A model generated the notes under the pieces. That model was not told where the DNA came from. It did no database searches and saw only the letters and a list, made by a program, of their open reading frames with translations. From contig NZ_JAIMIB010000007.1 of assembly GCF_019966515.1 (NCBI RefSeq), forward strand, positions 124,001 through 188,000: a stretch of 64,000 nt of DNA, given 5' to 3'. Each line of letters starts with the position of its first letter. Position 1 is the stretch's first letter. The position numbers were made by a program, and so were the translations under genes. Source of the stretch: Roseovarius aestuarii. GTDB taxonomy: Bacteria > Pseudomonadota > Alphaproteobacteria > Rhodobacterales > Rhodobacteraceae. This document shows positions 1 through 64,000 of this stretch, piece by piece.

Positions 1-77
1 GACAGCAGTAACATTCCAACCCCGGCCAGCGCGGCATTACGCCAACTGGTTCTACGGCCTCTGTGATAAAAAATCAT
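1..77 (-). CDS. Partial leftward gene, N-terminus only
   Basis: An ATG on the minus strand (first base 77) opens a frame that runs off the window after 25 codons. The start is supported by AAAGGG about eight bases upstream. The visible protein begins MIFYHRGRRTSWRN and continues into a hydrophobic run (ALAGVGMLLLS), which looks like a signal anchor or first membrane segment. Nothing more of the gene is visible, so no function can be given. Confidence 0.5.
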   Translation of the reverse strand, partial: MIFYHRGRRTSWRNAALAGVGMLLL

Positions 78-282
78 AGCTTGCCCTTTGCCTGTAATAG
101 CGCCTTTTGGCGCTGTTCCCCGATGCTGGCCATGTCCTGCGCTCTGACGGCTGTTGTGGCCCCGCGCGCGCAGTCTAGCGAGTTGTCGGCTACAAGAAAA
201 GTCTGCAGGTGCGGGCTCGGCAAATTTCCACGAAAACAGGCGCTTTCAGAATCAAAAAGGGTTGGTTAGGAAGGAACCAGTC

Positions 283-372
283 GGAGGAGTGGCAGAGTGG
301 TCGAATGCACCGGTCTTGAAAACCGACGTAGGTGAAAGTCTACCGTGGGTTCGAATCCCACCTCCTCCGCCA
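283..372 (+). tRNA. tRNA-Ser(TGA)
   Basis: A 90-nt tRNA including an encoded CCA. The acceptor stem GGAGGAG (283-289) pairs with CTCCTCC (362-368), with discriminator G369. The anticodon loop reads CT-TGA-AA, so the anticodon is TGA (serine). The long variable arm before the T arm (GGTTCGAATCC) is typical of serine class II tRNAs. Confidence 0.97.
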
Positions 373-1044
373 CCTTACACTAAACAATTATTCACTCGGA
401 TAGCAACGAGTGCTGTATCGCCCTTATTTTCATGATCATAGTCGATCGGCGTAATCTATTGGATTTCTTTCGATGATGCCCATATCGTTTCATTGAGAGG
501 TATGGGATGTGGTATGATTGATGGCGGCGCGAGGCGGTCTATGGAGGGCGCAAAAAGTGCAAATACAGAAACCCTCAACTCTGGGGCCGGTGATTTCGAG
601 CATGAGCACGAAAATTGCTGCACTTATCTAAAGTAGAGAAAAGTAGATATTCCCGACATACCAGCATCCAGCCTCTGGGGCGGATCGTTTTTTCTGCGCA
701 TTACGCGCGCATGAGGTGTTAGAGCTTTGCCGGTTTTTACAGGCGGTCCATGGGAAATCCTTTCCGCAATGACGGAAACAGCCTACCCCTGTCCGCAAAG
801 GCTTAAGGGTCAAACACTTTGTCCTATTTCTTCAGGCGGGCCATTGGGCTGGACATGGCGTTCTCGCTGTAAAGAACAGGAAAATACAGTGGCGGCCAAT
901 TTTGATAAACAATCAAGTTTTTCAAGATGGCACCGGCTCAACACTAAAGGGAAAGCCTAAACGCTTAAAATGGGGCCAAAGATGGGGCTGGACTAAAACT
1001 AATTCCACTAAGTTATTATATTTACAAAGTAAAATTCATTTTAA
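373..1044. other. Gene-poor stretch between two tRNA genes
   Basis: About 670 bases between tRNA-Ser and tRNA-Thr with no frame that has both a ribosome binding site and protein-like composition. Parts are clearly more AT-rich than the flanks (for example around 400-480, 610-650 and 990-1045). No direct repeat of the tRNA-Ser 3' end was seen by eye, so there is no direct sign of an integrated element. Confidence 0.6.
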
Positions 1045-1120
1045 TGGTGCCCCCACACGGACTCGAACCGCGGACCTACTGATTACAAATCAGTTGCTCT
1101 ACCAGCTGAGCTATAGGGGC
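1045..1120 (-). tRNA. tRNA-Thr(TGT)
   Basis: Reverse-strand 76-nt tRNA with encoded CCA (complement of 1045-1047). The acceptor GCCCCTA pairs with TGGGGGC. The D arm contains AGCTCAGCTGGTAGAGC, the T arm GGTTCGAGTCC. The anticodon loop is TT-TGT-AA, giving TGT (threonine). Near-consensus throughout. Confidence 0.97.
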
Positions 1121-1313
1121 GCGGTGACCGGGATACGCAGGAATAATCGTCAGTTCAAGGCGAAATTAAACACAGAATGCTGCAAAATTTCGAAAATTGC
1201 GGCGTCGCGATTTTCCGGCCACACTGATCGTCAATGAGATCTCGTGCTAACCTGTTTAATTACCTACAAAACTCCGTATATTGCGCACAACAAGAACTCG
1301 ATCAGGGGCACGG

Positions 1314-2189
1314 ATGCAGGTCGTTCTACACACTGGCGCGCATATGACGGATGAAGGCAAGCTTGTCGCCAACCTGATAAAAAACAGTGAGGTGCTGGCG
1401 CAGTGGGGTACGCATGCCCCCAATCCCGCAAGCTATCGCAACCTGATACGCAAGCTGTTGCGCGACGCTGCAGAAACGTCAGTTGGTGAAGATGCTCGCG
1501 ACGTCGTGATGAACGCGGTCTCTCCCGAACAGGAGCCGGAGCGGCTGATCCTTTCCGGGCCCGGCTTTTTTGGCACCCCCCGGATGTCCGCGGGCGGTGG
1601 TCGTTTCTACCCGTCGGCCGAGGCGCGGCTGGGTTATTTCCACCAGATGTTTCCGCATGATCAGCTCGAATTCTTCTTTGCTATCCGCAACCCCGCCTCT
1701 TTTTTGCCTGCGGTGTTTGATGCGGCCAATTTCACAGCCATGGCCGAATTTCTTCGCGGGACCGAACCGGCCGAGTTCTGCTGGTCAAACCTGATCCATC
1801 GGTTGCGGGACGCCTATCCGAATCTTCCAATCACCATCTGGTGCAACGAAGACACCCCCCTGATCTGGGCGGAGATCATGCGTGAAATGGCCGGACTGGA
1901 TGCCACCGTGGCGCTGGACGGCGAATTCGCTCTGCTCGGCGATATCATGACCCGGCCCGGCATGCAGCGTTTCGAGGCCTATATCGCATCGCATTCAGGC
2001 ATGACCGAAATTCAGAAGCGCAGGGTTATCGCTGCCTTTCTGGACAAGTTTGCCGACGATTCCGCGATCGAAGAGGAACTTGATGTGCCCGGCTGGACCG
2101 AGCAACTGGTCGCGCACCTGACCGAGCTTTACGACGAAGATCTGTTTGCCATACAGCGCATTCCGGGCATCAATCTGATAACGCCCTGA
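1314..2189 (+). CDS. Sulfotransferase-like protein of unknown substrate
   Basis: A 291-residue soluble protein. The start at 1314 is preferred over an upstream in-frame codon (1281) because AGGGG lies just upstream. The layout resembles P-loop sulfotransferases: a beta strand followed by HTGAH near residue 6, where the phosphosulfate-binding loop would sit, and FFAIRNPASF in the middle, which resembles the 3'-phosphate-binding strand-helix of that fold. The usual lysine/serine-rich loop (GTPKSGTT type) is absent, being replaced by HTGAHMTDEG, so either the cofactor site has diverged or this is only a fold relative. It stands alone, with tRNA-Thr upstream and the GapR gene facing it downstream. 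The fold assignment is inference from motif pattern; function unknown. Confidence 0.7.
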   Translation: MQVVLHTGAHMTDEGKLVANLIKNSEVLAQWGTHAPNPASYRNLIRKLLRDAAETSVGEDARDVVMNAVSPEQEPERLILSGPGFFGTPRMSAGGGRFYPSAEARLGYFHQMFPHDQLEFFFAIRNPASFLPAVFDAANFTAMAEFLRGTEPAEFCWSNLIHRLRDAYPNLPITIWCNEDTPLIWAEIMREMAGLDATVALDGEFALLGDIMTRPGMQRFEAYIASHSGMTEIQKRRVIAAFLDKFADDSAIEEELDVPGWTEQLVAHLTELYDEDLFAIQRIPGINLITP

Positions 2190-2195
2190 CCGCCC

Positions 2196-2453
2196 TTACA
2201 TCCCGAGCGCTTCCTTGTACATCTCCAGCACCGCCTCTTCCTCGGCGATATCGTCCTTGTCGCGCTTGCGCAGAGCAACGACCTTGCGCAGAACCTTGGT
2301 ATCGTAACCGCGCGACTTGGCTTCGGCCATCACCTCTTTCTGCTGCTCGGCAATGTCCTTCTTCTCTGCTTCCAGCCGCTCGAACCGTTCGATGAACTGG
2401 CGCAGCTCGTCCGCTGTTACCCGGTATGTCGCGTCTGATGTCATATCATTCAT
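2196..2453 (-). CDS. gapR: GapR-family (DUF2312) nucleoid-associated protein
   Basis: An 85-residue, highly charged, almost wholly helical protein with the DUF2312 pattern: an N-terminal coiled coil ([19 protein letters not shown]), then [21 protein letters not shown], then an acidic C-terminal helix. In Caulobacter this family (GapR) binds overtwisted AT-rich DNA ahead of replication and transcription forks. Start chosen at 2453 because GGAGG lies upstream; longer in-frame extensions have no family-like sequence. The stop lies six bases from the stop of the convergent gene at 2189. Confidence 0.92.
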
Positions 2454-2600
2454 TGCCTGCCTCCACTCGGAATGAGGCCCCTGAGTAGCGCCCGCGTCCG
2501 AGCCCTGCAAGATGCAAACTGGCTGCCGAGCCACTTGCAGTCAGCGTCCACATCCAGTAGGCGCAAATCGCATTCACGGTAGCGGCAGAGGACTAAGAGG

Positions 2601-2816
2601 ATGGAAGCACTTGTTTGGCTCGGCACCTTCGTGTCGCTGCTTGGTCTGGTCGGACTTGTCTGGTGTATCGCTACGGTCTGGAAGGCGCGCAAGGCCGGGC
2701 TTGACGATGAAGCGCTGCGACAGAAGCTTCAGAAGGTGGTACCGCTCAACACCGGTGCACTGTTTCTGTCCATGACCGGGCTGATGCTGGTGGTCGTGGG
2801 GGTTTTGCTCTCGTAA
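2601..2816 (+). CDS. Small two-helix membrane protein
   Basis: A 71-residue protein with two hydrophobic segments (about 4-24 and 52-70) separated by a charged loop (WKARKAGLDDEALRQKLQK). AAGAGG lies just upstream of the ATG. It ends three bases before the stop of the convergent acyl-CoA gene. It looks like a conserved inner-membrane protein, but I do not recognise a named family. Confidence 0.75.
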   Translation: MEALVWLGTFVSLLGLVGLVWCIATVWKARKAGLDDEALRQKLQKVVPLNTGALFLSMTGLMLVVVGVLLS

Positions 2817-2819
2817 CGC

Positions 2820-4841
2820 TCAGGTTGGCCGACCAAAGAAACCCGTGCCGTTCTTGACCATATCCTCGATCATCGGCTCCGGCCGCCACAACGGCTCCGA
2901 TAGCGGGGCACATCGCTGCATCTCCCTGATCACCCCCAGAAGCCCTTTCAGATCGGCCTGGAAAAGGGGCCCGCCCTTCGCCCGTTCAAACCCAAAACCG
3001 ACAACCACCACCAGATCGATATCCGAGGCGCGCTGAACAACCTTCAACCGTAGCAGCCGCGCGGCTTCATTCACCAGGGCAGCCTCAAGCGCCGCGCCAA
3101 GTTCTGCCTCTGTCCAGCTTGCTGCCTCGCCTGCGGTCTTTGGCAGATCTGGGTCAGGGTGGGCGCCCGCGTCATCATAGTGATAAAAACCCCGCCCTGC
3201 CGCCCGACCGGTTGCTCCGGCAGCGATCCGGCTCTCCAGCACCGCCATTACCGCGGGTGTGACAGCATCGCGACCAGCCAGCCGTTTTGCCACATCGGCC
3301 AACCCTTCGCGATCCATCAGATGGAACGGCCCTTTCACGAAACCTAATGCTTCGGCTCCGGCATCGATCCGATAAGGATTGGCCCCGGCCCGCACCAATG
3401 TCAGCGCCGCCGCGCAGAATGCAGCAGACATGTTACTGCCAACCATGCCGTCGACATGTTCACAACGGATCACCTGCCGGTCCATCCCGGTGAATAGCTG
3501 AGCCAGGGTTACGACGCTATCGGCAGCAGTCCCCGACGGCACGCCTAGTTCTACCAGCTTGGCGCTCGACGCGGGACGGTATACCCGCAACACCATGTGC
3601 CGCCCCTCAAGTCCCGGCGGGGCAGTCTGTGGCAGGGCACCTCCATCCGTCACCGACGCCCAGATTGCCAGCGGGTTCAGATTGTGAAGATAGCGCTGCA
3701 GATCAATCTGGTGCGTGTCCAACACCAACTGGGTGCGCGCCAGTGCATCCGCGGGCCAGGCGCCGGAAAGCCTTGTCAGCAAAGCATCGCGCGCCTCCGC
3801 CACCAGAACCCCGCGCGTTACGGCGCCGTCGTAGATGCCCCGGATCCGTTCCCTGAGCGCATCTGTCTCGGCCACATCTTGCGCCAACAGCATGACATTC
3901 AGCCCGGCATTGAGGCAGGCCACCGACAGTTCTGTCACAAGCGCGCCTGTTCCCGGGATCAACACATCGCTCACCACATTGGCGCGCCCGGTTGCCCTTT
4001 CCGCCATGATCATCGCACGACGCTCGGCCACACAAATGTGCCGGCGTGCGCGGGCGTCGGGCGTCTTGAGGCGTTCGCCATAAAGGGTGCGCTCCAGTTC
4101 GAGACCGCGCGCGTAGGGCAGCAACTGTGCCGCTTCGACGCAATGCACGATATCGGCCTCGGCACTGTTTTTATTGCGCAAATTAGCGGTGATCCCGGCC
4201 GCCGACCGCTGATAGGCTAGAGGGTCCGACAGGCCGGCAAAGCGGTCCTGCGCCCGCACCCACTCACCTGACGCGGCTACCTCCTGCGCGACAACCACCG
4301 CCGCCTCGCGCGGCGGGCCTAGCACGACCTTGTCGATGATCATGTCGATCCGCGGGTCGGACACGCCAACAAGCTGCCCCGACAACATCAGGTCCAGTGC
4401 CACCTGTCCTCCCACCATACGCGGCAACCGCTGCGTCGCACCGCCACTCGGTATAAGGCCCAGGCTGATTTCAGGCAGCCCAACGCGCGTACCCTCAGCG
4501 GCAATCCGCAAATGCGCCGCCAGCGCAAGCTCGAACCCTGCACCCGCCACCGTCCCATGCAGCGCGGCGATCACGGGTTTCGGCGAATTTTCGATCTGCA
4601 GGCAAAGATCACCGATCTGTGGCGACTGCGCCGGCGCATCATATTCCGTAAGGTCAAGGCCGATTGAAAAATCCGCGCCTGCGCTGCGTAGCACGATCGC
4701 CTGCACATCCGCATCGCTCAGAGCGGCCTCAAGCGCCTCTGCCAGTTCGGCCCGCAACGATGGAACAAGGGCATTTGCGACGGGCCTGTCCAGGGTGAGG
4801 ATCGCGACATTTTCCTGCCGTTCCTGACGCAACTCCGCCAT
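2820..4841 (-). CDS. FadJ/FadB-like enoyl-CoA hydratase/3-hydroxyacyl-CoA dehydrogenase, dehydrogenase half degenerate
   Basis: A 673-residue protein with the layout of the bifunctional beta-oxidation alpha subunit: crotonase domain (about 1-190), linker, Rossmann domain (about 290-460), and two C-terminal helical domains. Start at 4841 is backed by GGAGGGGCAGG. The crotonase half keeps both catalytic glutamates (GAGFE and GLPE). The dehydrogenase half does not look active: the dinucleotide loop reads GTGALV instead of GxGxxG, and the active-site HFFNP motif reads RVYRP, so the catalytic histidine is arginine, although the downstream LVEL glutamate remains. It is likely a hydratase with a structural or regulatory second half. 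There is no thiolase gene alongside. Confidence 0.88.
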   Translation of the reverse strand: MAELRQERQENVAILTLDRPVANALVPSLRAELAEALEAALSDADVQAIVLRSAGADFSIGLDLTEYDAPAQSPQIGDLCLQIENSPKPVIAALHGTVAGAGFELALAAHLRIAAEGTRVGLPEISLGLIPSGGATQRLPRMVGGQVALDLMLSGQLVGVSDPRIDMIIDKVVLGPPREAAVVVAQEVAASGEWVRAQDRFAGLSDPLAYQRSAAGITANLRNKNSAEADIVHCVEAAQLLPYARGLELERTLYGERLKTPDARARRHICVAERRAMIMAERATGRANVVSDVLIPGTGALVTELSVACLNAGLNVMLLAQDVAETDALRERIRGIYDGAVTRGVLVAEARDALLTRLSGAWPADALARTQLVLDTHQIDLQRYLHNLNPLAIWASVTDGGALPQTAPPGLEGRHMVLRVYRPASSAKLVELGVPSGTAADSVVTLAQLFTGMDRQVIRCEHVDGMVGSNMSAAFCAAALTLVRAGANPYRIDAGAEALGFVKGPFHLMDREGLADVAKRLAGRDAVTPAVMAVLESRIAAGATGRAAGRGFYHYDDAGAHPDPDLPKTAGEAASWTEAELGAALEAALVNEAARLLRLKVVQRASDIDLVVVVGFGFERAKGGPLFQADLKGLLGVIREMQRCAPLSEPLWRPEPMIEDMVKNGTGFFGRPT

Positions 4842-4931
4842 CGCCTGCCCCTCCCCGATATCTCTAATTGATCCCCATAGTACAATTACTACGAAGATTT
4901 CAGGGGTACGCAAGCGCCGGGCGGCGCCTGG

Positions 4932-5141
4932 TCAGACAGGCATATTGTCGAACTGGGCCTCGATCGCCTCGTTCTGCAGCTCTTCGTTCAGCAGTTTTAT
5001 GTCGCGCTCCACCTTGGTCCCCTGCGCCGCGAACTCATTTATCAGCCGCCCCAGTTGAGGTTGCAGCCGAAACCGGGCACTCGGACTTTCCTGCTTGATC
5101 TTGTGTATCAACAGATCAAGCCGCGAATCTAAATTTTTCAT
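4932..5141 (-). CDS. Small helical protein of unknown function
   Basis: A 69-residue charged protein starting MKNLDSRLDLLIHKIKQ and ending EAQFDNMPV. ATG at 5141 is preferred over upstream in-frame codons because GGGAG sits eight bases before it. Predicted from composition to be two or three amphipathic helices without membrane or signal segments. It is read leftward toward the acyl-CoA gene, about 90 bases away, and could be in the same transcript. No recognised family. Confidence 0.6.
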   Translation of the reverse strand: MKNLDSRLDLLIHKIKQESPSARFRLQPQLGRLINEFAAQGTKVERDIKLLNEELQNEAIEAQFDNMPV

Positions 5142-5264
5142 GTAAGTATCTCCCAGGCCATTGATACAACTATAACGTGATTTTCCGCGATTTACCAGTC
5201 GGACAATCCAGCGAGCTAAGCACCGAACCATTAATACTTTGTAAACGACTACTACATGGGCATT

Positions 5265-5282
5265 TTGACATATTTGTGTCAA
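5265..5282. promoter_or_regulatory. Inverted repeat TTGACA-N6-TGTCAA
   Basis: Perfect 6-bp arms separated by TATTTG. On either strand the arm also reads as a consensus -35 hexamer, so the repeat may be a regulator site overlapping a promoter of the leftward 69-residue protein. No matching regulator gene is adjacent. Confidence 0.35.
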
Positions 5283-5471
5283 TTGGAGCAACGAGGGCGT
5301 TGGCAATAAACAGCCTGTCAAGCGGCGCATTGCCATCTGCTTCGTGCCCGCTCCCGTTGTGGCTACATGTACGTCTTCCTGATCAACGACGAGTGTAGCG
5401 CAACATCCGGATGTGATCTTACCGTGCTCTTACTCACCCAAGCAGCTTGGCCCAGCGGCTGCCGTGTTACC

Positions 5472-5500
5472 TTGACACAGATCAACCCGCCTGCTTCACT
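5472..5500 (+). promoter_or_regulatory. Candidate promoter of the MBL-fold hydrolase gene
   Basis: TTGACA (5472-5477), a 17-base spacer, then TTCACT (5495-5500). The -35 is consensus and the -10 is weak. It lies 45 bases upstream of the ATG at 5545. Confidence 0.35.
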
Positions 5501-5544
5501 CTTGGTTCATAAACTGTCCCACAACCCCACCGCAGGAGAAGCGC

Positions 5545-6408
5545 ATGTCACCCGACGTGACGGCATTTTTCGACGAAGCCACCAATACGATTTCCTACGT
5601 GGTCCGCGATCCGACCGGCAGCGCCTGCGCCGTAATCGACACCGTACTGGATTTCGACTATGCCTCGGGCCGTACGGATACCCGATCCGCCGATCGGATC
5701 ATCGATTTCATAAACGCCGAAGGATACGAGGCACAGTGGCTACTTGAAAGTCACGTCCACGCGGATCATCTGTCGGCCGCCCCTTATATCCAGGAAAGAC
5801 TTGGCGGAAAAATCGGTATTGGCGACCGGATTCGCGTCATTCAGGACACGTTCGGCAAGGTCTTCAATGAAGGCACCGAGTTTCAGCGCGACGGCTCCCA
5901 ATTCGACCGGCTTTTTGTCGAAGGCGACAGTTTTCATATCGGCCAGATGCGCGGTGACGTGTTGCATACCCCCGGCCACACGCCCGCCTGCCTGACCTAT
6001 GTGATCGGCGACGCGGCCTTTGTTGGCGATACGCTCTTCATGCCGGATTTCGGTACCGCCCGCTGCGATTTTCCAGGCGGCTCGCCCGAAATGCTGTACA
6101 ACTCGATCCAGAAAATCCTGTCGTTACCCGACGAAACGCGGATTTTTGTCGGGCATGATTACAAGGCCCCCGGCCGGGATGAATTTGCATGGGAAACAAC
6201 CGTGGCAGAACAAAAGGCCCGCAATGTGCATGTCGGCGGCAATACCACCTGCGAAGCATTCGTGGAAATGCGCGACAGCCGCGATGCGACGCTGCCCATG
6301 CCTAAGTTGATTATCCCGTCGCTTCAGGTGAACATGCGCGCGGGCAAGATGCCCTCTGCCGACGAAAATGGCGATGTATTCCTGAAAGTGCCGATAAACA
6401 AACTATGA
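5545..6408 (+). CDS. MBL-fold hydrolase, persulfide dioxygenase type
   Basis: A 287-residue metallo-beta-lactamase-fold protein. Metal-binding motifs are clear: H70-x-H72-x-D74-H75 (ESHVHADHLSAA), then TPGHTPAC with the next histidine, GDTLFMPDFGTARCDFPGG with the bridging aspartate, and VGHDYK near the C-terminus. The DFGTARCDFPGG segment and overall length match the ETHE1/Blh branch, which oxidises glutathione persulfide to sulfite with a single iron. AGGAGAAG precedes the ATG. No BigR-type regulator or rhodanese is next to it. Persulfide dioxygenase is the best reading; a different thiol-ester hydrolase in the same branch is possible. Confidence 0.85.
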   Translation: MSPDVTAFFDEATNTISYVVRDPTGSACAVIDTVLDFDYASGRTDTRSADRIIDFINAEGYEAQWLLESHVHADHLSAAPYIQERLGGKIGIGDRIRVIQDTFGKVFNEGTEFQRDGSQFDRLFVEGDSFHIGQMRGDVLHTPGHTPACLTYVIGDAAFVGDTLFMPDFGTARCDFPGGSPEMLYNSIQKILSLPDETRIFVGHDYKAPGRDEFAWETTVAEQKARNVHVGGNTTCEAFVEMRDSRDATLPMPKLIIPSLQVNMRAGKMPSADENGDVFLKVPINKL

Positions 6409-6520
6409 CGGCGTCAACCTAAACCGCGCAACACCTGGCCACCGTGCCCTGTACAACCCGCGCGTCAGATCGTTGCAACATCAGATAGCCCGCGATCAAA
6501 GCTGCCTGAACGTCCTGGTA

Positions 6521-7708
6521 TCAGGCATTTTCCCGCTCGTCCCGCACGGATGCCTGAAGGGCGTTGGCAGCCAGCGCCAGCTCCTCAGCACTCAGCTCTC
6601 CTGCATCACCTGCGCCAGCTTGATCGGCCTCGGTGTTACCCAGTTCATCTGGCTTCGCGCCTCCGGGCGGCGGGGATGTATCTGTCATTGCGCTACCCGG
6701 ACCACTCGACACTGGCGCCTCCTCAGCAGGATGGGCCACTCCATCGACTACGTCATCCTGCATCGCTGTATTATGTGTGGATCGGTCCGCTTTAAGCAGG
6801 CGCCCCGATGGCCCCGTCTCCGGCAAGGTCTCGGTCGTTGCGGGCGCCAGCAACCGGACGGCGCGCATGCCGTTCACCTGCCCCATCTTGGCTTTGGCCG
6901 CAACATGCCCACCGCTGACCACCAGCTGCGTCTTGGACAGAGCGCCGGCATCCAGCGGGATTGTCATACCCGGGCGCAATGCGCAAATTTCATTAAGCGG
7001 TAGCCTGAGCCGTGTCAGAACGGCATCCATCACCACCTGCGCCTCGAGCAGGTGCTTTTCCAGACCGCCGCTGTTGTCGGATTTCCTGTCACCGGACCGG
7101 GCCGCCATCTGGACAATCTCGCGATGTGGCAGCAACAGCTTCAGAATGCCTGTCTTTGCTCCCTCTTCGATATCAAGCGTCAACCGATAGAGGTCGTATT
7201 CCGGCGCCTCCAGCGCCAGCGCCAGCGTTCGGGCATCTTCGATCATGTCGCCGAAGCGATAGTTTTCCTCCACATGATCCGGATCAGCCTCGGTCAGCTG
7301 CGTATCGTAGCGGCGCAGAACCGCGTCCATGAACGGCGCCACAATCGCTGCATCGGTGCGCGTAACCGGACGGGAGGGAGAGTCGCCCTGCCGCACGCCG
7401 CCGGTTGTCTGCACTTCGATCAACGCGGTCAGAACCTGTGTATCGACCGCCACCGCGCCACGCGCGCCTACAGGGCCGTCCAGCAGCAGCAGCAACCCGT
7501 CATCACCCGCTTCCGTCTTCACATCCTGATGTGACAGCTTCACCTGCTCGACGGTTGTGACGGTCACTGCCAGCCCAAACATCTTGTCGGCCACCTTCGC
7601 CAACGACAACCGCAATGACTTGGCGGAGGACATAACGCGTGCGTCAAATTCGTCGCGGCCGCCCTTCGCCTTGCGATGTATGATAGATTTTTTTTCGTCG
7701 ATACCCAT
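6521..7708 (-). CDS. FliM/FliN-family (SpoA domain) motor-switch-like protein
   Basis: A 395-residue protein. The N-terminal part (about 1-230) has the helical and beta pattern of the FliM middle domain (MSSAKSLRLSLAKVADKMFG, VDTQVLTALIEVQTTG). Residues about 235-310 form a SpoA domain (VMDAVLTRLRLPLNEICALRPGMTIPL, then KTQLVVSGGHVAAKAKMGQVNGMRAVRL). The C-terminal 80 residues are low-complexity and probably disordered. SpoA proteins build the flagellar C-ring or type III secretion sorting platform. No other flagellar gene is near, so it may be a dispersed flagellar gene, as in roseobacters with scattered motility genes. Confidence 0.82.
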   Translation of the reverse strand: MGIDEKKSIIHRKAKGGRDEFDARVMSSAKSLRLSLAKVADKMFGLAVTVTTVEQVKLSHQDVKTEAGDDGLLLLLDGPVGARGAVAVDTQVLTALIEVQTTGGVRQGDSPSRPVTRTDAAIVAPFMDAVLRRYDTQLTEADPDHVEENYRFGDMIEDARTLALALEAPEYDLYRLTLDIEEGAKTGILKLLLPHREIVQMAARSGDRKSDNSGGLEKHLLEAQVVMDAVLTRLRLPLNEICALRPGMTIPLDAGALSKTQLVVSGGHVAAKAKMGQVNGMRAVRLLAPATTETLPETGPSGRLLKADRSTHNTAMQDDVVDGVAHPAEEAPVSSGPGSAMTDTSPPPGGAKPDELGNTEADQAGAGDAGELSAEELALAANALQASVRDERENA

Positions 7709-7789
7709 GCGTTCCGCCGCTACCCACTATCGGGGCCGTGGGCACGACCCTAATTCAGAGATGGTTACGAAGTTCTTTAAATCGCTGAA

Positions 7790-10471
7790 TTATTGCGCCG
7801 CCACACGCTGTTCAAGCGGCAGGCTGACACGAAAGGCGGCGCCCTGTTGCCCCGGCAGATAGGTGACCTGACCGCCCAGCCGCGCCATGATCTCGCGACA
7901 GATCGCAAGCCCCAGCCCGGCACCACCGGCCTTGGTGTCACCAATGCGCGAAAATTTCTCAAAGATCACATCTTGCTTATCGACCGGAATACCCGAGCCG
8001 TTATCGGTGAAATCGACCAGCAGGGTCTCGCCCGACATCCGGGTTTCGATGGTCAGGACCGGCTGCGCCGCATCGCAGTACTTACGGGCATTGGCGATGA
8101 GGTTGATGAAGACCTGCGCCAGCCTGTCGAGGTCGGTGGATAATATGATGTCCTCATCCCCGCGCCGCCGCCGGATCTTCAGCGTCGCCGCCTCCCCGCC
8201 CGCTGCGGCGGCAGCCCGATCCAGCAAATCCGCGAGTGTGCCGGATTGCACATTCAGGTTCACCTGCCCGTTCTCAAGTACACTCAGATCCAGCAGATCA
8301 TCCAGAAGCCGAGTCAGCCGGATCGCTTCGTCATGGATGACAGAGGCATATTTTCCTGCCTCACCGGCTTTCAATCCCTTGGTATCACGTAAAATCTCGG
8401 AGAAGGCCCGGATCGAGGTCATCGGCGTGCGCAACTCATGACTGACCTGGCTGAGGAACGCATCTTTCTGCCGCGACAACTGCGTCAGCTTGTCGTTCGC
8501 CTCGCGCAATTTACGCGCGGTGCGGGTCAGTTCCGCCGATTTTGCCTCAAGCTTGCTGGAATATTCCATAATCTGCGCGGTCTCATCCGCGACCGCCATC
8601 AGGTCCTCGACCGATACGCTCGCGCCCCCCACAATCTGCCCGACCATCGCATGCGCCGCTGCCGCGCCCACGGAGCCTGACAATTCACGCTCCAGCGCCT
8701 GCAGGAAGTCGGGGCTCGGCTCGGGTAGATAGCCACCGATCCCCTGCCCCCCGGCGGCCCCGGCAAAGAAGGTCTGCGCCTGCGTCGGGCCCATGATCCG
8801 CTGCGCCATGATCAGCAAATCCTCGGTCTGCGCCAACCCGCCGGTCCAGCCGCCACTGGTCGGCGAATGCTCATAGACATTGACGAATTGCGCGCCCTGC
8901 AACCGCTCAATCGGTTTGGGAAAACTCAGCAACGAGACCAGCACAAACCCGGCGGTATTCAGCAGCATCGACCACATTACGGCATGCACCAGCGGATCCA
9001 TTCCCTCGGAGCCGAAAAGCGCCTGCGGTCTGAGCCAGCTCAGTCCCAGCAGACCCTGCTGCATGATCCCTTCCGACAAGATCACCGCTGGGCCAAAACT
9101 GGGCAGAAAGAGGCTGTAAAGCCAGACCACGGACCCGATGGCCAGCCCGGTCATCGCGCCCATTCGCGTTGCCCCCCGCCAGAACAGCCCGCCCAGAAGC
9201 GCAGGCAGGAACTGCGCAACACCAGCGAAAGATACCAGCCCGATCTTGGCAAGCGCCGTACCGCCACCGGATATAGTGAAGTAGAGGTAGCCCAGAAAAA
9301 CCACGCCCGCGATCGACAATCGCCGCGCCAGCAGCGCCACCTGCCGCACATCCCCGGATATCACCGCGCTGCCGCCGGTCATGTTCAGCCAGATCGGCAT
9401 CACTATGTGGTTCGATACCATGGTGCTCAGCGCAATCGCCGCCACGATCACCATCGACGTGGCCGAGGAAAACCCGCCCAGAAACGCCAGAATCGCCAAC
9501 CCGTCCTGCCCCTGCGACAGCGGCAGGCTGAGCACGAAAAGGTCGGGGTTGGTTCCTTCCAGCAAATCAAGTCCCACCACCGCGATCGGCACCACGAAAA
9601 GGCTCATCAGCATCAAATAGGCAGGAAACGCCCAGGCGGCGGTGCGCAGATGGTCCTCATCCTCGTTTTCAACCACCATCACCTGAAACATCCGTGGCAG
9701 GCACAGAAACGCCGCCGCCGACAAAGCCGTCACGCCAACCCAGCGGCTGGCCGAGACATCCCATGTGGCGATCTTCGACGCATCAATCCGCGCCAGGGTT
9801 TCGCTGACACCGCCCGACAGGCCCCAGACCACAAAGACGCCCACCGCCAGCAGCGCAAACAGCTTGACCACCGCTTCCAGCGCGATGGCCATGACCACGC
9901 CGTGATGGCGCTCGTTCGCGTCCAGGTTACGGGTGCCGAAAAGGATGGTGAACAGCGCCAGACCCAGCGCCAGCCAGAACGCCGTCACATCCCGGTTCAA
10001 CGCCTGCCCGGTCCCCGGCCCGGTTTCGGCAAAGGCGGCGAAAGAAAAGGTAACAGACTGTAATTGCAAGGCAATATAGGGTGTGGTGCCAACCACCGCC
10101 AGCACGGTGACAAACACCGCCAGCGTGTTGGACTTGCCATAGCGCGAGCTGATCAGATCGGCGATCGAGGTGATGCGCTGGCTGCGCCCGACGCGCACCA
10201 TCTTGCGCAGCGCCCACCACCAGCCGATCACCACCAGCGTCGGCCCCAGGTAGATGGTCAGAAATTCCAGCCCCGATCGGGCGGCAAAGCCGACCGCGCC
10301 ATAGAAGGTCCAGGCGGTGCAATAGATCGACAGCGACAACGTGTAAACCAGCGGGGACCGCAACCAGGTGCCGCGCCCCCGCAGCGCCGCGCGATCCGCA
10401 GCAAAGGCCACCGCAAACAGCAGCGCCACATAGCTCAGACAGACCAGAACGAGGATGTTGAGCGTCGCCAT
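7790..10471 (-). CDS. Sensor histidine kinase with sodium:solute symporter domain (CbrA/CrbS-like)
   Basis: An 893-residue inner-membrane protein. Residues 1 to about 510 form a 12-13-helix SLC5/SSS transporter domain (SIYCTAWTFYGAVGF; SITSIADLISSRYGKS-like region at QRITSIADLISSRYG). A linker with coiled coil (about 590-660) leads to the kinase: H box SQVSHELRTPM, N box NLIANARKY, G1 DNGSGIP, G2 GAGLGLAIC. Related proteins (CbrA, CrbS) couple solute transport or sensing to carbon-source control, and CrbS controls acs in gammaproteobacteria. It lies last in an operon behind a receiver and a small membrane protein, with no gap to the latter. The nearby transporter and acs genes suggest a short carboxylate as the signal (inference). 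Confidence 0.92.
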   Translation of the reverse strand: MATLNILVLVCLSYVALLFAVAFAADRAALRGRGTWLRSPLVYTLSLSIYCTAWTFYGAVGFAARSGLEFLTIYLGPTLVVIGWWWALRKMVRVGRSQRITSIADLISSRYGKSNTLAVFVTVLAVVGTTPYIALQLQSVTFSFAAFAETGPGTGQALNRDVTAFWLALGLALFTILFGTRNLDANERHHGVVMAIALEAVVKLFALLAVGVFVVWGLSGGVSETLARIDASKIATWDVSASRWVGVTALSAAAFLCLPRMFQVMVVENEDEDHLRTAAWAFPAYLMLMSLFVVPIAVVGLDLLEGTNPDLFVLSLPLSQGQDGLAILAFLGGFSSATSMVIVAAIALSTMVSNHIVMPIWLNMTGGSAVISGDVRQVALLARRLSIAGVVFLGYLYFTISGGGTALAKIGLVSFAGVAQFLPALLGGLFWRGATRMGAMTGLAIGSVVWLYSLFLPSFGPAVILSEGIMQQGLLGLSWLRPQALFGSEGMDPLVHAVMWSMLLNTAGFVLVSLLSFPKPIERLQGAQFVNVYEHSPTSGGWTGGLAQTEDLLIMAQRIMGPTQAQTFFAGAAGGQGIGGYLPEPSPDFLQALERELSGSVGAAAAHAMVGQIVGGASVSVEDLMAVADETAQIMEYSSKLEAKSAELTRTARKLREANDKLTQLSRQKDAFLSQVSHELRTPMTSIRAFSEILRDTKGLKAGEAGKYASVIHDEAIRLTRLLDDLLDLSVLENGQVNLNVQSGTLADLLDRAAAAAGGEAATLKIRRRRGDEDIILSTDLDRLAQVFINLIANARKYCDAAQPVLTIETRMSGETLLVDFTDNGSGIPVDKQDVIFEKFSRIGDTKAGGAGLGLAICREIMARLGGQVTYLPGQQGAAFRVSLPLEQRVAAQ

Positions 10472-10807
10472 CTACGCCCCCCCGGCGGGTCCGTTCGCAG
10501 ACCCGGCGACAGAGTTTTCTGACGGGGTCGCCCCGTCCGCGGCATCGCCGGGTTCGGGCGTCGCCTTCAGATAGCGCGACAGCAGCGCCGCGCCGATCAC
10601 CAACGCCAGCCAGAGACCGAAGAAATAGATCATCGCATAGGTGGTCGACATCGGCTGCTCGCGCTCCCCGGTCCAGAGCAGCGGCAGACAGACCAGCGCC
10701 ACGCCCAGGATCGGCAACAGCCGGGCCGCATCCACCAGTCGGCGCCGCCGATAGGCCCGACGCTCGACGAAAACCGGGCCGGGGCCGGGTTTTGGCGCCG
10801 CACTCAT
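10472..10807 (-). CDS. Small membrane subunit paired with the symporter-type kinase
   Basis: A 111-residue protein: basic N-terminus (VERRAYRRRRLVDAARLL), two membrane helices (about 30-48 and 57-80), then an acidic, alanine-rich tail. Size, topology and position directly before an SSS-domain gene resemble the DUF4212 small subunits that accompany some symporters; sequence similarity is too weak by eye to name it so. Its start overlaps the receiver stop by four bases and its stop abuts the kinase start, so the three are translationally coupled. Confidence 0.75.
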   Translation of the reverse strand: MSAAPKPGPGPVFVERRAYRRRRLVDAARLLPILGVALVCLPLLWTGEREQPMSTTYAMIYFFGLWLALVIGAALLSRYLKATPEPGDAADGATPSENSVAGSANGPAGGA

Positions 10808-11172
10808 GGCACCACCATCTGGCGGACGGTTTCCAGGATCTCGGCATTGGAAAACGGTTTGGTCATGTAATGGCTGGCGCCGGCGCGCTCGGCCATTTCG
10901 CGGTCCTTCTTCTGGCCGCGCGCGGTCAGCATCAGCACCGGCGTATCGGCCAGCGCCGCATCGGCCCGGATCTCGGCCAGAATGTCAAAACCGCTTTTGC
11001 CCGGCAGCATCACGTCCAGGATGATCACGTCGGGTAATCGCGCCCGCGCCGCCTCAAAGGCATCGAGACCATTTGAATGCGTCCGCACGTCCCAGCCATC
11101 GCGTGACAGGATAAACCGGATCGCCTCGATGATGTTCGGCTCGTCCTCGATCAGTAATACCTGCTTACCCAT
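10804..11172 (-). CDS. Single-domain response regulator
   Basis: A 122-residue CheY-like receiver with all key residues: acidic pair E9-D10, phospho-acceptor D53 (IILDVMLPG), T83 and K105 (TKPF). It has no output domain, so it must act through protein contact or phosphorelay. It is first in a three-gene operon with a membrane protein and histidine kinase, which is surely its partner. CrbR of gammaproteobacteria carries a DNA-binding domain; this one does not, so the output differs here. Confidence 0.93.
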   Translation of the reverse strand: MGKQVLLIEDEPNIIEAIRFILSRDGWDVRTHSNGLDAFEAARARLPDVIILDVMLPGKSGFDILAEIRADAALADTPVLMLTARGQKKDREMAERAGASHYMTKPFSNAEILETVRQMVVP

Positions 11173-11248
11173 TCAATCGGCCTCCCCTTTCCGATCAATT
11201 CTTTACCTGCCCGCGCCCGGGCAACTATCCCCGCAGATGCCGCAACTG

Positions 11249-12544
11249 TCAAAACCCACCTGTGATGATCGACGGCTCGCGCCGCGCCACGCAATTCGCC
11301 AGCGGGCAGATCCGACAGGTAACGCCTACATCCCGGGCACCGCCCTGCGCGGCACCGGCAACCGGCAACATCAGCATATGCGCCCGCATCAGCGCCGGTG
11401 TCCCGAACCCCGCCGGGTGCACCTGTTCCGTCACCGCCAGCGCGCGTGCCACCTGCGCGTCACGCCCGACCTGCCGTACCAGCACCTGAACCGGCACCTG
11501 CGGCTGCGCCAGCACCTGATAAAGCGGCCACAGGCTACAGGCGCTGCCCACCGGCGGCATGGAAAATTCCGGCAGGGGCTTGCGAAAGATCAACGCCCCT
11601 GCACCGTCGCAGATAGCCAATCCTACCGGCCCGATCTCGACCTCTGGCAGCATCGCCAGCCGCCGGAAAAGCGTCGGCATGTCAGCATCAAGCTCGGCCG
11701 CCAGCAGATCAGGTTCCAGCCCGACCCGGGCGACCGCCTCCAGCACCGGCTTCAGAGGCAGACACGCGGCATCCGCGCGATATTGTTGCAAAACGCCCCG
11801 CGTCAGCTGCCGCGCCGCCTCGGATTCGATGCCTTGTGCCGCATCCAACACCACCTCCACCGCCGCTTCGCTGGCATCACCTTCGAGTGCGGGAAAGTGA
11901 AATCCCTTCTCGGCCAGATAGGCATGCAGCTCATCCTGTGGTGATTTTATCTCCGCCTCGGTATCGGGTGCGGCTTCCAGATAACGCACCAGGTTTTCCG
12001 CGCCCTCCGCCAGCCGCCTGCTGTCTTCGTTGATGTTACGGTGAAACCGGCCCTGCCATTCCGGTTCAAGCTCCTTGGTCTCGACCAGGATCGAGGCCGT
12101 GGACCGGATCGCCGTCACCGTTGAGATCACGTCATGCAGCGACGCCGCCAGATGCGGATCATGCGCCAGCCGGTTTGTCAGCGTGCGCACGCTCTGCTCA
12201 AGCGTGGTGTTCTGATTGTGTAGATCGACCAGAAGCTGCGCCCAGCCGGGAAACCGCCCGGCAAACTCTTCGGCCCGGGCGCGCGTGACTGCCCGCCCCG
12301 CCCGGGCTTCGTTAAGGCTGGCGATCAGCGCCGCCTGCGCACCTTCCGACAATTGCGATGGCTCCACCTCCAGCGCCTCGGCCAGCTGATTCAGAATTTT
12401 GCCTCCGATCCTGCGCCGGTTATGCTCGATCAGGTTCAGGTAAGAGGGCGAAATCCCGACCTGCGCGGCAAGGGCGGATTGCTTGATCCCTTGCCGCACC
12501 CGCCTCTCGCGAATTCTGGTGCCGATGATCGAGCTTTCCGCCAT
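11249..12544 (-). CDS. ScfR-family short-chain fatty acyl transcriptional regulator
   Basis: A 431-residue regulator. Residues about 7-62 are an XRE helix-turn-helix (IRERRVRQGIKQSALAAQVGISPSYLNLIEHNRRR). The middle has the IrrE-like region without a HExxH motif, and the C-terminus carries the DUF2083 cysteine cluster C-R-I-C-P-L-A-N-C. This order defines ScfR/RamB/PccR-type regulators, which respond to short-chain acyl-CoAs and control acetate or propionate assimilation. It is divergent from the ABC transporter operon that ends in acs, which fits control of that operon and of itself. Confidence 0.9.
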   Translation of the reverse strand: MAESSIIGTRIRERRVRQGIKQSALAAQVGISPSYLNLIEHNRRRIGGKILNQLAEALEVEPSQLSEGAQAALIASLNEARAGRAVTRARAEEFAGRFPGWAQLLVDLHNQNTTLEQSVRTLTNRLAHDPHLAASLHDVISTVTAIRSTASILVETKELEPEWQGRFHRNINEDSRRLAEGAENLVRYLEAAPDTEAEIKSPQDELHAYLAEKGFHFPALEGDASEAAVEVVLDAAQGIESEAARQLTRGVLQQYRADAACLPLKPVLEAVARVGLEPDLLAAELDADMPTLFRRLAMLPEVEIGPVGLAICDGAGALIFRKPLPEFSMPPVGSACSLWPLYQVLAQPQVPVQVLVRQVGRDAQVARALAVTEQVHPAGFGTPALMRAHMLMLPVAGAAQGGARDVGVTCRICPLANCVARREPSIITGGF

Positions 12545-12591
12545 CCCGATTTTCCCAACGATTCAGGTCACTTCTCCTGAGTACTATAAAC

Positions 12592-12668
12592 TTTTTTACA
12601 AAGGCTGGGTATAAATTGTTCATTTTTTTACAAAAATATTGTTTTAGCAAAAGCATTTGTTGCGAAAT
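12592..12668. promoter_or_regulatory. Repeated TTTT-N2-CAAA-like elements in the ScfR/transporter intergenic region
   Basis: TTTTTTACAAA occurs at 12592-12602 and again at 12624-12634, 32 bases apart (three helical turns). TTTTAGCAAA (12642-12651) and TTTGTTGCGAAA (12656-12667) follow. The AT-rich 220-base divergent gap is the obvious place for ScfR operators, and known sites in this family are TTTGCAAA-like. Confidence 0.5.
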
Positions 12669-12764
12669 TTTCTCTCCTCAGGCGATAATCCGTTTGCACA
12701 ACTGTGCCATCGGGGGAGGCGCAGAGGAGGCCCTCCCCACGAATTTCTTAACGGGAGGATATCA

Positions 12765-14117
12765 ATGTCCAAATCTAACCTGACACGTCGGGGACTGCTA
12801 AAGACCAGCGCCATCGCCGGCGGCGGTCTGATGCTGCCGACCTATCTGCGCGCAGCTGCTCATGCGGGCTTTACCAACGCGCCGCAGGGCGACACGGTCA
12901 CACTGGGCTTCAACGTGCCGCAAACCGGCCCCTATGCCGATGAAGGCAGCGACGAGCTTCTGGCACAGCAGCTTGCGGTCGAGCATCTCAATGGCGAAGG
13001 CGACGGCGGGTGCCTCAACACCTTCACCTCGAAAGCGCTGAAAGGGAACGGCATCCTGGGCAAGAAGGTCACCTTTGTCACCGGCGACACCCAGACCAAG
13101 TCCGACGCCGCGCGCGCCTCGGCCAAGTCGATGATCGAAAAAGACGGCGCCATCATGATCAATGGTGGCTCAAGCTCGGGCGTGGCCGTGGCCGTGCAGG
13201 GCCTGTGTCAGGAAGCGGGCGTGATTTTCATGGCGGGCCTGACCCATGCCAATGACACGACCGGCAAGGACAAGAAAGCTAATGGTTTCCGCCATTTCTT
13301 CAACGCCTACATGTCGGGTGCCGCACTGGCACCGGTGCTGGCCAACGAAATGGGCACGGACCGCCGCGCCTATCACCTGACCGCCGACTACAACTGGGGC
13401 TGGACCCAGGAAGAATCGATCGTGGCCTCGACCGAGGCTCTGGGCTGGGAAACCGTCAACACGGTCAAGACCCCGCTGGCATCGACCGACTTTTCGTCCT
13501 ACATCACCCCGGTTCTGAACTCGGGTGCCGACGTGCTGGTCCTGAACCACTATGGCGGCAACATGGTGAACTCGCTGTCGAACGCGATCCAGTTCGATCT
13601 GCTCAACAAGCAGGTGAACGGCAAGGACTTCAAGATCGTCGTGCCGCTCTACTCGGAGCTGATGGCCGCAGGTGCGGGCGAAAACATCAAGGGCGTTCTG
13701 GGGTCGATGAACTACAACTGGCAGCTTGAGAACGAAGGTTCCAAGCAGTTCGTCAAATCATTCGGCGAGAAATACGGCAAACCGCCATCAAACTCGGCTC
13801 AGACCTGCTACGCGCAAGTGCTGCTCTATGCCGATGCCTGCGAACGTGCCGGAACCTTCAACCCCTGTGGTGTGGTCGAGGCCCTGGAAGGCTTCGAATT
13901 CGACGGGCTGGGCAACGGTAAAACGCTCTACCGTGCCGAAGATCACCAGTGCTTCAAGGACGTTCTTGTTGTGCGCGGTGCGCAGAACCCGACATCCGCC
14001 TACGACACGCTGGAGATCGTCGAGATCACCCCGGTCGAACAGGTCACCTATGCCCCGAACCACCCGATGTTCGGCGGTGACGAGGCAACGCTCGGCGAAT
14101 GCAACCCGGGCGCCTAA
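12765..14117 (+). CDS. Branched-chain-amino-acid-type ABC transporter substrate-binding protein
   Basis: A 450-residue periplasmic binding protein of the LivJ/UrtA class. Start at 12765 follows GGGAGGA. A twin-arginine signal is present (TRRGLLKTSAIAGGGLMLP), which suggests export of folded protein. The mature part begins with the fold-typical TVTLGFNVPQTGPYADEG and keeps the ligand-domain pattern (GGSSSGVAVAVQGLCQEAGV, YNWGWTQEESIV). It is first gene of a five-gene transporter set ending in acs. The ligand cannot be read from sequence; the acs neighbour and ScfR regulator point to a short carboxylate or amide rather than leucine. Confidence 0.9.
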   Translation: MSKSNLTRRGLLKTSAIAGGGLMLPTYLRAAAHAGFTNAPQGDTVTLGFNVPQTGPYADEGSDELLAQQLAVEHLNGEGDGGCLNTFTSKALKGNGILGKKVTFVTGDTQTKSDAARASAKSMIEKDGAIMINGGSSSGVAVAVQGLCQEAGVIFMAGLTHANDTTGKDKKANGFRHFFNAYMSGAALAPVLANEMGTDRRAYHLTADYNWGWTQEESIVASTEALGWETVNTVKTPLASTDFSSYITPVLNSGADVLVLNHYGGNMVNSLSNAIQFDLLNKQVNGKDFKIVVPLYSELMAAGAGENIKGVLGSMNYNWQLENEGSKQFVKSFGEKYGKPPSNSAQTCYAQVLLYADACERAGTFNPCGVVEALEGFEFDGLGNGKTLYRAEDHQCFKDVLVVRGAQNPTSAYDTLEIVEITPVEQVTYAPNHPMFGGDEATLGECNPGA

Positions 14118-14128
14118 AGCCCTTGTAC

Positions 14129-14163
14129 CCCGGTCGCCCGCCCAACGGGCGGCCGGGTCTTTA
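14129..14163 (+). terminator. Hairpin after the binding-protein gene
   Basis: CCCGG-T-CGCCCG and CGGGCG-G-CCGGG form a 12-bp stem with one G-T pair and a five-base loop, followed by TCTTTA. It lies between the binding protein and permease genes, so it probably acts as a partial terminator or mRNA 3' stabiliser that raises binding-protein output. Confidence 0.7.
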
Positions 14164-14213
14164 CACCCTTATCCGGTACATTAGCCACATTTCTTAACCC
14201 ACGGGTGGGAACA

Positions 14214-15245
14214 ATGGACGCAATCATCCTTCAGACACTCAACGGTCTCGACAAGGGCTCGGCCTATGCGCTGATCGCCCTCGGACTGACCCTGATCTTC
14301 GGCACGCTCGGCGTGGTGAATTTCGCCCACGGGGCGCTCTTCATGATCGGCGCCTTCTGCGCGGTCTTCCTGCAGCGCATTCTGAGCCTCAGCACGATCA
14401 CGATCGACGAGACCCAGAAAGACTTTCTCGGCAATCCGTTGAAGGTCGAAACCCCTTACGTCCATAACTGGTTCGGACCCGAGACCGGTAGCCTGATCAT
14501 CGACTGGTCGGTGCCGCTGGCAATCTTCTTTGCGATCCCGGTGATGATCGCCGTCGGCTTCATCATGGAACGCGGGCTGATCAAGCATTTCTATAAACGC
14601 CCCCATGCCGACCAGATCCTGGTGACCTTTGGCCTGGCCATCGTGCTGCAGGAAATCATCAAGTATTTCTACGGCGCCAACCCGATCCCGACCCCGGCGC
14701 CCGACGCCCTGAAGGGCGCGGCGGATTTCGGAGCCCTGTTCGGCTTTGACCCCAATGTCATCATCTATCCCTACTGGCGGCTGATCTATTTCTGCTTTGC
14801 AGCCCTGATCATCGGTGCAGTGTTTGCCTTCCTGCAGTTCACCACCTTCGGCATGGTGGTGCGGGCGGGAATGGCGGATCGCGAAACCGTCGGCCTTCTG
14901 GGTATCGACATCGACAAGCGCTTTACCATCATGTTCGGCATCGCCGCGGCGGTCGCAGGGCTTGCAGGCGTGATGTACACACCGATCAACCCGCCCAACT
15001 ATCACATGGGCATGGACTTTCTTGTACTGAGTTTCGTGGTTGTGGTTGTCGGCGGCATGGGCTCTTTGCCCGGTGCCGTCGCGGCCGGCTTCCTGTTGGG
15101 TATTCTCGAAAGTTTCGCCTCCACCACCTGGGCCACCACCACCATCCCAGGCATCAACCAGATCATAATCTACCTTGTTGCCATTATCATCCTGCTGACG
15201 CGTCCGCGGGGCCTGATGGGCAAAAAAGGCGTGATGGAGGATTAA
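14214..15245 (+). CDS. LivH-type ABC transporter permease
   Basis: A 343-residue membrane protein with about eight hydrophobic segments and the LivH start pattern (LQTLNGLDKGSAYALIALGLTLIFG, VVNFAHGALFM). ATG at 14214 is preferred over GTG at 14205 because GGGTGGGA then sits five bases upstream. Unusually long first periplasmic segment around 55-100 (TITIDETQKDFLGNPLKVETP), not seen in typical LivH. It pairs with the LivM-type permease three bases downstream. Confidence 0.9.
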   Translation: MDAIILQTLNGLDKGSAYALIALGLTLIFGTLGVVNFAHGALFMIGAFCAVFLQRILSLSTITIDETQKDFLGNPLKVETPYVHNWFGPETGSLIIDWSVPLAIFFAIPVMIAVGFIMERGLIKHFYKRPHADQILVTFGLAIVLQEIIKYFYGANPIPTPAPDALKGAADFGALFGFDPNVIIYPYWRLIYFCFAALIIGAVFAFLQFTTFGMVVRAGMADRETVGLLGIDIDKRFTIMFGIAAAVAGLAGVMYTPINPPNYHMGMDFLVLSFVVVVVGGMGSLPGAVAAGFLLGILESFASTTWATTTIPGINQIIIYLVAIIILLTRPRGLMGKKGVMED

Positions 15246-15248
15246 GCC

Positions 15249-16460
15249 ATGCTCGGACTGACCAAGAAAGACTTCAACCTGCTGCTCATCGTCGTCGCCC
15301 TGGCGTTGCTGGCACCTTTCATCCTCAACCCTTTCCCCAGCAGTTCCGGCATGGCGCAATTCAATGCGGGCTATCCGGACCTGATGCAGAAATTCGTGAT
15401 CTTCGGCATCTTCGCCATCGGGTTCAACATCCTCTTCGGCCTGACCGGCTATCTCAGCTTCGGCCACGCTGCCTTTCTCGGGGTGGGCTCCTACTCCTGC
15501 GTCTGGATGTTCAAGCTGCTGGGCTATAACGTCCTGCCGGGCATTTTACTCAGCGTCCTCACCTCGGGCATCTTCGCGTATCTGATCGGCATCGTCAGCC
15601 TGCGCCGCTCGGGGATCTATTTCTCGATCCTGACGCTGGCCTTTGCCCAGATGTCCTTTGCGCTGGCCTATTCGGTCCTGTCGAACCCCAAGTTCAACCT
15701 GACCAACGGCGAAACCGGCCTGCAGGTCTATGCCGACGATCCTCAGATTTTCCATTCCGCCAGCGCACCAGACCTACCGCATCTCTTCGGCCTTTCGATG
15801 CGCGCAACCGAGAAGCTGCAGATCGGCGGTTGGGAATTTCAGTTCAACGCCGGATATTACCTCTGTGCCATCATCATGATCGTGATGTTTTACCTGTCGA
15901 TCCGCATCTTCCGCTCGCCTTTCGGGATGATGCTGCGGGCGATCAAATCGAACAACACGCGGATGAACTATACCGGCCTCAACGCCCGTCCCTACACGCT
16001 GGCAGCCTTCGTGATCTCGGGCATGTATGCCGGTCTGGCCGGTGGTCTTCTGTCGGCGATGGATCCGCTTGCCGGTGCCGAACGGATGCAGTGGACGGCT
16101 TCAGGCGAGGTGGTGCTGATGACCATCCTTGGCGGCGCGGGCACGCTCATTGGCCCGGTGCTGGGTTCTGGCCTGATCAAGTATTTCGAGAACATCTTCT
16201 CGAAGATCAACAGCACAGTCCTGCACAACTGGTTTTCCTTCCTGCCCGACGGGCTTGAGGATCTCATGGTCACCCTCATCTACCCCTTCGTGGGCAAGGG
16301 CTGGCACCTGACCCTGGGTGTGATGTTCATGCTGATCGTCATCTTCCTGCCCGGCGGCCTTGTCGAAGGCGGACAGCGCATCAAGCGCCTGTTCACCCGC
16401 AAGAAGGCCTCGGACACGGCCGAAGACGAAACCGCCAAATCCACCACCCCTGCGGAATAA
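15249..16460 (+). CDS. LivM-type ABC transporter permease
   Basis: A 403-residue membrane protein with about ten hydrophobic segments and LivM hallmarks: [23 protein letters not shown] and [14 protein letters not shown], the latter being the cytoplasmic coupling loop. The last 25 residues are charged. The GGAGG before the previous gene's stop serves as its ribosome binding site, so the two permeases are coupled. Confidence 0.92.
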
Positions 16461-16472
16461 GGAGACGGACAG

Positions 16473-17228
16473 ATGGGAATTCTTGAAGTCAAGAACGTCA
16501 ACAAACGCTTCGGCGGTCTGCAGGCCCTGGGGGATGTGAACCTCAGCGTTCAGGAAAACAGCGTCCACGCCATCATCGGCCCCAACGGCGCGGGCAAATC
16601 GACCCTGCTCAACGTGCTGATCGGCAAGCTTATCCCCGATACCGGCTCGGTCATGTTCGACGGCCAGTCGGTGCTGGGGCGCAAACCCTACGAGATCTGC
16701 CAGATGGGCATTTCCCGCGTGTTCCAGACGCCCGAGATCTTCGGCGAGCTGAGCGTGCTGGAAAATATGATGATCCCGATTTTTGCCAAGCGTGACGGCG
16801 CCTTCCGCATGCACGCGATCGAAAATTCATCGAATGAAAAAACGATCATCGAACAGGCCGAGCACATGCTGGAAAGCCTCAACATGGCAGACCAGCGGCA
16901 CGACAACTCCGCCTCGATGTCGCGCGGCAACAAGCGCCGGCTTGAGATCGGCATGTGCCTCAGTCAAAACCCGCGGCTGTTGTTGCTGGACGAACCCACC
17001 GCCGGCATGGCGCGGGCCGACACCAACAACACGATCGACCTGCTGAAGCAGATCAGTGATGAGCGCGACATCACCATCGCCATCATCGAGCATGATATGC
17101 ATGTGGTGTTCTCGCTTGCGCAACGCATCACCGTTCTGGCCCAGGGCACGCCGCTGGTCGAAGACACGCCTGACAACATCAAAGGCCATCCCAAGGTGCG
17201 CGAAGCGTATCTTGGTGAATCGGCATGA
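16473..17228 (+). CDS. LivG-type ABC transporter ATP-binding protein
   Basis: A 251-residue ATPase. Walker A GPNGAGKST, Walker B LLLLDEPTAG and switch IIEHDMHVV are intact. The ABC signature is unusual: MSRGNKRRLEIGM in place of the LSGGQ core, with the second glycine kept. LivG/UrtD proteins often vary here. AAGGAG precedes the ATG. Together with the LivF-type protein it should form a heterodimer under the two permeases. Confidence 0.93.
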   Translation: MGILEVKNVNKRFGGLQALGDVNLSVQENSVHAIIGPNGAGKSTLLNVLIGKLIPDTGSVMFDGQSVLGRKPYEICQMGISRVFQTPEIFGELSVLENMMIPIFAKRDGAFRMHAIENSSNEKTIIEQAEHMLESLNMADQRHDNSASMSRGNKRRLEIGMCLSQNPRLLLLDEPTAGMARADTNNTIDLLKQISDERDITIAIIEHDMHVVFSLAQRITVLAQGTPLVEDTPDNIKGHPKVREAYLGESA

Positions 17229-18001
17229 GTAAGGGGGACAATAAAATGAACGTCAAACCCGACTTCTCCAAAGGCAAGAATGTTGCCGAAACCGCCCCCG
17301 CCTTCCTGTCGGTCTGGGGTATGAAATCCTATTACGGCGAAAGCTATATCGTACAAGACATCAGCTTTAATGTGCACGAAGGCGAAATTCTCGCGCTTCT
17401 GGGGCGCAACGGCGCGGGTAAGACCACGACCCTGCGTTCGATTGCGCGGATGGACAGCCCTCAGCTGAACCATGGTGAGATCTGGTTGGACCACCAACCG
17501 TTGCACAAGATGGCCTCGCACGAGGCCTCGGTCGCGGGGATCGGCCTGGTGCCCGAAGATCGCCGTATCATCCCCGGCCTCACGGTCGAGGAAAACCTGC
17601 AACTCGCCCAGATCGCCCCGCCGATCGGCTGGTCGCTCGACCGACTCTATGAACTCTTCCCCCGCCTGCGCGAACGCCGCAAGCAGGAGGGCGTGACACT
17701 CTCGGGCGGCGAACAGCAGATGCTGGCGGTGGCCCGCGCACTTGCCCGCGATATCAAGGTGCTTCTTCTGGACGAACCTTACGAGGGGCTCGCCCCGGTG
17801 ATCGTCGATGAAATCGAAAAGACCCTGCGCATCATCAAGGAGCAGGGCATCACCACAATCATCGTGGAACAGAACGCCGTGCGTGCGCTGGAACTCGCCG
17901 ATCGCGCCGTGATTCTCGACACCGGCGGCATCGTTTTTGATGGCACCGCTGCAGAAGTGCTTGAAAACGAGGAACTGCGCGCCGAATATCTGGCGATCTG
18001 A
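17225..18001 (+). CDS. LivF-type ABC transporter ATP-binding protein
   Basis: A 258-residue ATPase with Walker A GRNGAGKTT, consensus signature LSGGEQQ, Walker B VLLLDEP and IIVEQNAVRALELADR. The ATG at 17225 overlaps the previous stop (ATGA); a second in-frame ATG at 17246 has AAGGGGG eight bases before it and may be the true or main start. It completes the transporter: one binding protein, two permeases, two ATPases. Confidence 0.92.
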   Translation: MSKGDNKMNVKPDFSKGKNVAETAPAFLSVWGMKSYYGESYIVQDISFNVHEGEILALLGRNGAGKTTTLRSIARMDSPQLNHGEIWLDHQPLHKMASHEASVAGIGLVPEDRRIIPGLTVEENLQLAQIAPPIGWSLDRLYELFPRLRERRKQEGVTLSGGEQQMLAVARALARDIKVLLLDEPYEGLAPVIVDEIEKTLRIIKEQGITTIIVEQNAVRALELADRAVILDTGGIVFDGTAAEVLENEELRAEYLAI

Positions 18002-18049
18002 GACCAATTGCCATGTGTTGGCCTGTTGATTGCAGCGCGCCGCGCGGGC

Positions 18050-18068
18050 ATACAGTATTCAACTGTAT
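18050..18068. promoter_or_regulatory. Inverted repeat before acs
   Basis: Perfect 7-bp arms ATACAGT and ACTGTAT around ATTCA, centred 30 bases before the acs start, in an 87-base gap. TTGATT (18026-18031) lies 17 bases before CATACA, a possible weak promoter overlapping the repeat. This suggests that acs has its own control in addition to read-through from the transporter genes. Confidence 0.45.
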
Positions 18069-18088
18069 ACAATTAAAAAGAGACAGAG

Positions 18089-20038
18089 ATGACCGATAAA
18101 ACCTATTCTCCCTCCGATGATTTCACCGCCGGCGCGCATATCGACGCTGCGAAATATGATGAGATGTACGCCGCCTCGATCAAAGACCCCGACGCATTCT
18201 GGGCTGAACAAGGCAAACGCATCGATTGGATCAAGCCTTATACCAAAGTCAAAAACGTCAGCTACGATTTCGGCAACGTCTCGATCAAATGGTTTGAGGA
18301 CGGCGAATTGAACATCGCCGCCAACTGCATCGACCGGCATCTTGAAGCCCGCAGCGATCAGACCGCGATCATCTGGGAACCTGACAGCCCGGATGAACCC
18401 GCGAAACACATCACCTATAAGGAGCTGCACGAGAACACCTGCAAGATGGCCAATGCCTATAAGGCGCTTGGCGTGGGCAAGGGCGACCGCGTTGTTCTCT
18501 ATATGCCGATGATCCCCGAGGCGGCTTACGCGATGCTGGCCTGCGCCCGGATCGGCGCCATCCACTCCATCGTCTTCGCCGGGTTCTCGCCCGATGCGCT
18601 GGCCGCGCGGGTGAACGGGTCCGAGGCGAAACTGGTGATCACCGCAGACGAGGCCCCACGCGGCGGTCGCAACACCGCGCTCAAGGTCAATGCCGACAAG
18701 GCGTTCAAGAACGTCACCCATGACTGCAAGATGCTGGTCGTCCAGCGCACCGGCGGCGATGTGGCAATGGAAGATGGCCGCGATCACTGGCTGCACGAGG
18801 TTCAGGCCAATGTCAGCGCCGATTGCCCGCCCGAGCCGATGAATGCTGAAGATCCTCTGTTTATTCTCTACACCTCCGGTTCCACCGGCGCGCCCAAGGG
18901 CGTGGTTCACACCACTGGCGGCTATATTGTCTACGCGGCGATGACGCACGAGCTGACTTTTGACTATCACGAGGGCGATATCTACTGGTGCACCGCGGAT
19001 GTGGGCTGGGTCACCGGCCATTCCTATATCGTCTACGGACCGCTCGCCAATGGCGCGACCACGCTGATGTTCGAAGGTGTTCCCACCTATCCCGACGCCT
19101 CCCGCTTCTGGCAGGTCTGCGAAAAGCACAAGGTCAACCAGTTCTACACCGCCCCCACCGCGATACGCGCGCTGATGGGCCAGGGCGATGATTACGTGAA
19201 CAAATGCGACCTGAGCGACCTAAAGGTTCTGGGCACGGTGGGTGAGCCGATCAACCCCGAAGCCTGGGAGTGGTATCACAACATCGTCGGCGGCGGCACC
19301 GTGCCGATCGTGGACACCTGGTGGCAGACTGAAACCGGCGGTCACCTGATGACCCCCTTGCCCGGCGCCCACGCGCTCAAACCCGGCTCGGCGATGAAGC
19401 CGTTCTTCGGGATCGAGCCTGTCGTGCTGGAGCCGACCACCGGCGCCGAAATCGACGGCAATGATGTCGAAGGGGTGCTCTGCATCCGCGACAGCTGGCC
19501 CGGCCAGATGCGCACCGTCTGGGGCGATCACGAGCGGTTCGAGAAGACCTATTTCTCGGATTACAAAGGCTATTACTTTACCGGTGACGGCTGCAAACGC
19601 GATGCCGACGGCGATTACTGGATCACCGGCCGCGTCGATGACGTGATCAACGTCTCGGGCCACCGCATGGGCACGGCGGAGGTGGAATCAGCGCTGGTCG
19701 CCCACCCCAAAGTCTCGGAAAGCGCCGTGGTCGGCTACCCGCATGAGATCAAGGGCCAGGGCATCTATTGCTACGTGACGCTGATGGGTGGCGAGGAATA
19801 TACCGACGAGCTCAAGGTGGAACTGCGCAACTGGGTCCGCCAGGAAATTGGCCCAATCGCGTCCCCGGACCTGATCCAGTGGGCCCCCGGCCTGCCCAAG
19901 ACCCGCTCGGGCAAGATCATGCGCCGCATCCTGCGCAAGATCGCCGAGAACGACTACGGCGCCCTGGGCGATACCTCGACTCTCGCTGATCCCTCAGTGG
20001 TGGACGATCTGATCGAAAACCGGATGAATCGGGGGTGA
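18089..20038 (+). CDS. acs: Acetyl-CoA synthetase
   Basis: A 649-residue AMP-forming acyl-CoA ligase of normal Acs length. It shows the adenylate motifs [19 protein letters not shown] and TWWQTETGG, the hinge region YYFTGDG, and the C-terminal [15 protein letters not shown], whose lysine is the usual acetylation control site. The Acs-specific Trp ([12 protein letters not shown]) favours acetate over longer acids. AAAGAGACAGAG precedes the ATG. Position at the end of the transporter cluster suggests that the imported compound is activated by this enzyme or is converted to acetate first. Confidence 0.96.
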
Positions 20039-20058
20039 GGGCGATGGTGACACGTCTG

Positions 20059-20105
20059 CGGGGTCTTTCCCCGTTTGCGGCTGAAAGCGTCCACTGGACG
20101 CTTTC
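20059..20105 (+). terminator. Tandem hairpins after acs
   Basis: CGGGG-TCTTT-CCCCG followed by TTT (20059-20076), then a longer stem with arms GAAAGCGTCC and GGACGCTTTC around ACT (20083-20105). Neither has a long T tract. They are the only candidates for ending the acs transcript. Confidence 0.45.
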
Positions 20106-20122
20106 CAAGACGCTGCTCACCG

Positions 20123-20164
20123 CTCGCCGAAATCCAGGTCGTCGACCACCTCATCAAGAACAAA
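20123..20164 (+). pseudogene. Relic resembling the last codons of acs
   Basis: Read in frame, these 14 codons give LAEIQVVDHLIKNK. The true acs 3' end encodes [14 protein letters not shown], so nine of 14 residues agree. The stretch has no start and no long frame. It may be the remnant of an acs duplicate; chance similarity cannot be excluded. Confidence 0.35.
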
Positions 20165-20278
20165 GCGAACAATACTAACCCTGTCCCCGCATACAGGAAT
20201 TGAAACCCTACCGATCCGGCTGAAATATCTGATCACCCTGCGTCAGATTCGTGCCTGAAGCGGCTTTGCGCACAGATT

Positions 20279-21898
20279 TCAGCCCGCATCACGCAGGTGT
20301 TCGGGTGGCTCGAAACCCTCTTCAATTGGATCAACTCTCAGGTCGCCCCACTTAGATTCCAGGAACCATGAGACTTGGTCGGCGGGCACCGCCTTTTCGA
20401 ACAGGAAACCTTGCCCCAGCGAGCAATTCAGCGACTGAAGATAACCAAGGTCCTCCGATGACTCGATACCCTCCGCCGTCACATCAAGCTCAAGCCCGTT
20501 TGCAAGCGCCATAATGCCCGTGACAATTTTCTGATTTTGCGGTTCCGCGGCGATGTTGGTGACAAAGCTCCGGTCAATCTTTATCCGATCAAACGGCAGT
20601 TGCCGCAGGCTTGCCAGGCTGGAATATCCGGTTCCGAAATCGTCAAGGGCTACTGCGACTCCTAGATCTTTCAACGCATCGAGTTTTGCCCGCGCAACAT
20701 TGAAATCATGAATGACCGAACTTTCCGTAATTTCGATTGTCAGCCGGCGCGCATCAAACTCGCTTTCCTTCAGTATCTCTTTGATCTGATCCACCAACTT
20801 TGGATCGTGGAACTGGTAAGGCGAAACATTGAAGGAAATCGAAAGCGCAGAATCCCATTGCGTGGCTAACATGCAGGCGCGTCGCAATATGCTATGACCA
20901 AGGCTGCCGATCTGGCCGCTATCTTCGGCAATAGCGATGAATACATCGGGCGGTATCTGACCGCGCGTCTTGTGGTTCCAACGCGCTAGAATCTCAAATC
21001 CGATCAGCTTGTTCGATTCGATCTCAATAATTGGCTGAAACCACGGTTCGATATCGGATTTGATGATCGCTTCTCGCAATTCAGCTTCGATCTCTGCCCG
21101 TTCGTGGGACTGGCGATCCAATTCAGCGTCATACCAGGCAAATCGGCCTCGGCCTTCATTCTTCGCCATATATAAGGCTTTATCGGCCCGCCGAAGCGCC
21201 TCGGCGCAGGACGTTGCGGTATTCCATTTGACCAGCCCGATGCTGCAACTGATAAAAATCTGATTGTCCTCGTATTCGACAGCATCTTCCATCGTGTGCA
21301 GTATCCGCCGGACCACACGCTCGATCTTAAGCACATCAGCCGAACTCTCGAAAATCACCGCAAATTCGTCACCACCAAGCCGTGCCAGAACATTGTCCGG
21401 CCCAACCTCTTCTCGCAGCCTTCGAGCCACCGTCTGCAGTGTCAGGTCGCCAGCAGCGTGGCCATGCAGATCGTTGACCGGCTTGAACCGGTCCAGATCG
21501 ATCATCGCGATACCTCTTTCATCTGCATTCGAGGCTTTATCCGCAATTTGCTCCAGCGCGGATGAGAAAGCCCGGCGATTCATCAACCCCGTCAACGGAT
21601 CGTGGCGGGCATTTTTTTCGGCGCGTTGACGCTGGGCTTCGCGTTCAAGAGTAAGCTTTTTCAGCCGGCGCCATTGGAAACCAATTGAAAAAATCAAAGC
21701 TACCGTAAGGTTCAGGATAAGAAGAGCGAACTCATCAAGATCCCAATCTTCATGCGCACGGCTGTACTCATAAAACCGTTCGAACAGTTCCATTTCTGCC
21801 AATATCGGCCATGTAACGATTGCCGAGATAAAAAACGCCGCAGGTATAGCGGATGCCCTGGCGAACCGAGGGAGCGAAAACGATGAATCCGGTACCAT
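20279..21898 (-). CDS. Membrane-anchored GGDEF/EAL cyclic-di-GMP protein
   Basis: A 539-residue protein with two N-terminal membrane segments (about 14-32 and 56-73), a short coiled coil, a GGDEF domain (active-site LGGDEF intact, about 100-265) and an EAL domain (about 275-525). The EAL signature itself reads EIL (GFEILARW), which keeps the metal-binding glutamate. The remaining catalytic set is present: FNVSP, EITES, DDFGTGYSSL, KIDRSFV, AEGIES. Both synthesis and hydrolysis of c-di-GMP are possible. It stands alone between acs and ogt. Confidence 0.92.
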   Translation of the reverse strand: MVPDSSFSLPRFARASAIPAAFFISAIVTWPILAEMELFERFYEYSRAHEDWDLDEFALLILNLTVALIFSIGFQWRRLKKLTLEREAQRQRAEKNARHDPLTGLMNRRAFSSALEQIADKASNADERGIAMIDLDRFKPVNDLHGHAAGDLTLQTVARRLREEVGPDNVLARLGGDEFAVIFESSADVLKIERVVRRILHTMEDAVEYEDNQIFISCSIGLVKWNTATSCAEALRRADKALYMAKNEGRGRFAWYDAELDRQSHERAEIEAELREAIIKSDIEPWFQPIIEIESNKLIGFEILARWNHKTRGQIPPDVFIAIAEDSGQIGSLGHSILRRACMLATQWDSALSISFNVSPYQFHDPKLVDQIKEILKESEFDARRLTIEITESSVIHDFNVARAKLDALKDLGVAVALDDFGTGYSSLASLRQLPFDRIKIDRSFVTNIAAEPQNQKIVTGIMALANGLELDVTAEGIESSEDLGYLQSLNCSLGQGFLFEKAVPADQVSWFLESKWGDLRVDPIEEGFEPPEHLRDAG

Positions 21899-21988
21899 AT
21901 CTTACTCGTTCTAAAATTGGAGTGCGTGGCAAATTGCGGGAAATCGACTGCGTTTCGGTAAACCACTGGCCCGGAACTGCTTCGAATT

Positions 21989-22132
21989 TTAGCGAATAGC
22001 GGCACGAACCTCTTCGCCTGCAAGTCTCTGCTCATAGGGCGTGGGTAGACGCATCATGTCTCGCTGCACCTGGCTGGCTTGTCTGAAATCAGGCAGGTTA
22101 TGAAATCCCGCAACTTCCGGGTTGAGGGGCAT
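21989..22132 (-). CDS. Possible 47-residue small protein
   Basis: A short leftward frame (MPLNPEVAGFHNLPDFRQAS...RLAGEEVRAAIR) with protein-like, amphipathic composition. An in-frame GTG at 22147 preceded by GGAG would add five residues. It fits exactly in the gap between the GGDEF/EAL gene and ogt. No family recognised, and the ribosome binding site is not strong. Confidence 0.33.
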   Translation of the reverse strand: MPLNPEVAGFHNLPDFRQASQVQRDMMRLPTPYEQRLAGEEVRAAIR

Positions 22133-22156
22133 CGCAAGTTCGACCACACTATCTCC

Positions 22157-22612
22157 ATGCCCTCCGCCTCTCTCGATACACCCATCGGCCCGCTGACCGT
22201 TGATGCCCGTGACGGCAAAATCTTTCGCGTGCGGTGGGTGGATGATCCCTCGGGTGAGATCACGCCAGAATTACAGGCCGCTGTCGATCAGCTCCGCGTC
22301 TATTTCGCGGGTGAGCTTGAAACCTTCGATCTGCCACTCCACGTCGATGGCTCGGATCTGCAACGCGCAGTTTGCGATGCGATGTACGCCATCCCTCTGG
22401 GCGAGACGCGGACCTATGGCGATCTGGCCGCCGAACTGGGCGTTCCCGCGCAGGCCATCGGCGGCGCATGTGGCGGCAATCCGATCCCGGTGATCATTCC
22501 CTGCCACCGGATTCTGGGCGCATCGACCCTCGGTGGATTTTCGGGCATGGGCGGGGTTGAAACCAAGGTCTGGCTGTTGCGCCACGAAAAGGCCGCTGGC
22601 CTGCTGATCTGA
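22157..22612 (+). CDS. ogt: Methylated-DNA--protein-cysteine S-methyltransferase
   Basis: A 151-residue suicide DNA-repair protein. The acceptor motif PCHRI (cysteine 116) and the DNA-binding segment AVCDAMYAIPLGETRTYGDLA are intact, as is the asparagine hinge (GNPIPVIIPCH). Start at 22157 (MPSASLDTPIGPL) matches where homologues begin; in-frame ATGs at 22079 and 22100 would add non-conserved residues. No strong ribosome binding site precedes any of them. It repairs O6-alkylguanine without AdaA-type regulatory domains. Confidence 0.92.
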   Translation: MPSASLDTPIGPLTVDARDGKIFRVRWVDDPSGEITPELQAAVDQLRVYFAGELETFDLPLHVDGSDLQRAVCDAMYAIPLGETRTYGDLAAELGVPAQAIGGACGGNPIPVIIPCHRILGASTLGGFSGMGGVETKVWLLRHEKAAGLLI

Positions 22613-22680
22613 GCCCGCAAGCATATTCCGTAAGTGCCCCCTCTGAGGCCGATCTGATTATGTACGTTTTATGCATACGG

Positions 22681-22699
22681 AACGTACGTCCCGTACGTT
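22681..22699. terminator. Perfect palindromic hairpin between convergent ogt and pcs
   Basis: Arms AACGTACG and CGTACGTT with a three-base loop, followed by TTTGG on the plus strand. It lies between the stops of two convergent genes and probably terminates ogt; the minus-strand tail is poor in T. Confidence 0.5.
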
Positions 22700-22707
22700 T
22701 TGGCACC

Positions 22708-23400
22708 TCAGCCGCGTGCCGGAACAATCTGTTGCACGATGCCGACAAAAATCAGATAGAGCGATGTCACCACCAGCCCCCAATGAGCCCAGCTTTGTGG
22801 ATGGAAATCGACCCAGGCGGCCCATCCGGCAAAGAAGGTCCAGGCAAGGGCGATGGGCAATGAAAGTGTCCGCCACCGCTCGGTCCGGACCGGGTGGATG
22901 AACTTCAGCGGTGTGAACATCGCCACCGCCAGCACCGCGACAAGCACGAGGCTGATCCAGAAATTAGGCTCGATCGCGAAGAGAACCAGCACCAGCATAT
23001 TCCAGCATGCGGGGAAGCCGGAAAAGGAATTATCCCTTGTTTTCATGCGTGTATCGACAAGATATAGCGCGCTGGCAAAGGTAATGACGATGATCGCGAA
23101 CCAGCCTGTCCAACCCGGCAAAAGGCCCGATTTGAAAAGTGCGAAGGCCGGGATGAAGATATAAGTGAGGTAGTCGATGATCATATCGAGGATATTGCCG
23201 TCGAACTGCGGGCTATAGGTCTTGACCTCGTATTTGCGCGCCAACGGGCCATCAATGCCGTCTACAACGAAAGCCACGACCAGCCACAGGAACATCAGAC
23301 TCCACTTTTCGTCCACCGCAGCCAGCATCGCCAGCATGGCAAACACCGCCCCCGTCGCGGTAAAGAGATGAACGGCTAAGGCCTTGAATTCACGCGTCAT
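22708..23400 (-). CDS. pcs: Phosphatidylcholine synthase
   Basis: A 230-residue membrane protein with seven to eight hydrophobic segments and the CDP-alcohol phosphotransferase motif near residue 48: DGPLAR, then FDGNILDMIID, matching D-G-x2-A-R-x8-9-G-x3-D-x3-D. Length and the motif context (VDGIDGPLARKYEVKTYSP) fit bacterial Pcs, which condenses CDP-diacylglycerol with choline directly. This suggests phosphatidylcholine in the membrane and a need for external choline, in keeping with a BCCT carrier elsewhere in the window. Confidence 0.93.
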   Translation of the reverse strand: MTREFKALAVHLFTATGAVFAMLAMLAAVDEKWSLMFLWLVVAFVVDGIDGPLARKYEVKTYSPQFDGNILDMIIDYLTYIFIPAFALFKSGLLPGWTGWFAIIVITFASALYLVDTRMKTRDNSFSGFPACWNMLVLVLFAIEPNFWISLVLVAVLAVAMFTPLKFIHPVRTERWRTLSLPIALAWTFFAGWAAWVDFHPQSWAHWGLVVTSLYLIFVGIVQQIVPARG

Positions 23401-23435
23401 GTGTTCCTCATGCAGAAAAGTTGCTGCAGGTGCAA

Positions 23436-24350
23436 TCAGGCTTTGGGATGGGTGGCCTGATAGACCTCCATCAACCTGGCGGTATCAACCGCTGTGTAGG
23501 CCTGTGTAGTGGATAAGGAGGCATGGCCGAGCAGTTCCTGAATGGCGCGCAGGTCTCCGCCAGCATTGAGTAAATGGGTGGCAAAACTATGCCGCATCGC
23601 ATGCGGCGTTGCACTCGCAGGCAGGCCAAGCTGCAGGCGAACGCCTTCGATCAGTTTCTGGACGATGCGCGGGTTCAGCTTACCGCCCCTGACACCGCGA
23701 AAGACCGGCAGGTCATCGGCTTGCGGATGCGGGCATAGGGCCAGATACCGGGCCATCGCCTGACGCACTGCGGGAATGACCGGGACGATCCTTTCCTTGC
23801 CACCCTTACCAGTAATGCGCAAAACTTCATCCAGTGGCAGATTGCGCCCAGTAAGACCAAGCGCTTCGGAGATGCGCAGCCCACAGCCGTAAAGTACCGT
23901 CAACACCGCCTGATCACGTGCGACAACCCATGGGGTATCATGTTGAAACTCAACGGTTTCAATAACGTCCCGCGCCGCTTCAGCCGACAGGGGCCTTGGC
24001 AGTTTGCGCTGGAACTTGGGCGAACGGGTCGCCAACACCGCGGTTGGCTCAAAACCTTCACGCTCGGACAGCCAGCGATAGAAGCTTTTCACAGCTGACA
24101 GTTTCCGCGCCAGCGATCGCGCACTCACATTCTGCCCGCGCACCGACGCCATCCAGCTGCGCATATCGCCTACCGAAATTCGCGCCAACGCGGAGAGGCC
24201 CTGGGTTTCGCCGCGGTGTTCCGTCATGAACGCCAGAAAACCGGCGACATCACGTCCATAGGCGTCAATGGTATTCTCTGCCGCCCCGCCAAGCGCTTTG
24301 CGAGCGTCGAGCCAGCCCTGCAACGCATCGCGAGCGGCAGATGAGATCAT
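23436..24350 (-). CDS. xerC: Site-specific tyrosine recombinase XerC
   Basis: A 304-residue recombinase: SAM-like core-binding domain (about 5-95) and catalytic domain with the arginine of GCGLRISEAL, lysine in GKGGKERIVP, HAMRHSFATHL, and LGHASLSTTQAYT with the tyrosine nucleophile. Size and the absence of a neighbouring phage mark it as housekeeping XerC, which resolves chromosome dimers with XerD at dif. Its ATG overlaps the DUF484 stop by four bases, the usual alphaproteobacterial pairing. Confidence 0.93.
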   Translation of the reverse strand: MISSAARDALQGWLDARKALGGAAENTIDAYGRDVAGFLAFMTEHRGETQGLSALARISVGDMRSWMASVRGQNVSARSLARKLSAVKSFYRWLSEREGFEPTAVLATRSPKFQRKLPRPLSAEAARDVIETVEFQHDTPWVVARDQAVLTVLYGCGLRISEALGLTGRNLPLDEVLRITGKGGKERIVPVIPAVRQAMARYLALCPHPQADDLPVFRGVRGGKLNPRIVQKLIEGVRLQLGLPASATPHAMRHSFATHLLNAGGDLRAIQELLGHASLSTTQAYTAVDTARLMEVYQATHPKA

Positions 24351-25054
24351 GACAACCAGCGGCGCATGGCCCGTTCGAAAACACCCGCAAAAAAGGCAAG
24401 AAGGTCAGTACCTTGCTGCGGCGTGAACTGATGCGGGTCTTCCGAGCCAAGTGCCAGCATCCCCGGCAAGCGCCCATCGCCGAAATCCAGCATGAGGCAG
24501 GCCTCGGACCGAACAAACTCGGCGCCCCGGCCATAGATCCGCATATCGCCCTCGTGGGTCTGCCTTAGAGTGACCGGACGCACGGGTGTGTTTCGCCCGG
24601 TATCCAGATAGGTTTCGATAAACCCCGGCTCGGCGACGGTCAAAACATCACCCAGCTTCTTGACCGCGGGATCGCTTTCATCCTGCACGGTCTCAAGCAC
24701 CAGCCTGATCATGTCGACCCGAAGAATGCCCGCCACCTCGCCACCGAGATCCATCAGGAACGCCTCGAACTCCACCGGGTCAAGCATCCGTAGAACCGCC
24801 CGGTGCACCTGATTAGTGCCCGCCAGGTTTTCGTAAGCCGCAGCGATGACGCTGCGATGCGTATCTTCCAGCCGGTCCAGCCGTGCCTCTAGCCGTTTCA
24901 TGGCGATGCCGCGCAAATCGACGATATTATCGCCCATTGCGCGCTCGTTCGCCGCGACCAGAGCCCGCATAAGGTCTTGATCTTCAAGAATAACGTCAGG
25001 CTGCGCGATGATATGCTCACGCAGGGTGTCTTCGAGCTCGGGCTTGCTACTCAT
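24347..25054 (-). CDS. DUF484 family protein
   Basis: A 235-residue protein with the DUF484 pattern: N-terminal LREHIIAQPDVILEDQDLMRALV, a coiled coil (MKRLEARLDRLEDTHRSVIAAAYENL), then a GAF-like domain (about 90-230) containing GSEDPHQFTPQQGTDLLAFFAGVFE. The exact role is unknown; it is co-translated with xerC by a four-base overlap, here as in many proteobacteria. Confidence 0.93.
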   Translation of the reverse strand: MSSKPELEDTLREHIIAQPDVILEDQDLMRALVAANERAMGDNIVDLRGIAMKRLEARLDRLEDTHRSVIAAAYENLAGTNQVHRAVLRMLDPVEFEAFLMDLGGEVAGILRVDMIRLVLETVQDESDPAVKKLGDVLTVAEPGFIETYLDTGRNTPVRPVTLRQTHEGDMRIYGRGAEFVRSEACLMLDFGDGRLPGMLALGSEDPHQFTPQQGTDLLAFFAGVFERAMRRWLS

Positions 25055-25094
25055 TAAACGCCTCAGTTTTCTTTTTCGCCCTTATAGCATGGGA

Positions 25095-25748
25095 TCACAG
25101 GATTTTCTGCCCTGTTTTTTCCCAATCTGACAAAAATGCTTCCAACCCTTTGTCGGTCAATACATGCTCAGCCATCTGCTTGATTACCTTAGGCGGTGCA
25201 GTCATGACATCTGCGCCGATCATCGCGGATTGATAGGCGTGATTCACCGAGCGAATCGAGGCCGCAAGAATCTGAGTTTCATAGCCGTAATTGTCATAGA
25301 TCTGGCGGATATCCGAAATCAGGTCCATCCCATCGAGATTGATATCATCCAGCCGCCCGATGAAGGGACTGATGAAAGTCGCGCCAGCCTTTGCCGCCAG
25401 AAGCGCCTGATTGGCCGAGAAACAGAGAGTGACATTCACCATGTTGCCTTCGTTCGTCAGCACGTTACAGGCTTTCAGACCGGCCCATGTCAGCGGCACT
25501 TTCACGGCGATATTATCGGCAATCTTGGCCAGCTTGCGACCTTCGGCGATCATCGCGTCAGCCTCGGTCGCGACCACCTCGGCACTGACCGGACCATCGA
25601 CCATGTCGGCGATTTCCTTGGTGACTTCCAGAATATCCCTGCCCGATTTCATGATCAGCGATGGGTTGGTGGTCACGCCATCAACCATGCCGAGGTCATT
25701 CAGTTCGGCAATCTGATCAACTTCGGCGGTATCTACGAAAAATTTCAT
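25095..25748 (-). CDS. fsa: Transaldolase / fructose-6-phosphate aldolase family
   Basis: A 217-residue TIM-barrel enzyme of the short MipB/TalC class. Signatures: [13 protein letters not shown] at the start, GVTTNPSLI, the Schiff-base lysine in [11 protein letters not shown], and [10 protein letters not shown]. The short form is usually annotated transaldolase (pentose phosphate pathway) or fructose-6-phosphate aldolase; sequence alone does not separate the two reactions. It is divergent from priA with a 90-base gap. Confidence 0.93.
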
Positions 25749-25838
25749 GTATGGGATCCATTTGCGCGGGTTGGAGTTTCTGCCTCTAGCGTTTACCTCA
25801 TTGGGTGTGATGCCGAAACCCCTGAACCGGAGCGCCTG

Positions 25839-28040
25839 TTGACCGCCGATCTGCCCAGCTTCTTCGACCCCGGATCACTAGTGGCGGTGCTGACGACGCA
25901 GCCACTTGGGGGCACACTGGATTACAAGGCTCCCGAAGGCGGTTGCCACCTTGGTGCTTTCGTCGAGGTACCGCTGGGGCCGCGCAAGGTGACGGGGGTT
26001 GTCTGGGGGGCGGGGACTGGTGGTTTTGACCTCAGCAAGGCACGCGCGATCATCCGGGTGCTGGACGTAGCCCCGATGCGGCTGGAGATGCGGGATTTTC
26101 TGCGGCGGGCCGCTGACTATACGCTGACACCGATGCCCGCGATGCTGCGGCTGGCGACCCGCGCACCGGGATTGGGTAACCCGCCATCGATGCAGAAAAT
26201 CTATCGTATTGGACAGGGCGACCCGGACCGCGTCACAGATGCGCGCCGCCGCGTGATCGAGGTTTTGCGCACCTATGGCGGATTGTCGTTCACCCTCAAG
26301 GAGTTGGCCGAACAGGCCGGTGTTTCGCCTTCGGTGGTCAAGGGGCTGGTTAAACAGGGCGTTGTGCATGAGGAGGCCTCACCGCGCAATCTGCCCTTCC
26401 CGCCGCTTGACCCCGATCTCGACCGCAAGGATCTGACCGAGGATCAGGAAACCGCTGCCAAGACACTGATAAGCGGCATAAAATCTGGCGACTATGGCAC
26501 TACCCTGCTACGCGGTGTCACCGGATCGGGCAAGACCGAGGTCTACCTTGAGGCGGTCGCCGAGGCCCTGCGGCAGAGACGCCAGACGCTTGTTCTGTTG
26601 CCCGAGATCGCCCTGACCGCTGAATTCCTGACCCGCTTTACCGCACGGTTCGGCGCGGCCCCGGCGGAATGGCACTCGGGCGTGACCATGACCGAACGAC
26701 GCCGGGTCTGGAAAATGGTGGGTCAGGGAGCGGCACAGGTGGTTGTGGGCGCACGCTCTGGACTGTTCCTGCCGTTTCAGAACCTCGGGCTGATCGTGGT
26801 CGATGAGGAACATGACACCTCCTACAAGCAAGAGGACGGCGTGCTTTATAATGCGCGCGACATGGCGGTACTCAGGGCGTCGATCTGCGGGGCACAAGTT
26901 GTGCTGGCCTCGGCCACGCCCAGCCTTGAAAGCTGGACCAATGCCGAGGCGGGAAAGTATCGCAAGCTTGAGCTAACCTCGCGATTCGGCGACGCGGTGA
27001 TGCCGGATATCCGGCCCATCGACATGCGAGTCGAAAAACTGCCGTCGAACAGGTGGATTTCGCCAACCTTGCAGTCCGCTGTCAACGACAGGATTACGCG
27101 GGGCGAGCAGGCTCTGTTGTTCATCAACCGACGCGGCTATGCGCCGATCACGCTGTGCCGAGCCTGCGGGCAGCAAGTGGGCTGCGATCACTGCGATGCG
27201 CGGATGGTCGAACATCGGTTTCTCAAGCGCCTGGTCTGCCACCAATGCGGCGAAACCCGACCCATCCCTTCTGCCTGCCCCTCCTGCGAGGCCGAAGACA
27301 GGCTGGCCGCGGTCGGCCCGGGCGTCGAACGCCTGACCGAAGAGGCTGCTCAGCTTTTTCCCGATGCCCGCATCGCCACCCTCTCCTCGGATCTTTTCGG
27401 ATCGGCGCGGGCATTAAAAGCCCAGATCGAACAGATTGCCGAGGGGGGTGCGGATATCATCATCGGCACCCAGCTTGTGGCGAAGGGCCATAACTTTCCA
27501 CTACTGACACTTGTCGGCGTGATTGATGCGGATCTGGGGCTTCAGGGGTCGGACCTGCGGGCAGCCGAGCGAACTTTTCAGCTAATGCGGCAGGTTGCCG
27601 GGCGCGCGGGGCGCAGTACCCGCAAGGGCACGGCGCTGCTACAGACATTTCAGCCCGAACACCCTGTCATCCGTGCCATCCTGTCTGGCGACGAGGTGGG
27701 ATTCTGGCGTGCCGAAGCGAATGAAAGGCAACATGCCGGGGTTCCCCCATTCGGTAGGATGGCTGGGATCATCCTGTCTTCACCTGACATGCAGGAAGTG
27801 TTTGATCTGGGAAATGACCTTGCCCGCCGGGATACGCCCCTGCGCCGGATAGGGGCACAGGTTTTCGGCCCTGCCCCGGCTCCGATTGCACGCATACGCG
27901 GACGCCACCGCGTGCGCCTGCTGGTAAAGGCGCCTAAAGGCGTCGCCCTGCAAACCGCCCTTGCCGATTGGATCGGTCAGGTCAGAATATCAAACCAGCT
28001 TAGGTTAAGTGTCGATATCGACCCCCAGAGCTTTTATTAG
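25839..28040 (+). CDS. priA: Primosomal protein N' (replication restart helicase PriA)
   Basis: A 733-residue superfamily 2 helicase. I place the start at TTG 25839, with GGAG six bases upstream, because the protein then begins [18 protein letters not shown], just before the family's N-terminal 3'-OH-binding domain ([25 protein letters not shown]). The frame stays open far upstream but there it is antisense to fsa. Walker [15 protein letters not shown] box, the four-CxxC zinc-binding region ([13 protein letters not shown] ... CHQCGETRP ... CPSC) and QVAGRAGR are all present. Confidence 0.94.
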
Positions 28041-28108
28041 ATTTTTGTTGATCGGATAGGTCTGACCGGTCGACGTGTACCCGCTATCGCCGCCTAACGC
28101 TGAGCCTA

Positions 28109-29074
28109 TCAGAAAACCGTCAGCGTATCGGCAAGAAACGGATATTTCTTAATAACCGGCGTCACGATCGTGTCGTTCAGGATCGGTTTCAGCGTCTCTG
28201 CCACCTGCGCGGGCATGTCCTGCAATATGTCTTTACGAGCAGTGAGCGAAATGGTGCGCGAGAGTGGCTCGAACGGCAACTCAAAAACGTCAATCTGATC
28301 AGCGAAGCGCCGCGCGCGCATCAGCGCCAGCGGGGTCAGAATCGACCATCCCGCCCCCTGCCCCACGAGCGCCAGAATGGCGTGGTAGCTGTCGATCTCA
28401 AAACGATGCGGCAGCGTAATATTTTGCCGGGCAAGATGCGAGGCAATCAAACGGCCCATATACTGCCGTTGTGTATACTGGATCAGGGGCAGGCGTTTTA
28501 GCTGACGCAAACGATCACCGTCCATGTCGATGACGCCGCGCGGGGCGGCGATGGCAAAACCCTCGCGCATGAGCGGATGCACCTCTACCCATTCCTCCTC
28601 GGCGCCAAGCTCGGCCGCCACGATCACATCCAGCGACCGCGCATCCAACTGGTCATAGAGATAATGACTGGCACCGGTCTCAAGCAGAAACTGACAGCCC
28701 TTTAGCTCACCCGCCATATGGGTCAAAAGCTGTGGCGTCACATCCGCCTCGAGGTCTTCGATCATACCCAGACGGAATCGTGTCAGACGCGAAAGATCCG
28801 ACATTGCCAGTTCTGCCCTGGCCTGTGCGGTTTCATTCAGAATGGTCTGGGCGCGCCGGTGCAAGATTTCGCCCGCCGGGGTCAGACGGATCGGCCGAGC
28901 ATTTCGCTGCAGCAGTGTCGCGCCCACAGCGGATTCCAGATTGGTCAGTTGCTGGGAGACCGCCGATGGGCTGGCCCCTAAGCGTCGGGCAGCTGCCGAG
29001 ATCGAACGCTCATCGGCGGCCGCCATGAACACTTCGATTCCCCAAAGGGTTATTCGGCCCGGGCTATCAACCAT
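28109..29074 (-). CDS. LysR-family transcriptional regulator
   Basis: A 321-residue regulator. Winged helix at about 9-68 (AAADERSISAAARRLGASPSAVSQQLTNLE), then a two-lobed ligand-binding domain. Start at 29074 lies six bases after the phaR stop, so it is probably read from the phaR transcript. Its target is not evident; no divergent gene faces it. The link to phaR suggests a role in carbon storage, but this is inference from position only. Confidence 0.9.
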   Translation of the reverse strand: MVDSPGRITLWGIEVFMAAADERSISAAARRLGASPSAVSQQLTNLESAVGATLLQRNARPIRLTPAGEILHRRAQTILNETAQARAELAMSDLSRLTRFRLGMIEDLEADVTPQLLTHMAGELKGCQFLLETGASHYLYDQLDARSLDVIVAAELGAEEEWVEVHPLMREGFAIAAPRGVIDMDGDRLRQLKRLPLIQYTQRQYMGRLIASHLARQNITLPHRFEIDSYHAILALVGQGAGWSILTPLALMRARRFADQIDVFELPFEPLSRTISLTARKDILQDMPAQVAETLKPILNDTIVTPVIKKYPFLADTLTVF

Positions 29075-29080
29075 CTGAGT

Positions 29081-29638
29081 CTATTTGCCCAATTTCGACA
29101 GCTTGTCCTGAAGATCCGAAAGCTGTTTTTTGATCTCGTCGAGATTGTCGTCGTCGCCATCCTCGTCTTCCGAGGTCTCCTGCGCCGTCGTCCCCATGCT
29201 GCTCAGGCCACCGGCCATTGCTTTCATGAACGCCTCCTGCTGCGCACGCATTGCCTCCAGCCCCGGCATCCCTGTCAGAGGATTGGCCTTGGTCATGTTT
29301 TCCATCATCTTCGACTGGCTTTCGCGCAGCATTTCGAAACTGTTCTGAAGAAATTCCGGCACCATGCTGGTCGCATGGCTGGCGTAGCTACGCACAAGGT
29401 CGTTCAGCACATTGATCGGAAGCACGTTTTCGCCACGGCTTTCGTGCTCGGCGATGATTTGCAGCAGATACTGCCGTGTCAGATCATCACCGGATTTCAG
29501 GTCGATAATCTGCACCTCACGCCCGTCGCGGATAAACTCGGCAATATCTTCCAGCGTAACGTAATCCGAGGTTTCGGTATTATAGAGCCGCCGGCTTGCG
29601 TAACGCTTGATCAGCAACGGTTTCTTGGTGTCAGCCAC
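29081..29638 (-). CDS. phaR: Polyhydroxyalkanoate synthesis repressor PhaR
   Basis: A 185-residue protein. Start is GTG at 29638, with GGAGGA seven bases before it. Residues about 5-65 form the PHB/PHA accumulation regulator DNA-binding domain (LIKRYASRRLYNTETSDYVTLEDIAEFI), followed by the second conserved part (LTRQYLLQIIAEHES) and a coiled, acidic C-terminus. PhaR binds DNA when PHB is absent and leaves it for the growing granule, thereby releasing phaP. TGC-rich repeats upstream (29665-29693) suggest autoregulation. Confidence 0.95.
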   Translation of the reverse strand: MADTKKPLLIKRYASRRLYNTETSDYVTLEDIAEFIRDGREVQIIDLKSGDDLTRQYLLQIIAEHESRGENVLPINVLNDLVRSYASHATSMVPEFLQNSFEMLRESQSKMMENMTKANPLTGMPGLEAMRAQQEAFMKAMAGGLSSMGTTAQETSEDEDGDDDNLDEIKKQLSDLQDKLSKLGK

Positions 29639-29664
29639 GGTGCGTTCCTCCCCGAAAATGCAGC

Positions 29665-29693
29665 GCTGCAGCAAAGCTTATGCTACTGCAGCA
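29665..29693. promoter_or_regulatory. TGC-rich repeats upstream of phaR
   Basis: GCTGCAGC (29665-29672) and TGCTACTGCAGCA (29681-29693) lie just before phaR. They resemble, but do not exactly match, the CTGC-N3-GCAG elements at phaP and phaC/phaZ, so they may be a weaker PhaR autoregulatory site. Confidence 0.4.
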
Positions 29694-29728
29694 CAAAAAG
29701 AAAGAGCGAGCCGAAATGGCTCGCTCTT
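29690..29728 (-). terminator. phaP: Rho-independent terminator of phaP
   Basis: On the minus strand an 11-bp perfect stem (arms AAGAGCGAGCC and GGCTCGCTCTT, loop ATTTC) is followed by TCTTTTTG. It lies 45 bases after the phaP stop and ahead of phaR. Confidence 0.9.
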
Positions 29729-29773
29729 CGCTTGAGCACCCGACAGGGAGGTATCGGGTGCGTAAAGCGGGTC

Positions 29774-30220
29774 TTACTTAACGGCCGAAGCTTTTTTAGC
29801 AGCAGCTGTCACGTCGTCGGTTGCTTTTTTGACGACTTTGGCTGTGTCTTCCTGGATGTCTTTGCCAGCCGCCATCAGCAGCTCAACAGTTTCCATTTGG
29901 ACTTTCTTGGCAACTTCAGCGAAGGCGGCCATGTTCTCGGCGGCAACTTCGGCACTGGCCGAGGCGAAATCGGTTACGGCTTTTGCATAGTCAGCCGGCT
30001 CGGTTTTCGCTTTGGTCATGTCGTTCAGTTTGGCCAGAGTTTCTTTGGTCCATTTGTTCGAGATTTCAGCCGATTGCTCAGCAGCTGTCAGAGCAACGCC
30101 CGACAGTTTTTCGCTCAGAGCGGCCTGGTTCTTGAACGCGTCTTCCATCGCTTTGGTGTCGACGGGGAATGCGCCCATGATGTCTTTCATGACGGTGTTG
30201 ATGTCTTGTGCTTTTGCCAT
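29774..30220 (-). CDS. phaP: Phasin (PHB granule surface protein)
   Basis: A 148-residue, alanine- and lysine-rich helical protein of the phasin family (FPVDTKAMEDAFKNQAALSEKLSGVALTA; AFAEVAKKVQMETVELL), with no cysteine or signal peptide. AAGGA precedes the ATG. It coats PHB granules. It has its own strong promoter with a PhaR-type operator and its own terminator, consistent with high, separately controlled expression between phaC and phaR. Confidence 0.93.
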   Translation of the reverse strand: MAKAQDINTVMKDIMGAFPVDTKAMEDAFKNQAALSEKLSGVALTAAEQSAEISNKWTKETLAKLNDMTKAKTEPADYAKAVTDFASASAEVAAENMAAFAEVAKKVQMETVELLMAAGKDIQEDTAKVVKKATDDVTAAAKKASAVK

Positions 30221-30274
30221 TGTACTAATCCTTGGTGTTCATCGCGGGTCCACCGCGGTTCTGCGTATGCCAAG

Positions 30275-30303
30275 AATATGCATGCTGCATCGCAGCATTT
30301 CAA
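30275..30303 (-). promoter_or_regulatory. phaP: phaP promoter with operator inside the spacer
   Basis: Minus strand: -35 TTGAAA (30303-30298), a 17-base spacer, -10 CATATT (30280-30275). Almost the whole spacer is the inverted repeat ATGCTGC-N3-GCAGCAT (30282-30298), so a bound repressor would directly block RNA polymerase. Confidence 0.75.
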
Positions 30304-30313
30304 GTATTTTTTT

Positions 30314-30324
30314 CTGCACTGCAG
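30314..30324. promoter_or_regulatory. Second PhaR-type site upstream of phaP
   Basis: CTGC-ACT-GCAG, the same CTGC-N3-GCAG layout as the site in the promoter spacer. The centres are 29 bases apart, close to three helical turns, which would allow cooperative binding. Confidence 0.6.
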
Positions 30325-30356
30325 CAAAATAATTCTAAAAGCCTCTAAGACCTTGA

Positions 30357-32162
30357 TTATAAATCGTTTGATTTGCGCCTTACATAAGTGCCAGGAGCGG
30401 GACTCAGGGGTTTATGCTTCGAATCACCCGGTTCCCTCGCTTCAATTTTCTTGCCTGACCGCTTGCGCAGCCACGTTTCCCAGCGCGGCCACCACGAGCC
30501 TTCATGGTAATCCGCGCCGTCCATCCAGTCGTCGGGTCTCAGTCCCAGATCGTCATTTGTGTAGTGGCCATATTTCTTCTTGGATGGTGGGTTCACGATC
30601 CCCGCGATATGGCCCGATTCCGATACAATAAAAGTCCGGTCCTTGGCACCAGTCATCTGGAACCCGCGATAGCAGTCTTTCCACGGCGCGATATGATCGG
30701 TCTGGCAGGTGATCGACATCAGTGGCACTTTCACATCGTTGATCGTCAGCTTTTCACCCAACAATTCGATGCCTCCCGCGATAAACTCGTTGCGCTGGCA
30801 CAAACCGCGCAGATAATCGACGGACATTTTCGCTGGCAGGTTCGACCCGTCGCCGTTCCAGTAGAGCAGATCGAACGCCGGGGGTGTTTCGCCCATCATG
30901 TAGCTTTTGATGGCGGGCGTGTAGATCAGATCATTCGACCGCAGGAATGACATCGTTCGCCCCAGAATAAACGAACGCAGCACGCCCTGCTCGTTCACTT
31001 CTTCCTCGATCCCGTCAATGAAATCGTCCTGAAGGAACGGTAGGAATTCGCCCTGCTCTGAAAAATCAGTCAGCGCGGTAAAGAAGGTTGCAGACTTGAT
31101 GCTATTGTCCTTGCGCTTGGCCAGCAAGGCGAGGGTCAGATGCAAGGTCGTTCCCGCGATGCAATAGCCAACGGCGTTGACCTGCTTCTGGCCGGTGATT
31201 GCCTTCGCTTCCCGAATCGCGGTCAGAAAACCCTCTTCAATGTAATCTTCCATGCCAATGTCAGCGAAGGACTTATCCGGATTCACCCAGGATACGACAA
31301 AAAGCGTATACCCCTGATCAACGATCCATTTGATCAGGCTGTTTTGCTCTTTCAGGTCCAGAATGTAGAACTTGTTGATCCAGGGTGGGAAGATCACCAA
31401 CGGCACTTCGTGAACCTGCTCAGTCGATGGTGCATACTGGATCAGTTCCATCATGCGGTTGCGGAATACTACCTCGCCCGGTGTTGTCGCGACATTGCCG
31501 CCCAACTCGAAAGCGCTTTCGTCCGCCAGCCGCACGACCATCTCGCCGTTATTGGCCTCAAGATCAGCGACCAGATTCTCCAACCCTTTGACAAGCGATT
31601 CGCCTTCGGTTTCAACCGCCTTCTCCAGCGCATCGGGATTGGTGCCCAGAAAATTCGTCGGCGACATCATGTCGATGATCTGGCGCGAGAAATAAGCCAG
31701 GCGTCGCTGCTCCTTGGCGTCAAGGTCATCCACGCCATCCACGGCCTGTTCGATCGCCTGGGCGTTTAGCTGATACTGGTCTTTGATGTATTTGAAGTAC
31801 GGGTTTGTGTCCCATAAAGGATTCGCAAAACGCTTGTCTTTTGGCCCGGTTTTTTCTGCAACCGCGTCCTCTGTGGTGCCGCTTTGCAGCAATAATTGCT
31901 GGGCATCGATGTAGTGCCGAACCGACTTGCCCCAATATTCAAGCTGGTTCTCAAACAGTTTCCCGGGGTTTTCAAGCATCTCGGTCCAATAGGAAGTGGC
32001 TGCTTTCGCAAACAAATCCGGTGAGGGCCCGCCAAGTGAGGGGTTGGCCGGATTACGTTGCGAAAATGCTTCTACCAGCCTTTTTGAAAGCCCCTCGACG
32101 CGCGCAAGGTTTTCGTTCAACTTCTCGATATTCACGGCTTCGGTATCCTCTTGCGTTGCCAT
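30357..32162 (-). CDS. phaC: Class I poly(R)-hydroxyalkanoate synthase
   Basis: A 601-residue PHB synthase. The lipase-like box GYCIAG carries the nucleophile C334; the aspartate (CQTDHIAPW) and histidine (SESGHIAGIVNPP) complete the triad. The class I N-terminal domain (TSYWTEMLENPGKLFENQLEYWG) and PPWINKFYILDL, NPDKSFADIGMEDYI are typical. It polymerises 3-hydroxybutyryl-CoA at the granule surface. It is divergent from phaZ, with a shared operator in the gap; phaA and phaB are not in this window. Confidence 0.97.
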   Translation of the reverse strand: MATQEDTEAVNIEKLNENLARVEGLSKRLVEAFSQRNPANPSLGGPSPDLFAKAATSYWTEMLENPGKLFENQLEYWGKSVRHYIDAQQLLLQSGTTEDAVAEKTGPKDKRFANPLWDTNPYFKYIKDQYQLNAQAIEQAVDGVDDLDAKEQRRLAYFSRQIIDMMSPTNFLGTNPDALEKAVETEGESLVKGLENLVADLEANNGEMVVRLADESAFELGGNVATTPGEVVFRNRMMELIQYAPSTEQVHEVPLVIFPPWINKFYILDLKEQNSLIKWIVDQGYTLFVVSWVNPDKSFADIGMEDYIEEGFLTAIREAKAITGQKQVNAVGYCIAGTTLHLTLALLAKRKDNSIKSATFFTALTDFSEQGEFLPFLQDDFIDGIEEEVNEQGVLRSFILGRTMSFLRSNDLIYTPAIKSYMMGETPPAFDLLYWNGDGSNLPAKMSVDYLRGLCQRNEFIAGGIELLGEKLTINDVKVPLMSITCQTDHIAPWKDCYRGFQMTGAKDRTFIVSESGHIAGIVNPPSKKKYGHYTNDDLGLRPDDWMDGADYHEGSWWPRWETWLRKRSGKKIEAREPGDSKHKPLSPAPGTYVRRKSNDL

Positions 32163-32186
32163 ATTGAAGAAATCCTTCTAGAGTTT

Positions 32187-32203
32187 CTGCTATGCAGCAT
32201 AGC
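32187..32203. promoter_or_regulatory. PhaR-type operator between phaC and phaZ
   Basis: CTGC-TAT-GCAG (32187-32197) matches the phaP sites, and overlaps a longer palindrome GCTATGC-A-GCATAGC (32189-32203). It is 25 bases from the phaC start and 64-70 from phaZ, so one protein could control both genes. Confidence 0.65.
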
Positions 32204-32266
32204 GTTGCGCTGCGGGAGGGCAGTGCGACGAATGTAACCGGGCGATCCGCCCCGAGGAGATATAAC

Positions 32267-33583
32267 ATGCGCTACATGGCCACGTATGACTGGATGGAAA
32301 CCCTCCGTAACACCAATCAGTGGTTGGGCGCCACCGCCCTTTCGCTCTCATCATATCCGGTTTTCAGCCTTGCGCCAAATCCTGCCTTCCAATGGATGGC
32401 TGCGTGGGGCGAAGTGACCGAACGCACGTTCCAACGCATGGTGACGAAACCCGACTGGGGTATTGAAAGTATCACAGGCGAGGATGGCCGCGATCACCTG
32501 ATCAACATCGAAACCGTGATCAGCCGTCCATTTGGGGATCTGATCCATTTCGACGTCTCAGGCCGCGAGGAAATGGCCCGCCGGGTTCTGCTGGTGGCGC
32601 CGATGTCGGGCCACTACGCCACACTTCTGCGTTCGACCGTGCGGTCACTTCTGCCCGATTGCGAGGTCTACGTGACCGACTGGCACAATGCCCGCGATAT
32701 CCCCGTGTCGGCCGGTAAGTTCGATATCGAGGATTATACGCTCTACCTCGTCGATTTCATGCGCGAACTGGGCTCCGACCTGCACGTCATCGCGGTTTGC
32801 CAACCGGTTCCGCTGACGTTGGCGGCTACGGCCTATCTTGCCGAGCAGGATCCCGACGCTCAACCGCGGTCGCTGACCCTGATCGGCGGACCGATTGATC
32901 CCGATGCCACGCCAACGGACGTCACCGACTTTGGGCGGCGCGTCACCATGGGTCAGCTTGAGGAAACCATGATCCAACGTGTGGGGTTCAAATATCCCGG
33001 CGTGGGTCGCATGGTCTACCCCGGCCTGTTGCAGCTTGCCTCGTTCATGTCGATGAACAACGAACGCCATATGAAGGCCTTTATGGATCAGATTTCCCGC
33101 GTCGCGCAGGGCAAGGCCAGCGATCGCGACCCGCATAACAAGTTCTACGACGAATATCTTGCAGTGATGGACATGCCGGCGGAGTTTTATCTTTCGACCG
33201 TCGAACGTATCTTCAAGGGCCTTGAAATCGCACGGAACGAGTTTGTGGTGGATGGTCATAGGATTGATTTCGGTAAAATCACCAACGTTGCGGTCAAAAC
33301 CGTCGAAGGCGGCAAAGACGATATCAGCGCACCGGGTCAGTGTATTGCAGCGCTGAATCTCTGTACCGGACTGCCTGACAGCAAGAAGGCAAGTTATGTC
33401 GAACCCGACGCGGGTCACTACGGCATCTTCGCGGGCCGCAGCTGGCGTAACAATATTCGCCCGCTGGTATTGGACTTCATCGATACCAACAGCGATGCGC
33501 CGGAGCCGCGTAAACGGACCTCACCGCGCAAAAAGCCAAAAGGCAAAGTCGATCAGCCGGCGAACAAGAACGCCGCAGCCTGA
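32267..33583 (+). CDS. phaZ: Intracellular poly(3-hydroxybutyrate) depolymerase
   Basis: A 438-residue PhaZ1-type depolymerase. ATG at 32267 follows GAGGAG. It begins MRYMATYDWMETLRNT, carries the conserved PMSGHYATLLRSTVRSLLPDCEVYVTDW region, and has cysteine 178 in AVCQPV as the nucleophile, with histidine in the C-terminal EPDAGHYGIFAGRSW. It has no signal peptide, so it degrades native granules in the cytoplasm. The last 30 residues are lysine-rich, as in other granule-associated members. Confidence 0.96.
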   Translation: MRYMATYDWMETLRNTNQWLGATALSLSSYPVFSLAPNPAFQWMAAWGEVTERTFQRMVTKPDWGIESITGEDGRDHLINIETVISRPFGDLIHFDVSGREEMARRVLLVAPMSGHYATLLRSTVRSLLPDCEVYVTDWHNARDIPVSAGKFDIEDYTLYLVDFMRELGSDLHVIAVCQPVPLTLAATAYLAEQDPDAQPRSLTLIGGPIDPDATPTDVTDFGRRVTMGQLEETMIQRVGFKYPGVGRMVYPGLLQLASFMSMNNERHMKAFMDQISRVAQGKASDRDPHNKFYDEYLAVMDMPAEFYLSTVERIFKGLEIARNEFVVDGHRIDFGKITNVAVKTVEGGKDDISAPGQCIAALNLCTGLPDSKKASYVEPDAGHYGIFAGRSWRNNIRPLVLDFIDTNSDAPEPRKRTSPRKKPKGKVDQPANKNAAA

Positions 33584-33588
33584 TCCGG

Positions 33589-34314
33589 TCAGACTTTTAC
33601 GCGAGACTGCAAGACAAATGGCTGTTTCAGCCAGCTATGCAGGGCGTCGTTTGTCGCACTGGGGGCTTCCAATGTCGGCAGATGGCCCACCCCTTCCAGC
33701 ACGGCAAGCTTGGCATAGGGTATCAGCTCGGACATTAGCGTGTGGCGCTTGACCGGCGTCAGATTGTCCTGATCACCACAAAGAACGAGCGCAGGGACCT
33801 GACAGCGGCGCAGCACCGATTGGTAGTCTCGTCGGCGTTGCAATGCCCTGATCTGACGAATGATCGCCTCGGGGCCCATATCACCAGCCATCTCCAGAAG
33901 CTCGGCCATCACCGCGGCCCGCCCCGGACCGGCCGCAATATGTTCCGGCGGCATCAGGCCCTCAACCGCCTCTTCCAGTTTCCCAGACCGCAGCTTGATG
34001 ATCATGGGTTCGTAATCGGCAGCGGATTGCGGTGTTTCGGCAAGCGAATTCGTGCTTATCAAGGCAAGGCGTGTCACCCGATCCGGTGCCCGGCGCAGAA
34101 TTTCCATCGCAACGATACCGCCCATGGACAACCCCACGAGGGCAAATTTCGGCGGCACACGATCCAGAATGTTGGAAGCAATCTCTTCGATCCGCTCGCC
34201 CATCGTAACCGGGGCAACAGTGACGGCCCGATCACGGCCAAATTCGAGCAATTGCATCGCAAAAACCCGCAGATCACACATCAAACCCGGCAAAAACACT
34301 ACAGGTGTATGCAT
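33589..34314 (-). CDS. Alpha/beta hydrolase
   Basis: A 241-residue alpha/beta-fold hydrolase. Nucleophile elbow GLSMGG at about residue 87, aspartate in LCGDQDNLTP, histidine in GVGHLPTLEAP. It resembles esterase or 3-oxoadipate enol-lactonase-like members, but the substrate cannot be read. It is the last of three leftward genes (hydrolase, VOC protein, hydrolase) and converges on phaZ with six bases between stops. Confidence 0.88.
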   Translation of the reverse strand: MHTPVVFLPGLMCDLRVFAMQLLEFGRDRAVTVAPVTMGERIEEIASNILDRVPPKFALVGLSMGGIVAMEILRRAPDRVTRLALISTNSLAETPQSAADYEPMIIKLRSGKLEEAVEGLMPPEHIAAGPGRAAVMAELLEMAGDMGPEAIIRQIRALQRRRDYQSVLRRCQVPALVLCGDQDNLTPVKRHTLMSELIPYAKLAVLEGVGHLPTLEAPSATNDALHSWLKQPFVLQSRVKV

Positions 34315-34391
34315 AGGGTCGCATCCTTCATGTCTTGGGCCAGGTGCCTGTGATTTCGCTCAACCATAACTTGTCATAACTGCGCGCAACG

Positions 34392-34835
34392 TCAACTATT
34401 TGTGGTGACCTCGAAGCCATTCCAGCGAAATGCGCCGTCAGGCGACAGGGGAGAAAAGGGATTATGTGCTATTTCCCAGATATGACCATCGGGATCCGCA
34501 AAATATCCATGATACCCGCCCCAAAACACATCAGAAGGTCGTTTCAGGATTGTCGCTCCGGCCCTGTCCGCCGCCGCGATCAGCGCGTCTACGGCACTTT
34601 TTTCAGAGACGTTATGGGCCAACGTCATGGCGCCATGCCCCAAATCATCGACCGGCAGGCCAATTTCATCCGCCAAAGCGTCTAGTGAATAAAGGCCAAG
34701 CGTCTGGCCAATCAGATCAAAGGCAACCACACCATCGGGTGTCTCAACCCTGCGCCAACCAAGATCCTCGTAGAACCGGGCCGAACGCTCGGTGTCCCGA
34801 ACGCCGAGTGTGATAAGGGAAACGCGCTGATCCAT
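34392..34835 (-). CDS. VOC (glyoxalase/bleomycin resistance) family protein
   Basis: A 147-residue protein made of two beta-alpha-beta-beta-beta modules (SLITLGVRDTERSARFYEDLGWRRVE; KRPSDVFWGGYHGYFADPDGHIWEIAHNP). The DPDGHxWE ending contains the usual metal ligands. AAAGGAAG precedes the ATG at 34835. The role is unknown; members include lyases, dioxygenases and resistance proteins. The gap to the upstream hydrolase gene is 15 bases, so they are co-transcribed. Confidence 0.88.
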   Translation of the reverse strand: MDQRVSLITLGVRDTERSARFYEDLGWRRVETPDGVVAFDLIGQTLGLYSLDALADEIGLPVDDLGHGAMTLAHNVSEKSAVDALIAAADRAGATILKRPSDVFWGGYHGYFADPDGHIWEIAHNPFSPLSPDGAFRWNGFEVTTNS

Positions 34836-34850
34836 CAATGCTTCCTTTCT

Positions 34851-35609
34851 TCAGTCCTGTCTCGCCAATGCCAACACGTCCTCAATGGAGCTTTCGATCA
34901 GCGCTAAAGCGACGGGGTCGGAAAACCGGTGATCGGCGCCATCGACGAGGGTCAGACGCATATCGGACCCCTCGGCGTGATCAAGCAGCCGCAATGCAAC
35001 CGACATGTCCACATCGGCATCTGCCGTGCCCTGCAAAAACCGGACGGGGAATGGAAGTGGCAGAGGATCGCGCAAAACCAGGCTGTTGCGGCCATCTTCG
35101 ATCAGGCGCCGGGTGATGACATACGGCTCACCATAATCGCTTGGCAGTGAAATCCGGCCTTTTGCCATCATCTCGGAGCGCTGCGCGTCATCGAAGCCCG
35201 CCCACATCGAATCCTCCGTAAAATCGGGGGCCGCCGCAATGGTGACCATCCCGGCCACCCGCTCGGGCATGGCGCGCGCGGTTAACAGAGAAATCCAGCC
35301 CCCCATGGAGGACCCTACAAGAACCTGTGGCCCGCTGGACAACGCCCCAACCGCGGCGGCGGCATCCGCGGCCCAGTCGCCGATCGACCCTTCGGTAAAA
35401 TCACCCGAGGATTGCCCATGCCCGGAATAGTCGAAACGCAAGTATGCCCGGCCTGTCCGACGCGCCCAATCTTCCAGATAGACCGCCTTGGTGCCCTGCA
35501 TGTCCGAAACGAACCCACCCATAAACACCACGCCGGGTGCGTCCCCGGCAATTTGGTGATAGGCGATGCTGCGCCCGGAAGCCGTTTCCAGAAAGTCGGG
35601 TTGTGCCAT
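34851..35609 (-). CDS. Alpha/beta hydrolase, ABHD10-like
   Basis: A 252-residue alpha/beta hydrolase. Features: oxyanion region FMGGFVSDMQGTKA, RFDYSGHGQSSGDF, nucleophile elbow VGSSMGGW, aspartate in GTADADVDMSVALRL and histidine in GADHRFSD. FxSDMxGTKA and SGHGxSxG are shared with the ABHD10 group of acyl-protein or acyl-glucuronide thioesterases. First gene of the leftward three-gene group. Confidence 0.88.
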   Translation of the reverse strand: MAQPDFLETASGRSIAYHQIAGDAPGVVFMGGFVSDMQGTKAVYLEDWARRTGRAYLRFDYSGHGQSSGDFTEGSIGDWAADAAAAVGALSSGPQVLVGSSMGGWISLLTARAMPERVAGMVTIAAAPDFTEDSMWAGFDDAQRSEMMAKGRISLPSDYGEPYVITRRLIEDGRNSLVLRDPLPLPFPVRFLQGTADADVDMSVALRLLDHAEGSDMRLTLVDGADHRFSDPVALALIESSIEDVLALARQD

Positions 35610-35708
35610 ATCCTGTCCCCTGAACCGAAATTTCGTCAGAGCGACTTGGACGCATCACCGGGAAAGAATCAACCCGGCAATTACAGGCAGTACTGGCCGC
35701 AGGTCAGA

Positions 35709-35903
35709 TCAGCTGATTGAGCCTAGAACGTTTTCGATACGCCGCAGCAGACCATCGCGCCCCGTGCTGACGCCTTGCCATGGCAATTGCGGTATTACGG
35801 CTGTTACCGGTGATGCCGGCTCGCTCCAGGATGCGACTGGCTCGTCCCGCTCATCCGCGTCGCCGCGCTCATACGTACGGTTTTCTTGCTGTTCATAAAC
35901 CAT
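35709..35903 (-). CDS. Possible 64-residue hypothetical protein
   Basis: A short leftward frame beginning MVYEQQENRTYERGDADERDE and ending LLRRIENVLGSIS. The N-terminal half is very polar and probably disordered; the last 15 residues could form an amphipathic helix. A GAGAA sits upstream of the ATG. No family recognised; it may be a real small protein. Confidence 0.4.
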   Translation of the reverse strand: MVYEQQENRTYERGDADERDEPVASWSEPASPVTAVIPQLPWQGVSTGRDGLLRRIENVLGSIS

Positions 35904-36087
35904 CGGTTCATTTCTCGTGACATCGACACTTTTTCAGCGCTTTTATAGGGGCGCTCAACGGCACATTAACCATCTAGATTTCGATTGAAAATACCTTTTT
36001 GTTTCAGGCTGTTACAGTATATTTTCGTATACTTTAGCGCACAAGTGCATACCTTCCAGCCGCAACAGAGCAGTTCAATACCCTGAA

Positions 36088-36120
36088 AATAAAAAAGCCG
36101 GGATGCGATACCCCGGCTCT
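36088..36120 (-). terminator. Rho-independent terminator of the 82-residue protein gene
   Basis: Minus-strand arms AGCCGGG and CCCGGCT with an eight- to nine-base loop, followed by TTTTTATTTT. It lies 25 bases after the stop at 36143. Confidence 0.88.
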
Positions 36121-36142
36121 TCGTAATCCGCTGCGACCGCGA

Positions 36143-36391
36143 TCAGCCGCCGATATAGGCCCCGGCTCGCGGGCGATAGAACACTTTCTGATTATGCAAA
36201 CGGCCCAGCAAATCTTGTATCTGCCTCAACGTTTCGTCGCAATCCTGCCCCGGGCGGAAAGTTTCATTCTGCCGCTTCTCGCTACTGACAAGGCGGCTCG
36301 ACAAATCCTGTCCGGAATTCTGCAATGCCGCTTCGATCAGTTCGACATCCTCAACCGATAGTTCGAAATTCACGTTATACGACGTCATCAT
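36143..36391 (-). CDS. Small conserved-looking protein of unknown function
   Basis: An 82-residue polar protein (MMTSYNVNFELSVEDVELIEAALQN ... VFYRPRAGAYIGG). GAAGGAG precedes the ATG, and a strong terminator follows, so it is a well-defined single-gene unit. The one cysteine (GQDCDETLRQIQDLLGRLH) lies in the predicted helical part. No membrane or signal segment; family not recognised. Confidence 0.72.
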   Translation of the reverse strand: MMTSYNVNFELSVEDVELIEAALQNSGQDLSSRLVSSEKRQNETFRPGQDCDETLRQIQDLLGRLHNQKVFYRPRAGAYIGG

Positions 36392-36753
36392 AAGCTCCTT
36401 CTCAGTCTCTGCAGCGTCCCGGTTTTGCGACCAGCATTAGGCCCAAAGATACGCATGCCGGATGGCATGTCCACTAGAATTATATAAATGCGTCAATATG
36501 TTACGGGATATCTATGTATACGGCGGCGCACAAATACGGGATACTATCGCACACCCAAAATGAGTATCGCTGCCCCTTCAACCGCTTAGCAGATTCATTA
36601 AGATGAGATAGCAGAAGCGCACGCCACCTTTTTGGGCAGCAAGAAACCGCGTAAGGCTTGACTTGGCATTCCGCTCAAGTCACATAGGCGCCCTGTAAAT
36701 AACCCGCAACCGGGCGTTCCGTGGGCGCCAAACCGACGAGGAGCTTAAGGCCG
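36392..36753 (+). other. Intergenic and thrS leader region
   Basis: About 360 relatively AT-rich bases without a coding frame. Near thrS it contains an inverted repeat TGACTTG-N10-CAAGTCA (36659-36682) whose left arm overlaps a TTGACT -35-like hexamer, and a long-range stem GGCGCCC (36687-36693) with GGGCGCC (36723-36729) enclosing a CCCG-CAAC-CGGG hairpin. Confidence 0.5.
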
Positions 36754-38700
36754 ATGGCCCAGATTTCCCTTACCTTTCCCGATGGCAATGCACGTTCTTA
36801 TGACGCCGGCATCACCCCTGCCGCCATTGCCGCCGATATCTCAACTTCGCTGGCGAAAAAGGCGATTTCCGCGACCGTGGATGGTCAACACTGGGACCTG
36901 CAATGGCCCATCGAAAGGGATGCGGAAATCAGCATCCATACGATGAAGGACGAAGTACAGGCGAATGAGCTGATCCGCCACGATCTGGCCCATGTCATGG
37001 CGCGTGCGGTGCAGGAAATTTGGCCCGATGTAAAAGTCACAATCGGACCGGTCATTGAAAACGGCTGGTACTATGACTTCGACCGCGCCGAGCCCTTCAC
37101 GCCCGAAGATCTGGGGCTGATCGAGAAGAAGATGAAAGAGATCATCAATCTTCGCGACGAGGTCAGAACCGAGATCTGGGAGCGCGCCCGCGCGATCAAG
37201 CACTACGAGGATGCAGGCGAGCCCTTTAAGGTCGAACTGATTGAAGCGATCCCCGGAGATGAACCGCTTCGCATGTATTGGCATGGGCATTGGCAAGACC
37301 TGTGCCGCGGTCCGCATCTGCAACATACCGGGCAGCTGCCCGCCGACGCCTTCAAACTGATGAGCGTCGCCGGCGCCTATTGGCGCGGCGATTCCAAACG
37401 ACCGATGTTGCAGCGCATCTATGGTGTCGCGTTCACCGGCAAGGAAAAGCTCAAAGCCTATCTGACTTTCCTCGAAGAGGCGGAAAAGCGCGATCACCGC
37501 CGCTTGGGTCGTGAGATGCAACTGTTCCATTTTCAGGAAGAAGCCCCCGGCATGGTGTTCTGGCACCCCAATGGCTGGACGATCTACCGCGCGCTCGAAG
37601 ATTACATGCGTCGCAAGCTGACCAAGGCCGGATACCAGGAGATCAAGACCCCGCAAGTGGTTGACCGCAAACTCTGGGAAGCCTCGGGCCACTGGGATAA
37701 ATACCGTGAAAACATGTACATCACGGAGATCGACGAAGAGCACGCCAACGAAAAACGCACCAATGCGCTCAAGCCGATGAACTGCCCTTGCCACGTTCAG
37801 ATTTTCAATCAGGGCCTGAAATCCTATCGCGATCTGCCCCTGCGTCTGGCGGAATTTGGTTCGTGCCACCGATACGAAGCGCATGGTGCGCTGCACGGGC
37901 TGATGCGGGTACGCGGGTTCACGCAGGATGACGCGCATATCTTCTGCACCGAAGATCAGATCGAAGAAGAGACCTCGAAATTCATCGACCTTCTGTCGGA
38001 TATCTACCGCGATGCGGGGTTCTCAAGCTTCGACATCAAGCTGAGCACGCGCCCCGAGGTGCGGGTCGGATCGGACGAAGTGTGGGACAAGGCGGAAGAA
38101 GCGCTGGAAAAAGCAATCCTGAGCGTGCGCAACGATTACGAGGTCGATCCCGGCGAAGGCGCCTTCTACGGTCCGAAACTGGATTTCAAACTGACCGATG
38201 CCATCGGGCGTGAATGGCAATGCGGCACCTTCCAGGCGGATTTCAACCTGCCCGACCGGCTGGACGCGTCCTACATCGGTGCGGATGGCGAAAAACACCG
38301 CCCCGTTATGTTGCACCGTGCGATCCTCGGCAGTTTTGAACGCTTCCTCGGCATCATGCTCGAAAACTATTCCGGCAAACTACCCTTCTGGCTGGCCCCG
38401 CACCAGGTAGTCGTCGCCTCCATCGTCACAGAGGCAAACGACTATGCGCAGAAAGTGGTTGATACGTTAACCGCTGCGGGCATCCGAGCCGAGGCCGACC
38501 TGCGCAATGAGAAGATCAACTACAAAGTGCGCGAACATTCGGTTGGCAAAGTGCCGGTCATTCTGGCCTGCGGCATGAAGGAAATTGAGAACGATACTGT
38601 CTCGGTTCGACGCCTGGGACAGAAACAAACCAGCGTTGAGCCGCTTGATACTGTTACAATTGAACTGGCCCGCGAGGCGACGCCCCCCGACTTGCTGTAA
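36754..38700 (+). CDS. thrS: Threonyl-tRNA synthetase
   Basis: A 648-residue class II synthetase of normal length: TGS domain (1-62, [15 protein letters not shown]), editing/SAD domain ([32 protein letters not shown]), catalytic core with motif 2 [31 protein letters not shown], zinc ligand in MNCPCHV and motif 3 [17 protein letters not shown], then the anticodon-binding domain (from about 545). Start at 36754 has GAGGAG about 11 bases upstream. A structured leader precedes it. Confidence 0.97.
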
Positions 38701-38714
38701 CAAACACCCGTTTC

Positions 38715-38755
38715 CTCGGCCGGAAGCTGTAACATTACACAAGCTTTCGGCCGAG
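38715..38755 (+). terminator. Terminator hairpin of thrS
   Basis: A 14-bp stem, CTCGGCCGGAAGCT with AGCTTTCGGCCGAG (one G-T pair), with a 13-base loop, followed by a T-rich tail (TTTCTCTATTTTCC). It separates thrS from the bufferin operon. Confidence 0.75.
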
Positions 38756-38881
38756 AGCTTTCTCTATTTTCCTTTATAATCATAAAGTTGCGCAACCCTA
38801 TCGGCTTCACGCGTCCTGACACGCCCGTGTCTAACGATGTCGTGAGTGGTTTTCTGCCCACCTCCGCAATTATGTTCTACC

Positions 38882-38925
38882 TATCGCCGCCACGGCGATA
38901 AGATGAACCCGTCGCCAAACGCGAC
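38882..38925 (+). promoter_or_regulatory. Two hairpins in the bufferin operon leader
   Basis: TATCGCCG-CCA-CGGCGATA (38882-38900), then GTCGC-CAAAC-GCGAC (38911-38925). Both lie within 75 bases of the bufA start. They could be RNA structures or a protein-binding palindrome; no clear sigma-70 promoter was found next to them. Confidence 0.4.
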
Positions 38926-38954
38926 GTGATGTAACTGATTAGGGAGCTTCCCGA

Positions 38955-39257
38955 ATGTCGAAGATGATGAAAACCGTAGCCATTGCTGGCGCAGTCACCG
39001 CAGCTATCGCAGCTCAGGCCACTAGCGTAAGCGCAGCTGGAAAAGAAAAGTGCTATGGCGTTGCTCTGGCAGGCGAAAACGGCTGCAAAGCCGGTGCAGG
39101 CACCACCTGTGCAGGCACCTCGACCGTCGATTACCAAGGCAATGCCTGGACGCTTGTTGACGCGGGTACCTGTGCCGAGATTGAACTGCCTGCAACGGCA
39201 GACGGCACTCCACGTCAAGGTTCGCTGGAAGAGCTGAGCCGCGACCTGCCGTCCTAA
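38955..39257 (+). CDS. bufA1: Bufferin-family metallophore precursor (BufA1, DUF2282)
   Basis: A 100-residue precursor. A Sec signal peptide ([24 protein letters not shown]) with cleavage near residue 27 leads to a mature part with exactly four cysteines: EKCYG, NGCKAG, TTCAG, GTCAE. This is the pattern of DUF2282 bufferins, in which the two central cysteines become thiooxazole rings and the peptide binds copper in the periplasm. AGGGAG precedes the ATG. It heads an operon with the modifying enzyme; a strong hairpin follows the gene, which would leave precursor mRNA in excess. Copper binding is known for the family and inferred here. Confidence 0.93.
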
Positions 39258-39265
39258 CCAAACCC

Positions 39266-39296
39266 GGGATGCGCATAGGATGAACATGCGCATCCC
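39266..39296 (+). terminator. Intercistronic hairpin between bufA1 and bufB1
   Basis: Perfect 11-bp stem, GGGATGCGCAT with ATGCGCATCCC, nine-base loop. The following bases are CCCTTCC rather than a T tract, so it is more likely an mRNA 3' stabiliser or partial terminator than a full stop. It begins nine bases after the bufA1 stop. Confidence 0.7.
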
Positions 39297-39331
39297 CCCT
39301 TCCGCTTCCGACCTGACTGAAAGCAATCGTC

Positions 39332-40189
39332 ATGCTGGATAACTCACCGAAATTCCCTGCCCTTCCTGCTGCGCCGGGAGTGGGATACAAACCGCAGCAT
39401 TTTAGCGATATCCTGAATGATGCCGCACCGGTGGAATGGTTGGAGATCCATGCCGAAAACTATATGGGTGATGGCGGTCGCCCGATTGCGCAGCTTCGCC
39501 ATCTGTCAGAGCAGTTTGCAATTTCCGTGCACGGCGTCGGCCTTAGCATTGGTGGTGAAACGGAGCTTGATGCGGATCATCTCGCCCGTCTCAAGCATAT
39601 CTGCAACTGGCTGCAACCAGAGAGTTTTTCGGAACATCTGGCGTGGTCCACCCATGACAGCCACTTCCTGAATGATCTGCTACCCCTGCCCTATACCAAG
39701 GCCACCCTCTCCCGTGTTGCCGATCACATTGATCAGGTGCAAGAGGTCGTTGGCCGCCAGATGCTGCTGGAAAACCCCTCAAGCTATCTGGCCTTTGACG
39801 AAAGTACCTATGCCGAGACCGAGTTCCTCGACGAGGTAGCCAAACGCACCGGCTGTGGCCTGTTGCTGGATGTGAACAACGTCTTTGTCTCGGCCACGAA
39901 CCTACAGATCGACCCTTACGCCTATATCGATGCCTTTCCGCTGGCCCGCGTCGGCGAGATACATCTGGGCGGACATGATGAGGAAACCGATGACCACGGA
40001 GCGCCACTGCTGATCGACAGTCATGGACGCGAAGTCGCCGATCCGGTCTGGACCTTGCTGGACTACACGCTGGAAAGATCCGGTGTTCGCCCCATCCTGA
40101 TCGAGTGGGATGCAAATATCCCCGAATGGGCTGAACTGGCGGCAGAAGCCGAACGCGCGGCCAATGCACTTCAGAAAGTGCCAGCATGA
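39332..40189 (+). CDS. bufB1: MNIO-family bufferin-modifying enzyme (BufB, DUF692)
   Basis: A 285-residue TIM-barrel enzyme of the DUF692 family, now called multinuclear non-heme iron-dependent oxidative (MNIO) enzymes. Conserved ligand motifs are visible: WLEIHAENYM, SVHGVGLSIGG, SEHLAWS, LLENPSSY, LLLDVNNVFVS, EIHLGGHDEE, IDSHGREV, LIEWDANIP. The enzyme converts cysteines of the BufA precursor into thiooxazole heterocycles in the cytoplasm before export. It overlaps the next gene by four bases. Confidence 0.94.
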   Translation: MLDNSPKFPALPAAPGVGYKPQHFSDILNDAAPVEWLEIHAENYMGDGGRPIAQLRHLSEQFAISVHGVGLSIGGETELDADHLARLKHICNWLQPESFSEHLAWSTHDSHFLNDLLPLPYTKATLSRVADHIDQVQEVVGRQMLLENPSSYLAFDESTYAETEFLDEVAKRTGCGLLLDVNNVFVSATNLQIDPYAYIDAFPLARVGEIHLGGHDEETDDHGAPLLIDSHGREVADPVWTLLDYTLERSGVRPILIEWDANIPEWAELAAEAERAANALQKVPA

Positions 40190-40944
40190 ATGTTTCACAA
40201 ACAACGTTCCACACGGCTTTGCTGGACCCTTCGCAAGCCGTACCCGGCGGGTTGAGCGACGGGTTGGGCCAGCCTGCGGGCAGCCGGTTTTCAGTTTATC
40301 GCAATAATGTCGCCGTTAGCCTGACGGAGGCGCTGGAGTTGAGCTTCCCAGCCATCGCAAAGTTACTGGGCGAGCAGAATTTCAAGGGGCTGTCGGGTAT
40401 CTTCCTGCGCCAGCATCCACCCGAAACGCCGATCATGATGCAATATGGTGCGGCCTTCCCCGATTTTCTGGCCGGAATCGAGCAGCTCTCCCATATCGGC
40501 TATCTGCCCGACGTTGCCCGGCTGGAACAAGCTGTGCGGGTCTCGTATCACTCTGCAGATGCGACCCCAATCGACCCTGAAGACCTCCAGGCTTTGGCGC
40601 CGGACGCGCTTGCATCGGCTCGGTTCGACCTTGCGCCATCCGTGCGGCTTGTCCGCTCTTCCTGGCCGATCCATCAGATATGGGCCTATAATCTTGAAGA
40701 CGGCGCGCCCAAGCCAACCGGTGGTGCGCAGGACGTACTTATCCATCGGCCGGAATTCGACCCCGAAGTGATCCCTATCTCACCGGGAACGGCAGATTTT
40801 ATCGCCGCGATGATGCGGGGAGAAATGCTGGCGGATGCCAACGAGAGCGCGCAGGCCGCACATGACACCTTCGATCTGTCGCAAGCCCTTGGCCTTCTGC
40901 TGTCAGCCCAGGCCATCACACACATAACTACTGGAGATGATTGA
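40186..40944 (+). CDS. bufC1: MNIO partner protein (BufC, DUF2063)
   Basis: A 252-residue protein with the DUF2063 N-terminal domain (FHTALLDPSQAVPGGLSD ... FSVYRNNVAVSLTEALELSFPAIAKLLGEQNFKGLSGIFLRQHPPETP), older descriptions of which call it a putative DNA-binding domain. In bufferin and related MNIO systems this partner binds the precursor and hands it to the enzyme. The C-terminal half (about 110-250) is beta-rich. Overlaps at both ends (ATGA with bufB1; one base with the DoxX gene) show tight coupling. Confidence 0.92.
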   Translation: MNVSQTTFHTALLDPSQAVPGGLSDGLGQPAGSRFSVYRNNVAVSLTEALELSFPAIAKLLGEQNFKGLSGIFLRQHPPETPIMMQYGAAFPDFLAGIEQLSHIGYLPDVARLEQAVRVSYHSADATPIDPEDLQALAPDALASARFDLAPSVRLVRSSWPIHQIWAYNLEDGAPKPTGGAQDVLIHRPEFDPEVIPISPGTADFIAAMMRGEMLADANESAQAAHDTFDLSQALGLLLSAQAITHITTGDD

Positions 40945-41510
40945 TGTACGCGCTGATTTCCTTGCATGATGCCGTGTTCGGTCGACTTGAACGCGCAAGC
41001 TGGTTGTTACCGACACTCGCGCGCTTTCTCTTTGCCGCGCTCTTCCTGTTCTATTTCTGGGTCTCCGGCGCCACCAAACTGGGCGATGGCTTTCTTGGCC
41101 TCTTCAGCCCATCCTTCAACGCATATGCCCAGATTTTCCCTAAGGCGATGGAAGCGGCGAACTATGATGCAGCGGAACTGTCAATCTTTCACACGCTGGT
41201 TGTTCTGGCCGGTACCTATGCCGAATTCCTGCTGCCGCTGTTGATCGTTATCGGGTTATTCAGCCGTCTGGCTGCGCTTGGTATGATCGGATTTATCGCA
41301 GTGCAGACTCTGACAGACCTCTACGGCCACGGTGTGATCAATGAGGCGGCGTCGGTCGGAGCATGGTTCGACAAGATGCCGGACGCGATCATCATGGATC
41401 AGCGGGCGCTGTGGATTTTCCTGCTGTTGGTGATCGTTTTCAAAGGGGCAGGCCCGATTTCAGTGGACCGCGTGCTCGCCAACAACGCCGAGCCTAAAAA
41501 TGAGCTTTAG
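40944..41510 (+). CDS. DoxX-family membrane protein of the bufferin operon
   Basis: A 188-residue protein with four membrane segments (about 20-45, 77-100, 105-125, 150-168) and the DoxX pattern (LPTLARFLFAALFLFYFWVSGATKLGD; GTYAEFLLPLLIVIGLFSRLAALGMIGFIAVQ). ATG at 40944 with CTGGAGA upstream is preferred to TTG at 40941. DoxX proteins regularly accompany bufABC; a redox or quinone-linked role is suspected but not shown. Its 3' end overlaps the convergent gene by 17 bases. Confidence 0.9.
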   Translation: MYALISLHDAVFGRLERASWLLPTLARFLFAALFLFYFWVSGATKLGDGFLGLFSPSFNAYAQIFPKAMEAANYDAAELSIFHTLVVLAGTYAEFLLPLLIVIGLFSRLAALGMIGFIAVQTLTDLYGHGVINEAASVGAWFDKMPDAIIMDQRALWIFLLLVIVFKGAGPISVDRVLANNAEPKNEL

Positions 41511-41862
41511 GCTCATCCGGTTTTCCGGCTGCAACGGCCAGCAGTCCGCCCAGCAGGGTAAACCCGATGGGGAACATGGTGAAGACACTGAAACCGAAGG
41601 CATAATACATCAGCCCGGCTGAGATCAGCATCAACATTCCCCCCCATAAAGCACGTGCACTGGCCATGGCACCACCAGCGATGGCCAGCACGGGGGACAG
41701 GAAGCTGGCAATGCGGATCAAATCCACGTTGTCCACCTGATGGGCAAGGCCATCGATCTCGCCGAACCGCTCGATCGCCTCGGTATATCCATAGCCGAAA
41801 AAACCGACGAACATGGCAAAAACACCGCCAATGATACCCAGAACAAGTGCCGCATTACGCAT
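41494..41862 (-). CDS. Four-helix membrane protein of unknown function
   Basis: A 122-residue hydrophobic protein with four membrane segments (about 4-24, 49-68, 70-88, 91-112) and glycine-rich helices (LGIIGGVFAMFVGFFGYG). It resembles DUF4064-like or small cotranslocated membrane proteins, without a firm match by eye. GGAGGG precedes the ATG. Its stop lies inside the 3' end of the DoxX gene on the other strand. Confidence 0.8.
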   Translation of the reverse strand: MRNAALVLGIIGGVFAMFVGFFGYGYTEAIERFGEIDGLAHQVDNVDLIRIASFLSPVLAIAGGAMASARALWGGMLMLISAGLMYYAFGFSVFTMFPIGFTLLGGLLAVAAGKPDEPKAHF

Positions 41863-41907
41863 CAGTACCCTCCAACTTACGAGATGCAGATAGGCATTCC
41901 TGCCAGT

Positions 41908-42222
41908 TTATCCAAGTAGGGCGGCCTCAACCTCGGCATTCCAACCCAGATATAGCTGACCATGCTGCTCAATCAGAGGGCGCTTCATTAGCGTCGGATG
42001 CTCTGTCAGCAGGTCAAGCGGTGCGGTGGCGCGATCTGCATCACTTAGTCCACGCCAGGTTGTAGAGCGGGTATTGAGAAGTGCTACACCAAAAGTCGCA
42101 TAGGCGGATTTCAGCACGCTTTGGGGCACGCCATCGGCGCGGACATCACGCAGTTCAGCATCAGGAAATGATTTCAATGCCTTACGGCAGGAATCGCAAT
42201 TTTTGAGACCATAAATAACCAT
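41908..42222 (-). CDS. ArsC/Spx-family thioredoxin-fold protein
   Basis: A 104-residue protein beginning [17 protein letters not shown] with a CxxC at C9/C12, the ArsC/Spx/MgsR active-site position. It continues [14 protein letters not shown] and [21 protein letters not shown], typical of the YffB branch. GGGGGGA precedes the ATG at 42222. YffB-like proteins are glutathione-dependent thiol reductases; arsenate reduction is less likely without an ars neighbourhood. Confidence 0.88.
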
Positions 42223-42387
42223 CGTTCCCCCCGGTATTTTCCACCTTCCATAACGATCGGTAACGCAAAGGTCACGGGGTTTCACTTGCTTTTTGCAGGG
42301 GCCATGCAATCATCGGTAGCGCGGCGGCACATTCGCCGCATGGCCCGGCATATTCCCGGGGACTGGAAGTCAAGAAGGAGAAGCGGC

Positions 42388-42594
42388 ATGCCTACCGGCA
42401 CCGTGAAATGGTTCAATACAACAAAGGGTTTCGGCTTTATCGAACCCGAAGATGGCGGCAAGGATGTCTTTGTGCATATCTCGGCCGTCGAACGCTCCGG
42501 CCTGACAGGGCTGGCTGACAATCAAAAGGTTTCTTATGAGCTTCAGGATGGGCGCGACGGGCGTCAAATGGCTGGCGATCTCAAGCTGCTCTGA
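42388..42594 (+). CDS. cspA: Cold-shock domain protein
   Basis: A 68-residue single OB-fold protein, [24 protein letters not shown], with RNP1 (KGFGFI) and RNP2 (VFVHIS) intact. AAGGAG precedes the ATG by 10 bases. It binds single-stranded RNA and DNA. As a stand-alone gene it is probably controlled through its own leader; no obvious cold box was found. Confidence 0.95.
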
Positions 42595-42986
42595 CTGCGC
42601 AACATCGTATTTGTTATAAAATCATGGCCTTCGCCCGGGTAACAACCTGCGGCGCAGGCTACTATGCCGGATGACTGCGGTGACCAGCGGCCCAGCGCGC
42701 TTGTTTTTTGCCTTCCTCTCTGAAAGTCTGATTGATTTGGTTTTGCTGAATGGGTGATCCGATATCGCCCATGTGCCCGCCGGGTCGGTTATGTTTTCGA
42801 CGGTTTCCACCGCCGCGCCCTGGATTCGCGAGAGTAGGTCGGAAAATCTGTGAGGAACGGCTCGGGAATACCCGTTTCAGGCCGAAATCACAGCGGAACT
42901 GAGGGCTTTGGCCGGTTAGTATTGAGATAGCGTTGAAACTTCTGCAAAAAGGGTAAATGATTTAAGTTCCCGCAAAAGGAGTTTTC
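42595..42986. other. Intergenic region before the Mrp operon
   Basis: About 390 bases between cspA and mrpA. No frame with a convincing start was seen on either strand, and no strong terminator for cspA. It must contain the Mrp operon promoter, but no clear -35/-10 pair stands out. Confidence 0.55.
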
Positions 42987-45869
42987 GTGAGCCTCTTTAT
43001 CATCGTCGCACTGCCCTTTTTCGGCGCGCTGTTGCCAGGTCTGATGAATACCGCGGGGCGGCAGGCATGCGGCGGGGTCACCTTTATCGTCTCGCTGGCC
43101 GCGTTTATTGGCCTTCTGACCAACCTGCCCGCCGTGATCGCCGGTGAAGTGGTAATGGCACGGGTGGATTGGCTTCCGCTTCTGGGGCTGAACTTCACAC
43201 TGATGCTGGACGGGTTGGGGTTTTTCTTTGCCAGTCTGATCCTTGGCATCGGGCTGCTGATCATCACCTACGCGCGGTCCTATCTCTCACGCGATGACAA
43301 TATGGGCGAGTTCTTTACCTATCTGCTGCTATTCCAAGGCGCGATGGTAGGCATTGTTTTAAGCAATAACGTTTTGCTTTTGCTTATCTTCTGGGAGCTT
43401 ACCTCGCTATCCTCCTTCCTGCTGATCGGGTATTGGAAGCACTTGCCCGAAGGACGTCAGGGCGCACGGATGGCGCTGGCGGTGACCGGGATGGGCGGGC
43501 TGGCGATGGTCGGTGGCATGCTGATCCTGGGCCGGATCGTGGGCAGCTATGACCTGAGCGTGATCTTAGAGAATCGCGAGATGATCCAGGCATCACCGCT
43601 TTACGTGCCCGCGCTTTTGTTGATCCTGCTTGGCTGTTTCACCAAATCGGCGCAATTCCCGTTCCACTTCTGGTTGCCGCATGCCATGGCCGCGCCGACG
43701 CCGGTCTCGGCTTACCTGCATTCCGCTACGATGGTGAAGGCGGGCATCTTCCTGATGGCTCGGATGTGGCCGGTACTGTCGGGCACGCCGGAATGGTTTG
43801 CGATCGTCACCACGGCGGGTCTGGTCACGATGGTGCTGGGCGCTGTCATCGCGCTTTTCAAACACGACCTGAAAGCACTGCTGGCCTTCTCGACGGTCAG
43901 CCATCTGGGCCTGATCACCATGCTGCTGGGCACCGGCACGGCCTTTGGCGCGATGGCGGCGGTGTTTCACATCCTGAACCACGCCACCTTCAAGGCGGCA
44001 CTCTTTATGTCAGCCGGGATCATCGACCACGAAGCGCATACCCGTGATATCCGAAGGCTTGGCGGGCTTCGTACCCTGATGCCGGTGACCTTCGTGATCG
44101 TGACCATCGCGGCGCTGTCGATGGCAGGCATCCCGCCGCTGAACGGCTTCCTGTCGAAAGAAATGATGCTCGAGGAAGCCACCCACACAGTTCTCTGGGG
44201 CTCGCACTGGATGATGCCCGTTCTGGTGGTTGTCGGCTCGCTCTTTTCCGCCGCTTACAGTTTTCGCTTGATCGGCCATGTGTTTCTGGGTCCGGTGCGC
44301 GACGATTACCCAACCAAGCCGCATGATCCGGGCTCGGGCATGTGGCTCCCTCCGGCGCTGCTGGTGCTGCTGGTGGTGGTCATCGGCCTCGCTCCGTTTC
44401 TGGCCGAACCTTACGTGCGTATGGTTACCGAGGCCGTGCTGGGCGGCACGGTGGAAATGCCCAAGGCGCATCTGAAGCTCTGGCACGGGCTGACACCGCC
44501 GCTCTTCATGTCGCTGGTGGCGGTTCTGGGTGGTCTTGCTCTGCTGGCGGCCTATCGACCGGCATTGCGGTTCTGGGACAACACCCCACGCCCCGAGGCG
44601 AAAACAATCTTTGAGAAGGGCGTAATTGCGGGTTCTGTGGCTTTGTCCCGGGTTCTGACGCACCCCCTGCATAATGGCGCGTTTACCCGATACGGCGCGA
44701 TCATGGCGGTCACAGTGATCGCCGCCGGACTGCATGCCTGGAGCACTGGCACCCTGGGCGAAATGACGCGGGCTATGCAGCCCGCAGGCGCACTACCGGT
44801 CGCGGGCTGGTTGATGCTGGTGGCGGCCACCGGCGGGTTGGTCTTTTTACACCGCAACCGGCTTTTGTCGCTGATCCTGATCGGTATTGTCGGGCTGATG
44901 GTCTCGATCGGGTTTGTCTATTTCAGCGCGCCTGACCTAGCGATGACACAAATCACGGTCGAGGTGGTGACGATCATTCTGCTGCTTCTAGCGCTTAACT
45001 TTTTGCCCAACCGGACACCGGTTGAAAGCAGCGTCCTCAGGCGCACCCGCGACGGGGCGGTCGCCATCGCTGGAGGGGTAGCTACCGCGGCGATGTCCTA
45101 TCACTTCCTGCTGCGCGACTTCGTCTCACCCTCGATCTCGGAATTCCATCTGGCGAATTCCTACAAGGGCGGCGGTGGCACCAATGTGGTAAACGTGATC
45201 CTTGTCGATTTCCGGGGCTTCGATACCTTTGGCGAAATCATCGTGCTCGGCATCGCGGCGCTGCTGATTTACGCCCTGACCGAGACGCTGCTGTCAGGGC
45301 CGGTGCGCGCCCGGCTCTTGAATCGCTTGCCGGATCAACCCCGTGCCGGAGACCGGCATCCGATGATGATGGTAGTGCTGACACGCGTGCTGATGCCGGT
45401 GGCGCTGATGGTGGGTTTCTACATCTTCCTGCGCGGCCATAACGAACCGGGCGGCGGGTTCATCGCCGGGCTGATCGTGTCAATCGCGGTGGTGATGCAA
45501 TATATGGCCAGCGGATTCAGCTGGGCCTCGGCGCGGCTACACTATCCCTATCACGGTATCATCGGCGCGGGCGTGCTGGTGGCCGGGCTGACCGGCATCG
45601 GATCATGGTTCGTGGGCAAGCCGTTCCTGACGTCGGATTTCGCCTATTACCGCATCCCGCCCTTCGACAAGTTCGAGCTGGCCACCGCTGCCGCCTTCGA
45701 TCTGGGCGTTTTCCTCGCGGTTGTCGGCGCAGTCATGCTGTCGCTTGAAAGCTTCTCGCGGCTGGCGCGGCGCGCCCACATGCCCGACAGCGAACATGCG
45801 ATGGATATCAATCCGTCGCGCGACGATCTGCCCGATCCGATCCAGCCCGGCACGAAAGGAGAGGTGTAA
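42987..45869 (+). CDS. mrpA: Na+/H+ antiporter subunit A with fused MnhB domain
   Basis: A 960-residue membrane protein. Residues 1 to about 780 are the NuoL/MrpA-type proton-translocating subunit (LLLIFWELTSLSSFLLIGYW; SAQFPFHFWLPHAMAAPTPVSAYLHSATMVKAGIFL; HATFKAALFMSAGIIDHEA), and the last ~150 are an MnhB domain (LTRVLMPVALMVGFYIFLRGHNEPGGGFIAGLI). GTG start at 42987 follows AAAGGAG. The A-B fusion marks a group 2-like Mrp operon with six genes instead of seven. It uses the proton gradient to expel sodium. Confidence 0.95.
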   Translation: MSLFIIVALPFFGALLPGLMNTAGRQACGGVTFIVSLAAFIGLLTNLPAVIAGEVVMARVDWLPLLGLNFTLMLDGLGFFFASLILGIGLLIITYARSYLSRDDNMGEFFTYLLLFQGAMVGIVLSNNVLLLLIFWELTSLSSFLLIGYWKHLPEGRQGARMALAVTGMGGLAMVGGMLILGRIVGSYDLSVILENREMIQASPLYVPALLLILLGCFTKSAQFPFHFWLPHAMAAPTPVSAYLHSATMVKAGIFLMARMWPVLSGTPEWFAIVTTAGLVTMVLGAVIALFKHDLKALLAFSTVSHLGLITMLLGTGTAFGAMAAVFHILNHATFKAALFMSAGIIDHEAHTRDIRRLGGLRTLMPVTFVIVTIAALSMAGIPPLNGFLSKEMMLEEATHTVLWGSHWMMPVLVVVGSLFSAAYSFRLIGHVFLGPVRDDYPTKPHDPGSGMWLPPALLVLLVVVIGLAPFLAEPYVRMVTEAVLGGTVEMPKAHLKLWHGLTPPLFMSLVAVLGGLALLAAYRPALRFWDNTPRPEAKTIFEKGVIAGSVALSRVLTHPLHNGAFTRYGAIMAVTVIAAGLHAWSTGTLGEMTRAMQPAGALPVAGWLMLVAATGGLVFLHRNRLLSLILIGIVGLMVSIGFVYFSAPDLAMTQITVEVVTIILLLLALNFLPNRTPVESSVLRRTRDGAVAIAGGVATAAMSYHFLLRDFVSPSISEFHLANSYKGGGGTNVVNVILVDFRGFDTFGEIIVLGIAALLIYALTETLLSGPVRARLLNRLPDQPRAGDRHPMMMVVLTRVLMPVALMVGFYIFLRGHNEPGGGFIAGLIVSIAVVMQYMASGFSWASARLHYPYHGIIGAGVLVAGLTGIGSWFVGKPFLTSDFAYYRIPPFDKFELATAAAFDLGVFLAVVGAVMLSLESFSRLARRAHMPDSEHAMDINPSRDDLPDPIQPGTKGEV

Positions 45870-45870
45870 G

Positions 45871-46218
45871 ATGGAATTGCTTGTCGCCTCTGCCATTGGC
45901 ATCCTGACCGCCGCCGGGCTTTACCTGGTGCTGCGACTGCGCACATTCCCCGTGATCATGGGCGTGTCGCTGCTGACCTATGCGGTCAATGTCTTTCTCT
46001 TCGCCTCGGGACGACTGACCATCGGCGCCTCGCCCATCCTGATCAAAGGTGTCGAGACCTATACCGACCCGCTGCCGCAGGCGCTGGTGCTGACCGCAAT
46101 CGTGATCTCGTTCGGGATGACGGCAGTGATCGTGATGATCGCGCTTGGCGCTTATCTGGGGTCGGATGACGACCATGTGGATGACCCGGCTGAACCCGCA
46201 GCGGAGGAGGCCCAATGA
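45871..46218 (+). CDS. mrpC: Na+/H+ antiporter subunit C
   Basis: A 115-residue NuoK/MnhC-like protein with three membrane segments (about 2-22, 28-46, 70-95) and FPVIMGVSLLTYAVNVFLFASGRL, DPLPQALVLTAIVISFGMTA. The last 20 residues are acidic. Begins one base after the mrpA stop; GGAGAGG lies within the end of mrpA. Confidence 0.94.
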   Translation: MELLVASAIGILTAAGLYLVLRLRTFPVIMGVSLLTYAVNVFLFASGRLTIGASPILIKGVETYTDPLPQALVLTAIVISFGMTAVIVMIALGAYLGSDDDHVDDPAEPAAEEAQ

Positions 46219-47759
46219 CCCACTGGATCATCCTTCCCGTTGTTTTGCCCGCGATCCTGGCCCCGTTCATCGTGCTGGCGGCGCGCTATCATATCGGCAT
46301 CCAGCGGGTGTTTTCCGTGGCGGGCGTGTTGGCGTTGATCGCGATCACCGCCGGTCTTGCCTGGGAAGCCTCAGATGGAACCGTGATGCTTTACCGGCTG
46401 AGCGACTGGGCCGCGCCCTTCGGCATCGTTGTCGTAGGCGACCGGCTCTCGACCCTGATGGTGCTGCTGACCTCGGTTTTGGCATTTTTCGTGCTGCTCT
46501 ACGCGATCGGATCTGGCTGGGATGATCGGGGGCGGCATTTTCACGCGCTTTTCCAGTTCCAGTTGATGGGGATCATGGGCGCGTTCCTGACCGGTGACCT
46601 CTTTAATCTCTTTGTGTTTTTCGAGGTGCTGCTCATTGCCTCTTACGGGCTGATGATCCATTCGGGTGGCAATGAGCGGCTGCGCGCGGGCGTGCAATAT
46701 GTGCTTTATAACCTGCTGGGTTCGACGCTCTTCCTCTTTGCCCTCGGCGCGATCTATGCCGAAACCGGCACTCTTAACATGGCGGATCTATCGCAAAGGG
46801 TTGCCCTGATTGATCCGGGTGCCAGTGTCGGCATCCGCATCGCCTCGGTCCTGCTGCTCCTGGTATTTGCGATCAAGGCAGCACTTGTGCCGCTGCATTT
46901 CTGGCTACCGTCGAGCTATGCCGAGGCTCCGGCCCCGGTCGCGGCACTTTTCGCGATCATGACCAAGGTGGGCGCCTATGCGATCATCCGCGTCTATACG
47001 ATGATCTTTCCGCCTGATCTTGAGGTGACGGCCGGGCTGCACGGGCTCTGGCTCCTGCCCGCTGCGCTGATCTCATTGGCAATCGGCATGGTCGGCGTTC
47101 TGGCGGCGCGCAAACTGGACCGATTGGTGGCGTTCGCGGTCATCGGCTCGATGGGCATGGTGATGGTCGCCATTTCGATGTTCACCCCCGTCAGCATCGC
47201 CGCAGCGCTCTACTATATAGTGCATTCCACCCTGGCCGCTGCAGCATTGTTCCTGATTGTCGATCTGACCCGCGCAGGCCGCGACAGCCTGCATCTGCGC
47301 GCATTGCCGCCCGTATCGGGCGCGGCCCTGACCGCAGCACTTTACTTTACCGGCGCGATTGCCATGACCGGTCTGCCGCCACTGTCAGGCTTTGTCGGCA
47401 AACTCCTGATCCTTGATGCGGCCTTTACATCGCCGCTGGTGGTCTGGACCTGGGGAATTGTGCTGAGCGCCAGCCTGATCAGTGTCGTGGGATTTGCCCG
47501 GGCCGGCAGCACCGTTTTCTGGAAATCGGTCAGCATTGAACGCCCCGCCTCCGAGCCTCAGGCACCGCGCCCGGCCGCTTTGTCCTATGTGGCCGTGGGA
47601 GGGCTGCTGAGCCTCTTGATCGCGCATACAGTATTCGCCGGGCAGGTCCATCAGTATATGGGCAAGATGGCGACGCAGCTTTTCGCGCCAGATCGTTATG
47701 TCTCAACCGTGCTGGACACGCCGGGCAAACTGAGCAACGGCAAAAAGGAGGCACATTGA
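46215..47759 (+). CDS. mrpD: Na+/H+ antiporter subunit D
   Basis: A 514-residue NuoN/MnhD-like antiporter subunit with about 14 membrane segments: LTGDLFNLFVFFEVLLIASYGL, then AIKAALVPLHFWLPSSYAEAPAPVAALFAIMTKVGAYAIIR with the key lysines, and FTGAIAMTGLPPLSGFVGKLLIL. It overlaps mrpC by four bases (ATGA). Confidence 0.95.
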   Translation: MTHWIILPVVLPAILAPFIVLAARYHIGIQRVFSVAGVLALIAITAGLAWEASDGTVMLYRLSDWAAPFGIVVVGDRLSTLMVLLTSVLAFFVLLYAIGSGWDDRGRHFHALFQFQLMGIMGAFLTGDLFNLFVFFEVLLIASYGLMIHSGGNERLRAGVQYVLYNLLGSTLFLFALGAIYAETGTLNMADLSQRVALIDPGASVGIRIASVLLLLVFAIKAALVPLHFWLPSSYAEAPAPVAALFAIMTKVGAYAIIRVYTMIFPPDLEVTAGLHGLWLLPAALISLAIGMVGVLAARKLDRLVAFAVIGSMGMVMVAISMFTPVSIAAALYYIVHSTLAAAALFLIVDLTRAGRDSLHLRALPPVSGAALTAALYFTGAIAMTGLPPLSGFVGKLLILDAAFTSPLVVWTWGIVLSASLISVVGFARAGSTVFWKSVSIERPASEPQAPRPAALSYVAVGGLLSLLIAHTVFAGQVHQYMGKMATQLFAPDRYVSTVLDTPGKLSNGKKEAH

Positions 47760-47760
47760 C

Positions 47761-48261
47761 ATGATCAAGGCATTCCGATGGTTGTTGCCGCATCCTTTCC
47801 TCACCCTGCTCCTGACGGTGGTCTGGGTTCTGCTGCAAAACAGTGTGACCTCGGGCATGGTCGTGTTCGGGCTGATCCTGGGGATCATCATTCCCCGCGC
47901 CACCGCCGTCTGGTGGCCGGACCGACCGCTCAATTTTCGCCTGATCCCGATGATCCCCTATGTGCTGCTAGTGATGTGGGATATTCTGATTGCCAACGTG
48001 CAGGTCGCCTGGATCGTGCTGACGCGGCCAAACTCGAAACTGCGCCCGGCTTGGGTGGTGATCCCGCTGGATCTGAAACAGCCCGAGGCCATCAGCATTC
48101 TGGCGGGCACGATCACGCTGACCCCCGGTACGGTCTCGGCGGATCTGTCGAACGAAGGCCACAGCCTGTTGGTACATGCACTTGACGCACCGAACCCCGA
48201 CGAGGTGCGAGATCAGATCAAGGATCGCTACGAGCGCCGACTGAAGGAGATTTTCGTATGA
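47761..48261 (+). CDS. mrpE: Na+/H+ antiporter subunit E
   Basis: A 166-residue protein with two or three membrane segments at the N-terminus and the MnhE pattern NSKLRPAWVVIPLDLKQPEAISILAGTITLTPGTVSADLS. Begins one base after the mrpD stop, with AAAAGGAGG upstream. MnhE is needed for assembly and full activity of the complex. Confidence 0.94.
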   Translation: MIKAFRWLLPHPFLTLLLTVVWVLLQNSVTSGMVVFGLILGIIIPRATAVWWPDRPLNFRLIPMIPYVLLVMWDILIANVQVAWIVLTRPNSKLRPAWVVIPLDLKQPEAISILAGTITLTPGTVSADLSNEGHSLLVHALDAPNPDEVRDQIKDRYERRLKEIFV

Positions 48262-48545
48262 GCCTTGCGAGCAATCTCATGGATATCGCCCTGATCATCG
48301 CCTTTGTCGCGGTCGCTCTGGCACAGATCATGGCCATGATCCGGCTTGTCATCGGGCCTGACACCGGTGACCGCATTCTGGCGCTGGATACGATGGTCGT
48401 GAATGCCATCGGGCTGATCATCCTTCTGGGCATCGCACAGGGCACGCGGATCTACTTTGAGGCATCCATGATCATTGCGATGCTCGGGTTCGTGTCGACC
48501 GTCGCCTACGCGCGGTTCGTATTGCGGGGGGATATCATCGAATGA
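48258..48545 (+). CDS. mrpF: Na+/H+ antiporter subunit F
   Basis: A 95-residue protein with three membrane helices and the MnhF motif IRLVIGPDTGDRILALDTMVVNAIG. Four-base overlaps with mrpE and mrpG show translational coupling. Confidence 0.94.
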   Translation: MSLASNLMDIALIIAFVAVALAQIMAMIRLVIGPDTGDRILALDTMVVNAIGLIILLGIAQGTRIYFEASMIIAMLGFVSTVAYARFVLRGDIIE

Positions 48546-48934
48546 TGCTCGAGATGATTGCCACTTTTTTCGTCGCATTCTGGTTGCTGGTCGGGGCTAT
48601 ATTCTCGCTGGTGGGATCCATCGGGCTGCTGAAATTCAACGACTCGATGACCCGATTGCACGCGCCCACCAAGGTCGGCACCGTGGGCGTCGGCGCCCTG
48701 CTGGTGGCGTCGATGATCCATTCCTACGCCTTTGGAGATGGCTGGTCGATCCATGAGCTGCTGATCATGGCCTTCCTGTTTGTCACCGCACCGATTTCGG
48801 CGAACTTCATCGCCAAGGTGGTTATTCACAAGAAATCCTGCGAAACGCCACCGCCGCCAACCAAGGATGAAACCTGGTCCACGCTGGACATACCCGAGGC
48901 CGATCGCGAATATACCAAGACAGAAAAAGCCTAG
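48542..48934 (+). CDS. mrpG: Na+/H+ antiporter subunit G
   Basis: A 130-residue protein with three membrane helices and the MnhG signature GSIGLLKFNDSMTRLHAPTKVGTVGVG. The C-terminal 40 residues are soluble and charged (CETPPPPTKDETW). Last gene of the Mrp operon; no strong terminator follows. Confidence 0.94.
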   Translation: MMLEMIATFFVAFWLLVGAIFSLVGSIGLLKFNDSMTRLHAPTKVGTVGVGALLVASMIHSYAFGDGWSIHELLIMAFLFVTAPISANFIAKVVIHKKSCETPPPPTKDETWSTLDIPEADREYTKTEKA

Positions 48935-49371
48935 AAGAGTGGAGCTTCTGGCAGGGAGTACCGAGGCGGGGGCTGGCCGGCGGCGGCCTCTTGGATTGAT
49001 CTTCTGCACGGAATCAAAGCGCTGGCCGCCGCGCATTGACGACGCGTACCCACGCGGCGGCGATTTGGTGGGGCAAGTGCCACGAACTGAAGTTTTTCGG
49101 GTTTGACGAAGATGGAGTGGCGATCACTTATGTCAGATCGCCGCAACACGCATCGTCAATGCGCGGCTCAACACTTGGCGAGCCAACGTTAGCCTCAGGC
49201 CAATGCTGATGAGAGCGGTCCGGCGAGCGGCAGTCACCCTAAGACCGTGCAGGCTGTTTGAATACCAAGCCACATAGCATGAATATTTTTCGCCACAACA
49301 TGACGATAAATCGCACACACCTGCCCGAGATCGGTCAAGAATGGGAATCAGCGATCGTGAAGGGGAGTATC
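48935..49371. other. Intergenic region with a possible coding relic
   Basis: About 440 bases between mrpG and the aldehyde dehydrogenase gene. On the plus strand around 49005-49210 an open frame without a usable start encodes protein-like sequence including WWGKCHELKFFGFDEDGVAITYV. It may be the remains of an inactivated gene. The remainder shows nothing recognisable. Confidence 0.4.
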
Positions 49372-50853
49372 ATGGGCGAGATTCAGGACTATCGGATGCT
49401 GATCGGCGGCGAATGGGTGGCAGCGGCTGATGGCGGCATGTTTGAAAGCCAAAACCCATCAACGGGCAAGGTCTGGTCCCGCGTTCCCGAGGCCACCGAG
49501 GAGGACGTGGACCGTGCTGTGCGCGCCGCACATGAGGCATTCACCACTGGCCCGTGGTCCAAGATGACACCTTCTGAGCGTGGCAGGCATCTGCGAAGGT
49601 TGGCCGAGCTTCTGGCCGACAAATCCGAAGATCTGGGCCGGATCGAGACCATCGACACCGGCAAGATGCTCAAGGAAACCCGCTGGCAGGCCAAATACAT
49701 TGCCGAGTTCTTCCAGTTCTACGCGGGCTGTGCCGACAAGATCAGCGGCGAGACCCTGCCCATCGACAAGCCCGACATGTTTGCCTTCACCAAACGCGAA
49801 CCGCTGGGCGTGGTTGCCGCCGTGGTGCCGTGGAACAGCCAGCTTTTCCTCGTGGCGGTCAAGATTGGCCCGGCATTGGCGGCGGGTAATACGGTGGTGT
49901 TGAAAGCCTCGGAACACGCCAGCGCCGCAATGCTGGAATTCGGCAAACTGATCGAAGAGGCCGGGTTCCCTCCGGGTGTCGTCAACATCGTCACCGGCCA
50001 TGGCGACCCCTGCGGCCGAGCGCTCACCAGCCATAAGCTGGTTGCGCGGATCTCCTTCACCGGCGGCCCCGGGGCCGCGCGCCATGTCCTTGAAAACTCG
50101 AAGAATAACTTCGCCGAAGTCAGCCTCGAACTGGGTGGCAAATCCCCCTTCATCGTGTTCGATGATGCCAATATAGGAAGTGCGGTTAATGCCTCAATTG
50201 CAGGTATTTTCGGCGCGACCGGGCAAAGCTGTGTCGCCGGGTCCCGGCTCTATCTGCACGAGGATATCGCCGATGAGTTCCTCGAACGCATGGTGGCACA
50301 GGCGCGCAAGATCATGATCGGCGATCCCTTGTTGGACGAAACCCAGATGGGGCCACTTTGCACCGTTGGACAGCGCGATCATATCGAAGCCGAGATTGCT
50401 CATGCGGTCAGCGAAGGCGCCGAGGTGTTGACCGGCGGCAAGCGGCCCGAGGACACCGATGGGTTGTTCTTCGAACCCACCATCCTGGCCTGTCCCCGAC
50501 AGGACCTGCGGATCGTCGATACCGAACTATTTGGGCCAGTCCTTTGTGCGCAAAAATTCCGGACCGAGGAAGAAGTCATTGAACTGGCAAATGATACCGA
50601 GCACGGGCTGGCTGCTGGCATCTTCACCCGCGACAGCGCGCGCAGCCTGCGTATGGCCGATGCGGTACGCGCCGGGATTGTCTGGGTCAATACCTACCGC
50701 GTGGTCTCTCCCATCGCCGAATTCGGTGGCATCAAGGGCTCGGGCTATGGCCGCGAAAGCGGGTTCCAGGCGATGTACGATTACACAAGACCCAAGACGG
50801 TGTGGATGAACACATCGGACGAACCGATGGCTAACCCGTTCGTGATGCGCTGA
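49372..50853 (+). CDS. Aldehyde dehydrogenase (NAD(P)+)
   Basis: A 493-residue ALDH-superfamily enzyme. ATG at 49372 has AGGGGAG upstream; earlier in-frame codons are not family-like. Catalytic residues: E253 in SLELGGKSPF and C287 in GATGQSCVAGSR. The C-terminal PIAEFGGIKGSGYGRESG is typical of broad-specificity ALDHs, betaine- and aminobutyraldehyde-like branches included. First gene of a four-gene catabolic operon with a crotonase and a carnitine-dehydrogenase-like enzyme, so the aldehyde may derive from a quaternary amine or acyl side chain (inference). Confidence 0.92.
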   Translation: MGEIQDYRMLIGGEWVAAADGGMFESQNPSTGKVWSRVPEATEEDVDRAVRAAHEAFTTGPWSKMTPSERGRHLRRLAELLADKSEDLGRIETIDTGKMLKETRWQAKYIAEFFQFYAGCADKISGETLPIDKPDMFAFTKREPLGVVAAVVPWNSQLFLVAVKIGPALAAGNTVVLKASEHASAAMLEFGKLIEEAGFPPGVVNIVTGHGDPCGRALTSHKLVARISFTGGPGAARHVLENSKNNFAEVSLELGGKSPFIVFDDANIGSAVNASIAGIFGATGQSCVAGSRLYLHEDIADEFLERMVAQARKIMIGDPLLDETQMGPLCTVGQRDHIEAEIAHAVSEGAEVLTGGKRPEDTDGLFFEPTILACPRQDLRIVDTELFGPVLCAQKFRTEEEVIELANDTEHGLAAGIFTRDSARSLRMADAVRAGIVWVNTYRVVSPIAEFGGIKGSGYGRESGFQAMYDYTRPKTVWMNTSDEPMANPFVMR

Positions 50854-50864
50854 GGAGGCTGACC

Positions 50865-51908
50865 ATGAGGTTTCAACTGGCGATCAATCTTGAGCGGATG
50901 GGCGACAGCGCCGATATGCGCGACGTGGCGCGGCACACGCTGGACATGGTGCAGACGGCCGAACAAGGTGGGTTCAACATCGTCTGGGCGGCGGAACATC
51001 ACGCGCTGGAAATGACCATTGCACCCAATCCGTTTCAGATCTTGACATGGTGGGCACAGCATACCGACACGATCCGCCTGGGTACGGCGGTCGCCACCGC
51101 GGCCTACTGGCACCCGATCAACCTGGCGGGCGAAGCGGCGATGCTGGACCTGATCAGTGATGGCCGCCTGGAATTCGGCATTGGATCAGGGGCTTACCAG
51201 CGAGAGTTCGACCGGATGCACCCGGGGTTAAAGCAGTCAGATGCATGGCGATACATGCAGGAAATGCTGCCGGTGGTCCGCGCGCTCTGGCAGGGTGACG
51301 TGGCCCATGAGGGCGAATTCTGGCAGTTCCCGACCTCAACCTCCTGCCCAAAGCCGCTGCAACCGGAGGTGCCCGTCTGGGTCGCTGCCCGGTCGCCGAT
51401 CACCTATGACTACGCGCTGCGCGAAAAATGCCACGTGATGAGCTGGCCCCTGACTCGCCCATTTAGTGAAGCAGAGTTGTACAAACAGCACCTGGATGAG
51501 GCAGTTATCAAGGCGGGTAATGGATTCAGACCCACATTTGCGATGATGCGCCATGCGGCTGTTTACGATAAGGAAGACGACCGCGCAAAAGCGCTCAATG
51601 CCATCCGCTGCGTGCTGGGGCAGTTTGAAAACCTCTTCCGCAACGCCGGGGACGTCACAAACGGCTTTCCCAAACAGATTCCGCTGGAGGACCTGACCGG
51701 ACGTGAACAATACGACCCGGCGATGCTTGAGGAAAACCTGCTTTTCGGCTCGCCCGATCAGGTGATCGCAAAACTGAAACGCTACGAGGCGCTCGGGGTG
51801 GATGAATTCATCTACTACGCCTCGATGGGGCTGGATCACGATACTCAGAAACGGTCAATGGAACTGTTCTGCAATGAAGTGATTCCTGCATTTAAAGCAA
51901 AGGATTGA
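50865..51908 (+). CDS. LLM-class flavin-dependent monooxygenase
   Basis: A 347-residue TIM-barrel protein of the bacterial luciferase-like family: MRFQLAINLERMG, GGFNIVWAAEHHALEM, IRLGTAVATAAYWHPINLAGEAAMLDLISDGRLEFGIGSGAYQREFDRM, AARSPITYDYA, and LLFGSPDQVIAKLKRYEALGVDEFIYY. It should use FMNH2 from a separate reductase. GAGGAGG precedes the ATG. In this operon it may cleave a C-N or C-C bond of the substrate; the actual reaction is unknown. Confidence 0.9.
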   Translation: MRFQLAINLERMGDSADMRDVARHTLDMVQTAEQGGFNIVWAAEHHALEMTIAPNPFQILTWWAQHTDTIRLGTAVATAAYWHPINLAGEAAMLDLISDGRLEFGIGSGAYQREFDRMHPGLKQSDAWRYMQEMLPVVRALWQGDVAHEGEFWQFPTSTSCPKPLQPEVPVWVAARSPITYDYALREKCHVMSWPLTRPFSEAELYKQHLDEAVIKAGNGFRPTFAMMRHAAVYDKEDDRAKALNAIRCVLGQFENLFRNAGDVTNGFPKQIPLEDLTGREQYDPAMLEENLLFGSPDQVIAKLKRYEALGVDEFIYYASMGLDHDTQKRSMELFCNEVIPAFKAKD

Positions 51909-51912
51909 AGAC

Positions 51913-52719
51913 ATGTCTGAAAGTGGCGTGAAGGTGGCTCGTAACGGCCATGTGATGGAAGTGACGCTGGACCGGCCCAAGGTCAACGCGATCGACGTAC
52001 CGACCTCGCAGGCGCTGGCCGCCGCGTTTCAGGAGTTGCACGAGGATAAGGAACTGCGCTGCGCCATCCTGACCGGCGGAGGCGAAAAGATTTTCTCGGC
52101 CGGATGGGACCTGAAGGCGCTGAATGACGGTGAGATGCAGCTTGATAACTGGTGGGAGGCGGATGAGTACGGATTTGGCGGCTTCACCGGTCTCACGGAA
52201 AACTGGGCGTTGAACAAGCCGGTGATCGCCGCGATCAACGGTCTGGCGATTGGCGGTGGTTTCGAAATGGCGATGGGCTGTGACCTGCTGATTGCTGCCG
52301 ATCACGTAGAATTCGGCCTGCCGGAAATGCCGCTTGGGATCGTGCCCGATGCGGGCGCGCTGCAGCGCCTTCCCCGGCGCATTCCACATAATATCGCGAT
52401 GGAGATGTTCCTGCTGGGTCGCCGGATGACCGCAAACGAAGCCGCGCATTACGGGCTGGTCAACAAGGTCGTGCCCAAAGATCAGTTGATGGATGCGGCG
52501 CGGGAATGGGCGGCCTCGATTGCATGGTCTGCGCCGCTGGCGATGCAAAGCGTCAAGGAAGTGCAGCGCGAGATCGAATGCGTGCCGCTGGAGCAGGCTT
52601 TCCACAAAATGCGCACTGATCCGATGCCGACCTATCGCAAGATGCTGAAATCCGATGACGCGGCCGAGGGCGTCGCGGCCTTCGTCGAAAAACGCGAACC
52701 CAATTTCAAAGGGGAATAG
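51913..52719 (+). CDS. Enoyl-CoA hydratase/isomerase, CaiD-like
   Basis: A 268-residue crotonase. Both acid-base glutamates are present (GGGFE and GLPE), and the oxyanion hole is in FSAGWDLKALNDG. The protein resembles carnitinyl-CoA dehydratase CaiD over its length: MSESGVKVARNGHVMEVTLDRP, SAGWDLKA, GGFTGLTE, GIVPDAG, GRRMTANEA, EKREP near the end. A carnitinyl-CoA-like or other branched hydroxyacyl-CoA substrate is suggested. No CoA ligase or CoA transferase is in the operon. Confidence 0.9.
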   Translation: MSESGVKVARNGHVMEVTLDRPKVNAIDVPTSQALAAAFQELHEDKELRCAILTGGGEKIFSAGWDLKALNDGEMQLDNWWEADEYGFGGFTGLTENWALNKPVIAAINGLAIGGGFEMAMGCDLLIAADHVEFGLPEMPLGIVPDAGALQRLPRRIPHNIAMEMFLLGRRMTANEAAHYGLVNKVVPKDQLMDAAREWAASIAWSAPLAMQSVKEVQREIECVPLEQAFHKMRTDPMPTYRKMLKSDDAAEGVAAFVEKREPNFKGE

Positions 52720-52722
52720 GTC

Positions 52723-53664
52723 ATGTATCCCGATCCGAAATCCATCACCCGCGTCACCACCATCGGCGCCGGGCCAATTGGGGCTGGCTGGGCCGCGCAT
52801 TTTCTGGCGCGGGGTTACGATGTCGCCGCCTATATCCATGACCCGTCCGAGCGTGAAAGCTTCGACGCGATTGTTGCTACGGCCTGGGTCAGCCTGACGG
52901 CATTGGGCCTCGCAGAAGGTGCCTCGATCAAAAAGTTAAAGATCGTGTGTGACCTGAGGAATGCAGCGCAGGACGCTGAATTTATTCAAGAAAGCTCCCC
53001 TGAAAGATTAAATCTGAAACAGGCGCTCTACAAAGAACTGGGTGAGATGGTGCCGCCCAAGGTGGTGATCGCATCGTCAACTTCGGGCCTGATGATGACG
53101 GATATTCAGGCCGATTGTTCGACACCAGAACGCACGGTTATCGGACACCCGTTCAACCCGCCCTACCTGCTGCCGCTGGTCGAAATCATAGGGGGTAAGC
53201 GGACTGATCCCGATGCCGTGGCCTGGGCGCGGGATTTCTACGAAATCGCCGGGAAGGCACCGCTGGTGATGAAAAAGGAAATCCCGGGCTTCGTCGCTAC
53301 GCGGCTGCAGGAGGCGTTGTGGCGCGAGGCACTGCATATGGTTGCCAATGGCGAGGCCACGCCTGAAGATATTGATATCGCGCTGAAAAATGGCCCCGCG
53401 CCACGCATGGTCGTTCAAGGGCAATGCATGGCGTTCCATGTGGCCTGCGGTGCCGGTGGCATGGCAACCAATCTCGATCAGTTCGGCCCGGCGCTGAAAT
53501 GGCCTTGGACCCGGCTGGAAGCACCTGAACTGACGCAGGAGTTGCGCAACCGGATGGTCGATGGGTGCAATGAGATTGCCGGCGGCCAGCATTTCGAGGA
53601 GATGGCAGCAGAGCGGGACAGGAAGATCGTGGCGGTTCTTAACGCATTGAAGAGCGATGCGTAA
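52723..53664 (+). CDS. 3-hydroxyacyl-CoA dehydrogenase family, L-carnitine dehydrogenase-like
   Basis: A 313-residue NAD-dependent dehydrogenase. Rossmann loop GAGPIGAGW near residue 14, catalytic GHPFNPPYLLPLVEII with histidine and glutamate intact, and C-terminal helical domain with LWREALHMVANGEATPEDIDIALKNGPAPR. The GHPFNPxYLLPLVE motif and C-terminal sequence are closest to the L-carnitine/hydroxyacid branch rather than FadB. It starts three bases after the crotonase stop and ends the operon. Oxidation of carnitine to 3-dehydrocarnitine is plausible but unproven. Confidence 0.9.
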   Translation: MYPDPKSITRVTTIGAGPIGAGWAAHFLARGYDVAAYIHDPSERESFDAIVATAWVSLTALGLAEGASIKKLKIVCDLRNAAQDAEFIQESSPERLNLKQALYKELGEMVPPKVVIASSTSGLMMTDIQADCSTPERTVIGHPFNPPYLLPLVEIIGGKRTDPDAVAWARDFYEIAGKAPLVMKKEIPGFVATRLQEALWREALHMVANGEATPEDIDIALKNGPAPRMVVQGQCMAFHVACGAGGMATNLDQFGPALKWPWTRLEAPELTQELRNRMVDGCNEIAGGQHFEEMAAERDRKIVAVLNALKSDA

Positions 53665-53758
53665 GCTATCAGGCGTACAGCATTGTGTAGGAACGGATTT
53701 ACTACGTTCTTAAACCTTTAAGATCACTCCTTGATTGGCGGGGAAAATACGGCGCCGA

Positions 53759-56062
53759 TCAGGTGAACCTATTATCTCTCGGGAACCCTCGTGGAGCCAT
53801 GCGCCCGGCACCGGCGCGTTTGCCGGTCCATTCGGCAAGCTCGGTCTCTGTACGGGTGCGACCCGCGGGGTCGAGCCAGCTGAGCCCTTCGGACAAGGTG
53901 AAGGTCGTGGCATCGCTGAGCCCACCATCCTTGTACTTTTGCAGCCGGACGCCCTTGCCCCGACCCATTTCGGGCAGTTCTTCCAGTGCGAAGACCAGAA
54001 CCTTGCGGTTCTCGCCCACACAGGCCACGTGATCGCCTGTCACTGGCTGACATACTTGCGCGCGCACGTCTTGCTTGACATTCAGCACCTGCTTGCCGGT
54101 GCGGGTTTGCGCCAGCACCTCGTCCTCGGGCACGACAAATCCGTCGCCTGCGCTGGAGGCCACGAGCAGTTTCCGCCCCGGCTGATGAATGAACAGATCG
54201 ACAATCTCGGCCTCGTTGGGAAGATCCACCATCAGTCGCAAGGGTTCACCCATACCACGCCCGCCGGGCAGGTTAGCGGCACTGACGGTATAAAAGCGCC
54301 CGTTAGAGCCAAAGGCCAGTAGCCGGTCGGTGGTCTCGGCATGGAACATGAAGCGCGGCGCGTCGCCGTCTTTGAATTTCAGCTCGCGGTTCAGGTCGAT
54401 ATGGCCGGTCATCGCCCGGATCCAGCCCATCTGCGAGCAAACTACGGTAGTCGGTTCGCGGTCGATCATCGCCTCAAGCGGCACTTCTTCAACTTCGGCA
54501 GCCTCTTCGATCAGGGTGCGGCGCGCGCCGTATTCATAATCCTTGCCGAACTTCTTTTTCACCTCTTTGAGTTGGGCGGCGATGCTCTCCCATTGCAGCG
54601 TTTCGCTGTCCAGCAGGTCTTCGAGCCCGGCGCGTTCCTCCATCAGTTCGGACTGCTCACGCAGAAGCTCCATTTCCTCAAGCCGCCGCAGGCTGCGCAG
54701 GCGCATGTTGAGGATCGACTCAGCCTGAAGCTCGGAAAGCTCGCCCTCGTCAGGGCCTGGCGGCACATAATCGGCCTCGTCTTTGGCCCGCACATGGGCC
54801 TTAGACCAGTTTTCGCGCATCAACGCCGCTTTGGGGTCATCATCATAGCGGATAATATCGATCACCCGGTCGAGGTTGAGGAAGGCCACAACCAGCCCTT
54901 CCAATACCTCAAGCCGGTGGTCGATCTTTTCCATCCGGTGGGTCGAGCGGCGGATCAGTACTTCCTGACGGAAATCGAGGAAGGCGCGCAGCACCTCTTT
55001 CATGCTGCAAACCTTGGGCGTCAACCCGTCGATCAGCACGTTCATGTTGAGCGAGAACCGCACTTCCAGATCCGAGTTGCGGTAGAGCATGCCCATCAGC
55101 ACATCCGGTTCGACATTCTTGGAACGCGGTTCGAGGATCAGGCGGATATCCTCGGCACTTTCGTCGCGCACATCCGCGAGGATCGGAACCTTCTTGGTCT
55201 GGATCAACTCGGCGATCTTTTCGATCAGCTTGGATTTCTGCACCTGATAGGGGATTTCGGTAACCACAATCTGCCACTGGCCGCGGCCCATATCCTCGAC
55301 CTCGTAGCAGCAGCGCAGCCGGAACGACCCGCGCCCAGTGCGATAGGCCTGCGCAATATTCTCAGGTGGCTCCACGATGACGCCGCCGGTCGGGAAATCG
55401 GGGCCGGGTACGTATTTCAAGAGCGTGTCGTCGCGCGCGTCTGGCGTGCGGATCAGGTGCAGGCAGGCATCACACAGCTCGGCAATGTTATGCGGCGGAA
55501 TATTGGTCGCCATGCCCACGGCAATCCCCGAAGAGCCGTTGGCCAGCAGGTTCGGGAAAGTGGCGGGCAGCACGACCGGCTCGGTCAGCGTGCCATCGTA
55601 ATTGTCGCGGAAATCGACCGCGTTTTCGTTCAACCCTTCCAGCAGAGCCTCGGCCACCGCGGTCATCCGCGCCTCGGTATAGCGGCTGGCGGCGGGGTTA
55701 TCGCCGTCGATATTGCCGAAGTTCCCCTGCCCGTCGACCAGCGGGTAACGCACCGCGAAATCCTGAGCCAAACGCGCCATCGCGTCATAGATCGCGGCAT
55801 CGCCGTGCGGGTGGTAGTTGCCCATCACGTCGCCGCTGATCTTGGCGGATTTCCGGAAGCCCCCGGTAGAACTCAACCGCAACTCGCGCATGGCATAGAG
55901 GATTCGGCGGTGTACCGGCTTCAGACCGTCACGCGCATCGGGCAATGCTCGGTGCATGATCGTACTGAGCGCATAGGTCAGATACCTGTCGCCGATTGCA
56001 CGGCGCAGGGGCTCTGCTATGGTTTCGGGGCCGATATTGGGGTCATCCAGCACGTTGCTCAT
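53759..56062 (-). CDS. parC: DNA topoisomerase IV subunit A
   Basis: A 767-residue type II topoisomerase subunit. Start at 56062 (MSNVLDDPNIGPETIAEPLRRAIGD) is chosen by family length; an in-frame ATG at 56122 has GGGAA upstream and is possible. The core RALPDARDGLKPVHRRILYAM, the quinolone pocket YHPHGDAAIYDAM and the catalytic tyrosine in AASRYTEAR are present. No GyrA box, and the C-terminal beta-pinwheel is short, which identifies ParC over GyrA. The pocket has alanine and aspartate where E. coli has Ser80 and Glu84. Confidence 0.94.
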   Translation of the reverse strand: MSNVLDDPNIGPETIAEPLRRAIGDRYLTYALSTIMHRALPDARDGLKPVHRRILYAMRELRLSSTGGFRKSAKISGDVMGNYHPHGDAAIYDAMARLAQDFAVRYPLVDGQGNFGNIDGDNPAASRYTEARMTAVAEALLEGLNENAVDFRDNYDGTLTEPVVLPATFPNLLANGSSGIAVGMATNIPPHNIAELCDACLHLIRTPDARDDTLLKYVPGPDFPTGGVIVEPPENIAQAYRTGRGSFRLRCCYEVEDMGRGQWQIVVTEIPYQVQKSKLIEKIAELIQTKKVPILADVRDESAEDIRLILEPRSKNVEPDVLMGMLYRNSDLEVRFSLNMNVLIDGLTPKVCSMKEVLRAFLDFRQEVLIRRSTHRMEKIDHRLEVLEGLVVAFLNLDRVIDIIRYDDDPKAALMRENWSKAHVRAKDEADYVPPGPDEGELSELQAESILNMRLRSLRRLEEMELLREQSELMEERAGLEDLLDSETLQWESIAAQLKEVKKKFGKDYEYGARRTLIEEAAEVEEVPLEAMIDREPTTVVCSQMGWIRAMTGHIDLNRELKFKDGDAPRFMFHAETTDRLLAFGSNGRFYTVSAANLPGGRGMGEPLRLMVDLPNEAEIVDLFIHQPGRKLLVASSAGDGFVVPEDEVLAQTRTGKQVLNVKQDVRAQVCQPVTGDHVACVGENRKVLVFALEELPEMGRGKGVRLQKYKDGGLSDATTFTLSEGLSWLDPAGRTRTETELAEWTGKRAGAGRMAPRGFPRDNRFT

Positions 56063-56201
56063 AGATGCTGTGATACCCAAGCCGGATTGGCCCGTAAAGC
56101 GGGTTAGGAGGGAAAGTTTCATGCTTTTCCCATGAAACCGGTAAGGGAATCGGCTATGCTGACGATGCTGCTCAGTTTGTTTGTTGAATTAGGGGTTGCG
56201 C

Positions 56202-56795
56202 ATGTGGCGTTTTATGCTTGTTTCTTTCGCCTTTCTTGGCTGGTCTTTCTACGTCCTCAGCGGGGGCGCGGATTACGAGCCGCGTCTGCAGTCCATTCAG
56301 GCCAGGACCAAACTTGATGACACGCGTCCGTTGGCGCGTCCGGGGTCGATTCAAGTGGCCGAACTGGCCGAAGCGCCGGTTTCCGAAGGCGACGCCGCCC
56401 GTGCCCTGCCATTGGTGGATGATCTGGACGTGACCAAGAAGGGCGGGGTTGCGATTACCTTGGCCTCGGTGTCAGCAGATGAGATCGTCGAGCCTGAGTT
56501 TGAAGCTGATGCTGCTAAAACCGAAGACCTTACACAAGCGCCTGAGATCGTCGATACCCCGGAAATCCCAGCCGATCAACTCGCGCCCTTGGCGGACACC
56601 AGGCGCGTCACCGGTTTCATCGTGAATCTGCGGGATGGGCCCAGTACGTTTTACCTGGCGATCGGCAGCCTGAGCGAAGGTACCGCGGTCGAGGTGCTGG
56701 AGAACCCCGGCGAGGACTGGCTTAGAATTCGCGTATCCGACACCGGTCAGGAAGGCTGGATTGCCGATTGGCTGGTGACGGCGGCGGCAAACTGA
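56202..56795 (+). CDS. SH3-domain protein with N-terminal membrane anchor
   Basis: A 197-residue exported or membrane-anchored protein. N-terminal hydrophobic segment (MWRFMLVSFAFLGWSFYVLSGG), a long acidic, proline-containing linker (about 30-130), and a C-terminal bacterial SH3 domain (GFIVNLRDGPSTFYLAIGSLSEGTAVEVLENPGEDWLRIRV ... GWIADWLV). ATG at 56202 has AGGGG six bases upstream. Such proteins usually bind the cell wall or periplasmic partners. It is divergent from parC. Confidence 0.87.
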   Translation: MWRFMLVSFAFLGWSFYVLSGGADYEPRLQSIQARTKLDDTRPLARPGSIQVAELAEAPVSEGDAARALPLVDDLDVTKKGGVAITLASVSADEIVEPEFEADAAKTEDLTQAPEIVDTPEIPADQLAPLADTRRVTGFIVNLRDGPSTFYLAIGSLSEGTAVEVLENPGEDWLRIRVSDTGQEGWIADWLVTAAAN

Positions 56796-56830
56796 TTGCA
56801 TCACAAAGCCGCTCGCGCCATAGCTGGGGC

Positions 56831-57664
56831 ATGACACAAAAATCCATTCTGATCACCGGCTGTTCGTCAGGCATCGGCTATGATGCGGCACATGGGCTTA
56901 AAGCACGGGGCTGGCGGGTGTTTGCCGCCTGCCGCAAGCAAGCCGATTGCGACAGGCTGATCGCCGAGGGGTTGGAAAGCCCGCTGCTTGATTACGAAGA
57001 TGAAAAGACCATCGACACCACCGTGGCACAGGTTCTTGACGCCACGGGCGGCACGCTTGATGCACTATTCAACAATGGCGCCTTCGCCTGCCCCGGCGCG
57101 GTCGAGGATTTGCCGCGCGGCGCTTTGCGGGAAATATTCGAGGCCAATGTATTTGGCTGGCACGATCTGACACGCCGGATCATCCCGGTGATGCGCCAAC
57201 AGGGCCATGGGCGCATCGTGCAGTGTTCGTCGGTGCTGGGGTTTGTGACACTGCCGTGGCGCGGGGCCTATAACAGCACCAAATACGCGCTTGAGGGTCT
57301 GACCGATACACTGCGCATTGAAATGAGGGGAACAGGGATCGAGGTCGTTCTGATCGAGCCGGGACCCGTCACCTCGAAAATCCGGGTCAATTCGATCCCG
57401 CAATTCGAACGCTGGATCGACTGGGAAAACTCGCCCCGTGCCGACCAGTATCGCGCGAGCCTGCTCAAGCGGCTTTATGAACATGACGGCAGCAGAGACA
57501 CGTTTGAGTTGCCTGCTTCGGCGGTCACCAAGAAACTAGTGCATGCAGTAGAATCGCGTCGTCCACGGGCGCGCTATTATGTGACGACCCCGACCTATAT
57601 GATGGGGACGCTACGACGTATCCTGCCAACCCGCGCCTTGGATTGGGTGTTGTCCAGAAGCTGA
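56831..57664 (+). CDS. Short-chain dehydrogenase/reductase
   Basis: A 277-residue classical SDR. Cofactor loop TGCSSGIG (residues 10-17), NNGAF, the catalytic serine in QCSSVLGF and the YNSTK tyrosine-lysine pair. The C-terminal extension (about 200-277) resembles retinol-dehydrogenase-like SDRs with a substrate lid. The substrate is unknown. Start at 56831; longer in-frame N-termini lack family similarity. It begins 36 bases after the SH3 gene. Confidence 0.9.
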   Translation: MTQKSILITGCSSGIGYDAAHGLKARGWRVFAACRKQADCDRLIAEGLESPLLDYEDEKTIDTTVAQVLDATGGTLDALFNNGAFACPGAVEDLPRGALREIFEANVFGWHDLTRRIIPVMRQQGHGRIVQCSSVLGFVTLPWRGAYNSTKYALEGLTDTLRIEMRGTGIEVVLIEPGPVTSKIRVNSIPQFERWIDWENSPRADQYRASLLKRLYEHDGSRDTFELPASAVTKKLVHAVESRRPRARYYVTTPTYMMGTLRRILPTRALDWVLSRS

Positions 57665-57754
57665 CCAAACACGCCCTGCGTCACGATTACGCTTTCGCTT
57701 TTGCTGCCGTGACCTCTAGATGTGCGGGTAGATTCGCTGCAAAGGACCTGTCAG

Positions 57755-57964
57755 ATGGCTGATGATCCGCTCTTTTACATCGTGGCAATTGCCTGTCTGG
57801 CTGTTGCGGGCATTTTGCTGTTCGGCATCGTGACCTTTGGCAAGGGCGGTGACTTCAACAAAAAGCACGCCAACAGGATCATGCGCTGGCGCATCGGCGC
57901 ACAGTTTGTCGCCGTGGTGCTGATCCTGCTGTTCGTATTCATCCGCAGACAAACGGGGCAATAA
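57755..57964 (+). CDS. HIG1-domain small membrane protein
   Basis: A 69-residue protein with two membrane helices (about 6-26 and 44-64) linked by a basic loop GKGGDFNKKHANRIMRWRI, the HIG_1_N pattern (MRWRxxxQ). In mitochondria and alphaproteobacteria such proteins associate with cytochrome oxidase. AAAGGA precedes the ATG at 57755. It lies one base before the cobalamin adenosyltransferase gene, a pairing common in this lineage. Confidence 0.88.
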   Translation: MADDPLFYIVAIACLAVAGILLFGIVTFGKGGDFNKKHANRIMRWRIGAQFVAVVLILLFVFIRRQTGQ

Positions 57965-57965
57965 G

Positions 57966-58538
57966 ATGGTCGTTCTGAACAAGATCTATACCAGAACCGG
58001 AGATGCCGGCGAAACCGCCCTGGGTAACGGCGACCGCGTTGCCAAACACTCGTCCCGGGTGAACGCCTATGGCACCACCGATGAGGTGAACGCGACCGTA
58101 GGGATGGCGCGTTTGCACGCCTCGGGCGATGTGGACACCGCATTGGCGCGCATCCAGAATGACCTTTTCGACCTTGGGGCGGATCTGTGCCGTCCCGATA
58201 TGGAAAAGGATGCGGATGCCGAATACCCGCCGCTACGCGTCACCGACGCACAGGTTGAACGGTTGGAGGCCGAGATTGACGTCATGAACAAGGTGCTGGA
58301 ACCACTGCGCAGCTTCATCCTGCCGGGTGGATCCGAGTTGGCCGCGTACCTGCATCTTTGCCGGACGGTGAGCCGCCGGTCAGAGCGACTTGTGGTAGAA
58401 CTCGCCACCGAAGAAAGCATCAACCCGGCGGCGGTGAAGTACCTCAATCGCCTGTCTGACTGGTTCTTCGTTGCCGCCCGCATGGCTAACGATAATGGCC
58501 AAAGCGATGTCTTGTGGGTTCCTGGAGCTAACCGCTAA
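57966..58538 (+). CDS. PduO-type cob(I)alamin adenosyltransferase
   Basis: A 190-residue helical-bundle enzyme: KIYTRTGDAGETALGNGDRVAK (ATP-binding N-terminus), YGTTDEVNATVG, FILPGGSELAAYLHLCRTVSRRSERLVVEL and LNRLSDWFFVAARMAN. It transfers the adenosyl group of ATP to cob(I)alamin, giving coenzyme B12 for enzymes such as methylmalonyl-CoA mutase. It stands apart from other cobalamin genes. Confidence 0.94.
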   Translation: MVVLNKIYTRTGDAGETALGNGDRVAKHSSRVNAYGTTDEVNATVGMARLHASGDVDTALARIQNDLFDLGADLCRPDMEKDADAEYPPLRVTDAQVERLEAEIDVMNKVLEPLRSFILPGGSELAAYLHLCRTVSRRSERLVVELATEESINPAAVKYLNRLSDWFFVAARMANDNGQSDVLWVPGANR

Positions 58539-58890
58539 CAGCGGCGAACCTTCCGGGGAACAGCCCGGCGATCTGAAGGACAGAGCGCCGGCCCCCGAAA
58601 GCAGTGCAAAAAATCCTCGGAATCATCCCGGGGAAATTACCGCAGCACGCATTCGGGCGACAGATATGAAACCGTCTGAACCACTTGGGTCCGGGCCAAG
58701 ACTCAGCTCCAATGTCGCTTTCCCTGTTTTTTGAGTCGCTTATTTCAGCCGTGTGGGACACAATCTCATTCAAGCTTTGCTGAAGTTATCATCAGGTTTT
58801 CTGAAGTATAGCTGCGACAACATCCAAAGACCGGAGCACGCATGTTCCGCGAAAAACAACTGGATGGAACTAGAACAAGGGAGGACAAGA
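58539..58890. other. Intergenic region before the binding-protein/BCCT pair
   Basis: About 350 bases. It holds a short stem CCGGCG/CGCCGG near 58568-58592 without a T tract, and an AT-rich portion (58710-58810) that may contain the promoter of the downstream pair. No coding frame was supported. Confidence 0.5.
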
Positions 58891-60054
58891 ATGAATTTCT
58901 GTCGAAACAGATTCTCTGCGACGGTAAGGATGCTCGGCGCCGTACTGGTGGTCGGGGCATTGCCAGCCACAGCTACCGCACAGAGCACTGCCGGGCTAGG
59001 CGATACCGCGGCAATGGCAAAACCCGAGATCACCTTCACCTCGTGGACCGGCCCTTATATGCGCAGCCAGATGCTGGGTTTTGTGCGGCCCTACGAAAAC
59101 GAACGTGGTGCCCGCGTCAATGTCGAACACTATAATGGCGGCATCGACGAGATACGCGATCAGGTGGAATCGGCCAATGTGGTCTGGGATGTTGTGGACC
59201 TGACACAGGCAGATTCGCTGCGGGCCTGCAATGAAGGGTTGCTGGAAAACCTGTCGGATATCGACCTGCCCGCCGGGGCGGATGGCACACCTGCTGAAGA
59301 AGATTTCGTCGAGGGCGCGCTGAATGATTGCGGCGTTGGCGTCATCGTCTGGGGCACGGCCTTTGCCTACAGTAATTCGACCTATGGTGACAATCCGCCC
59401 GCGACCATCGCCGATTTCTTCGACACCGACACCTATCCGGGCGCCCGTGCGATCCGCGATGATCCGACCGTGATCATGGAATGGGCGTTGATGGCCGACG
59501 GTGTTGCACGCGAAGACGTCTACCCGATGCTGGAAACTGACGAAGGCGTGGAACGTGCGTTCGGGAAGATGGAAAACATCCGCTCGGGCTTGCAAACCTG
59601 GCAGGCGGGGCGCCAGCCGGTCCGGATGCTGAACGCCGGCGAAGTCGCGATGTCGATGATCTGGGCCACAACCGGCGCTACCGCCTCCGAGGAAGATGGT
59701 GCGGATTTCACCGTCAACATGGATGGCCGTGTGATCGAGCTTGATCTCTTCGGTATTCCGAAAGGCAGCCGCCACAAGGACGAGGCGATGGATTTCATCC
59801 GTTATGCCAGCAGCACCAATTCGCTGGCCAATATGGTAGGCTTCCTGCCCAACGGTCCGACGCGCAAATCGTCACTGACCCGGTTGTCGGACGACACCCT
59901 GAACAAGATCCCGAATGGCCCGGCCTTTGAGGACAAACAGCATATCCTGTCCGATGCAGCATGGTGGTCCGCAAACCACGAACGCCTGGAAGAGCTTTTC
60001 GACCTTTGGATGTCGGCTGGCGCGCGCCAGGGTGCATCCGGAACGGTTCGATAG
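58891..60054 (+). CDS. Extracellular solute-binding protein, polyamine-type
   Basis: A 387-residue periplasmic protein. Signal peptide (NRFSATVRMLGAVLVVGALPATATAQ) then a PotD/AfuA-like fold: ITFTSWTGPYMRSQM, YNGGIDEIRDQVESANVVWDVVDLTQADSLRACNEGLLE, GVIVWGTAFAYS, YPGARAIRDDPTVIMEWALMADGV. AGGGAGG precedes the ATG at 58891. No ABC permease or ATPase is near; the next gene, 30 bases on, is a BCCT secondary carrier. Ligand unknown, probably a cationic amine. Confidence 0.9.
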   Translation: MNFCRNRFSATVRMLGAVLVVGALPATATAQSTAGLGDTAAMAKPEITFTSWTGPYMRSQMLGFVRPYENERGARVNVEHYNGGIDEIRDQVESANVVWDVVDLTQADSLRACNEGLLENLSDIDLPAGADGTPAEEDFVEGALNDCGVGVIVWGTAFAYSNSTYGDNPPATIADFFDTDTYPGARAIRDDPTVIMEWALMADGVAREDVYPMLETDEGVERAFGKMENIRSGLQTWQAGRQPVRMLNAGEVAMSMIWATTGATASEEDGADFTVNMDGRVIELDLFGIPKGSRHKDEAMDFIRYASSTNSLANMVGFLPNGPTRKSSLTRLSDDTLNKIPNGPAFEDKQHILSDAAWWSANHERLEELFDLWMSAGARQGASGTVR

Positions 60055-60084
60055 GCTGGAAAACAGGATACAGAGGTATAAAAA

Positions 60085-61686
60085 ATGAGTGACCAATCAA
60101 CACAAACGCCCGACAATCTTGTTGCCAAGTCGGGGCTATTCGCGGGGATGAACCCGCTCATGGGGATCTTGTCGATGCTCATGATTATTTGCTTTGTCGG
60201 CTACACGATCATGGATGTCGAACGCTCATCCGAGGTCTTTGCCGCCGGGAAAGGCTTTATCATCAACACCATGGACTGGTTTTATGTGATCGTGGTGAAT
60301 GCTGCGTTGTTCTTTGTTTTCTGGCTGCTGGTCAGCCGGTTTGGCGATGTCAAACTGGGCAAGGATGATGACGAACCGGACTTTTCGACCTTTTCGTGGA
60401 TCTGCATGCTCTTCAGCGCCGGCCTGGGATCGGGCCTGATCTACTGGGGTGTGGCTGAACCGATGTATCACATTCAGGGCAGCCCATTCATGGAGCGTGC
60501 CGGGGCCGAAGCCGGCAGCGTCGATGCCGCAATATCGGCGGTGACGGTGACTAACTTCCACTGGGGCTTTCATGGCTGGGGGCTCTACGTGCTGGTGGGT
60601 CTCTGCCTTGCCTATTTTTCCTATCGCAAAGATCTGCCGCTCACGTTGCGGACAGCCCTCTATCCGGTTCTCAAGGATCGGATCTATGGCCCGTGGGGGC
60701 ATCTTGTGGATCTGATCGGCGTTTTTGGCACAATCTTTGGCCTCGCAACTTCGTTGGGGCTTGGCGTGACGCCAATTGCAGCGGGTCTGGAGAACCTCGG
60801 CTGGATGGCGAACACCCAGACAAACCAGTTGATCCTTGTCGCGATCATTACCTGCCTTGGCACGGCCTCGGCAGCGTCTGGTGTGGGCAAAGGTGTTCGT
60901 ATTCTCAGTGAGTGCAACGTCATGGCCTCGATCGGTTTGTTGATCCTCTTCATCATCCTTGGGCCGACAGCCTTCCTGCTGGGCATCACTATCTCGGGCT
61001 TTGGCGACTACCTTTGGAATGTCATCCCGATGGGGTTCTGGATCAACGGCGACCCTGAAGTGCAATGGCAGGGCTGGTGGACCATCTTCTACTGGGGCTG
61101 GTGGATCGCGTGGTGCCCGTTTGTGGGCCTCTTCATCGCGCGGGTATCCAAGGGCCGCACCATCCGGCAGTTTTGCTTCTGCGTGCTGCTGATCCCGACT
61201 TCGGTCGTGACGCTGTGGATGGGGGTCTTTGGCGGTGCAGCTTCCGGGGTTGACCTCTTCTACAACGCCGGTGTCGTCGATGCGGTGAACAACGATTACG
61301 CCTCGGGCGTGTTCCAGACGGTGGCCGGGTTCGGATATGACTTTCTGACCTATCCGATCACTGTCCTGATCACGATCCTGCTGATCTCGTGGTTTGTCAC
61401 GTCGTCGGATTCGGGCACGCTGGTGATGTGCACGATGCTGTCGATGGGCGATGAGCATCCGCCGGTCAAATTCCGGGTCTTCTGGGGCCTGACCTCGGGG
61501 ATCGTGGCAGGCGTTTTGATGCTGGCTGGAGGGCTGAGCGCGCTGCAGACCGCGTCGATCGTCGCGGGTCTGCCGATCGCGGTGATCCTGCTCTTCATGA
61601 TTTACGGCATTGTGCATTCGCTGCACGAGGATCACCCGGCGCCGGATGTCGAGGACAAGTATGACCTCGAGTTCCTGAACCGCTGA
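60085..61686 (+). CDS. BCCT-family transporter
   Basis: A 533-residue carrier with 12 predicted membrane helices and the BCCT Trp-rich signature WWTIFYWGWWIAWCPFVGLFIARVSKGRTIRQF. Other hallmarks: MLFSAGLGSGLIYWGVAEPMYH, TNFHWGFHGWGLYVLVGL, ATSLGLGVTPIAAGL, SSDSGTL. The Gly-x-Gly segment AGLGSGLIYWG is not decisive for sodium or proton coupling. It imports betaine, choline, carnitine or a related quaternary amine. AGAGG precedes the ATG, and a strong terminator follows. Confidence 0.95.
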   Translation: MSDQSTQTPDNLVAKSGLFAGMNPLMGILSMLMIICFVGYTIMDVERSSEVFAAGKGFIINTMDWFYVIVVNAALFFVFWLLVSRFGDVKLGKDDDEPDFSTFSWICMLFSAGLGSGLIYWGVAEPMYHIQGSPFMERAGAEAGSVDAAISAVTVTNFHWGFHGWGLYVLVGLCLAYFSYRKDLPLTLRTALYPVLKDRIYGPWGHLVDLIGVFGTIFGLATSLGLGVTPIAAGLENLGWMANTQTNQLILVAIITCLGTASAASGVGKGVRILSECNVMASIGLLILFIILGPTAFLLGITISGFGDYLWNVIPMGFWINGDPEVQWQGWWTIFYWGWWIAWCPFVGLFIARVSKGRTIRQFCFCVLLIPTSVVTLWMGVFGGAASGVDLFYNAGVVDAVNNDYASGVFQTVAGFGYDFLTYPITVLITILLISWFVTSSDSGTLVMCTMLSMGDEHPPVKFRVFWGLTSGIVAGVLMLAGGLSALQTASIVAGLPIAVILLFMIYGIVHSLHEDHPAPDVEDKYDLEFLNR

Positions 61687-61712
61687 TCTGAAGTCGATCA
61701 ATCTGTGAAACC

Positions 61713-61746
61713 AATTGGGGGCGGTATCATCCGCCCCCAATTTTTT
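61713..61746 (+). terminator. Rho-independent terminator of the BCCT gene
   Basis: A perfect 12-bp stem (AATTGGGGGCGG with CCGCCCCCAATT), loop TATCAT, followed by TTTT. It lies 26 bases after the stop. Confidence 0.95.
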
Positions 61747-61924
61747 GACCCGAACGAACCCTCGGTAGCGCAAATCCAGGCGTCATCACCTCTACAAAAA
61801 CTTAAATGATTTTCAAAAAATCTTGCGGTCATACCGGAAACGCGACGTCGCAAGACGCAAACGTGACGATTTTACCCTGTTTCCCGGATTAACAAGTCTG
61901 TAATAACGCGCCAGAGAGCTTTCT

Positions 61925-61947
61925 GAAGAGTCGCTTCGCGGCTCTTC
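61925..61947 (+). other. Hairpin in the etfBA leader
   Basis: Arms GAAGAGTCGC and GCGGCTCTTC (one T-G pair) around TTC, ending 25 bases before the etfB start. It is in the untranslated leader and may stabilise or attenuate the transcript. Confidence 0.5.
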
Positions 61948-61971
61948 CTCAATTTAACGGAGACCATGCCA

Positions 61972-62730
61972 ATGAAGGTGCTCGTACCTGTCAAACGCGT
62001 GATCGACTATAACGTGAAGGTTCGCGTCAAAGCGGACGGAAGCGGTGTCGATCTTGCCAACGTCAAAATGTCGATGAACCCCTTTGACGAGATTGCCGTC
62101 GAAGAGGCCATCCGCCTTAAAGAAGCCGGTAAGGCTGACGAAGTCATCGCTGTTTCGATTGGCGTGAAGCAAAGCCAGGAAACCCTGCGCACCGCGCTGG
62201 CGATGGGCGCGGACCGTGCTATTCTGGTGGTCGCCGCTGATGACGTGCACACAGATATCGAGCCGCTGGCCGTTGCCAAGATCCTTGCCAAGATTGTCGA
62301 AGAAGAGCAGCCCGGCGTTGTTCTGGCAGGCAAACAGGCGATCGACAACGACATGAACGCTACGGGTCAAATGTTGAGCGCCCTGCTGGGGTGGTCGCAA
62401 GGCACGTTTGCATCGGGTCTGGACATTGAGGGCGATCATGCGCTGGTCACCCGCGAAGTGGACGGCGGCCTGCAAACGATCAAGGTCAAGATGCCGTCGA
62501 TCATCACGGTCGACCTGCGCCTGAACGAGCCGCGCTATGCCTCGCTGCCGAACATCATGAAAGCCAAGAAAAAGCCGCTGGACGAGAAAACCGCGGCTGA
62601 TTACGGCGTCGATGTCACCCCGCGTCTGGAAATCGTCAAGACCGACGAACCCGAGAGCCGCAAGGCGGGTGAAATCGTGGGCTCGGTCGACGAGCTTGTT
62701 GCGAAACTCAAAGAAGCGGGGGCTGTATAA
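61972..62730 (+). CDS. etfB: Electron transfer flavoprotein beta subunit
   Basis: A 252-residue ETF beta subunit beginning [20 protein letters not shown]. The AMP-binding and recognition-loop regions are intact ([63 protein letters not shown]). ATG at 61972 is preferred over 61966 for spacing from GGAG and family length. It passes electrons from acyl-CoA and dimethylglycine-type dehydrogenases to the quinone pool. Confidence 0.97.
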
Positions 62731-63656
62731 TGGCTGTTCTTCTTCTCGCCGAAGTAACCGATGGCGAATTGGCACTGGACGCGACCGCAAAGGCCGTCAC
62801 TGCCGCAAGCAAACTGGGTGATGTGACCGCGCTCTGCTGTGGCGGCTCTGCTGCTGCCGCCGGTGAAGCCGCTGCCAAGATCGACGGCGTGTCCAAGGTG
62901 CTGGTCGCCGAAGACGCGTCACTGGGTCACCGCCTGGCGGAATCAACCGCAGCGCTGATCGTGTCGCTGGCTGGCGATTACGAGCACATCGTTGCCCCTG
63001 CCACCACCGACGCCAAGAACGTCATGCCCCGTGTCGCAGCCCTGCTTGACGCGATGGTCATTTCGGACGTGTCGGGTGTTGTCGACGGCAATACGTTCGA
63101 GCGCCCGATCTATGCGGGTAACGCGATCCAGACGGTCAAATCCTCGGATGCCAAGAAGGTCGTGACTTTCCGGACATCAACCTTTGACGCTGCAGGTGAA
63201 GGCGGTTCGGCCAGTGTTGAGACCATCTCGGCGGCTGACAATCCCGGTCTTTCTGAATGGGTTGAAGACAAGGTTGCGGCAAGCGACCGTCCCGAACTGA
63301 CATCGGCCGGCGTCGTTGTTTCCGGTGGTCGTGGCGTTGGATCTGAGGAAGACTTCAAGATTATCGAAGCGCTCGCCGATAAGCTGGGGGCTGCCGTTGG
63401 TGCCTCGCGCGCAGCGGTCGACTCAGGGTTTGCCCCGAACGACTGGCAGGTTGGTCAGACCGGCAAGGTTGTGGCACCTGATCTTTACGTCGCGGTCGGC
63501 ATCTCGGGCGCAATCCAGCACTTGGCCGGCATGAAAGACTCGAAGATCATCGTTGCGATCAACAAAGATGAAGAAGCGCCGATCTTCCAGGTTGCCGATT
63601 ACGGCCTTGTGGCCGACCTGTTCCAGGCTGTGCCGGAGCTGACCGAAAAACTCTGA
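62730..63656 (+). CDS. etfA: Electron transfer flavoprotein alpha subunit
   Basis: A 308-residue ETF alpha subunit. The N-terminal domain has [14 protein letters not shown]; the C-terminal FAD domain has [39 protein letters not shown] and the FAD-binding [45 protein letters not shown]. The ATG shares one base with the etfB stop. A terminator lies 45 bases downstream. Confidence 0.97.
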
Positions 63657-63700
63657 TACGCCAGATGTTGGCAGGCATTGCCCTGCTGAAAACACGTTAG

Positions 63701-63730
63701 GACCCGCCATTACCGGCGGGTCTTTTCTTT
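63701..63730 (+). terminator. Rho-independent terminator of etfBA
   Basis: Arms GACCCGCC and GGCGGGTC around ATTACC, followed by TTTTCTTT. Confidence 0.93.
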
Positions 63731-63824
63731 GTGAACGGACGTATGATCCGACCTGCCATCAACGCGTAGGCTTCGAACTACATATACGTTCTTGAAGGCC
63801 GACTAACGTTATTTTGCCGTCTCG

Positions 63825-64000
63825 CTATGACCCAACCATTTCGATAATCATCGGCCCCAATGCATCGGCGACCTCGTGATGCGCGCTTGGGCCAAGTACG
63901 TGCTGTGCAGCCGGGGCTTCAAGATCGGTAAATCGCATGCCTTTCGTGCCCTCGGATAGTGCCACCCTGCTCGCTGTAACCTCGACCACCTCAGCAACCA
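63825..64000 (-). CDS. Partial leftward gene, C-terminus only
   Basis: A minus-strand frame enters from the window edge and ends at TAG (63825-63827) after 57 sense codons. The visible peptide (VAEVVEVTASRVALSEG ... HHEVADALGPMIIEMVGS) has protein-like composition and good codon use. The gene converges on etfBA. Too little is present to name a family. Confidence 0.6.
   Translation of the reverse strand, partial: VAEVVEVTASRVALSEGTKGMRFTDLEAPAAQHVLGPSAHHEVADALGPMIIEMVGS

Follow-up and report, generated by a model that had tools for sequence, protein, structure and literature searches.

The bufferins, peptides made by MNIO enzymes, form a large family that was described recently; their core cluster is given as bufA-bufB-bufC-doxX in the available excerpts of PMC12452194. 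In Caulobacter, the bufferin-1 operon CC3254-CC3257 shares all four families, and their order, with the locus considered here (excerpts of PMC3511200 and PMC8224329). The Caulobacter system includes sigF, nrsF and a promoter of the form GTAACC-N16-CGAA, whereas NrsF was not found here and this promoter is absent from the 300 nt upstream of bufA. In the literature examined, partly represented by excerpts, bufferin control is described for the sigmaF type only.

The order DUF2282-DUF692-DUF2063-DoxX is likewise found in plasmid operons of Paracoccus, Gemmobacter, Shinella, Nitrobacter and Rhizobium. The plasmid comparison covered 7 of 355 matching records, five of them annotated. Each of the five annotated records has, near the operon, genes for a sigma-70-family sigma factor and for a DUF1109 (NrsF-type) protein, and the operator described below does not score in any of them; among the unannotated records, that from Tritonibacter contains it and that from Pseudorhodobacter does not. 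In the other Alphaproteobacteria examined, the operon is thus accompanied by a sigma factor gene of the ECF type and an anti-sigma gene of the NrsF type.

HvfABC/oxazolin and other captophorins have the MNIO enzyme, the DUF2063 partner and the thiooxazole chemistry in common with bufferins (excerpts of PMC13419390 and PMC13097082). The HvfABC/oxazolin precursor consists of EGKCG repeats, in contrast to the DUF2282 precursor of the present locus, whose BufB scores under the cut-off of the HvfB model (246.8 against 360 bits, NCBIfam).

Gene Content of the Operon

The window, a stretch of 64,000 nt from Roseovarius aestuarii, contains at 38955-41510 a standard bufferin-1 cluster, which adds one more member to a well-described type (Table 1). 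A preliminary description of the sequence had proposed the BufA-BufB-BufC-DoxX arrangement, which agrees with the core cluster in the excerpts of PMC12452194; its coordinates and reading frames were found correct on re-check. The putative exported protein with exactly four cysteines is BufA (Cys 33, 44, 52 and 73), and the overlapping stops and starts are ATGA at bufB/bufC and TGATG at bufC/doxX. The start of doxX at ATG 40944 is preferred over TTG 40941.

Table 1. Features of the bufferin operon and its upstream region (window positions).
Feature	Position	Strand	Description
Likely thrS terminator	38715..38755	+	Inverted repeat with T-rich tail after thrS; sequence reading
Tandem-palindrome operator (candidate)	38817..38847	+	Motif model from 80 upstream regions
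Palindrome 1	38817-38830	+	TGACACGCCCGTGT
Palindrome 2	38832-38845	+	TAACGATGTCGTGA
-10 box TATGTT, sigma70-like	38871..38876	+	25 nt after palindrome 2
bufA	38955..39257	+	Bufferin-1 precursor, DUF2282, 100 aa; putative Sec-type signal peptide, read by eye
bufA-bufB intergenic hairpin	39266..39296	+	Stem of 11 bp without mismatch, 9-nt loop; 8 nt downstream of bufA stop
bufB	39332..40189	+	MNIO-family bufferin maturase, 285 aa
bufC	40186..40944	+	DUF2063 partner, 252 aa; model fold like TglI, NGO1945
doxX	40944..41510	+	DoxX-family membrane protein, 188 aa

The four family assignments made earlier all hold in Pfam and NCBIfam. BufA matches DUF2282 (5.1e-23; 81.3 bits, cut-off 22.4), BufC matches DUF2063 (2.3e-23) and DoxX its own family (6.9e-6; 27.1 bits, cut-off 23.6). 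The 285-residue protein, for which a match to DUF692 had been named as a check, belongs to MbnB_TglH_ChrH, the former DUF692 (7.1e-106), and passes the NCBIfam model NF050167 'MNIO family bufferin maturase' with 376.3 bits (cut-off 310). BufA had no match in NCBIfam, and the HvfC and HvfX models matched BufC and DoxX far under their cut-offs. In the whole genome, DUF2282, MNIO and DUF2063 were each found in a single gene, all three in this operon. In the best 80 related loci, bufA, bufB and bufC were found in 80/80 and doxX in 79/80, the exception (L005) stopping at a contig edge; the co-occurrence of the four genes is far beyond chance.

Four cysteines are present in 80 of 81 BufA sequences, the remaining one (L057) being cut by a contig end. 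The C-terminal tail R-x-GSL-x-x-L-x-RDLP is conserved in the clade, and the N-terminus, read by eye, combines a basic start with a hydrophobic segment and with A27, which does not vary across 80 alignment rows. In BufB, residues E38, H40, H67, H102, E147, N182, N183, E209, H211, D229, H231 and E258 are invariant in all 18 aligned sequences, picked from 52 extracted. Sequence searches of the PDB yielded no useful match for BufA or BufC. The full-length structure model of BufC (pLDDT 95) matches TglI (8hci, 1.5e-6; 8hi7, 3.2e-6) and NGO1945 (3dee, 1.3e-4), the latter being DUF2063 plus RRE according to the excerpts of PMC12452194. By Pfam and this model, BufC is a DUF2063 partner with an RRE-type domain; the RRE part rests on NGO1945, because the match to the free-standing RRE TbiB1 (5v1v) is weak (E 1.7).

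Candidate Tandem-Palindrome Operator Upstream of bufA

The region before bufA is probably separated from thrS by the inverted repeat that, from its sequence, would terminate the latter. It contains a 31-bp candidate operator of two adjacent 14-bp palindromes resembling TSACG-N4-CGTSA, followed at fixed spacing by a sigma70-like -10 box. Among the best 80 related loci, the operator was detected in 78 bufA upstream regions with scores of 11 to 38, against 1.3 for the best of 800 shuffles. Over 39 non-redundant loci, mean information is 0.96 bits per column inside the operator, against 0.17 and 0.18 on its two sides. Of the 78 operator-bearing loci, 69 have a TA...T-type box at either of two neighbouring spacings, compared with 16/78 after shuffling. 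The operator is the sole such site in its own genome at up to one mismatch and one of two at up to two mismatches; the second (C2:96004-96034) is doubtful as a sign of a wider regulon, with no bufA nearby and its palindrome inside a reading frame (L221). The region 38600-41600 holds no known RNA family over its gathering score, the best being mir-30 (22.7 of 50.2 bits). No published description of the operator or the hairpin was recognised in the literature searched, the founding bufferin paper lying outside its scope, and the words promoter, hairpin and Roseo are absent from PMC12452194. We take the CusR box to resemble the operator palindrome in its 14-bp outline only.

Within the genus Roseovarius, the operator occurs in 18 of 19 MNIO-bearing relatives and in none of 16 lacking MNIO. 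It was found in 109 of 295 Rhodobacteraceae genomes, one site each, against 3 in the control; a DUF2282 gene is present in 106 of the 109, and lies at most 450 nt from the operator at 73 of 77 checkable sites. Outside the family, 2 of 380 other alphaproteobacterial genomes scored (G412, and G694 with three repeats), under the control's 8/385. The motif was consequently rejected as a general alphaproteobacterial element. Operator-like sites that have no bufA nearby (L141, L157, L159 and, by position, G316, G331, G343 and G148) are regarded, without proof, as chance.

Proposed Replacement of SigmaF/NrsF Control

The tandem-palindrome operator stands in contrast to the sigmaF/NrsF arrangement of Caulobacter, and the two are almost mutually exclusive. 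Among 211 family genomes with DUF2282, 103 have the operator only, 30 NrsF only, 3 both and 75 neither, the last class being defined with the operator judged at one mismatch and NrsF by its cut-off; several of these 75 have a weaker operator. When all distinct upstream regions were counted with the motif from the excerpts of PMC3511200, exact GTAAC-N15..17-CGAA within 300 nt before bufA occurred in 4/126 operator-bearing and 16/39 operator-less regions. The contrast is weaker with one substitution allowed (45/134 against 29/42). Eight loci with BufB 68-77% identical have no scoring operator before bufA (L028, L063, L139, L190, L196, L202, L204 and L212); the genomes of L202, L204 and L212 encode NrsF.

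A search of the organism's genome (99.72% complete) for NrsF yielded no hit at E 0.001, and the exact GTAAC-N15..17-CGAA motif is absent from the 300 nt before the window bufA; both would be features of a cluster controlled by sigmaF/NrsF. The earlier observation that no ECF sigma factor, anti-sigma factor or copper regulator adjoins the operon fits this result. Nor do the 80 related flanks have a regulator gene in common in the majority of cases: clustered flanking reading frames of at least 90 aa, with Pfam searches on 20 cluster representatives found in at least five loci, gave no local regulator common to most loci (Pfam assigned no family to 12 of these 20, perhaps spurious reading frames). 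The preliminary description had left control open; the absence of adjacent regulator genes stands, and the question is narrowed by the conserved operator.

We infer that an unlinked dimeric regulator took over from sigmaF control in the Roseobacter group. It is very probable that the locus is a bufferin-1 operon in which sigmaF/NrsF control has been replaced by the operator and such a regulator, with the hairpin raising the share of bufA. The dimeric protein, encoded elsewhere, would bind the tandem palindromes beside a sigma70-type promoter, at roughly -44 and -59 as counted from the -10 box, and from this position would most likely activate transcription during metal or envelope stress. The near-exclusive distribution of operator and NrsF offers a clear case of a stress operon switching its control while keeping its genes, and the operator could be used as bait for the missing sensor.

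A metal-released repressor (e.g. an ArsR-, MarR-, TetR- or XRE-type dimer pair) is a possible, rather doubtful alternative to the activator. Two close palindromes 15 bp apart, almost abutting the -35 region, would suit it too, and the wider flanks contain a MarR-type gene in 17/80 loci (near the edge of the examined stretch and perhaps under-counted) and an ArsR-AHSA1 gene in 13/80. However, neither palindrome overlaps the interval from -35 to -10, both being placed upstream of it, and the window copy shows by eye no sequence resembling a consensus -35; the window itself has neither a MarR-type nor an ArsR-AHSA1 gene.

It is equally tentative that the operator belongs to a global regulator with many single-palindrome targets, of which bufA is merely the strongest. 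The genome contains 26 single TSACG-N4-CGTSA palindromes against 11 of the reversed pattern; of 15 examined, three look intergenic, and one palindrome (L218) is followed some 80 nt downstream by a gene for a His/Met-rich EF-hand exported protein. The other 12 of the 15 are nevertheless inside reading frames, and at one mismatch each genome has a single tandem site.

Hairpin between bufA and bufB

In the puf operon of Rhodobacter, an intercistronic stem-loop placed after the abundantly needed product sets unequal amounts along the operon. The bufA-bufB hairpin is alike in position and may have an analogous effect. A stem of at least 8 bp is present in all 81 bufA-bufB spacers and was better than all 20 shuffles in 78 of them, with 67 distinct left arms among the 81; whole-spacer folding gave z < -2 in 60/81 only. 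In operons without the operator, 23 of 27 spacers have the hairpin too. At least five T in the next 8 nt were found in 14/81 (the window has two), and the absence of a T-run in most loci argues against an efficient intrinsic terminator.

We infer that the hairpin would favour bufA over bufBC. Many transcripts may end, or survive, as bufA-only mRNA, and the substrate would therefore be in excess over the enzyme. In L139, a T-tailed, terminator-like hairpin follows bufA and an operator copy precedes bufB, as expected if the hairpin were a simple terminator and bufBC-doxX were read from another promoter; this is improbable, since L139 alone of 27 family loci with operator and bufA has the site between bufA and bufB, and T-runs are mostly absent. 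The single-copy operator and the conserved hairpin are both short and lend themselves to mutation in marine bacteria that grow in culture.

Predicted Peptide Maturation and Possible Inducing Signal

Thiooxazole formation and copper protection are expected in this organism from the family. By the same analogy, BufA would be made with a Sec signal peptide, and the BufB-BufC complex (MNIO iron enzyme and partner) would oxidise C44 and C52 to thiooxazoles before export, with a disulphide between C33 and C73. The exported peptide would buffer periplasmic copper, with DoxX as a helper. It is slightly better than an even chance that the Roseobacter-group operon lost the sigmaF/NrsF switch, that an unlinked regulator with one target and a once-per-genome tandem site reads a copper or envelope signal, and that an older bufA-bufB hairpin sets the peptide:enzyme ratio.

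There is little probability that the peptide is unmodified or serves against another metal or envelope stress, the signal not being copper: the Caulobacter sigmaF regulon responds to chromium and cadmium too (excerpts of PMC3511200) and some bufferins are fused to MerC (excerpts of PMC12452194), but the full core set is present, the maturase model is passed, Caulobacter Buf1 reportedly chelates copper and aids growth in copper excess (excerpts of PMC12452194) and a sigF mutant is copper sensitive (excerpts of PMC8224329). A related thiooxazole cluster of Microbulbifer, which is not a bufferin cluster, was undetected in proteomes even with added copper (excerpts of PMC12538549), so copper induction is not to be assumed.

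The constant neighbours of the 80 related loci are thrS (77 loci), an ArsC-family gene (73), a cold-shock gene (69) and a small membrane gene (65).

Operon identity and conservation of its products

The operon as such is ordinary and well explained. The preliminary description had read its four co-directional genes as a bufferin operon, and this assignment is upheld by the Pfam matches (BufA, DUF2282; BufB, MNIO family PF05114; BufC, DUF2063; the fourth gene, DoxX), a BufB score above the cut-off of the NCBI bufferin-maturase model, the conserved cysteines and the matches of the BufC model. The overlapping stops and starts also described are confirmed from bufB onward: ATGA joins bufB to bufC, and TGATG joins bufC to the doxX ATG, one codon after the TTG start of the ORF caller. 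In passages of Antoine et al. (2025, PMC12452194), the core bufferin cluster consists of a precursor gene, an MNIO gene and a DUF2063 gene, arranged bufABC, and of a DoxX gene. Buf1 precursors are described there with four conserved cysteines, of which the inner pair is modified and the outer pair forms a disulphide. The window operon has these sequence-level features, from which we infer thiooxazoles and copper binding. No further DUF2282, MNIO or DUF2063 genes were found in its own genome.

Features of the operon and of related loci
Feature	Position	Remark
Bufferin operon	38955-41510 (+)	four co-directional genes
Operator, window copy	38817-38847	motif model from 80 upstream regions
bufA	38955-39257	DUF2282 precursor
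BufA C-terminal tail	39180-39257	R-x-GSL-x-x-L-x-RDLP
bufB	39332-40189	MNIO
bufC	40186-40944	DUF2063
doxX	40944-41510	DoxX
Putative polyhydroxyalkanoate genes	29081-33583	own reading of translations
Single palindrome, own genome	G000:C1:158539-158552 (L218 1501-1514; L232)	TCACGTTTCCGTGA
T-tailed hairpin and operator copy	L139 1410-1600	3' of bufA and before bufB
Tandem DUF2282 precursors	L181 4338-4933	Rhizobium rhododendri plasmid

In an 80-row BufA alignment (without the truncated locus L057), K32, C33, G35, N42, C44, C52, G62, N63 and C73 are invariant. The C-terminal tail is conserved past the Pfam DUF2282 domain; among further loci, its strict form was found in 48/60 that have a BufB identity of 67% or more and in 8/36 with lower identity, some of the loci counted duplicating each other. 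This tail is commoner in Roseobacter-type precursors. Two BufA proteins (L194 and L206) have lengthened tails with the GSL motif changed and RDLP retained. BufB residues E38, H40, H67, H102, E147, N182, N183, E209, H211, D229, H231 and E258 are invariant in 18/18 aligned sequences. According to passages of PMC13419390, replacement of HvfB D242, H244 or N175 abolished activity; in our own alignment via 3BWW, these correspond to D229, H231 and N182 or N183. The BufC structure was predicted with high confidence, TglI and NGO1945 being the top solved matches and MbnC (7dz9_C) a weaker one (E 0.32).

Putative operator upstream of bufA

No description of the control element or of the hairpin considered below was found in the literature searched; both are directly testable. 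Expectation-maximisation seeded with the window was applied to 80 upstream regions of at most 400 nt, L057 being dropped from the 81 because its contig ends there. The motif to which it converged is a pair of 14-bp palindromes with a period of 15 bp. Scores were 11 to 38 in 78/80 regions (negative: L028, -12, and L063, -1.4), while 800 mononucleotide shuffles peaked at 1.3. Mean information in 39 non-redundant loci was 0.96 bits per column inside the operator vs 0.17 and 0.18 outside; the shuffles are the fairer control, since that alignment was built on the motif. A -10-like box lies 17 or 18 nt past the motif frame in 69/78 operator-bearing loci vs 16/78 shuffled.

The CusR box is TGACAANNTTGTCA. 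The putative operator outline, TGACR-N4-YGTSA, resembles it in size and some letters, which may serve as a lead only. Among the best 80 of 575 relatives from the bacterial genome scan, titled as Roseobacter-type Rhodobacteraceae or as alphaproteobacterial assemblies that are unplaced, all three bufABC genes were present in 80/80 and doxX in 79/80; the closest named loci are titled Roseovarius (BufB identity 93% and 91%). The fetched stretches, some on short contigs, hold thrS in 77/80 and an ArsC-family gene in 73/80. No flanking regulator common to most of these loci was found. A MarR-type gene occurs in 17/80 flanks, about 7 kb downstream of bufA and close to the edge of the fetched stretch (L007, L011, L023 and 14 more, two Roseovarius loci among them), and an ArsR-AHSA1 gene in 13/80; both are absent from the window. 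These neighbours are candidates, as leads, for the operator's regulator.

A single palindrome in the own genome precedes, by about 80 nt, the gene of an exported EF-hand protein rich in His and Met; this may be a second target of the regulator. Window genes resembling a polyhydroxyalkanoate repressor, synthase and depolymerase were also seen.

Distribution of the operator and of sigmaF/NrsF control

The element occurs once each in 26/60 Roseovarius genomes, the own genome included (control 1). Among 35 genus relatives it was found in 18/19 with MNIO and 0/16 without; the sole exception, G011, has a BufB just 60% identical (L086). In Rhodobacteraceae, 109/295 genomes carry a single site each (control 3 genomes); in G164, G238 and G323 one near-palindromic site is readable on both strands. 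A class sample of 385, which drew five family members, gave 5 genomes vs 8 in the control, three of the five being family members. DUF2282 was present in 106/109 element-bearing family genomes (not in G184, G195 and G254). With 32 of the 109 having no listed DUF2282 position, 73/77 placeable sites lie within 450 nt of DUF2282, and bufA is nearby at 27/30 fetched sites.

Passages of PMC3511200 describe the homologous Caulobacter operon as sigmaF-transcribed from a GTAACC-N16-CGAA promoter and restrained by NrsF. Of 355 matching plasmid records seven were opened, two of them unannotated; in all five annotated operons (Paracoccus, Gemmobacter, Shinella, Nitrobacter, Rhizobium) genes for DUF1109 and for a factor of the sigma-70 family lie within a few genes, whereas NrsF was not found in the R. 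aestuarii genome. In the R. rhododendri plasmid, a single MNIO gene comes after the tandem precursors, and next come a gene of the azurin family and two for cytochrome c.

NrsF was above cut-off in 40/295 family genomes. The 211 with DUF2282 divide into operator only (103), NrsF only (30), both (3) and neither (75), a near-exclusion with Fisher p 9e-8 when genomes are counted regardless of relatedness; in G316 and G331, two of the genomes that have both, the site is not near DUF2282. The exact SigF-type promoter was not found in the 300 nt upstream of the window bufA, and occurs in 4/126 operator-bearing vs 16/39 operator-less distinct upstream regions. No operator score was obtained among loci with BufB at most 64% identical; those at least 67% identical are mostly positive, with eight exceptions (L028, L063, L139, L190, L196, L202, L204, L212), of which L202, L204 and L212 sit in NrsF-bearing genomes. 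From this distribution we read sigmaF control as probably replaced by the operator within Rhodobacteraceae.

Hairpin between bufA and bufB

All 81 bufA-bufB spacers (42 to 195 nt) hold a hairpin whose stem has 8 bp or more (median 11) and starts a median of 15 nt after the bufA stop codon; in 78/81 it is better than all 20 dinucleotide shuffles. Since 67 distinct left arms occur among the 81 loci, pairing is maintained while the sequence changes. By the same stem length alone, 23/27 operator-less loci share the hairpin, so it looks older than the operator; the four lacking it have spacers of just 24 to 38 nt as cut here. The T-runs that follow are mostly weak, which makes plain termination a less likely role for it than partial termination or the protection of a bufA-only transcript. 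In L139, a T-tailed hairpin follows bufA, an operator copy precedes bufB and the sequence upstream of bufA is weakly operator-like (score 6.5); this operon looks split into two units.
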